A stretch of DNA of 26,141 nt from positions 1 through 26,141 of IMG/VR virus record IMGVR_UViG_3300025671_000443. One strand, written 5' to 3'. Of this stretch, positions 1 through 26,141 are shown piece after piece. The notes beneath the pieces are model-generated. The model was not told the DNA's origin and did not search any database. It saw only the letters and a list, made by a program, of their open reading frames with translations. Numbering within the stretch: position 1 is the first letter of the stretch; the number at the start of each line of letters is the position of its first letter. The DNA is from a virus. Position numbers and translations under genes: made by a program.

Positions 1-33
1 CGTCAACACCCTGCCCTGGCCACAGTTCCCTAG
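1..33 (+). CDS. 3' end of an upstream gene (10 codons)
   Basis: The first base begins an open frame that reads RQHPALATVP and stops at TAG (31-33). The next gene starts five bases later, so this is probably the end of a gene that began outside the window. In phages with this gene order the gene before the lysis region is often a tail or host-contact protein, but ten residues cannot show that. Confidence 0.4.
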   Translation, partial: RQHPALATVP

Positions 34-38
34 AAACC

Positions 39-311
39 ATGACCGAACCAGATTACGACAACGATCTCGTCTTTCGTTCAGGCGGCAAAGAGTACGCCCG
101 TATTGACGGAAACGGAGAATGGAAGCCTCGGACTCCTGCGACAAAGCTTGAGATCCGCGCCCAAGACAACGACGAAGACGTGACCGAGCTGGTCAAGCAC
201 GTCGCTGAACTGGTTGAAGGTGTCACCATCACCACCAAAGAAGGTGGCAGTATCAAGATGACCGGCGATGCCGTGATTCAAATGTCTGATGGCGCTATCA
301 AGATCGGCTAA
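39..311 (+). CDS. hypothetical protein, 90 aa, acidic, beta-rich
   Basis: The ATG at 39 follows the upstream stop by five bases. The protein is acidic with many Thr, Val and Gly residues. Its C-terminal half (about residues 55-90) alternates short hydrophobic and polar stretches (GVTITTKEGGSIKMTGDAVI), which looks like a repeated beta-strand pattern. The N-terminal part contains RSGGKEYARIDGNGEW, which resembles a beta-hairpin. I recognise no enzyme motif, signal peptide or membrane segment. Its place between the presumed tail region and the lysis genes would suit a small virion-associated protein, but that is inference only. Its stop lies in the leader of the next gene. Confidence 0.65.
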   Translation: MTEPDYDNDLVFRSGGKEYARIDGNGEWKPRTPATKLEIRAQDNDEDVTELVKHVAELVEGVTITTKEGGSIKMTGDAVIQMSDGAIKIG

Positions 312-316
312 TCACC

Positions 317-499
317 ATGAATGCAGAAAACAAACGCTTCATTAAGCAGTTCGTACTGGATCGCCTCTGGAGCGACACCGACCAGCTTCGCCTTGATCTC
401 AGCAACTATGCCGCCACCCGTGGCATTAACGATCTGGAGGCTATGGAAGAGTACGAGTATCAAGTTGAACGTATCCAAAAGATGCTTGCCTGTTACTAA
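317..499 (+). CDS. hypothetical protein, 60 aa, helical
   Basis: Small, charged, mostly helical protein without membrane segment or recognisable motif. The start is ATG at 317, placed right after CTAATCACC. That leader is close to the one before the genes at 523, 737 and 5565 but one C shorter. The heptad-like spacing of Leu, Ile and Met in LEAMEEYEYQVERIQKML suggests a short amphipathic helix or coiled coil at the C-terminus. An overlapping frame from 321 is open over nearly the same length but is rich in Ser, Trp and Cys and looks like a shadow. Function unknown. Confidence 0.6.
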   Translation: MNAENKRFIKQFVLDRLWSDTDQLRLDLSNYAATRGINDLEAMEEYEYQVERIQKMLACY

Positions 500-511
500 G
501 TAGCTATTACC

Positions 512-527
512 ACTAATCACCCATGAC
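512..527 (+). repeat. repeated start-site leader, copy 1
   Basis: The 16-base string ACTAATCACCCATGAC includes the start codon of the gene at 523. Identical copies cover the starts at 737 (plus) and 5565 (minus). It has no purine-rich Shine-Dalgarno stretch. Confidence 0.7.
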
Positions 528-717
528 ACAATCACTAATGGCCACAGTTTATGTTGTTATGAAACAACGCCAAAACCCGATTGCCCGCTTTGCAGTGCTC
601 CCTCATGAGATCCACTCGACAAAGAAAACGGCGCGGGACAGGGCTGAAGAGTTAAATAGTAAGGCTAGGACCAACCTTTACTGGGTCGAACCGGCACCTT
701 TTGTCCAACCCTCGTAG
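523..717 (+). CDS. hypothetical protein, 64 aa, basic
   Basis: The start is set at ATG 523 because it sits inside the repeated leader ACTAATCACCCATGAC. A second in-frame ATG at 538 (residue 6) is possible. Residues 7-30 (ATVYVVMKQRQNPIARFAVL) look like a beta-hairpin, followed by a basic helix (TKKTARDRAEELNSKA) and a C-terminal strand ending in NLYWVEPAPF. The strand-helix-strand pattern could be a compact single domain. No known family recognised. The protein has no signal peptide or membrane segment. Confidence 0.6.
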   Translation: MTQSLMATVYVVMKQRQNPIARFAVLPHEIHSTKKTARDRAEELNSKARTNLYWVEPAPFVQPS

Positions 718-725
718 TGAGATCA

Positions 726-741
726 ACTAATCACCCATGAC
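726..741 (+). repeat. repeated start-site leader, copy 2
   Basis: This is the same 16 bases as at 512-527, covering the start at 737. The match with the minus-strand copy continues with CCAACAACACCC (ACAACAACACCC there), so both proteins begin MTQQHP. Confidence 0.7.
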
Positions 742-817
742 CCAACAACACCCAGCCCCGTTTGAAGACTTCTCCGCCGAACTTCTGGCTATTGCCGCCG
801 AGCTTGAAGCCCAGTAG
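737..817 (+). CDS. micro-ORF, 26 aa (MTQQHP...)
   Basis: A short frame from ATG 737 to TAG 815-817 encodes 26 residues, with an acidic helical end (FSAELLAIAAELEAQ). The start lies in the repeated leader, and the first six residues equal those of the 133-residue protein at 5164-5565. It may be a real microprotein. It may also be a decayed copy of a larger gene, or the end product of recombination between leader copies. Nothing in it indicates a function. Confidence 0.45.
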   Translation: MTQQHPAPFEDFSAELLAIAAELEAQ

Positions 818-899
818 TCACCTTCCCTAAAAGGGTGGGCAGCCGACCCTTTCCAACTGGCTGCAACCCGATTACTCTGGAACCACTGCCACTATTTTC
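818..899 (+). promoter_or_regulatory. leader with two mutually exclusive hairpins
   Basis: This 82-base gap holds two overlapping inverted repeats. AAAGGGT at 830-836 can pair with ACCCTTT at 846-852 (9-base loop). GCAGCC at 839-844 can pair with GGCTGC at 859-864. The second repeat's left arm is in the first hairpin's loop, and the first's right arm is in the second's loop, so only one can form at a time. Neither is followed by a run of T, so a plain terminator is unlikely. An attenuator-like or translation-control leader for the gene at 900 is possible. Confidence 0.4.
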
Positions 900-1211
900 A
901 TGGCTGACACCACCTTCACTTGGGCAATCGCCAACCTCGAAAGGGAAACCGCTGACGGTTTCGTTTTCACTGCGCACTATACGGTTGCAGCGAATGACGA
1001 TGCGTATTCCAGTTCGGCGTACGGATCTATTGGTTTTCAGCGCCCCGACAACCTGATTCCCTTTGCTGACCTCACTGAAGAAACCGTGATCGGTTGGGTC
1101 AAGGAAGCCCTTGGCGGCGACGAAAAGGTTTCTGAAATCGAAGCCGCCCTTCAGGGTCAAATTGATGAGCAGCGTTCGCCATCCAATGCAGCTGGCGTAC
1201 CGTGGCAGTAA
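900..1211 (+). CDS. conserved cyanophage-type protein, 103 aa (DUF7936-like)
   Basis: The sequence reads like a small protein family I associate with phages of aquatic bacteria including cyanophages. It opens with a beta-sheet part (TFTWAIANLERETADGFVFT, then HYTVAANDD) followed by IGFQRPDNLIPFADLTEE, and a helix around VIGWVKEALGG. The last 20 residues are polar. No catalytic motif, signal peptide or membrane segment is visible. The family assignment to DUF7936 is from memory and the function is unknown. Its last ten bases overlap the GTG start of the next small gene, which suggests coupled translation. A structured leader lies just upstream. Confidence 0.8.
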   Translation: MADTTFTWAIANLERETADGFVFTAHYTVAANDDAYSSSAYGSIGFQRPDNLIPFADLTEETVIGWVKEALGGDEKVSEIEAALQGQIDEQRSPSNAAGVPWQ

Positions 1212-1336
1212 AAGCTAAAACCGGTACTGGACGGCTAGATCACCAGGCCGGCAAGCCCAAACTCACGCGCCAAGGCAACGGCAAACGCTCCAAGCCACGT
1301 GGAAGCCGCAAACTTCTGCGTGGGCAAGGTCGCTAA
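1202..1336 (+). CDS. very basic small protein, 44 aa
   Basis: A GTG at 1202 opens a frame that overlaps the previous gene by ten bases and ends at TAA 1334-1336. The product (VAVKAKTGTGRLDHQAGKPK..., ending SRKLLRGQGR) is almost entirely Lys, Arg, Gly and polar residues. It looks like an unstructured nucleic-acid-binding tail. I have a recollection of similar short basic proteins after the DUF7936-like gene in cyanophages, which supports it being real. A DNA- or RNA-binding role is inferred from charge alone. Confidence 0.65.
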   Translation: MAVKAKTGTGRLDHQAGKPKLTRQGNGKRSKPRGSRKLLRGQGR

Positions 1337-1361
1337 CCTATTGAAGTAGCCAGTTGCTGCC

Positions 1362-1613
1362 ATGATTGAAGTCATCGCCGCAGTGGCCGGCGCATCTATT
1401 TCCGTTGCCGCAATGGGGGCAATGGGATTCAGCAGAAAATCCGATGAGGCTAGAGACGCCGTTGTGCGTTTGACCTCGGCGGTCGAACACATCGCCACAC
1501 AGCTTGAAGTGCTGCACACTGACATTAAAGAAGATCGCAAGGAATTTTTCTCACGCCTTAATACCGTTGAACAAAGGGTCTCTAAGCTGGAAGTGCGTCC
1601 GCCATCTTGTTGA
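1362..1613 (+). CDS. small membrane protein with coiled coil, holin/XhlA-like candidate
   Basis: An N-terminal hydrophobic, glycine/alanine-rich stretch (residues 2-25, IEVIAAVAGASISVAAMGAM) is followed by a charged helix. Residues 26-78 show regular hydrophobic spacing (VVRLTSAVEHIATQLEVLH, then FFSRLNTVEQRVSKLEV), a coiled coil. One membrane segment plus coiled coil, 80-90 residues and a position just before an endolysin fit phage hemolysin XhlA-like or accessory holin proteins. Sequence alone does not prove a lysis role. The next gene starts three bases after the stop. Confidence 0.6.
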   Translation: MIEVIAAVAGASISVAAMGAMGFSRKSDEARDAVVRLTSAVEHIATQLEVLHTDIKEDRKEFFSRLNTVEQRVSKLEVRPPSC

Positions 1614-1616
1614 CCC

Positions 1617-1757
1617 ATGGACATTATCAATCACCCAGCATTTTGGATAGTTTTAGCAGCAGCGTCTGAGCTGATTGCTCTGTCACCGCTTAAGGACAAC
1701 AGCATAATCCAGCTGGTGTTCCACGCCCTGCGCTCGATCAAAGGAAAAAAGCTCTGA
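1617..1757 (+). CDS. small membrane protein, 46 aa, zero-frame product of a probable frameshift gene
   Basis: ATG 1617 lies in the sequence GACCCATGG, and the frame stops at TGA 1755-1757. Residues 8-24 (AFWIVLAAASELIALSP) form one probable membrane helix. The C-terminal part is amphipathic and basic (IIQLVFHALRSIKGKKL). Position between the coiled-coil membrane protein and the endolysin suggests a holin or other lysis protein. The last codons contain the slippery string A AAA AAG in the correct zero-frame register, followed by a hairpin. Ribosomes may therefore shift into the -1 frame and make a 124-residue fused product. Confidence 0.65.
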   Translation: MDIINHPAFWIVLAAASELIALSPLKDNSIIQLVFHALRSIKGKKL

Positions 1758-1779
1758 TCAGCTTCGGCAAGCCGGGCTG
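1745..1779 (+). promoter_or_regulatory. probable -1 programmed ribosomal frameshift site
   Basis: Bases 1745-1751 are A AAA AAG with AAA and AAG as zero-frame codons of the gene at 1617, the most efficient known bacterial -1 slippery heptamer. A stem-loop begins seven bases later: CAGC 1759-1762 pairs with GCTG 1776-1779, and CGG 1765-1767 pairs with CCG 1772-1774, with a CAAG loop and a small internal loop. The zero-frame stop is at 1755-1757. The string AAAGGA (1740-1745) just upstream could act as an internal Shine-Dalgarno-like stimulator. The -1 frame is then open for 79 codons. Confidence 0.6.
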
Positions 1780-1990
1780 GCAACGTCGCTTAGAGCAAGC
1801 CATCCGCCGATGGTGGTTTGAGCTGACGTTGCCAGGCAAGCTGGATAAAGCCGAAGCGGATTGGCACGCCGCGCAACCGGCGGAGCCAGAGCCGGTGATC
1901 ACGCATCATCCAGTTGACGATAACCTGCAAACAGGCGAAAGCCGCAAACTTGGCGGCGCAATGGAGATCAAAGCGCCATGGTCAAATTAA
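1754..1990 (+). CDS. 78-codon frame without a standard start, probably made as -1 frameshift extension
   Basis: This frame is open from 1694 to TAA 1988-1990 and has no ATG, GTG or TTG until codon ATG 1961, near its end. The only near-start is CTG 1754. Its product (LISFGKPGWQRRLEQAIRRWWFEL, then a polar Pro/Glu-rich tail ending KAPWSN) is not low-complexity and looks coding. A Trp/Arg-rich amphipathic helix could lie on the membrane. The frame is exactly -1 to the gene at 1617, so frameshifting at 1745-1751 would fuse it to that protein's membrane helix. Alternatives are CTG or ATC initiation coupled to the upstream stop, or a sequencing indel. It overlaps the endolysin start by 13 bases. 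Confidence 0.55.
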   Translation: MISFGKPGWQRRLEQAIRRWWFELTLPGKLDKAEADWHAAQPAEPEPVITHHPVDDNLQTGESRKLGGAMEIKAPWSN

Positions 1991-3036
1991 CCGACCTGTT
2001 TAAATATTACAAGCACGGCACACCGCATCAAATGGCGGCAGTATCTGAGCTTGAAGCGGAGCTGATGAAAGCAGCGCCGCAAATATTTGATCGCAACCAA
2101 GCGTGGTACAAGACTTGGCAAGCCGGCGGCAAGCTGCATAGCTATGACGCAGCGGTAACGCTAATCAAGGAGTTTGAAGGCGTACACCTATCGGCATATC
2201 CAGATCCACTGCATGGATGGGATGTTGCAACAATTGGTTATGGCACTACGCGTTATCCAAATGGCGGTAAGGTGCAACGCGGCGATAAGATCACCGTTAT
2301 AGATGCCAATGAGTTGCTAGAGCTTGAGGTTGAACGCATTGCAGAAAAGCTACGCAGCAGCGTGCCTTTTTGGGGTGCAATGAGCGGCAACAAGCAATGC
2401 GCATTGATCAGCTTTGCCTACAACCTTGGCGCTGGTTTTTACGGCAGTGCAGGATTTGAAACCATTAGCAAACAACTAAAGGATAAAGATTGGGGTGCAG
2501 TGCCCGCTGCAATGGAGCTATACCGCAATCCAGGCACCAATGTAGAAGCTGGTTTATTGCGCCGCCGCCGTGCTGAAGGCCGCCTGTGGGCTGGCGAGCA
2601 GCAGCAAGGTCCAGCCAAGCTGACGCCAAACAGCTCATTTTCCTCGCGTATTACGCCACATGTGCAGCTTGGTGAATTTGCGCTATGGCAAGAAGCACGT
2701 CGCTTTGACCATCAATACCAAGTAGATACTGCAGCAGAACTTGCTGCATTTCTTGAACGCGCACGCGTCAAGTTTGGCGGCAAAGCTGTTGTGATCACAA
2801 GTGGCTATCGACCGCGTGCTATCAATAAAGCGGTAGGTGGTTCCAGCGGCAGCGAGCATTTATACGATGCACCAAATGTTGGCGCGGTTGATTTCTACAT
2901 TCGTGAAGTCAACATTAACCATGTGCAAGATTGGTGCGATGCAAACTGGCCGTATTCATTGGGCTATGGCGCACCCAAAGGTTTTGTGCATCTCGGAATA
3001 CGAAGCGGTCGCCCGAAGGTACGATGGGACTACTGA
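1978..3036 (+). CDS. endolysin: GH24 muramidase fused to M15-type peptidase
   Basis: This protein would cut peptidoglycan twice. Residues about 57-208 are a T4/P22-type lysozyme (GH24). Glu67 in EFEGVHLSAYPD, Asp76 and Thr85 in ATIGYGTT match the spacing of T4 lysozyme Glu11, Asp20 and Thr26. NLGAGFYGS and LLRRRRAEGRLWAGE are further family landmarks. Residues about 225-352 resemble zinc-dependent M15 peptidases: SGYRP near 274, His294 in SGSEHLYD, Asp305 in GAVDFYI and His338 in GFVHLGI are the likely zinc ligands. The first 50 residues are a helical extra segment. There is no signal peptide, so export by a holin is expected. It follows the small membrane proteins, forming a lysis cassette. 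Confidence 0.9.
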   Translation: MVKLTDLFKYYKHGTPHQMAAVSELEAELMKAAPQIFDRNQAWYKTWQAGGKLHSYDAAVTLIKEFEGVHLSAYPDPLHGWDVATIGYGTTRYPNGGKVQRGDKITVIDANELLELEVERIAEKLRSSVPFWGAMSGNKQCALISFAYNLGAGFYGSAGFETISKQLKDKDWGAVPAAMELYRNPGTNVEAGLLRRRRAEGRLWAGEQQQGPAKLTPNSSFSSRITPHVQLGEFALWQEARRFDHQYQVDTAAELAAFLERARVKFGGKAVVITSGYRPRAINKAVGGSSGSEHLYDAPNVGAVDFYIREVNINHVQDWCDANWPYSLGYGAPKGFVHLGIRSGRPKVRWDY

Positions 3037-3045
3037 CTCCACTGC

Positions 3046-3363
3046 GTGGATCATTGCATTGATGGCACCAACCTCGTCCCAAAACGCAGTGCAAAACACA
3101 AATTCCGGCAAGAGGTATTCAAAGCATGGCAACATCAATGCGCTTATTGCGGCGAATCTGCTGATACATTAGATCACGTCAGGCCGCGGCACAAAGGTGG
3201 TGCTACTGTAACCACTAATCTTGTGCCAGCGTGCCGTAATTGCAATCGCCGCAAAGGTAGCGAGGAATGGCGCGAATGGTTTAATCGTCAGGATTCTTAT
3301 CTGTTAGATCGTGAATTGGCTGTGCTGCAGTGGATTCAATCATCTGATGATAAAACACCTTAG
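3046..3363 (+). CDS. HNH endonuclease, 105 aa
   Basis: The protein has a compact HNH core: Cys32-x2-Cys35 (CAYC), Asp43-His44 (TLDHVRP), Asn58 and Cys63-x2-Cys66 (PACRNCNRRK). The two Cys pairs would hold a structural zinc, and the DH/N/R residues would bind the catalytic metal. The start is GTG 3046, nine bases after the endolysin stop; no ATG is in frame upstream. A free-standing HNH protein between functional modules is often a homing-type mobile gene. In other phages an HNH protein next to terminase helps packaging, but here terminase is 15 kb away. It converges on the sigma gene with only 23 bases between them. Confidence 0.85.
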   Translation: MDHCIDGTNLVPKRSAKHKFRQEVFKAWQHQCAYCGESADTLDHVRPRHKGGATVTTNLVPACRNCNRRKGSEEWREWFNRQDSYLLDRELAVLQWIQSSDDKTP

Positions 3364-3364
3364 C

Positions 3365-3407
3365 TTGCCATTCTTGCTGGTGATTTTTACACATCCCAGC
3401 CAGGCAA
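3365..3407. terminator. possible bidirectional hairpin between convergent genes
   Basis: TTGCC 3365-3369 can pair with GGCAA 3403-3407, and GCTGG 3376-3380 with CCAGC 3396-3400. The loop is long and contains five T residues (3384-3388). It lies at the meeting point of the HNH gene and the sigma gene and overlaps the latter's last codons. The long loop and asymmetric interior make this a weak call. Confidence 0.3.
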
Positions 3408-4313
3408 ACTCTCCACGTGTTCCCTACTTTTATTATGGTTGGTCCCAAGAGGAGTGCCTGCCAAGGGATTGCCTATCAGCATACGAAGGCGATTGATACC
3501 ACGTCGCTGCAGTTGGCACATATGCGTGCGTGATACGCCCATTTGTTTTTCTAGCTCAGTCCATGGCACGGGGTTCCTACCATTACGTGCATAGATAATT
3601 TCACGCGTGCGTTCGTCTAGATATTCTTCGCAATGATCGCGTAATACTTCAAGCTGCCAATCGTATTCAACATCGTATTGTGATTCATCTGCAATCAAAT
3701 CCAAGATGCAAGATGCATCATCTTGTGATGGCTTATCAAGGCTGGTTACGCGATATGCCTGTTTGAGCGTGTCAGAAATAACCTGCGGCGTTACCTCAAG
3801 CACTGCCGCCAATTCGCTCATGGTTGCAGTGCGTCCATGCTCTTGCGCAAATGCCTGTGCAGTTTTGTTTAGCTTTACCAGCATGTCATGCACACCAAGT
3901 GGTAGGCGAATGATCGGGTCATATTGCACCAATGCGCGACCAATAGCCTGCCGAATCCACCAATAGGCGTAGGTGCTGAACTTGTAGCCACGTGTGTAAT
4001 CAAAAAGCTCTACAGCACGCGAAAGGCCGATATTACCCTCTTGGATAAGATCAAGCATGTCAAGCGTTTGCGTGTTGCGTTTGCTGTACTTCCGCGCTAC
4101 ATGCACCACAAGTTGGAGGTTGGATTGCACAAACCGCTGCCTTGCGCGTTCACCACTACGCAACTCACGACGTTCTTGCGTTGTTAAAGGTCTTTCAAGA
4201 TCCTTTAATTCTTTCCACTTTGCAACACGACGCCCAAGTTGTATCTCTTGTTGCGGCGTTAGCAGTGGATAACGCGCGATATTGTTCAAGTAGTCGCCAA
4301 TAGCGTCAGACAT
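3387..4313 (-). CDS. RpoD-like sigma factor of cyanobacterial group-2 type
   Basis: It directs RNA polymerase to promoters. Residues 3-33 are region 1.2 (DYLNNIARYPLLTPQQEIQL). Region 2 is about 58-128: DLIQEGNIGLSRAVELFDY and YKFSTYAYWWIRQAIGRAL are diagnostic. Region 3 is about 135-210 and region 4 about 225-278. At 308 residues and without region 1.1 it matches cyanobacterial group 2 sigma factors, not ECF sigmas. The -10 helix keeps the WW pair and Gln of E. coli Q437 but has Gly for T440. The -35 helix reads GVSRTHMCQLQ where RpoD has VTRERIRQIE, so E585, R586, R588 and E591 equivalents differ. About 30 extra residues follow region 4. A phage copy may redirect host polymerase to phage promoters. 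Confidence 0.93.
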   Translation of the reverse strand: MSDAIGDYLNNIARYPLLTPQQEIQLGRRVAKWKELKDLERPLTTQERRELRSGERARQRFVQSNLQLVVHVARKYSKRNTQTLDMLDLIQEGNIGLSRAVELFDYTRGYKFSTYAYWWIRQAIGRALVQYDPIIRLPLGVHDMLVKLNKTAQAFAQEHGRTATMSELAAVLEVTPQVISDTLKQAYRVTSLDKPSQDDASCILDLIADESQYDVEYDWQLEVLRDHCEEYLDERTREIIYARNGRNPVPWTELEKQMGVSRTHMCQLQRRGINRLRMLIGNPLAGTPLGTNHNKSREHVESLPGWDV

Positions 4314-4335
4314 GGGGAATCCGTTAGTTCATACA

Positions 4336-4557
4336 ATGGAAGCACAATTCCACGGTGCTGCCAACGCAGCACAGTTGCGTGCGTTACATGCTGCAGCAGA
4401 TTGGAGTGGGTTGCTGGAATATGCGCTGTTACTGGCAGAGCAAGAGGCCAGCCAGCGATCACAAATCCACTGGCTGGCGCAAGAAGCATCTGCAGCATTG
4501 CGCAGTGGTCTTGAGCAATGGCACCTTGATGCCGCACGTGAGTTAGGTGGTCACTGA
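4336..4557 (+). CDS. small helical protein divergent from the sigma factor, 73 aa
   Basis: The frame is open from 4312, but ATG 4336 is the better start because it avoids overlapping the sigma gene's first codons. The product is Ala/Leu/Glu-rich and fully helical in appearance (AAQLRALHAAADWSGLLEYA, ... IHWLAQEASAALRSGLEQW), with no membrane segment. It is the only plus-strand gene between 3363 and 13785, standing head to head with the sigma gene and tail to tail with the dCTP deaminase gene (15-base overlap). It could bind the sigma factor, but only location suggests that. No family recognised. Confidence 0.6.
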   Translation: MEAQFHGAANAAQLRALHAAADWSGLLEYALLLAEQEASQRSQIHWLAQEASAALRSGLEQWHLDAARELGGH

Positions 4558-5061
4558 CCCCATCACCGTTTGGTGTGCGTTGTAATGGCCTACCTCGGCG
4601 TAGCTAGTAACTGGGCATTGGCTCATGTTGAAGAAAACCATCTGCCCAATTTTCAAGCCGGGCCATAACGGCAATGGCAATAGCTGCCGACTGTTCTTTA
4701 GCTCCAGTGTCAGCACGCTGCCATTCCAACCTGGATCGGCATAACCCGCGTGCAGATTTTCGTAACCTTCACGTGCGCGGCTGGATTTAAGGAAGAACAA
4801 TCCAGCAACGTGTTCAGGCATGTGAAATACCTCAATGGTTTGCGCAAGGATAAATTGTCCAGGTCGCAGCCAGTAAGGATTGTCTGCCGTGGCATTTGCA
4901 ATGCTCAGCGGACGCATGTCTAAATCCTCGGCGGATTCCAACATGATCATGTCGCCAAGCCGTAGGTCAAGGCTGGCTGGATTAACCAGTGCCTCGTCGT
5001 AATTGCGCACCATGCCGCCAGTGCATAATGCTTTGATCTCGTAGTCGCAAAGGATGGTCAT
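4543..5061 (-). CDS. dcd: dCTP deaminase / dUTPase-family protein
   Basis: The family makes dUMP precursors by deaminating dCTP or cleaving dUTP, acting as a trimer in the cytoplasm. The key segment FLKSSRAREG (residues about 90-99) corresponds to the SSxAR triphosphate-binding loop. GYADPGWNG (106-114) and LTLELKN (117-123) with Glu120 match the active-site Glu of E. coli Dcd. NPASLDLRLGD (27-37) is the N-terminal signature. At 172 residues it is slightly shorter than E. coli Dcd (193). Deaminase and dUTPase activities cannot be separated by eye. As the last gene of the minus operon it would feed dTTP synthesis. A structured segment lies just upstream. Confidence 0.85.
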   Translation of the reverse strand: MTILCDYEIKALCTGGMVRNYDEALVNPASLDLRLGDMIMLESAEDLDMRPLSIANATADNPYWLRPGQFILAQTIEVFHMPEHVAGLFFLKSSRAREGYENLHAGYADPGWNGSVLTLELKNSRQLLPLPLWPGLKIGQMVFFNMSQCPVTSYAEVGHYNAHQTVMGSVTT

Positions 5062-5114
5062 TGTTTGGTAAGATTGTGAGCGAGATCTTTCTTTAAAGTC
5101 TCAGCGTCCGTTGC

Positions 5115-5161
5115 GCCCGGCAGCGGCGAGGCTAGTGGCGCGTGAGCCCTAGCTACCGGGC
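5115..5161. promoter_or_regulatory. strong branched inverted-repeat element
   Basis: GCCCGG 5115-5120 pairs with CCGGGC 5156-5161. Inside, GCTAG 5131-5135 pairs with CTAGC 5149-5153, extended by GGC 5137-5139 with GCC 5146-5148 around a six-base loop. The result is a nested structure of 6 plus 8 base pairs with one bulge and an unpaired CAGCGGCGAG side. It lies in the 102-base gap between two minus-strand genes, 53 bases before the dcd start. No T run follows on either strand, so it is unlikely to be a simple terminator. It may be an mRNA processing or cis-regulatory structure. Confidence 0.5.
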
Positions 5162-5163
5162 AC

Positions 5164-5565
5164 CTATTGGGGGAGTTGTTCAAGGGCGCGGCGGATGATT
5201 TCGTACTTGGCGCGAACAGCAGCATTCGTGTCTACGCCATTGATGATGCAGGGTTCAATCTGCATTTCACGCATCGCCTCAAGCGCCTGCTCTTTCAAGC
5301 TCGGCGGCTTGGGACGGCGGGTAGTCCGGATGTCTTCGCTTAAACGAACACGGCCACTGGTTTCGTCGATGTAAAAAAGTCCCGCTCCGTCAATGATCTC
5401 CATGCGGCAGGCTTCTAATTCCTGATCAGCACCCCATTGAGCGGCGCGTTCTACCAAGCTGTGAGTAAAAGAGTAAACCGGAAGGACAGGTTCGTTGCCG
5501 TAGATCTCAGCGATCCACTCAGCAACAAGCTCAGGCGGTGGTGTGATGGGGTGTTGTTGTGTCAT
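5164..5565 (-). CDS. conserved hypothetical protein, 133 aa (MTQQHPITPPPELV...)
   Basis: The layout is an N-terminal PITPPPELVAEW, then a helix with AAQWGADQELEACRMEI, a variable middle, and RRPKPPSLKEQALEAM plus RRALEQLP at the end. I recognise this as a mosaic family seen repeatedly in cyanophages and cyanobacterial prophages, but its function is unknown. There is no membrane segment or signal peptide. The start sits in the repeated leader ACTAATCACCCATGAC. Its first residues match the 26-residue frame at 737. It is read in the minus operon after the gene at 5588-5797, with a 22-base gap. Confidence 0.75.
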   Translation of the reverse strand: MTQQHPITPPPELVAEWIAEIYGNEPVLPVYSFTHSLVERAAQWGADQELEACRMEIIDGAGLFYIDETSGRVRLSEDIRTTRRPKPPSLKEQALEAMREMQIEPCIINGVDTNAAVRAKYEIIRRALEQLPQ

Positions 5566-5576
5566 GGGTGATTAGT
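5561..5576 (-). repeat. repeated start-site leader, copy 3
   Basis: On the minus strand this reads ACTAATCACCCATGAC, identical to 512-527 and 726-741, and covers the start codon of the gene ending at 5164. It is preceded by CC and followed by ACAACAACACCCC. Confidence 0.7.
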
Positions 5577-5587
5577 GGGTCTGACTA

Positions 5588-5797
5588 CTAGGCTTCAAGC
5601 TCATCAGCGAGCAAAAGCAGTTGTGAACAATCGACAACCTCCACATCGAGGAGCTTGTATTTGAGTTGATCTGCAGCAGCTCGCAGGGCGGCGGCAGCAA
5701 CCCAGCGAGATTCATTGAGGCAGTCGTCGGGGCCATAGCATTGAGCACCGTTGGCAGCGTCTAGCACCGCCTGCGCGGCGGGTGAAAGATCAGTCAT
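5588..5797 (-). CDS. conserved small hypothetical protein, 69 aa
   Basis: Start ATG 5797 is chosen over the upstream in-frame ATG 5812 because it overlaps the previous gene's stop in the ATGA style used throughout this operon. The product begins MTDLSPAAQAVLDAANGAQ, continues with RWVAAAALRAAADQL and ends LLLLADELEA. This two-helix pattern is a mosaic family I have seen in phages and prophages of cyanobacteria; no function is known. It is soluble, acidic and alanine-rich, with no signal or membrane segment. Confidence 0.7.
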   Translation of the reverse strand: MTDLSPAAQAVLDAANGAQCYGPDDCLNESRWVAAAALRAAADQLKYKLLDVEVVDCSQLLLLADELEA

Positions 5798-6084
5798 TGA
5801 ACCCAGCTCCATTGTTCACGTTTGCAGATGCGCCAAACCTGCTTTGAGCTGATTCCATACCTGACAGCAAGCTGACCGCAAGTAAGGCCCTGCTCGCGTT
5901 CACGCCGCATAGTGCGCACATTGTCCACAGTCAGCACATTGGCCGGGTTGTGTTCGCCACGCTTGAAACCACCAGCAGCGGGCCGGGCCAGTGCCTTACG
6001 AGCAAACGACAGAAACGGATCATTCGCTGGCAGGTATTCAGCTAGCCGCTCGGTAAGCTCAGTCGCTAAAGCGTGATGGTTCAT
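5794..6084 (-). CDS. helix-turn-helix protein, 96 aa (HNH-associated type)
   Basis: The C-terminal half, residues 40-95, is a DNA-binding module. KRGEHNPANVLTVDNVRTMR leads into REREQGLTCGQLAVRYGISS and KQVWRICKREQW, a helix-turn-helix like the ones attached to HNH homing nucleases and AP2-type phage proteins. There is no nuclease motif here, so it may be a DNA-binding remnant or a small regulator. The N-terminal 40 residues are helical (ALATELTERLAEYLP). It overlaps the gene before it by 26 bases and the one after by 4. Confidence 0.7.
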   Translation of the reverse strand: MNHHALATELTERLAEYLPANDPFLSFARKALARPAAGGFKRGEHNPANVLTVDNVRTMRREREQGLTCGQLAVRYGISSKQVWRICKREQWSWVQ

Positions 6085-6220
6085 CTTGCATGAGTTCTAA
6101 AAGTTCAAGCACATGCGCTGCAAATGCAACGTGTGTCATTACTGCATGAGTGCCGGGAGGGCGCCCGTAAGACGCCTCCCACCACTCCTTGAATGCAGCA
6201 TCAAGGGCGGTTTGATTCAT
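6059..6220 (-). CDS. small conserved hypothetical protein, 53 aa
   Basis: ATG 6220-6218 shares one base with the ssb stop (TAATG), and the frame ends at TGA 6061-6059. The product MNQTALDAAFKEWWEASYGR continues PPGTHAVMTHVAFAAHVLEL and ends LLELMQDEPSRFSD. I recognise the FKEWWxASY...PPGTHAVMTH pattern from cyanophage mosaic genes. It is a soluble helical protein of unknown function. Its 26-base overlap with the next gene and one-base overlap with ssb argue strongly for translation in this operon. Confidence 0.7.
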   Translation of the reverse strand: MNQTALDAAFKEWWEASYGRPPGTHAVMTHVAFAAHVLELLELMQDEPSRFSD

Positions 6221-6567
6221 TAGAAGACTGCCTCCTCTGCAGGGCTGCTGGTGCGTGGCATGAACTCAAAGCGGCTGATGCTAAGCACATGCTTACTGCG
6301 CTTAGCGCCAGTCTCTTTGTCGTTCCATTCTTGGCGGCGTACTGCACCACTTGCAAGGATGCTGTCGCCTTTCTTGAGCTTATCAACGATCAGCTCTGCA
6401 GACTTACCCCATACCTCGCAGTCGATTGCATTGTTAATCCAGTTGCCATCTTTATCCTTGCCTTCTTGGATGCCGCCTGCGAAGTTGGTAACCATGCTGC
6501 CGGATTCAAAGGCACGCAGTTGCGGGTCAGTGATGATACGAATGATGCCAGTTGCGTAAAGGCTCAT
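6220..6567 (-). CDS. ssb: single-stranded DNA-binding protein
   Basis: SSB coats single-stranded DNA during replication and annealing. The protein has the OB-fold pattern of bacterial SSB, with a start MSLYATGIIRIITDPQLRAF, an acidic-hydrophobic core (NNAIDCEVWGKSAELIVDKL) and KKGDSILASGAVRRQEWND followed by KHVLSISRFEFM. At 115 residues it is shorter than E. coli SSB (178). It lacks a long Gly/Pro linker and the acidic DDDIPF-type tip, ending in PAEEAVF. The tip normally recruits partner proteins, so partner contacts may be reduced or changed. It lies next to the annealing protein and exonuclease. Confidence 0.88.
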   Translation of the reverse strand: MSLYATGIIRIITDPQLRAFESGSMVTNFAGGIQEGKDKDGNWINNAIDCEVWGKSAELIVDKLKKGDSILASGAVRRQEWNDKETGAKRSKHVLSISRFEFMPRTSSPAEEAVF

Positions 6568-6568
6568 G

Positions 6569-6778
6569 TCAAGTCAGTGGTGTGATGGAGTTGGCTTCTT
6601 CAAAAGCCAGGATTTGGGCCAGTGGATACCGAACCCGTGGTGTACGGGCTGGAAAGCCAATACGCGGGATGGTGTAATACCTAGGTCCAATGCCACGTGC
6701 GCGTTGGTTTTTGATGGCTGCTGGCTTCAACCCCCAACGTGCTGCCAGTTGATCAGTGGTCAGATACGGTTCAGTCAT
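6569..6778 (-). CDS. small HTH (MerR/excisionase-like) DNA-binding protein, 69 aa
   Basis: Start ATG 6778 overlaps the end of the bet gene by eight bases (ATGACTGA); an upstream in-frame ATG at 6829 would add a Leu-rich stretch that is an out-of-frame reading of bet. Residues 5-27 (YLTTDQLAARWGLKPAAIKN) form a helix-turn-helix of the HTH_17/excisionase kind, followed by GIGPRYYTIPR and VRYPLAQILAFEE. Such proteins act as recombination directionality factors or repressors. No integrase is in the window, so a regulatory role is at least as likely. Confidence 0.75.
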   Translation of the reverse strand: MTEPYLTTDQLAARWGLKPAAIKNQRARGIGPRYYTIPRIGFPARTPRVRYPLAQILAFEEANSITPLT

Positions 6779-7535
6779 CAGCAAATGGATCCTCATCAGC
6801 AGCAGGTGCAAGCTCTGCTTCTTTAGCAAGTGCTAGCTCCATGAGCTGCTTGTTTTGGTCGTCGCTTAGGTCAGGCTTGCGCTTGTCCATACGTGCAACG
6901 ACCTCCTGCAGCTTGTCCAGCGTGTCTGCTTTGGCGATTGCAGCCTTACCGGCTTGGAATAGCTTGGCATCACCGGCAGGCTTGGCGGGCAGTGCAGGCG
7001 CAGCGGTCACGGTGACAGGCTCAACCTCAGCCTGCTGCATTTCATCAGTGCTGTAGACACCGGACATATCAGCAGGAAATGCCTTGCGTAATGCCAAAGC
7101 CTCAGAGCACTTGGCGATCATTGCAGCACCCATCTTGGACCACAAGCCTTGGCCGGCGTTGTAATCAGCAAAGCGTGCAGTACCAGTAAATGGATGTTGG
7201 CAGCCCTTGCGATGGATAATGGTCTTAGCAGCAGAAGGTGGTTTGCTACCAAGCCATACATCAGTCCATTGGCCGTCTTCACCGCACCAATAGGTTTCGC
7301 TGCCATCCAACTGGCCAGTGCGTTCTGCAATAGCACGCAAGCCGTCAATGCCAGCTTGAATGGTCATCTTGCCGCCACGTTTGATGGCGTAAATCTGCTT
7401 GCTGAATGGATCTAGCCCAGTGCGTTGGCACGCATAGGCAAACAAGCGCAATTCATCTTGACTGCAGCCGGGCGCAATCGTGGTGCTGATCAGTTGGGTT
7501 TGCTCTGGTGTCCAGAGTGTGAGAGCGGTGGTCAT
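6771..7535 (-). CDS. bet: Bet/RecT-family single-strand annealing protein
   Basis: It anneals complementary single strands produced by the partner exonuclease. Residues about 26-60 (DELRLFAYACQRTGLDPFSK, then QIYAIKRGGKMTIQAGIDG) match the lambda Bet-type signature, followed by LRAIAERTGQLDGSE and MGAAMIAKCSEALALRKAFP (about 135-155). The last 80 residues, from EVEPVTVTAAPALPAKPAGD, are a flexible linker plus helical tail ending in an acidic PFADD. This tail may dock SSB or other partners. Length (254) fits Bet (261). It overlaps the small gene before it by four bases and the HTH gene after it by eight. Confidence 0.9.
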   Translation of the reverse strand: MTTALTLWTPEQTQLISTTIAPGCSQDELRLFAYACQRTGLDPFSKQIYAIKRGGKMTIQAGIDGLRAIAERTGQLDGSETYWCGEDGQWTDVWLGSKPPSAAKTIIHRKGCQHPFTGTARFADYNAGQGLWSKMGAAMIAKCSEALALRKAFPADMSGVYSTDEMQQAEVEPVTVTAAPALPAKPAGDAKLFQAGKAAIAKADTLDKLQEVVARMDKRKPDLSDDQNKQLMELALAKEAELAPAADEDPFADD

Positions 7536-7735
7536 TTTGCGTGCAGTTCGTAATTAGAGATTTCGTCAAAAATTTGATTGCCTTCTGCCTCCGTTAGGTA
7601 TTTAACAACCTGAATGGTTGCAGCTTTGCCAGGATCAAGGTCAATGGTCATGCGACCAATCCTGCTTGCATCCAAACCAAGAGCATCGCAGATTGCTTGA
7701 CCTAACGACTGAGCGGTGGTAATTGATTCGGCCAT
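7532..7735 (-). CDS. small hypothetical protein between exo and bet, 67 aa
   Basis: ATG 7735 shares a base with the exonuclease stop (TGATG), and the frame overlaps bet by four bases; an in-frame ATG at 7780 would run far into exo. The product has a helix (ESITTAQSLGQAICDALGLD) and a beta part (RIGRMTIDLDPGKAATIQVV). The shape, acidic N-terminal helix followed by IDL/IQV strands, recalls small phage proteins annotated as DUF2303-like or recombination accessory factors, but I cannot name a family. Conserved position between the two recombination genes is the only functional clue. Confidence 0.65.
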   Translation of the reverse strand: MAESITTAQSLGQAICDALGLDASRIGRMTIDLDPGKAATIQVVKYLTEAEGNQIFDEISNYELHAK

Positions 7736-8529
7736 CAAAAGTTCTCCGAAGTGATAGCAGACTCGTTGCGTAGTGCCCATGAAGGCAAGCTGAGTGTTTG
7801 GCAGTCATCGCCGTAGCCAGGCCACTCAGATGTGGCTTGGCAATCGGCAATCACGCGCATATCGCGTTGCCGTAGCTCGTCACCAGCAGCAAGTGCTGCG
7901 GCATCAAGCTCATAAACCGCAACTGCATATGGTGCAGTCTTTTCAACAGCGATGAATACAAACCGCTCAGCGCCATGCAGACCAGACAAGTAATGGCTGG
8001 CTTGCACATGGTAGCGAAAGGTGGCAATGCTGCGGGCAAAGCCGGACGGTGATGCATCCGTCGTGGTCTTAAGGTCAACCACTGTGGTGCTGTGATACCA
8101 ATCTGGACGGCATTTACACCGCAAACCAGTCGTGGCGTCATCCCACCAGAAGGACTGCTCAGCCTTGCCATTGGCGAGCAGTGCTGATGCTGCAGGATGC
8201 ACGCGGACGCTGGCAGCCATTGATAGGGCTAGCGCCATGTCGGATTGTGTGACGGCTTCAATGCCAGCAGCAGCCATGCTTGCAGCTTGCTCTTTACCAG
8301 CTTTGGTATTACGCGGTCCGCAGACGCCATAACGCTGCAGTAGATCCTCAGGTTCAAGCACTGCCGTATGCACCAGCGTGCCAAGTCGCATCGCTGCAGT
8401 TGGTTCCACCGGCAAGCGCTGCGGGTCGAGGTAGCGGCTCCAGTAGTGGTATGGCGACTTAGCCACTGCGTGCAGGTGCGAAGCGCTAACGGCTGGGTCG
8501 GCGTGGTACTGCTCATTGCTGATGGTCAT
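7735..8529 (-). CDS. PD-(D/E)XK exonuclease, RecE C-terminal/YqaJ-like
   Basis: It probably degrades one strand of double-stranded DNA 5' to 3' and hands the other to the Bet protein. The N-terminus YHADPAVSASHLHAVAKSP and RLGTLVHTAVLEP (residues 48-60, His54) is typical of phage PDDEXK nucleases related to RecE (DUF3799). Catalytic residues are visible as Asp143 (CRPDW), Asp152 and Lys154 (VDLKTT), followed by Gln176 and Tyr180 in YHVQASHYL. Length 264 fits the isolated RecE nuclease domain. It forms a cassette with bet and ssb, in the order exo, small gene, bet, HTH, ssb. Confidence 0.88.
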   Translation of the reverse strand: MTISNEQYHADPAVSASHLHAVAKSPYHYWSRYLDPQRLPVEPTAAMRLGTLVHTAVLEPEDLLQRYGVCGPRNTKAGKEQAASMAAAGIEAVTQSDMALALSMAASVRVHPAASALLANGKAEQSFWWDDATTGLRCKCRPDWYHSTTVVDLKTTTDASPSGFARSIATFRYHVQASHYLSGLHGAERFVFIAVEKTAPYAVAVYELDAAALAAGDELRQRDMRVIADCQATSEWPGYGDDCQTLSLPSWALRNESAITSENF

Positions 8530-8726
8530 ACTGCTGCACCACTACGCAAGGAGCGATGCAAACGGCTGGCAGTGCCGTATGTAGCGACCATTTCAGGAAA
8601 TGCATCAAGCAAACGACGCTTGTTGCTGGGATCTGCTTTCAAGCCAGCCTGCGCTAGCGCTTGGAAGAATCCACCGCCGTGCTGATAGGCAGTAGCAAAT
8701 GTCCAATAGATGTCGGTGTCATTCAT
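8526..8726 (-). CDS. small hypothetical protein, 66 aa
   Basis: ATG 8726 is preferred over 8759; it gives an eight-base overlap with the previous small gene and a four-base overlap with exo. The product MNDTDIYWTFATAYQHGGGF continues FQALAQAGLKADPSNKRRLL and DAFPEMVATYG. It is basic at the C-terminus (RLHRSLRSG) and mostly helical. There is no membrane segment. The FPEMVATYGTAS part is a plausible DNA-binding or protein-contact helix, but no family is recognised. Confidence 0.65.
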   Translation of the reverse strand: MNDTDIYWTFATAYQHGGGFFQALAQAGLKADPSNKRRLLDAFPEMVATYGTASRLHRSLRSGAAV

Positions 8727-8844
8727 GGATCTGTTGGGTGCCGGTGTGGGTTGGCGCACGATGGACTGCTGCTTCGATGCCGATCATGGCGATCACCCAT
8801 GCGGCGATGGCCATGCAGCAAATGTTGGCGATTTTGTTGTTCAT
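8719..8844 (-). CDS. small membrane protein, 41 aa
   Basis: ATG 8844-8842 to TGA 8721-8719. The product MNNKIANICCMAIAAWVIAM continues IGIEAAVHRAPTHTGTQQIH and ends in E. Residues 5-24 make one membrane helix with two Cys. It overlaps the HTH membrane protein before it by four bases and the next gene by eight, so it is an integral part of the operon. Function unknown. A second single-pass membrane protein adjoining a membrane-HTH protein suggests they might work together at the envelope. Confidence 0.6.
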   Translation of the reverse strand: MNNKIANICCMAIAAWVIAMIGIEAAVHRAPTHTGTQQIHE

Positions 8845-9023
8845 GCCAGTGCCCTCCGCACGGCGTAACGGCTGATGTTCATGTGATCTGCAATGCGCTG
8901 TTGGCTCCAGCCGTAGCTGCGACGTAAGCGGCGTGCGCGTTGCTCAGTGCTTTCAGTTGCCCAAAGCAAGATCAAGACTGGCAATAAGAACAGTGCCAGT
9001 AGTAAGGCGAGTGTGGTGGTCAT
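8841..9023 (-). CDS. membrane-anchored helix-turn-helix microprotein, 60 aa
   Basis: ATG 9023 (an in-frame GTG/ATG further up at 9053 is less likely). Residues 3-21 (TTLALLLALFLLPVLILLWA) are a strong membrane helix. After a basic linker (TEQRARRLRRSYG) comes a helix-turn-helix, GWSQQRIADHMNISRYAVRR, residues 38-58. Membrane anchor plus HTH in 60 residues is unusual. The basic residues after the helix predict the HTH domain on the cytoplasmic side by the positive-inside rule. It is the first gene after the promoter at 9161-9188. It could tether phage DNA to the membrane or regulate transcription from there. Confidence 0.75.
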   Translation of the reverse strand: MTTTLALLLALFLLPVLILLWATESTEQRARRLRRSYGWSQQRIADHMNISRYAVRRALA

Positions 9024-9160
9024 GGCTGGGGTCGGTTTGGGGTGCCGGGCCAACCGGCGATGCAGCCTTACTTAGGGCGTGTTGGGCTCGTGGTGTCGCG
9101 TCGTGTGCCCGGTTCCGCGGCGGTTGAGTTTTGCGAGTGGACCGCTCCCCTCGTGCAACC
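9024..9160 (-). promoter_or_regulatory. GC-rich untranslated leader with hairpin
   Basis: This segment between the promoter at 9161-9188 and the ATG at 9023 encodes no convincing gene. Near its 3' end GCCGG and CCGGC (9044-9048 and 9054-9058) form a five-pair hairpin with a five-base loop, about 20 bases before the start codon. A second set of GC-rich inverted repeats (around 9105-9120) could pair with it. A roughly 130-base leader is long for this compact genome and may carry translational or antitermination control. Confidence 0.4.
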
Positions 9161-9188
9161 ACTATACACCCTGCGCAACCCCTGTCAA
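9161..9188 (-). promoter_or_regulatory. sigma70-type promoter for recombination genes, with flanking direct repeat
   Basis: On the minus strand TTGACA (9188-9183) and TATAGT (9166-9161) are separated by 16 bases. The -35 is a perfect consensus and overlaps the stop codon of the VRR-NUC gene. GGTTGC occurs at 9180-9175 in the spacer and again at 9160-9155 just past the -10, exactly 20 bases or about two helical turns apart, suggesting an operator. It should drive the genes from 9023 leftwards. Confidence 0.7.
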
Positions 9189-9532
9189 CCCCCGGCAGCC
9201 ATGATTCGCTGGGCATCCTCCACACTCCTTGCTACGCCTGCAATGCCGCCAGCAGCTTGGACAGCATCCAACCATTGCTGCTGTTCAGGCCTGATCCTGC
9301 CGGTTGGCGTCTTGACCTCAATACTGGTGAACACCGCCACTTGCTGGCCAACCATCTCTGGTGTAATTGTCACGCGCTTCCAGCCGATCAAGTCAGCGCT
9401 GCCCTTGCACAACCCAAACTGCACCGGGCGGCCATTCTGATCCTTAAGCGTGCCGGTGTTATTGCGGAAGAGCCTGGTGCTGCCGTGGCTTACTGCTAGG
9501 CGAATCTCCTGCTGAATACGCTGCTCAGACAA
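9185..9532 (-). CDS. VRR-NUC domain nuclease, 115 aa
   Basis: A structure-dependent nuclease fold of the PD-(D/E)XK superfamily. FRNNTGTLKD (22-31), GLCKGSADLIGW (40-51, Asp47) and FTSIEVKTPTGRI (68-80, Glu72, Lys74) with PEQQQWLDAVQAAGG are the VRR-NUC landmarks. I chose TTG 9532 because the recognisable domain starts right there (SEQRIQQEIRLA) and it limits overlap with the methyltransferase gene to 37 bases; GTG 9571 would add 13 residues. Family members resolve Holliday junctions or process replication forks, so it could work with the helicases and recombination proteins in the same operon. Confidence 0.85.
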   Translation of the reverse strand: MSEQRIQQEIRLAVSHGSTRLFRNNTGTLKDQNGRPVQFGLCKGSADLIGWKRVTITPEMVGQQVAVFTSIEVKTPTGRIRPEQQQWLDAVQAAGGIAGVARSVEDAQRIMAAGG

Positions 9533-10107
9533 AGCTGCTCGGCAACTGGCGGCAGAGTAGCGGTTCCCCACTGCTGCGCCATTGCATCAGCTATGCCTTG
9601 ATAGGTGCGGCTGCGATTTTTCCATCTGTCCTTGCCACTCATCATCCATACCCTTGGCTCGCGCCCTGGCACTATTTTCGTCGGCTTGAGCTTGGGCAAG
9701 TTCTTGAGCCATAGGCAAGTCGCCTTGGTTTCGCCATGGCCAAACTGCCACGGCTGAATCGTCTGCGTTGGTGGTTTGATAGCCGTGCTGATAATGCTGA
9801 CGGGATTTTCAATACACCAGCGGTCAATCGGTGCTGCCATCAGCAGCCGCACGAAATCGAGCGCCTCGGCTTGCTCGAGCGCCTTGCGGTGGAAATGGCG
9901 TGAGCCGCTGACCGCCAGATGGGTGCAGGGGGGATGGGCGATCATCAAGTCCCATCCATCGGCCAGTACCTCCTCAACTGGCTGCTGCAGGTGCCATTGC
10001 GGATCGCGCTCACAGTCCAACAAATCGCAGCTCCATGCATCGTGACCGCAACGGCGGAATGCGTCACGGACCCGAGCGCTGTATTCACAAGCGACGAGGA
10101 CCCTCAT
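9496..10107 (-). CDS. C5-cytosine methyltransferase-like protein, 203 aa
   Basis: The motif MIAHPPCTHLAVSG (residues 55-68) carries the Pro-Pro-Cys of C5-cytosine methyltransferases, with Cys61 as the attacking residue. CIENPVSII (98-106) corresponds to the ENV motif. The first strand LVACEYSARVRDAFRRCGHD stands where the SAM-binding FxGxG motif would be. At 203 residues it lacks an obvious target-recognition region, so specificity is unclear. The form is common in phages and could methylate phage DNA against restriction or act without strict sequence specificity. Overlaps helicase and VRR-NUC genes. Confidence 0.75.
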   Translation of the reverse strand: MRVLVACEYSARVRDAFRRCGHDAWSCDLLDCERDPQWHLQQPVEEVLADGWDLMIAHPPCTHLAVSGSRHFHRKALEQAEALDFVRLLMAAPIDRWCIENPVSIISTAIKPPTQTIQPWQFGHGETKATCLWLKNLPKLKPTKIVPGREPRVWMMSGKDRWKNRSRTYQGIADAMAQQWGTATLPPVAEQLCLSSVFSRRFA

Positions 10108-11459
10108 ATGCCATATCGCTTGGCCAACCTAGCTTGGTAAACCCGCTCAGCCCATCCGCGTTTATAGCCGCGTTGCTGCGCTAACTGGCGTAGGTCATCC
10201 AATGACTGCGCACTGCCTTGTTCGCGTTTGCGCTGGCGTGCAGCCATCTCCACCAACTCACCATCAACCTGCTGCAACTCACGGCGTTCCTGTGGTGCAA
10301 ACACATGTCCGCATTCACGGCATATCTGTGCAGTGCTAATGCTGGTAGCAAAGCACGTTGGGCATACCTTGACGCTTGGTGCTGCCTCGCGGTCGCGTTT
10401 AGCGGCACCATCCAAAGTCCAATCGCGTTCTTCAAGGTGGTGGCCAAGCCGCAGCGTATTGCCGACATGATCGAGCACCACAGCACGCTTACCAAGTTGC
10501 GGGCGCAGGCACCTGCCGATCATCTGCAAGTGCAGCGCCACGCTTGCGGTAGGTCGCAGCAAGATGCAACCGCCAACGCTCGGCACGTCTACGCCTTCGC
10601 CAATCAGCGCGCAACTGGTGAGCACCTTCAAGCTGCCGGTGCCTAAATCGCTAAGCAACTGCTGGCGTTGCGTGGTATCCATGCTGCCATCAATACTTGC
10701 GGCAGCGATACCAGCTGACTGGAACAGCGCTGCAACTGCTTCCGCATGGGCCACTGAGCAGCAAAAGGCAATTGCCGTCTGGCCTGGTAGATGCTTGCGG
10801 TAATGGCCAAGGCAATCACCCATGATCGTGCCGACACGTTGCTCGGCCTCCTTGGCGTCAAAATCACCCATGCGCTTACGCAGGCCGGTTGAATCGAAGC
10901 CCGGTGGTGCCAGCACCTTTGCAGCAGCAAGGAATCCTTGCTCAGTGAGCTGCTGCGCAGTTGGGCCTTGCACCATCGCTTGGTAATGCTGCCCTAGGCC
11001 GCGGCCATCGCTGCGTATCGGTGTTGCCGTCACACCAAGAAGCTTGGCGGCATGGAAATGCTCAATTACCTTGGCCCATGTGCCTGCTGTTGTGTGGTGC
11101 GCTTCATCCACCACCAGCAATTGAAAGAACTCACGTGGCAGCAGGTGCAACCTGCGCGCAAGCGTTTGCACGCTGGCAACTTGCACCGCATGGCTTAGGT
11201 CCATGCTTTTGCCAGCAGCGATGCGACCATGCTTGACGCCCATTGCCGTAAGGCTGCGGCTGGCTTGATCCAGTAGCTCTGCGCGATGCACCAATATGCA
11301 GACGCGGTTGCCCTTGATTGCTGCTTGCTCTGCGATGTAGCTAAAGCACACTGTCTTGCCGCCACCCGTTGGCAGTACCGCTAGGACTGACTTATGCCCT
11401 AGCTGGTATTGCAAGCGGATGTCGGTGATCAGTTGTTGCTGGTATGGGCGGAGGTTCAT
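10104..11459 (-). CDS. SF2 DEAH-box helicase with C-terminal zinc ribbon
   Basis: ATP-driven translocase or helicase of the SSL2/type III restriction-like group. Motif I is LPTGGGKTVCF (near residue 30), motif Ia HRAELLDQA, motif II DEAH (near 118-121), motif III GVTATPIR, and motifs IV-VI include GEGVDVPSV and QMIGRCLRP. After about residue 365 a Cys4 ribbon (CPTCF ... CRECGHVF) precedes a basic helical tail. ATG 11459 overlaps the fused helicase-methyltransferase stop by one base; a GTG three bases up is equally possible. Such phage helicases remodel replication or recombination intermediates. Confidence 0.92.
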   Translation of the reverse strand: MNLRPYQQQLITDIRLQYQLGHKSVLAVLPTGGGKTVCFSYIAEQAAIKGNRVCILVHRAELLDQASRSLTAMGVKHGRIAAGKSMDLSHAVQVASVQTLARRLHLLPREFFQLLVVDEAHHTTAGTWAKVIEHFHAAKLLGVTATPIRSDGRGLGQHYQAMVQGPTAQQLTEQGFLAAAKVLAPPGFDSTGLRKRMGDFDAKEAEQRVGTIMGDCLGHYRKHLPGQTAIAFCCSVAHAEAVAALFQSAGIAAASIDGSMDTTQRQQLLSDLGTGSLKVLTSCALIGEGVDVPSVGGCILLRPTASVALHLQMIGRCLRPQLGKRAVVLDHVGNTLRLGHHLEERDWTLDGAAKRDREAAPSVKVCPTCFATSISTAQICRECGHVFAPQERRELQQVDGELVEMAARQRKREQGSAQSLDDLRQLAQQRGYKRGWAERVYQARLAKRYGI

Positions 11460-13717
11460 CACACCAACACTCCCTGCTTGTTGTTGGCTACCTCAGTCAG
11501 GTTCTTGACCGCGCAGTTGAAGTACGACGGCTTCAGCTCAAACCCAACGAAGCGGCGCCCATCCTGGATGCTGCAGTAACCCTCGCTGCCGATGCCGGCG
11601 AATGGGCTTAGCACCACGTCACCCGGATTGCTCCACAACTGCAGGCCGCGGCGAATCACTTCCAGCTGCAGCGGGCAAATGTGGCGCTCGTCATCATTGG
11701 CGCGTGCGCTGCGGTATTGCAGCGTGTCGGATGGGTTGATGTCCATCCACACCGGGCTGGCGTAGCGCTGCCAGATGTTGATCGAGTCCTTGATCGGATC
11801 CTTGCTCTTAAGTGGCGGGTTCTCACCAGCGAACTCAGTGAACGGGCCAGCTACCGGCTCCAGATTGTCGCCCAGCTTGCGCACGGTCACCAGATAGTCA
11901 GGGATGCCCTGGCGGCTGAGCGCCGAATCCTTCCGCACTTGCTTGTGAAGCAACCCGATCGCCTTGGTGCGCTGCATTGCGGTCACAGGATCCTTCCAGA
12001 TGCACACCTCGCTATGGAACACGAAGCCGGCAGACTGGAAGATCCGCAGCATGTCACCACGAAAATCCTTCACACCAATGAAGCCATCGCGCTCTTTGCT
12101 GCTGGGCAGATTCATGCAATGGAAGCTGATCAGTCTGCCGGGCATCATCACGCGATGTAGCTCGCTGGCAAGGAATCCGAAGTGATCGAAGAACTCCTGT
12201 TCAGTGCGGCTATTGCCCATATCGCGGTCGCTGTTGCTGTAGGTGTAAAGCGACGCGAACGGCGGGCTGAAGATGCTGTAGTGGATTGAGTCGCTGTCGA
12301 GCTGCTTAATGCTCTCCACGCAGTCGCCCATATACATGTCCCATCCATCACCGGACTTGTGCTCAGTGATGTGCGGCGCCACTTGGCGTTGGATCTTCTT
12401 GAGTTGTTCCATTGTTTGTTGCTTCATGATTTCAACCATTGATTGAGCCATTTGGATGCTGTCCGCTTCTTTGCGGCGGATGTTGTCGATCACGCGGCCT
12501 TCCGCCACGTCGTAGATGATGTGAGCGTTGACAGGCTGCTCTTGGCCGAAACGCCAGCAGCGGCGGATGGCTTGATAGAACGCCTCATAGCTGTGCGACA
12601 ATCCAACAAATGCGACGTTGTGGCAGCGCTGGAAGTTGAGGCCAAAGCCAAAAATACTCGGCTTGCTGACCAGTACGCGGATTTTGCCATCTTGGAAGTC
12701 GATCGCAGCTTGTCGCTTGTGGTCGTCGCTGTCGCTACCTGAAACCTCAACTGCGCCATCAATAGCAGCTGTTAGCGCCTTGCTTTCATCATTCAGATCA
12801 CACCACACCAGCCACTGCTCGGTGTCGCTGTTAGCAAGCTTGGCGGCGGCTGCCACGCGGAGCGCGAGCGACGCCTTGCGCACTTTGCGTTGGTCGTTGA
12901 GCGTACGAGCCTCCATGGCAAACAACGCCATCTGGCCGTCATCACCTGCTGTTGCCTCGCGTGGAGTCTCGACCGTGCAGTCTTGGATCTGCAACGCCGG
13001 CAAGATAAAGCTGCCATCGTCGTAGCCAATGTCTGATGGCTTGCGGATGGTTACCGCCCAACTGCAGACCCACTCCCAGAACTTGCTCTTTGCGTGACCC
13101 TTGAGCCGCCACTTGGCAGTGTCACCTCCGTCATGCACAAAGAACATGGCCAGCATCTCGGTGCGAGTCATCACGCCGATGAACTCAGCATGATTACCAA
13201 GCTCCATGTGGTCGTTCGGTGCTGGCGTGGCTGAGCAGGCCAGACGGTATGGCGTCTGCGCAAAAGACTCGATGATCTGGTTGCGGATCTTGCCGGTGTA
13301 TGCCTTGAGGATGCTGCTCTCATCGAGCACCACGCCATGGAAGCTGGCCGGGTCGAAGTGGCTCAGCTTCTCGTAGTTGGTGATCGTGATGCCAGGCTTG
13401 ACCTCCGACTGCGTGGTGGCAAATGAGCATGGGATGCCGAACTTGATGCCCTCGCGCACGGTTTGGTGTGCAACGGCAAGCGGCGCCAGCACCAGCACGT
13501 TGCCGCCAGTGTGCTGATGCACCTGATGGGCCCACTCAAGCTGCATGGCGGTTTTGCCCATGCCACAGTCGGCCCAGATACAGAACTTGCCAACACGGCA
13601 AGCCATGGTCACGATGTCCCGCTGAAACGGAAACAGCGGCGCTGTGAACTGCTGCGGGTCAAAGCCAGCAACAGGTGCTGCAGTGGATTTGGAAGCTAGG
13701 AAGTCTTGGTAGGTCAT
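11459..13717 (-). CDS. SNF2-type helicase fused to an amino-methyltransferase, 752 aa
   Basis: The N-terminal ~440 residues are an SNF2-like translocase: motif I WADCGMGKTAM (48-58, Lys55), motif II LDESSI (Asp132, Glu133), SATPAPND, and motif VI YQAIRRCWRFGQ. The C-terminal ~290 residues are a DNA N4-cytosine/N6-adenine methyltransferase in the permuted order: catalytic SPPF (484-487) comes first, and the SAM-binding VVLSPFAGIGSEG (701-713) last. There is no nuclease motif. Order is opposite to P1 DarB, a methylase-helicase that protects phage DNA, but the parts are the same, so an anti-restriction or epigenetic role is a fair inference. First gene of the minus operon. Confidence 0.9.
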   Translation of the reverse strand: MTYQDFLASKSTAAPVAGFDPQQFTAPLFPFQRDIVTMACRVGKFCIWADCGMGKTAMQLEWAHQVHQHTGGNVLVLAPLAVAHQTVREGIKFGIPCSFATTQSEVKPGITITNYEKLSHFDPASFHGVVLDESSILKAYTGKIRNQIIESFAQTPYRLACSATPAPNDHMELGNHAEFIGVMTRTEMLAMFFVHDGGDTAKWRLKGHAKSKFWEWVCSWAVTIRKPSDIGYDDGSFILPALQIQDCTVETPREATAGDDGQMALFAMEARTLNDQRKVRKASLALRVAAAAKLANSDTEQWLVWCDLNDESKALTAAIDGAVEVSGSDSDDHKRQAAIDFQDGKIRVLVSKPSIFGFGLNFQRCHNVAFVGLSHSYEAFYQAIRRCWRFGQEQPVNAHIIYDVAEGRVIDNIRRKEADSIQMAQSMVEIMKQQTMEQLKKIQRQVAPHITEHKSGDGWDMYMGDCVESIKQLDSDSIHYSIFSPPFASLYTYSNSDRDMGNSRTEQEFFDHFGFLASELHRVMMPGRLISFHCMNLPSSKERDGFIGVKDFRGDMLRIFQSAGFVFHSEVCIWKDPVTAMQRTKAIGLLHKQVRKDSALSRQGIPDYLVTVRKLGDNLEPVAGPFTEFAGENPPLKSKDPIKDSINIWQRYASPVWMDINPSDTLQYRSARANDDERHICPLQLEVIRRGLQLWSNPGDVVLSPFAGIGSEGYCSIQDGRRFVGFELKPSYFNCAVKNLTEVANNKQGVLV

Positions 13718-13733
13718 GGCAGTGTGCAGCCAC

Positions 13734-13761
13734 TTGCAACCGTAGCAGTCACGGCTACACT
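13734..13761 (+). promoter_or_regulatory. promoter with internal palindrome, likely early switch
   Basis: TTGCAA (13734-13739) and TACACT (13756-13761) are 16 bases apart and would start transcription about 15-20 bases before GTG 13785. Inside the spacer GTAGC 13742-13746 and GCTAC 13754-13758 form an inverted repeat (nested CCGT/ACGG), the expected form for a dimeric ribbon-helix-helix operator. The divergent helicase-methyltransferase gene starts at 13717, so the same 67-base segment must hold its promoter; a weak TTGCCT/TACGGT pair exists on that strand. Confidence 0.5.
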
Positions 13762-13784
13762 AGGCAAGCCTTCCGCTAGAACCC

Positions 13785-13922
13785 GTGCGGCTGACCCATC
13801 CAACCCATATACGACTCACTCCGGATCTGCTGCAGCGATTGGACTCTTGGCGTGGTGATCGCATGAACCGCGCTACCGCCATTCGATTGCTGCTGGAGCA
13901 GGCATTAAAGGAGTCCAAGTGA
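13785..13922 (+). CDS. ribbon-helix-helix DNA-binding protein, 45 aa
   Basis: GTG 13785 opens a frame ending at TGA 13920-13922, overlapping the primase GTG by four bases. The product has a basic strand (THPTHIRLTP), helix A (DLLQRLDSWR), a turn with GDRMNRATA and helix B (IRLLLEQALKE). This is the Arc/CopG pattern: a dimer with a beta ribbon entering the DNA major groove. It is the first gene of the plus replication unit and sits beside a palindrome within the promoter, so autoregulation and control of the divergent operon are plausible. No antitoxin partner is visible. Confidence 0.75.
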   Translation: MRLTHPTHIRLTPDLLQRLDSWRGDRMNRATAIRLLLEQALKESK

Positions 13923-15982
13923 ACCTGCGCGATGAGCTGAGCCGGCTGCCCGACGATTGGGGTTACGTCGCAGTTGACGGTCAAAAACGCCCATACCAAG
14001 CTGCATGGCAGGACAACCCGCTCGCCAAAGACGACTTGCTCACTGAGCTGACCGGTGGTCGCGCACGTGCAATTGGCGTGTGTTGCGGTGTGCCATCCGG
14101 TGGTTTGCTATTCCTAGACCACGACGGCAAGTCAGCCAGCACGCTTCTTTCGGATTGGGGCCTACCGCTTTCGTCCCTACCCCGCAGCTGGGTCGTTAAA
14201 TCCGGTCGTGATGGTCGGATGCAGATCATCTACCGCGTACCACAGCAGTATTGGGATGACATTGCCACACGTAAATACAAGACCGGTGTCATAGATGACG
14301 ATGGCAAAGCTGAGCAGGTAGAACTGCGTTGGAATGGTTGCCAGTCCGTTGTAGCAGGCGCGCATCCTCAAACCAGCGGCTACTACTGGGTTAAAGGTCA
14401 CGCACCAGGCGACCGCAATATTGCGGAAGCGCCAGTTGGGTTGATTGAGCGGATGCTCAAACCCAAGCCGGCACCATTGCCATTGGTTGAATACAAGCCT
14501 TCATCACTAGCTGATGACGTTGCACGTGCTCGCTCATACCTCGCAGCATTAGCGCCAGCGCGTGCTGATGACTACGACGACTGGCTTAATACCGGCATGG
14601 CGCTTCACAGCCTTGGTGATGACAGCCTGCTCAGCGATTGGGAGCAATGGTCCGGTCAATCGGCGAAACACAAGCCCAGCGACTGCCAACGCAAATGGCG
14701 GAGCTTTAAGAAATCCGGCATCACGCTTGGCACGCTTGGTGATATGGCCAAGAAAGACGGCTGGCGCAGCAGCAAGCCAGCGCGGCGCGAGGTTGGTGGT
14801 AGGGCAGCAGACCCAGAGCCACAGGCTGCTCGCGCGCCGGTCGGCGGCAAGCCGGAAAAGCTTGAGGCCGCTGAGCTGCTGGAGTACCTACGCCGCAGTG
14901 CCGGCGATATCCGTCTCAACATCTTCACCCAACAAATCGAGGTCGACAATCAAGTAATCGAAGGCGTCGACCGCTATTACCTCAAACTGGCAGAGCAGGG
15001 TTACAAGGTCAGCAAGGAACTTGCCATTGATTGCTTGGTCCAAGTGGCAAGCGAGAAGCCATACGATCCAGTGCGGCTTTACCTCGAACACGTCGCCGAT
15101 CACGTCGACCCGACCTACATCGACCGGCTTGCAACGACTTACCTTCGCCCGTGCGATGCCGCGCTGACAGAGCCAACCATTTACGACGAGATGCTTAAGC
15201 GCACGCTTATCGGTGCCGTTATGCGTGCCTTTACCCCTGGCTGCAAGCACGACACTGCTTGCGTATTGATGGGTGATCAAGGTGCCTACAAGTCCAGCTT
15301 TTGGGGTTGCCTCGGTGGTCCTTTTTTCTCTGATGCACTTGGTGATATCTCAAGTAAAGACGACGTAATGGTACTTCATCGGTCATGGATGATGGAATGG
15401 GCAGAACTTGATCACATCACAGGTAGACGTCATGCAGGACAGGTGAAATCCTTCCTTTCGCAGGCAGTAGATCTAATGCGCGTGCCTTATGGCAAGGCGG
15501 TTGAGTCATTCCCAAGGCGTGGCATTATTGTTGGCACTACTAATAAAACCACCGGTTTCTTGGTAGACGAAACCGGCAACCGTCGCTTTTGGGTCATCCC
15601 AACCACTAAAACGCAACAGGACCAGATTGATACCGCTTCACTGATGCTTGAACGTGACGCGATTTGGTCCGCTGTAGTACATGCCTACCGCGCAGGTGAA
15701 ACTAACCGTTTAACAGTGGACATGGAAATTCAAGTGACAGAGGAGAATAATAATTATGTCATTGACTCGCCTTGGCGTAGTGCCATTGAGGAACATCTTG
15801 AGAAACGGCGTACAATTGATCTACTGACAACTGAAGAGCTTCTAAATAACGCAATCAAGAAACCTGCTGAACGCCAAACGCGAGCTGACCAGATGCAAGT
15901 GGCCTCGATTCTCAAAGATCTTGGGTACGTCGCAAAACGCGAGGCGTCTGGGCGGCGGCGGCGGTACTTCGCAAAGCCATAG
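13919..15982 (+). CDS. primase-helicase: PrimPol, PriCT-2 and VirE-type ATPase, 687 aa
   Basis: The enzyme probably makes primers and unwinds DNA at the phage origin. Residues 1-180 are a bifunctional primase/polymerase domain with Asp67 and Asp69 in LLFLDHDG as metal ligands; the SGRDGRMQIIY loop (95-105) lacks the usual His, as do some cyanobacterial relatives. Residues about 195-285 (DYDDWLNTGMALHSLGDDSL ... GDMAKKDGW) match PriCT-2. Residues about 390-640 are a VirE/D5-like SF3-related ATPase: Walker A MGDQGAYKSS (451-460), Walker B MMEWAELDHI, and GTTNKTTGFLVDETGNRRFW. A winged-helix-like end follows. GTG start overlaps the preceding stop. Confidence 0.9.
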   Translation: MNLRDELSRLPDDWGYVAVDGQKRPYQAAWQDNPLAKDDLLTELTGGRARAIGVCCGVPSGGLLFLDHDGKSASTLLSDWGLPLSSLPRSWVVKSGRDGRMQIIYRVPQQYWDDIATRKYKTGVIDDDGKAEQVELRWNGCQSVVAGAHPQTSGYYWVKGHAPGDRNIAEAPVGLIERMLKPKPAPLPLVEYKPSSLADDVARARSYLAALAPARADDYDDWLNTGMALHSLGDDSLLSDWEQWSGQSAKHKPSDCQRKWRSFKKSGITLGTLGDMAKKDGWRSSKPARREVGGRAADPEPQAARAPVGGKPEKLEAAELLEYLRRSAGDIRLNIFTQQIEVDNQVIEGVDRYYLKLAEQGYKVSKELAIDCLVQVASEKPYDPVRLYLEHVADHVDPTYIDRLATTYLRPCDAALTEPTIYDEMLKRTLIGAVMRAFTPGCKHDTACVLMGDQGAYKSSFWGCLGGPFFSDALGDISSKDDVMVLHRSWMMEWAELDHITGRRHAGQVKSFLSQAVDLMRVPYGKAVESFPRRGIIVGTTNKTTGFLVDETGNRRFWVIPTTKTQQDQIDTASLMLERDAIWSAVVHAYRAGETNRLTVDMEIQVTEENNNYVIDSPWRSAIEEHLEKRRTIDLLTTEELLNNAIKKPAERQTRADQMQVASILKDLGYVAKREASGRRRRYFAKP

Positions 15983-16235
15983 GTCGGGTTGGACGCGCTA
16001 AGCCCTTGGCAGCACTGGATTTCCTCTCCGTCCAACGTCCGACCGTCCATCTAAGGGTTTAAGAGTTACCTAAACCCTCCCTCTCCCCCCTTCTCCCTCT
16101 TTTATCCATATAGGTTGGGAGGTTGGACGGAGAGGCCAAACCTCAGTCGTGGCAAGGCCGCCGACCTCGCCCAACCTCGTCCATCTAGGTAGGACCTGCC
16201 TTGGACCTATCCTGCATCGAACTCATCCGCATTCA
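15983..16235. repeat. repeat-rich noncoding region, candidate replication origin or operator
   Basis: This is the longest stretch without a convincing gene. CCTCTCCGTCCAAC (16023-16036) and GTTGGACGGAGAGG (16122-16135) are a perfect 14-base inverted repeat. The core GTTGGACG occurs also at 15988-15995. CGTCCATCTA is repeated at 16044-16053 and 16178-16187. GGTTGG recurs at 16113 and 16121. Between the 14-base arms lie a pyrimidine tract (about 16072-16103, mostly C and T) and an A/T-rich TTTTATCCATATAGG. Iteron-like repeats, a strand-biased tract and an A/T segment beside a primase-helicase and a sliding clamp suggest an origin; an operator array for a ribbon-helix-helix protein is the alternative. 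Confidence 0.5.
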
Positions 16236-16517
16236 ATGCCTGAAATCAAGCTCAACGTGTCCGTCGACGATCTTGCGCGGTTGAACGCTGAAGCAACAGC
16301 GCATGGCATCCCACGTGCGCATCTCATCCGGCAGCGTGCGCTTGGTGGTGGTGGTGTTGCACGATTGACCACGGCGGCGTACCATGCGCTGGTGGCGGAC
16401 GCCTGCGCGTTCATGCGTGGTGACCTAAGCCGCCGTCATGTTGAAACTCTCGTTGCATATGTCATCGCTCATTCACATCCCAGCCAAACAGCAGCCGGTG
16501 ATCAACCGACTGCATGA
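16236..16517 (+). CDS. ribbon-helix-helix-like DNA-binding protein, 93 aa
   Basis: ATG 16236 is the first ATG after the repeats; the frame is open further upstream but those residues are poor. MPEIKLNVSVDDLARLNAEA followed by TAHGIPRAHLIRQRALG (residues 1-37) reads as strand, helix, turn, helix of the Arc/MetJ type. The remainder (about 40-93) is helical with LTTAAYHALVADACAFMRGD and may be a dimer or partner domain. Sited directly after the repeat region, it may bind those repeats. Its end overlaps the next small gene. Confidence 0.7.
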   Translation: MPEIKLNVSVDDLARLNAEATAHGIPRAHLIRQRALGGGGVARLTTAAYHALVADACAFMRGDLSRRHVETLVAYVIAHSHPSQTAAGDQPTA

Positions 16518-16665
16518 CGCCATGACCCAGGCAGTGGCGTATGCCGCAGCCATTGCCGACAACGCCATTGATGACGGCGTGCCGATACCGGCTGAACTTG
16601 TCGACAGCTTTGCCGCTGATTACCAAAGCATCATCACCAGCCTTTCCCGTGCCGCCGGACAATGA
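16459..16665 (+). CDS. small hypothetical protein before the clamp, 68 aa
   Basis: The stop overlaps the clamp gene's ATG (ATGA). The start is uncertain: ATG 16438 and 16459 overlap the preceding gene by 80 and 59 bases, and ATG 16522 begins just after it and would give 47 residues. The segment AMTQAVAYAAAIADNAIDDG followed by VPIPAELVDSFAADYQSIIT is a two-helix pattern with no known motif. Coupling to the clamp gene suggests co-expression for replication, but no function can be named. Confidence 0.55.
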   Translation: MSSLIHIPAKQQPVINRLHDAMTQAVAYAAAIADNAIDDGVPIPAELVDSFAADYQSIITSLSRAAGQ

Positions 16666-17708
16666 AACTCACAACCTGTCAATCTGATCTTGATTACGCC
16701 TTACGCACCATTGCGCCGGCCATCGCGCATCGCAGCTCCCATCCGATCCTTGATTGCTGCCTGATCACTGCTACTGGTGGCACCATGTCCATCACCGGCT
16801 TCAACCTGGACCTTGGTATCACCGTCAGCGGTCTGCCCGCTGCAGTAGAGACCGATGGCGCCGTCGCATTGCCGTACAGGCTGCTAGCAGGGCTTGTAAG
16901 CCGCTTTGAGGGTGATGAGGCCATAACCCTCGCAGATGGCGCTTTGACCGCCTCCGCGGGCTCGTATGGGCTTGCTGCGGCTGATGCTGCGGATTACCCC
17001 GCAATGCCGGTTGTAGACGCCACCAGCAGTGAGCTGCACCTATCCGCCGGTATCCGCGCCTGCATGGCAGCCGCCAGCACCGACGCCAGCAAGCAGATGC
17101 TGCAAGGCATCCACCTAGGCAGTGGTCACATGGAGGCCACAGACGGTCATCGCCTCATGCGTTACGCACTAGACCTGCCCGCTGACCTAGACGTGGTACT
17201 ACCAGCCAGCACCATGCGTCTGCTGCAGGATCGCGTTGCAGCAATCGCCGTTGCACATGGTCAAGCCGTCATCGACGCAGGTGATGGCATCACCATCTAC
17301 AGCCGCATCATTGATGGCACCTACCCAGACGTAACCAAGCTGGTGCCGGCCGAGTTTAAAAGCACCATCACCGCCGACCGTCGCCGCTTGACCCGCGCTC
17401 TGGAGCGCGTCGCCATCATCGCCGATGCGCACAACTCCATCGTCAAGCTCGAGGCAGTAGGTGGCACCATCGCCATCACCGCCGAAGCCGATGCCAACAA
17501 CGGCAAGGAGCTGCTCAAGGTGGAAGGCACTGCCACTGGCACATGGGCGTTCAACGTCCACTACCTGCTAGATGGCATCAAGGCTTTCAAGCCAGCAGAA
17601 GCCGTCACCATCTTCGCTAATTCGGCAACCACACCCGTGGTATTAACACCTGCCGGCGTGGATGGTGTAACCTATCTAGTAATGCCAGTGCAAATCAAAG
17701 GTAACTAG
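16662..17708 (+). CDS. dnaN: DNA polymerase III beta subunit-like sliding clamp
   Basis: A ring-shaped clamp that holds a polymerase on DNA. It has the three-domain rhythm of DnaN: MKLTTCQSDLDYALRTIAPA at the start of domain 1, GIHLGSGHMEATDGHRLMRY (about 147-165, corresponding to the conserved ATDGHRLA) in domain 2, and IIDGTYPDVTKLVP (about 207-220) plus a C-terminal end YLVMPVQI resembling the LMPMRL of bacterial clamps. Length 348 is slightly below the usual 366-380. No polymerase gene is in the window, so it may load on the host replicase or on a polymerase elsewhere in the genome. Confidence 0.9.
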   Translation: MKLTTCQSDLDYALRTIAPAIAHRSSHPILDCCLITATGGTMSITGFNLDLGITVSGLPAAVETDGAVALPYRLLAGLVSRFEGDEAITLADGALTASAGSYGLAAADAADYPAMPVVDATSSELHLSAGIRACMAAASTDASKQMLQGIHLGSGHMEATDGHRLMRYALDLPADLDVVLPASTMRLLQDRVAAIAVAHGQAVIDAGDGITIYSRIIDGTYPDVTKLVPAEFKSTITADRRRLTRALERVAIIADAHNSIVKLEAVGGTIAITAEADANNGKELLKVEGTATGTWAFNVHYLLDGIKAFKPAEAVTIFANSATTPVVLTPAGVDGVTYLVMPVQIKGN

Positions 17709-18032
17709 GTGGCAAAGAAGAGCACCAAGGATGAGATTCAGAACCGCGTCAACGTGGTTTATGACCTCATCCTGCGTGCTCATAGCCATCATCAAATTGT
17801 TCAACACGGTTCCGAACTCTGGGGCGTCAGTGAGCGTCAAGTCCGTGATTACATGGCTGAAGCACGCAAACTGATTGCGCTTGATTCGGAACTTGAACGT
17901 CCACAATGGTTACAAGCGGCACTAGCAAGGCTGCAAGATTACGAACGTGAAGCACGCGCAAAGGGTAATCTCAGCATTGCAATCAAAGCTTTAGAAGATC
18001 AAGCCAAGTTGTTGCGGTTTGAGATCTCGTGA
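17709..18032 (+). CDS. terminase small subunit-like protein, 107 aa
   Basis: GTG 17709 directly follows the clamp stop, and the stop overlaps the large terminase start (GTGA). Residues 8-50 (EIQNRVNVVYDLILRAHSHH ... WGVSERQVRDYMAEARK) form an N-terminal helix-turn-helix, the usual DNA-recognition part of a small terminase. The rest is a helical, coiled-coil-like stretch (WLQAALARLQDYEREARAKG) suited to oligomerisation. Position before the large subunit and the HTH make the call probable. It would recognise the packaging site and regulate the large subunit. Confidence 0.8.
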   Translation: MAKKSTKDEIQNRVNVVYDLILRAHSHHQIVQHGSELWGVSERQVRDYMAEARKLIALDSELERPQWLQAALARLQDYEREARAKGNLSIAIKALEDQAKLLRFEIS

Positions 18033-19378
18033 GCTTAATTGCTGGCATCTGTGAACCTGGCAAGCTGCTTGGTTTTATGGATGTCGCAACGCAAGAAGAC
18101 ACAGGCGATCTCTTGCAGCGCATCCGCAATGACCTGCACCCTGGGCAGCTTGATTTTGTAGACGACACCGCAACGCAAATTATTGGCATCTCAGCTGGTT
18201 ATGGCGCCGGCAAGACTCGTGCACTATGCGCTAAGGCAGTGATGCTTGCCGCGGCCAATCAAGGTTTCATCGGTGCTGTGATGGAGCCAACCGGCCCGTT
18301 GATACGTGACATCTGGCAGAACGACTTTGAGCAGTTCTTGGAGGCATACGAAATCCCATACACCTTTAGGGCATCACCGCTTCCGGAGTACATGCTGCAC
18401 CTGCCAGGTGGTGACACCAAGATCCTGTGCCGCAGCTTTGAAAACTGGTCACGCATTATCGGCTTGAACCTTGCATGGGTATTGGCAGATGAAATCGACA
18501 CCGTAACGCCAAGCATTGCAAACAAGGCATTTCCCAAGATCCTTGGTCGCCTGCGCTCCGGTAATGTCCGTCAATTTGGTGCTGCATCAACACCAGAGGG
18601 CTTCCGCTGGATGTGGAATACATTCGGCAGTGAGGAAGCGCAAGGTCGTGCCGACCGCAAGCTGATCAAGATGCGGTCAGCAGACAACCCGCACCTACCG
18701 CCAGATTTCATCGAACGGCTTGAGGCAAACTATGATCCGCAATTACTGCGGGCTTATCTTGATGGCGAGTTTGTTAATTTAACCACCGGCACTATTTACG
18801 ACCGCTTTGATCGCAGTAAGCACGTGGTGGCTGACCTACCAGACCTAGACCGTGAACCATTACGTATTGGCGTTGATTTTAACGTTGGTAACATGTCCGC
18901 CATCATCGGCGTTCGCACCGGCAGCAGTCTGCTAGTGATAGATGAGATCAGCGGCGCACATGACACTGATGCATTGGCGCAAGAGATCCAAGCGCGTTAC
19001 CCCCAACGGCGTATCTACATCTATCCAGACGCATCAGGCGGCAATCGCAGCACCAACGCAAGCCAGACCGATATCCAGATCCTAGAGTCCTATAACATGT
19101 CAAATCAATCACCGCGGGCAAATCCTCCCGTTCGTGATCGCGTGGCTGCTGTTCAGGCTTTGCTGGAAAACGGCAAGGCCCAAGTCAGGCTCACCATCCA
19201 CCAGTGCTGCAAGCGGCTGATTGAATGCTTAGAGCTGCAGTGCTACACCGACAAGGGCGACCCGGATAAGGATGCTGGCCATGACCACATGAATGATGCA
19301 CTGGGCTACTTGGTATGGCGTGAATTCAACCCATTGCACGCAGGTGCTGGGCGCAGCACAGGTATTAGGCTATATTGA
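18029..19378 (+). CDS. terminase large subunit
   Basis: The packaging motor and DNA-cleaving enzyme. The ATPase part has Walker A SAGYGAGKT (55-63), Walker B WVLADEID (150-157) with Glu155, and the coupling-like GAASTPEGFRW (184-193). The C-terminal RNase H-like nuclease shows Asp283 in IGVDFNVG, VIDEISG (Asp305) and DHMNDALGY near the end, the expected three acidic sites. At 449 residues it is a full-length protein. GTG start overlaps the small subunit stop. The next gene begins at most 24 bases after its stop. Confidence 0.95.
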   Translation: MSLIAGICEPGKLLGFMDVATQEDTGDLLQRIRNDLHPGQLDFVDDTATQIIGISAGYGAGKTRALCAKAVMLAAANQGFIGAVMEPTGPLIRDIWQNDFEQFLEAYEIPYTFRASPLPEYMLHLPGGDTKILCRSFENWSRIIGLNLAWVLADEIDTVTPSIANKAFPKILGRLRSGNVRQFGAASTPEGFRWMWNTFGSEEAQGRADRKLIKMRSADNPHLPPDFIERLEANYDPQLLRAYLDGEFVNLTTGTIYDRFDRSKHVVADLPDLDREPLRIGVDFNVGNMSAIIGVRTGSSLLVIDEISGAHDTDALAQEIQARYPQRRIYIYPDASGGNRSTNASQTDIQILESYNMSNQSPRANPPVRDRVAAVQALLENGKAQVRLTIHQCCKRLIECLELQCYTDKGDPDKDAGHDHMNDALGYLVWREFNPLHAGAGRSTGIRLY

Positions 19379-19402
19379 TTGCGCAAACCATTTACCCTAC
19401 TC

Positions 19403-19741
19403 ATGCTTAAGGGTCCTGAACTACTTGCTAAGGTCAAGGAACTGACCGGCACTGTTACCAAATCCGAGCTAGTGCGTGATTGCGGTTACACATCAACCAA
19501 TAAGGACGGCAGCGAACGTCTTAATTTCACTGCCTTTTATGATGCGCTGCTGGAAGCCAAAGGCGTTGAACTCGGCAGCAAAGGCACCAAAGGTCGTAAA
19601 TTGACCTACAAGACCAAGGTGCAATTCAACGGCAAGCTATCCGTTGGCGATGGTTACGTCCGTGAGATGGGTTTTGAACCCGGCACTGAGTTTGAAATCA
19701 AGCTTGGTCGTAATAGCATCACGCTGACCGCAGCTGCGTAA
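19403..19741 (+). CDS. cyAbrB-family (cyanobacterial AbrB-like) transcription factor
   Basis: MLKGPELLAKVKELTGTVTK, then RDCGYTSTNKDGSERLNFTA and FYDALLEAKGVELG closely follow the N-terminal part of cyanobacterial cyAbrB, and GDGYVREMGFEPGTEFEIKL (about 81-100) matches its C-terminal AbrB-like DNA-binding part. cyAbrB proteins are abundant in cyanobacteria and control nitrogen, carbon and stress genes, also acting as nucleoid proteins. The frame is open from TTG 19379; ATG 19403 is used here. It lies between terminase and portal in the structural block, so it is probably expressed with late genes. This is the strongest host marker in the window together with the sigma factor. Confidence 0.88.
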   Translation: MLKGPELLAKVKELTGTVTKSELVRDCGYTSTNKDGSERLNFTAFYDALLEAKGVELGSKGTKGRKLTYKTKVQFNGKLSVGDGYVREMGFEPGTEFEIKLGRNSITLTAAA

Positions 19742-19767
19742 ACTACCGTCATGACCGCGGCGCTGTA

Positions 19768-21213
19768 ATGTACACCGGCTTTAATAACTACGACCGGCCT
19801 ATTGCGCAGCGCCGCGTTACTCGCGTGCAGGATGCCAATACTGCATGGTATGCGCAGGAAGCACATTGGATCTTGATTGAAGATCTACTGCAAGGCACGT
19901 ACGGTATGCGCCGCAAGCATCGGCGTTACCTACCGCAAGAACCACGTGAGCTAGATGAGTCCTACGACAACCGTCTAGCACGTAGCGTATGTCCGCCGTT
20001 CTATCAACGTCTAGAGCGGATGCTGGCTGGCATGTTAACGCGCAAGCCAGTACGGCTTGACGATACTGCTGACATCATCCGTGAGCAGTTGTTTGATGTT
20101 GACCTGCAAGGCAATGACCTTAATGTTTGGACCTATGAAACAACCCGCAAGATGGTCCGTTATGGCCACGTTGGTGTACTGGTGGATGCACCTGCTAATG
20201 GCGGTAGACCCTATTGGGTGAGCTACACACCACGGCAAATCCTTGGTTGGCGTGCTGAGCAGCAAGAAGGCCGTCAGGTATTGACGCAACTGCGGCTTGC
20301 CGAAATGGTTAACGTACCAGATGGTGAATTTGGTGAAAAGGCAGTGGAGCAAATCCGTGTGCTAACGCCAGGTGAATTTCAACTGCATCAAAAGCAAGAC
20401 AATGGCGAGTTTACGATCATCGACGAAGGCCGCACAAGCCTTAGTGAGATTCCATTCAGTGTTGCTTATGCGCAGCGCAGTGCATTCATGGAGTCACGGC
20501 CACCGCTTGAGGATATCGCAGAGCTAAACCTTAAGGCATATCAAATCCAATCTGACCTAGACAATCAGCTCCACATCAGCGCTGTGCCGATGCTGGCGTT
20601 TTATGGCTTTCCATCTGCTGCAGAAGAAGTAAGCGCTGGACCGGGCGAAGCAATTGCATTTCCTGCTGAAGGGCGCGCAGAATACATCGAACCAGCTGGC
20701 CGCAGCTTTGATTATCAATTCAAGCGGCTAGAACAGCTTGCAGCGCAGATCAATGAACTTGGCCTATCAGCAGTACTGGGCCAGAAGCTATCGGCTGAAA
20801 CCGCAGAAGCAAAACGCATTGATCGCAGTCAAGGTGATAGCACCATGATGGTCATTGCGCAAAATGTGCAAGACATGATCGACAACTGCTTGCAGTTTCA
20901 CGCGCAGTACATCGGCAACAGCACTGCACCAGGCAGTAGCTACGTCAACCGTGATTTTCTTGGTACACGCCTTGAACCGCAGGAAATCCAATCTTTACTG
21001 CAGCTTTACACTGCTGGCACCATCACGCAGGAGACTTTACTGCGTGAGTTATCTGAAGGCGATGTGCTGGGCGATGACTTTAACGTAGATGAAGAGCTGG
21101 AGGCTACGGCCAATGCGGGGCTTGATTTACCATCTGCTGGACTGGACAACCGACCGCTTAGTGGATTTGATGATAATGATCGAACCCAAGAGGCCGAGGA
21201 AGCAAGAGCTTGA
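19768..21213 (+). CDS. phage portal protein (DUF4055 type), 481 aa
   Basis: The dodecameric gate through which DNA enters and leaves the head. The pattern of LARSVCPPFYQRLERMLAGM, TRKPVRLDD, TYETTRKMVRYGHVGVLVDA and WVSYTPRQILGWR is that of the DUF4055 portal-like family. LADIAELNLKAYQIQSDLDN type sequence (about 252-270) and AAQINELGLSAVLG (about 328-342) are the later landmarks. It is in the expected position after terminase and before the gp7-like head protein. The polar C-terminal 40 residues overlap the next small gene. Confidence 0.88.
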   Translation: MYTGFNNYDRPIAQRRVTRVQDANTAWYAQEAHWILIEDLLQGTYGMRRKHRRYLPQEPRELDESYDNRLARSVCPPFYQRLERMLAGMLTRKPVRLDDTADIIREQLFDVDLQGNDLNVWTYETTRKMVRYGHVGVLVDAPANGGRPYWVSYTPRQILGWRAEQQEGRQVLTQLRLAEMVNVPDGEFGEKAVEQIRVLTPGEFQLHQKQDNGEFTIIDEGRTSLSEIPFSVAYAQRSAFMESRPPLEDIAELNLKAYQIQSDLDNQLHISAVPMLAFYGFPSAAEEVSAGPGEAIAFPAEGRAEYIEPAGRSFDYQFKRLEQLAAQINELGLSAVLGQKLSAETAEAKRIDRSQGDSTMMVIAQNVQDMIDNCLQFHAQYIGNSTAPGSSYVNRDFLGTRLEPQEIQSLLQLYTAGTITQETLLRELSEGDVLGDDFNVDEELEATANAGLDLPSAGLDNRPLSGFDDNDRTQEAEEARA

Positions 21214-21433
21214 TTATCACATCAGCGCCTTGCCTGAAGAAGTGCTTGCTATTGTGCGCGTCACTTGGTACAAAAATGGCAAAGCAGATGAAGTGGATCA
21301 GGTGACACTGATGGAAGACGGCCAGAACGGTTACGACGCATTTGCTGCACTTGTCAGCAGTGCATTAAACCGTGGCGCTAATGTCAGCATCCGCAGTGGA
21401 TATGCACCGGAAAATTTAGGCATCGTGCAATGA
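21176..21433 (+). CDS. hypothetical protein between portal and head gene, 85 aa
   Basis: ATG 21176 (or 21170, two codons earlier) begins within the portal gene end; the open frame upstream of that to 21089 is a shadow of portal. The product MIEPKRPRKQELDYHISALP then VLAIVRVTWYKNGKADEVDQ, and later VSSALNRGANVSIRSGYAPE. Strands and helices alternate in one small domain. No family recognised. It overlaps portal by 38 bases and the gp7-like gene by four, so it belongs to the head operon. Confidence 0.65.
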   Translation: MIEPKRPRKQELDYHISALPEEVLAIVRVTWYKNGKADEVDQVTLMEDGQNGYDAFAALVSSALNRGANVSIRSGYAPENLGIVQ

Positions 21434-22620
21434 GTACACCAGAAGCGCTATATCGCAATGCGATTGATTTAAACCGCTACAGCAATAGCGTTGCACGGCG
21501 TATTATCAATGCCTACAACGACATCATTATTGATGCAGTCAATCAACTACGAACGATTGATAACTTAGCAGCACCAGTCAAGGCAGCACGCTTACGGGCA
21601 ATCTTGGCGCAACTCAAAGATAGCCTTGGCACATGGGCTGGTGATGCAACAGAGCTAACTGCATTGGAACTGCAAGGCTTAGCGCAGTTGCAGTCGGAGT
21701 TTGTCACAGATCAATTAGCACGTGCATTACCAGTAGGTGCTCGTGATGCTGTACGTACTGTTGAGATCAGCCCACATTTTGCGCAGTCTGTTGTTACTAC
21801 AGACCCGACGCAAATCAATGTGGTAGCACTAAGTGATGACCTATTTGCAGCAGTGCAAGGCGCACCGCAAACCTTCAGCCTTACTGCAGCGCAAGGTGCA
21901 ACAATCACATTACCCAATGGCCAAGTAGTCAGCAAAGCATTTCGTGGTATCGCTGTAGATCAAGCAGAGCGGTTCAATCAAGTAGTACGGCAAGGCTTGC
22001 TAACAGGTGAAACCACACCTGACATCGCTAAGCGATTGGTTGGTAACTTGCAATTCGGCGAACGCGCACGTACCGTTAACCAACTTGTTGCAGCAGGCGG
22101 TCAAGCAACTGCTGTAGCTGATAATCAAATCGTTACGCTTGTACGTACAAGCATTAACCAAGTAGCCAATGCAGCCAGTCAGCAGGTATATGAAGCAAAT
22201 CAAGACATCACTAAGAAATATCGCTATGTGGCAACACTGGATACCCGCACCAGCAGCATTTGTCGTGCATTGGATGGTAAGGAGTTTGAATATGGCAAAG
22301 GGCCAACACCACCGCAGCATTTCAACTGCCGTTCAACCACCGTGCCAATAATTGACTACGACGAGCTTGGTTTTATACCGCCACCGCCAGCAAAACGTGC
22401 ATCAGCCGGTGGTCAAGTGCCAGCGGATCAAACCTATGGGCAATGGTTGGCTAAGCAAGATCTAGAAACTAAAGCCAAAGCGCTTGGTGCCAGTAAGGTG
22501 CCATATTTCAACAGGCTTGCTGAAAAGCACGGCCCAACTAATGCCATTGCCAAACTTGTGCGTGATGATGGATCAGAGCTAACCTTGGATCAACTACGCG
22601 CACGATATGGACCTGCCTAG
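21430..22620 (+). CDS. head morphogenesis protein, SPP1 gp7 / Mu gpF-like
   Basis: The minor head protein joins portal and capsid and may protect or release DNA. The diagnostic C-terminal part is YVATLDTRTSSICRALDGKE followed by PTPPQHFNCRSTTVPI (about 265-310): the T.D.RTS.IC..LDG and PP.H.NCRST pattern of the SPP1 gp7 family. The N-terminal half is helical with many Ala, Gln and Asn, typical of these proteins. A linker and a C-terminal extension (FNRLAEKHGPTNAIAKLVRD) follow. ATG 21430 overlaps the upstream stop by four bases. Confidence 0.88.
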   Translation: MSTPEALYRNAIDLNRYSNSVARRIINAYNDIIIDAVNQLRTIDNLAAPVKAARLRAILAQLKDSLGTWAGDATELTALELQGLAQLQSEFVTDQLARALPVGARDAVRTVEISPHFAQSVVTTDPTQINVVALSDDLFAAVQGAPQTFSLTAAQGATITLPNGQVVSKAFRGIAVDQAERFNQVVRQGLLTGETTPDIAKRLVGNLQFGERARTVNQLVAAGGQATAVADNQIVTLVRTSINQVANAASQQVYEANQDITKKYRYVATLDTRTSSICRALDGKEFEYGKGPTPPQHFNCRSTTVPIIDYDELGFIPPPPAKRASAGGQVPADQTYGQWLAKQDLETKAKALGASKVPYFNRLAEKHGPTNAIAKLVRDDGSELTLDQLRARYGPA

Positions 22621-22906
22621 CCTGAGGCACTTTCGTAATGATGGCATCTATTACATCAGCAGCGATCCAGTAGAAGCATTGCACGGCGAAGCATGGATCA
22701 ATGCTGTCTACACCGATAAGGGCTGGGCAACAGCTGATGGCTCTAAACTATTAACAGGCGTTGAGGACTGGCGTTATGCCATTGAAGAGGGGCAAGTCGC
22801 AGGCTGTGATCTCAGAAAACATTCACAAGGAGATCAAGGCAGGCAAGCCACGCAAGCAAGCCGTAGCAATCGCGTACGCAAAAGCCGGCAAAAAACGCAA
22901 GCGTAA
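22607..22906 (+). CDS. hypothetical protein, up to 99 aa, overlapped at the end by another gene
   Basis: ATG 22607 overlaps the gp7-like gene by 14 bases. The first 60 residues ([39 protein letters not shown]) look like a real beta-rich domain. From about residue 57 the frame runs against the in-frame gene at 22776 in another register, and the tail ([18 protein letters not shown]) is low-complexity and likely a by-product. So the gene may be real with a dispensable tail. No family recognised. Confidence 0.6.
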
Positions 22907-22910
22907 GTGA
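22776..22910 (+). CDS. small basic protein, 44 aa (MPLKRGKSQ... type)
   Basis: ATG 22776 to TGA 22908-22910 reads [20 protein letters not shown], then [20 protein letters not shown], ending RKRK. I recognise this short family from phages and related elements of many bacteria: an N-terminal MPLKxGKSxxxIS, a GKPxKQAVAIA core and a basic tail. It was found in a frame hidden under the 22607 gene. Function is unknown; the charge suggests nucleic-acid or capsid-interior binding. Its position between head morphogenesis and scaffold genes fits a virion or assembly protein. Confidence 0.7.
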
Positions 22911-22927
22911 TAGTCTTAGTGGGTAAT

Positions 22928-22942
22928 TAAGCCTGCGGCTTA
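22928..22942 (+). promoter_or_regulatory. hairpin just before the scaffold start
   Basis: TAAGCC (22928-22933) and GGCTTA (22937-22942) form a perfect six-pair stem with a TGC loop, ending three bases before ATG 22946. It would sit where a ribosome binds, so it could lower translation of the scaffold gene or hold it until melted. GGTAATTAA before it recurs ahead of the gene at 24752. Confidence 0.5.
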
Positions 22943-22945
22943 TCC

Positions 22946-23614
22946 ATGTCTGATGAAAACCAAACCCAAGAGCCTGCGGCTACTGGGGACACCGATGCAT
23001 TGCAGCGCAGTGTTGAGGCACTTGAACGCAAAAATCAAGAACTCATTGCTGAGTTACGTGCAGCAAAGAAATCCAAGGCGCCAGATGGGGTGAATGTTGA
23101 TGAGCTACTTGAGTTCAAGCGCAACTACGAGCAACAGCAACTTGAATCCCAAGGCAAATACCAAGAAGCGCGGCAAGCTTTGGAGCAGCAGTTCCGTGAG
23201 GCGACGGTTGAAAAGGACCAGCGCATCACAGAACTTGAAGCCCGCGTCCGTGAATTAGAACTTGTCACGCCTGCTGTAACAGCACTGGCTGACATCGTGC
23301 ATGATCCTGACCTTGTGCTCAAAACCAAGCTGTCGCCTGATTCAATTCAACGCGAACCAGATGGCACTGTTGTAGTCGTAGACGGCTATGAACGCAAGCC
23401 AGTTGCAGAGTGGGCAAAAACGCTGCCAGCATGGATGCAAAAGCAACCCAAGCCACAAGGCAGTGGCGCACCAACTGGCGGCAGCAATGGCACGATCCCA
23501 GCTGGCATGGCCAATCCATTCAGCCGCGATAGCTTTAACCTCACTGAGCAATCACGGTTGTTCCGTACAGATCGTGATCTATACGAGCGCATGAAAGCTG
23601 CCGCCAACCGTTAG
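22946..23614 (+). CDS. capsid scaffold-like protein, 222 aa
   Basis: Residues 14-115 are a long, acidic, coiled-coil-like helical region (LQRSVEALERKNQELIAELR, QGKYQEARQALEQQFREATV). Residues 116-175 are a mixed segment (PDLVLKTKLSPDSIQREPDG ... WAKTLPAWM), and a Gly/Pro/Ser-rich linker leads to a C-terminal end NPFSRDSFNLTEQSRLF. Coiled-coil scaffold immediately before the major capsid gene is the normal phage order, and the basic C-terminal tail would bind capsid. No protease motif is seen. A hairpin overlaps its ribosome-binding region. Confidence 0.8.
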   Translation: MSDENQTQEPAATGDTDALQRSVEALERKNQELIAELRAAKKSKAPDGVNVDELLEFKRNYEQQQLESQGKYQEARQALEQQFREATVEKDQRITELEARVRELELVTPAVTALADIVHDPDLVLKTKLSPDSIQREPDGTVVVVDGYERKPVAEWAKTLPAWMQKQPKPQGSGAPTGGSNGTIPAGMANPFSRDSFNLTEQSRLFRTDRDLYERMKAAANR

Positions 23615-23699
23615 TATTTCATTGATTGCTCGTGATGGCTGCGCCGCATTGAGCCAAGGGCTGCGCCCACAACCGTAAACCCTTTTTTGAGGATTAGTC
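23615..23699 (+). promoter_or_regulatory. capsid gene leader: hairpin and strong ribosome-binding site
   Basis: GGGC (23658-23661) and GCCC (23665-23668) around TGC form a short hairpin in a duplicated GGCTGCGCC context. GAGGA at 23689-23693 lies six bases before ATG 23700, a good Shine-Dalgarno site, unlike most genes here. The CCCTTTTTT run before it (23680-23688) is A/T-rich and may ease loading. This fits the high yield needed for the major capsid protein. Confidence 0.5.
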
Positions 23700-24740
23700 A
23701 TGGCGACCCTTCGCTCTGACATCATCATCCCCGAGGTATTTACGCCTTACGTCATTGAGCAAACCACTCAGCGTGATGCCTTCTTGGCTTCCGGTGTGGT
23801 GCAGCCTCTGGCGGAGCTAAATGCCACCGAGGGCGGTGATTTCATCAACGTTCCTTTCTGGAAAGCAAACCTTTCCGGTGATTTTGAGGTGCTGACTGAT
23901 AGCAGCAGCCTCACCCCTGGCAAGATCCAAGCTGACAAGCAAGTTGGCGTGATCCTGCACCGTGGTCGTGCCTTTGAATCGCGTGACCTTGCAGCACTTG
24001 CTGCTGGTTCCGATCCTATGGCCGCCATTGGCGCCAAGATCGCTGATTACATTGCTAACCAGCGTCAAAAGGATCTGCTGTCCTGCCTTGCCGGTATTTT
24101 TGGCACACTGGGCACCACCACTAGCTCGGCTGCTTTCTTCCCGCTGACCATTGATGGCGAATCGGGCGACACCCCGACTGTGCTATCCCCGCGTCATGTG
24201 GCAGAAGCTAAGTCGCTGCTGGGTGACCAAGGCGACAAGCTGACCGCTATCGCTATGCACTCCAAGGTCTATTACGACCTCGTGGAGCGCAAAGCGATTG
24301 ATTATGTCACTGCTGGCGAAGCTCGTCAAACTGCACTTGGCACTGCCGAAGATGCATTTGGCGGCAGCATGGCTGCAGCCTATGCCGGTAATGTAAATGT
24401 GCCGACATACTGCGGTTTGCGAGTGATCGTCTCTGACGATGTGCAAACCAGCGGCAGCGGTGCAACCACTGAGTACGCAACCTATTTCTTCACTCAAGGC
24501 GCTATCGCCAGCGGTGAGCAAATGGCAATGCAGACGGAAACCGACCGTGACATCCTCGCCAAGAGTGATGCCATGTCGATTGACCTGCACTATGTGTACC
24601 ACCCCGTTGGTAGCAAGTGGGCAGTAACTACTGCTAACCCCACCCGCGCTCAACTGGAGACTGTGGGCAACTGGTCTAAAGTGTACGAAACCAAAAACCT
24701 TGGTATCGTTCGCGCGACCAACACCTCTAACTTCGATTGA
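23700..24740 (+). CDS. major capsid protein, Gp13-like family, 346 aa
   Basis: It forms the head shell. The start MATLRSDIIIPEVFTPYVIE, QTTQRDAFLASGVVQPL and then GGDFINVPFWKANLSGDFEV follow the pattern of Gp13-like major capsid proteins. VGVILHRGRAFESRDLAALA and GDPMAAIGAKIADYIANQRQ-type helix, LTAIAMHSKVYYDLVERKAI and IASGEQMAMQTETDRDILAK near the end are further landmarks. The gene has a strong ribosome-binding site and follows a scaffold gene. There is no long N-terminal prodomain and no protease gene nearby, so maturation probably uses only scaffold. Confidence 0.9.
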   Translation: MATLRSDIIIPEVFTPYVIEQTTQRDAFLASGVVQPLAELNATEGGDFINVPFWKANLSGDFEVLTDSSSLTPGKIQADKQVGVILHRGRAFESRDLAALAAGSDPMAAIGAKIADYIANQRQKDLLSCLAGIFGTLGTTTSSAAFFPLTIDGESGDTPTVLSPRHVAEAKSLLGDQGDKLTAIAMHSKVYYDLVERKAIDYVTAGEARQTALGTAEDAFGGSMAAAYAGNVNVPTYCGLRVIVSDDVQTSGSGATTEYATYFFTQGAIASGEQMAMQTETDRDILAKSDAMSIDLHYVYHPVGSKWAVTTANPTRAQLETVGNWSKVYETKNLGIVRATNTSNFD

Positions 24741-24751
24741 GGTAATTAACC

Positions 24752-25165
24752 ATGGCTTCCATCTTTGAACTTGGTGACATCCCCGGCGGTCTTCTGCCGG
24801 CTCAGATGAACCTTGCGGCTCCTACTGCGACCGCAACCCTGTCTGCCGCTAACAGCTACAACACCATCATCCGTGGTGTTCCTACTGCTGCTGCTACCTA
24901 CACCACTGCTACTGCAGAGGCGATTGTGGCTGCAATCGGTGGTGACTGCGCTGTTGGCACCACCTTCATGGTGGTTGTGCTGAACGCATCGGCTGGCGCC
25001 AATACCATCACCATTGCTGGTGGTACTGACGTGACCGTAAGCGGTGTGGCCACTGTTGTGCAAAGCGCTTCTAAGGTTTTCCTTGGCCGCGTGACCAACG
25101 TGACTGCAGGCTCTGAGGCCATTACCCTTTATGGTCTTGGTTCTACTGCCGCTGCCGTTGCTTGA
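24752..25165 (+). CDS. probable capsid decoration or small structural protein, 137 aa
   Basis: ATG 24752 has GAGG at 24739-24742, nine bases upstream. The product is very rich in Thr, Ala, Gly and Val (VVVLNASAGANTITIAGGTD, VTVSGVATVV), a beta-sheet sequence of the kind found in head decoration proteins and short fibers. There is no signal or membrane segment. Location right after the capsid gene supports a decoration or cement role. Confident assignment to a family is not possible. Confidence 0.75.
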   Translation: MASIFELGDIPGGLLPAQMNLAAPTATATLSAANSYNTIIRGVPTAAATYTTATAEAIVAAIGGDCAVGTTFMVVVLNASAGANTITIAGGTDVTVSGVATVVQSASKVFLGRVTNVTAGSEAITLYGLGSTAAAVA

Positions 25166-25167
25166 TT

Positions 25168-25359
25168 ATGGGCATGTTCGCCTTCCGGCGACTGCGTGAA
25201 CTGGAGGCTGCTTCTAACGAGGCAGCCTCTCTTTCTATTGCAGAGCCTAAACTAGAACTACAGGAGCCACCGGCTGATGGCAATAACACTCGTAGCCACG
25301 CCAGGCGCGGCAGACGCAAACAGCTACCTAACACTGGCAGCAGCGCAAGCGATCATTGA
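25168..25359 (+). CDS. small protein, 63 aa, overlapping the connector gene
   Basis: ATG 25168 lies two bases after the previous stop (a TTG six bases up is also open). GMFAFRRLRELEAASNEAAS is a helical, charged segment; the C-terminal part is basic (NNTRSHARRGRRKQ) and polar. The last 83 bases overlap the connector gene at 25277. I recall short proteins with a similar FRRLREREA start in comparable phages, but the amount of overlap lowers confidence. A basic tail might bind DNA. Confidence 0.5.
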   Translation: MGMFAFRRLRELEAASNEAASLSIAEPKLELQEPPADGNNTRSHARRGRRKQLPNTGSSASDH

Positions 25360-25840
25360 TGGCTTTGTGGAGGATGCTGATGTAACCGCATGGGCATCAG
25401 CTACCACAGACCAAAAGAATCGGGCGCTGTTTACCGCAACGCAACGGCTGGATCGTGAGCGTTTTCTTGGTGCGCGTGCTACTGACACGCAAGCATTGCA
25501 ATGGCCGCGTACTGGAGTACGCAAGCCTGATACCTACATCAATACCTACGCCGTTGGTTTTCCGTTTCGCATCACAACGGACTACTACACCGACGACGAG
25601 ATCCCAACCCAAGTGCAATATGCGCAAGTGGTGCTTGCGACATACTTGCACAACAACCCAGATGGCATCGGCCTAAGCGGACTGGAGGATTACAAAAACG
25701 TAAAGATCGGCAGCATTGACGTCACGCCAAATCTTGGTTACGGCGCTGTTGGTGTCGATAAGATCCCGCCGATTGTGGAACGCTACCTGACTGGGCTTAG
25801 AATTAGCGGACCAGGCAACTTTGCCATTAAGCGGTCATGA
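25277..25840 (+). CDS. head-tail connector / head-completion protein (DnaT-like annotated family)
   Basis: ANSYLTLAAAQAIIDGFVED (residues 14-33) and LFTATQRLDRERFLGARATD (about 51-70) with LQWPRTGVRKPD are typical of the helical head-completion proteins often listed under a putative DnaT-like domain. The family name reflects automated annotation; the position after capsid and decoration suits a connector that seals the portal. The C-terminal part (VKIGSIDVTPNL ... ISGPGNFAIKRS) is extended. ATG 25277 lies inside the small gene before it. Stop overlaps the next gene by four bases. Confidence 0.8.
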   Translation: MAITLVATPGAADANSYLTLAAAQAIIDGFVEDADVTAWASATTDQKNRALFTATQRLDRERFLGARATDTQALQWPRTGVRKPDTYINTYAVGFPFRITTDYYTDDEIPTQVQYAQVVLATYLHNNPDGIGLSGLEDYKNVKIGSIDVTPNLGYGAVGVDKIPPIVERYLTGLRISGPGNFAIKRS

Positions 25841-26091
25841 GTAAATTCCTGCCTATTGATCCGTCCTATAGCATCGGCGCGGATTTTGTCAACGACACCA
25901 GCACCTACACCGGGCGTTGGCGGCGTATCACGATTCTGAAAAACAACAGCAGCTTTGCTGCTTTAGCCGCTCAAAACTGGACCGGCAACAGCATCCTTGG
26001 TGAAAGCTTGCCTGCTGGCTTCACCATTGAAGGTGTGTTCACCTCATTTGAGTTGGACAATGGCAGCGCTGTTATCGCTTACAAGATCTGA
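25837..26091 (+). CDS. small structural-region protein, 84 aa
   Basis: MSKFLPIDPSYSIGADFVND is followed by RWRRITILKNNSSFAALAAQ, then GFTIEGVFTSFELDNGSAVI and AYKI. The alternating strands suggest a small beta-barrel or sandwich. I recognise similar short proteins ending EGVFTSxxLxxGxVxAYK in head-tail regions of phages, without function. No signal or membrane segment. It is coupled to the connector by a four-base overlap and the next gene begins three bases after its stop. Confidence 0.7.
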   Translation: MSKFLPIDPSYSIGADFVNDTSTYTGRWRRITILKNNSSFAALAAQNWTGNSILGESLPAGFTIEGVFTSFELDNGSAVIAYKI

Positions 26092-26093
26092 TC

Positions 26094-26141
26094 ATGTCAA
26101 AAGCACGTTCCGGCCATTCCGCAGTTGACTACACCATCGGT
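26094..26141 (+). CDS. 5' end of the next gene, cut by the window end
   Basis: ATG 26094 opens a frame to the last base: MSKARSGHSAVDYTIG. The gene order suggests a head-tail joining or tail-completion protein, but sixteen residues are too few to identify it. Confidence 0.5.
   Translation, partial: MSKARSGHSAVDYTIG

Follow-up and report, generated by a model that had tools for sequence, protein, structure and literature searches.

In tailed phages, programmed frameshifting is known chiefly in the genes of tail and other structural proteins. The genes of the tail-assembly chaperones, which are not membrane proteins, lie between the tail-tube and the tape-measure genes. In these chaperones (G/GT of lambda and E/E+E' of P2) a programmed -1 frameshift adds a C-terminal extension (PMC3091744), and it is for tail proteins that -1 frameshifting in tailed phages has been described (PMC3091744, PMC6316719). 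The locus examined here differs, as it encodes a predicted membrane peptide from a gene beside the endolysin; its location is not between the genes for the major tail protein and the tape measure. Frameshifting in Escherichia coli dnaX involves a Shine-Dalgarno-like element before the slippery site and a hairpin after it. The slippery heptamer of dnaX (tau/gamma) is given as A_AAA_AAG in the available part of a review on frameshifting (PMC5009743). Our locus shares with dnaX this heptamer and the use of one start for two products with a common N-terminus; the differences are that the frameshift product of dnaX is the short one whereas here it is the long one, and that we found no conserved equivalent of the dnaX stimulators.

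Two forms of one holin are known from lambda: S107/S105, holin and antiholin, arise from two start codons and differ by two residues at the N-terminus. This is a parallel in terms of timing, but the difference here would be a 79-residue C-terminal tail added by frameshifting. PBSX (XhlA/XhlB) and SPP1 (gp24.1/gp26) have two small membrane proteins beside the endolysin, one with a coiled-coil-like partner, and both holins of this XhlA/XhlB kind work jointly with the endolysin (PMC6316719). In XhlB and gp26 there are two membrane segments, whereas one is predicted for the short product of our locus; gp24.1 and XhlA carry their membrane helix at the C-terminus, and the second holin of SPP1 is formed via internal starts and not by frameshifting. 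Within its available part, the frameshifting review has no mention of holin or endolysin, and its listed mentions of lysis are references on RNA phage lysis genes (PMC5009743); a search of titles and abstract openings in the openly accessible literature identified no phage lysis gene described as being organised in this way. Programmed frameshifting would have a new use in a conserved frameshift from which a membrane protein of the lysis region gains a second form; the timing of cyanophage lysis matters for carbon turnover in water.

The locus occupies positions 1617-1990 of a viral DNA of 26,141 nucleotides (the window), and all its features are on the plus strand. The short gene (1617..1757) encodes a candidate holin of 46 amino acids with one predicted membrane helix at residues 9-25, judged from hydropathy and charges. 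Close to its end is the slippery heptamer AAAAAAG (1745..1751), read as A_AAA_AAG in zero-frame register, and one codon past the heptamer is the zero-frame stop TGA (1755..1757). The -1 frame (1745..1990) adds a tail of 79 codons after the Lys-Lys and ends at the TAA at 1988-1990; the fusion has 124 amino acids (45 + 79). All these elements had been listed in an earlier, sequence-only reading and all are present in the sequence. The gene directly upstream (1362..1613) encodes an XhlA-like protein of 83 amino acids with an N-terminal hydrophobic segment and a coiled coil, a probable partner; downstream follows the endolysin (1978..3036; phrog_28234, E 5.7e-142), with phage lysozyme and M15 peptidase domains (PF00959 and PF08291), the ATG of which, at 1978, is inside the end of the tail and precedes the tail stop. 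The heptamer AAAAAAG has four matches in the window, with 3.05 expected, and the site thus means little alone: its register and its conservation in relatives decide. In the public records that we inspected the frameshift site is unannotated: each half appears as a hypothetical gene of its own, or one half is missing, and the frameshift corrects this annotation.

Relatives were gathered from viral contigs and phage records, resulting in 209 loci with the short protein that correspond to 153 distinct segments. In 137 of the 153, the heptamer is present at the same codons and is followed by a homologous -1 frame; heptamer, register and -1 frame are all kept in these, and the core claim of the sequence-only reading passes the comparison of relatives that this reading had proposed. 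Most have A_AAA_AAG (122 segments) or G_GGA_AAG (13 segments), so that a canonical X_XXY_YYZ heptamer is in zero-frame register in 135/153 segments; the two further variants are A_AAA_AAC (L214) and G_AAA_AAG (L030). The G_GGA_AAG type, which has no long homopolymer, is characteristic of the S-EIV1-type clade. Isolates with the arrangement are S-CBS1, S-CBS3, KBS-S-2A and S-EIV1 as well as the T7-like phages S-B28, WH11-B and 7B11-B. The 16 segments without heptamer are also without tail: these include MedDCM-OCT-S37-C6-like podoviruses, the podoviruses P60, S-CBP42 and S-SRP01, the siphovirus S-CBS4, a Microviridae genome and L161. The Lys-Lys is encoded by AAA AAG in 123/123 scored tailed segments and in 0/11 tail-less ones. 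The segment counts are not phylogenetically independent; the pattern nonetheless spans phages with differing neighbour genes. Two segments (L201:2629-2910 and L202:1015-1248) combine G_GGA_AAG with tail types that elsewhere follow A_AAA_AAG, which looks like an exchange of tails at the heptamer between the two heptamer groups.

The tail evolves as a protein: dN/dS is 0.135 (the clade of the window), 0.196, 0.357 and 0.122 in four clades, third codon positions vary most, and the residues directly past the heptamer belong to the selected tail. In five segments (L084, L181, L126, L089 and L090) a stop shuts the -1 frame one to four codons before the heptamer, and here the heptamer is thus the only entry to the tail. 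The sequence-only reading had gone too far in stating that the -1 frame lacks any usable start: there is a TTG at 1829, and GTG and ATG are found deeper in (close relative L001). However, a protein begun at these internal starts would lack the initial third of the conserved tail, and such starts differ from clade to clade, which makes them poor alternatives to frameshifting; in KBS-S-2A there is no ATG, GTG or TTG ahead of tail codon 54. None of the relatives examined has tail and short protein in one continuous frame, and no tail start is conserved. The termination signal of the short product is conserved too: the zero-frame stop is one codon past the heptamer in 126/136 segments and directly past the heptamer in the other 10. 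The -1-frame leucine that overlaps this stop is encoded by a codon that creates the stop in all 126 of 126 cases; elsewhere in the tails, CTT and CTC make up 229 of 809 Leu codons. As the immediate stop is conserved, the short product appears to be selected as well, so that selection seems to act on both products. Judged by these comparisons, there is little room for doubt that the -1 programmed frameshift at A_AAA_AAG is real, and two products are strongly supported; we infer a role in lysis, from gene neighbourhood and weak similarity, and the job of the tail. The relatives bear out the core claim, that a gene beside the endolysin yields, by -1 frameshifting, a short membrane protein along with a form extended at the C-terminus: Synechococcus viruses seem to produce a tiny membrane protein in two versions, from a gene next to that of the enzyme that cuts the cell wall.

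A conserved stimulatory RNA structure could not be assigned. A stem-loop at 1759..1779, proposed from the sequence as the stimulator, can be drawn with a spacer of 7 nt, but the 61 nt past the heptamer fold no better than shuffled sequences (z = +0.73), and of 32 distinct close relatives only 11 preserve one of its pairs and 21 another; the hairpin was rejected as a general stimulator on both grounds. Across 111 distinct sequences, the 50 nt downstream of the heptamer have a mean z of -0.63; folding these identified no single structure common to all and none in the clade of the window. The T7-like clade has a plausible stem that starts several bases past the heptamer. In the KBS-like clade (L126 and relatives) strong stems are predicted about 14 nt past the heptamer (z -4.0 for L126), possibly clade-specific stimulators at an unusual distance.

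The short protein matches phrog_22542 (E 3.3e-29), a family with no known function; PHROG and Pfam searches returned no described holin family and only one further PHROG, phrog_15106, which is also of unknown function. It has a slightly acidic N-terminus and a basic flank C-terminal to the helix, and residues P7, A15, S17, E18, I20, L25, K26, N28 and S29 are invariant in ten diverse members. The 83-amino acid upstream protein matches phrog_26178 (E 2.7e-41) and, weakly, phrog_937, annotated as hemolysin (E 0.002); an XhlA-like gene is directly upstream in 106/142 segments and was not found in 36/142. The location of the short gene is past the tail genes and ahead of endolysin or packaging genes. 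In the window, S-CBS1, S-CBS3 and KBS-S-2A, the next functional gene is the endolysin; the T7-like members, in which the gene occupies the position that in T7 belongs to holin gene 17.5, have the small terminase or other packaging or nuclease genes next, and in S-EIV1 the next annotated gene is on the opposite strand, so the endolysin is not always the neighbour. With an XhlA-like gene as its usual upstream neighbour and endolysin or packaging genes downstream, the gene probably encodes, in its short form, a holin or a holin partner, the latter as the small member of an XhlA/XhlB-like pair. From the endolysin adjacency, the 17.5-like place, the XhlA-like gene upstream and the parallel to PBSX and SPP1, a lysis role for this gene is rather likely. 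The assignment to a lysis region by the sequence-only reading thus agrees with gene neighbourhood and weak similarity, but no match to a known holin family backs it. The endolysins of these phages have a common N-terminal segment resembling LFRYYKxLPHQxAA before the lysozyme domain (1978-2110 in the window), and this segment is also present in an S-SRP01 frame that has no tail. Past the endolysin and an HNH-like frame, the minus strand of the window has a frame (3387-4313) that resembles an RNA polymerase sigma factor and is annotated likewise in S-CBS3.

In the structure model (mean pLDDT 79, pTM 0.36; the underlying alignment was without rows from phage records), the tail of the long form consists of a 32-residue helix and, after it, a segment that contains two short strands; its sequence ends in the conserved C-terminal peptide LQTGxSRxLGGxMxIxAPW. 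Searches of Pfam and of solved structures returned no family and no useful structural relative for the tail. Based on the positive-inside rule, the basic flank past the helix suggests that the tail is probably cytoplasmic; in S-B28 the charge bias for this topology is weak. For the same reason, the possibility that the long form is a spanin was set aside; weak Rz-like matches were found only in the upstream coiled-coil genes.

We propose that most ribosomes would stop at 1755 and produce the 46-residue membrane peptide, with one helix and a cytoplasm-facing basic stretch, as the main membrane component, and that a fraction of ribosomes would slip by -1 on A_AAA_AAG and produce the 124-residue protein with the same helix and a cytoplasmic tail. 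Within a cyanophage lysis cassette, the short form would act as holin or as the small partner in an XhlA/XhlB-like pair. The minor long form would co-assemble with it via the helix common to both and would determine at what time or place the lysis complex fires, acting either in an antiholin-like manner or by recruiting a partner via its C-terminal peptide. To this explanation as a whole, a frameshift, a holin-type short form and a minor long form that tunes the lysis complex, we assign a probability of roughly 0.6. That the long form regulates or recruits the lysis complex is suggested more tentatively than the holin identity of the short form, at somewhat less than even odds. More speculative still is a lysis-timing switch, in which the ratio of short to frameshifted holin, set by a heptamer common to picocyanobacterial sipho- and podoviruses, might control burst time. 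The frameshifted membrane protein is probably relevant to host lysis by these viruses.

Frameshift and both proteins could be real and serve a membrane-anchored adaptor with a role other than lysis, such as assembly, packaging or host takeover. Consistent with this are the lack of a match to a holin family and the recurrence of part of the C-terminal motif in proteins that do not adjoin lysis genes: tails of the T7-like clade match the C-terminal segment ETGxFGxEGWSIxI of the cyanomyovirus T4-GC 410 proteins (phrog_6464; hhalign probability 96%, E 3e-9), and these proteins carry the motif in one frame (L177:1267-1662, L178:1267-1665 and L179:1273-1809). The T4-GC 410 proteins, however, have a different N-terminal part and no adjoining endolysin, and here the tail is reached by frameshifting; the tail type of the window itself has no significant match to them. 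We consider an adaptor unlikely, with the gene beside the endolysin in several siphoviruses, the podovirus copies at the presumed T7 holin 17.5 place and an XhlA-like gene usually upstream.

Another possibility is that the frameshift is real and mainly serves translational coupling: shifted ribosomes would reach the endolysin start and set its output, and the tail protein would be a by-product. In 121/125 segments the tail contains the start of the following gene; in the window this is the endolysin, the ATG of which comes before the tail stop. However, the tail is under selection at the protein level, and its C-terminal motif is kept where a terminase gene is next (T7-like members) and where the next gene is on the opposite strand (S-EIV1). 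Coupling to the endolysin may contribute; it explains neither the selection on the tail nor S-EIV1, and as the main function it is improbable.

That there is no frameshift at all is hardly credible. In favour of this view, the annotation of S-CBS3 has a separate gene with its start within the tail, and the A run in the window is six long. However, an independent second gene translated after reinitiation at a weak internal start, an indel from sequencing or assembly, and RNA polymerase slippage are all rejected on comparative grounds: 137 distinct segments, drawn from many contigs and isolates, have the break at identical codons, the 13 without a long homopolymer (G_GGA_AAG) exclude an indel or slippage in the A tract as a general explanation, no start codon is common to the clades, and the selected tail includes the residues that follow the heptamer.

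Among the relatives without tail, the short protein of P60 (L172:1456-1686) and S-CBP42 (L174:1435-1668) runs in its own frame, with no frameshift, into a different, charged C-terminal extension. In a scan of bacterial and archaeal genomes, the short protein turned up in just four metagenome-assembled contigs; these are variously labelled and probably represent stray phage sequences. In the Microviridae genome SD_MC_44 (MH572431.1), an unannotated open reading frame (L091:2849-2986) encodes a relative of the 46-amino acid protein, without heptamer or tail, and is a candidate for the lysis gene of this single-stranded DNA phage.
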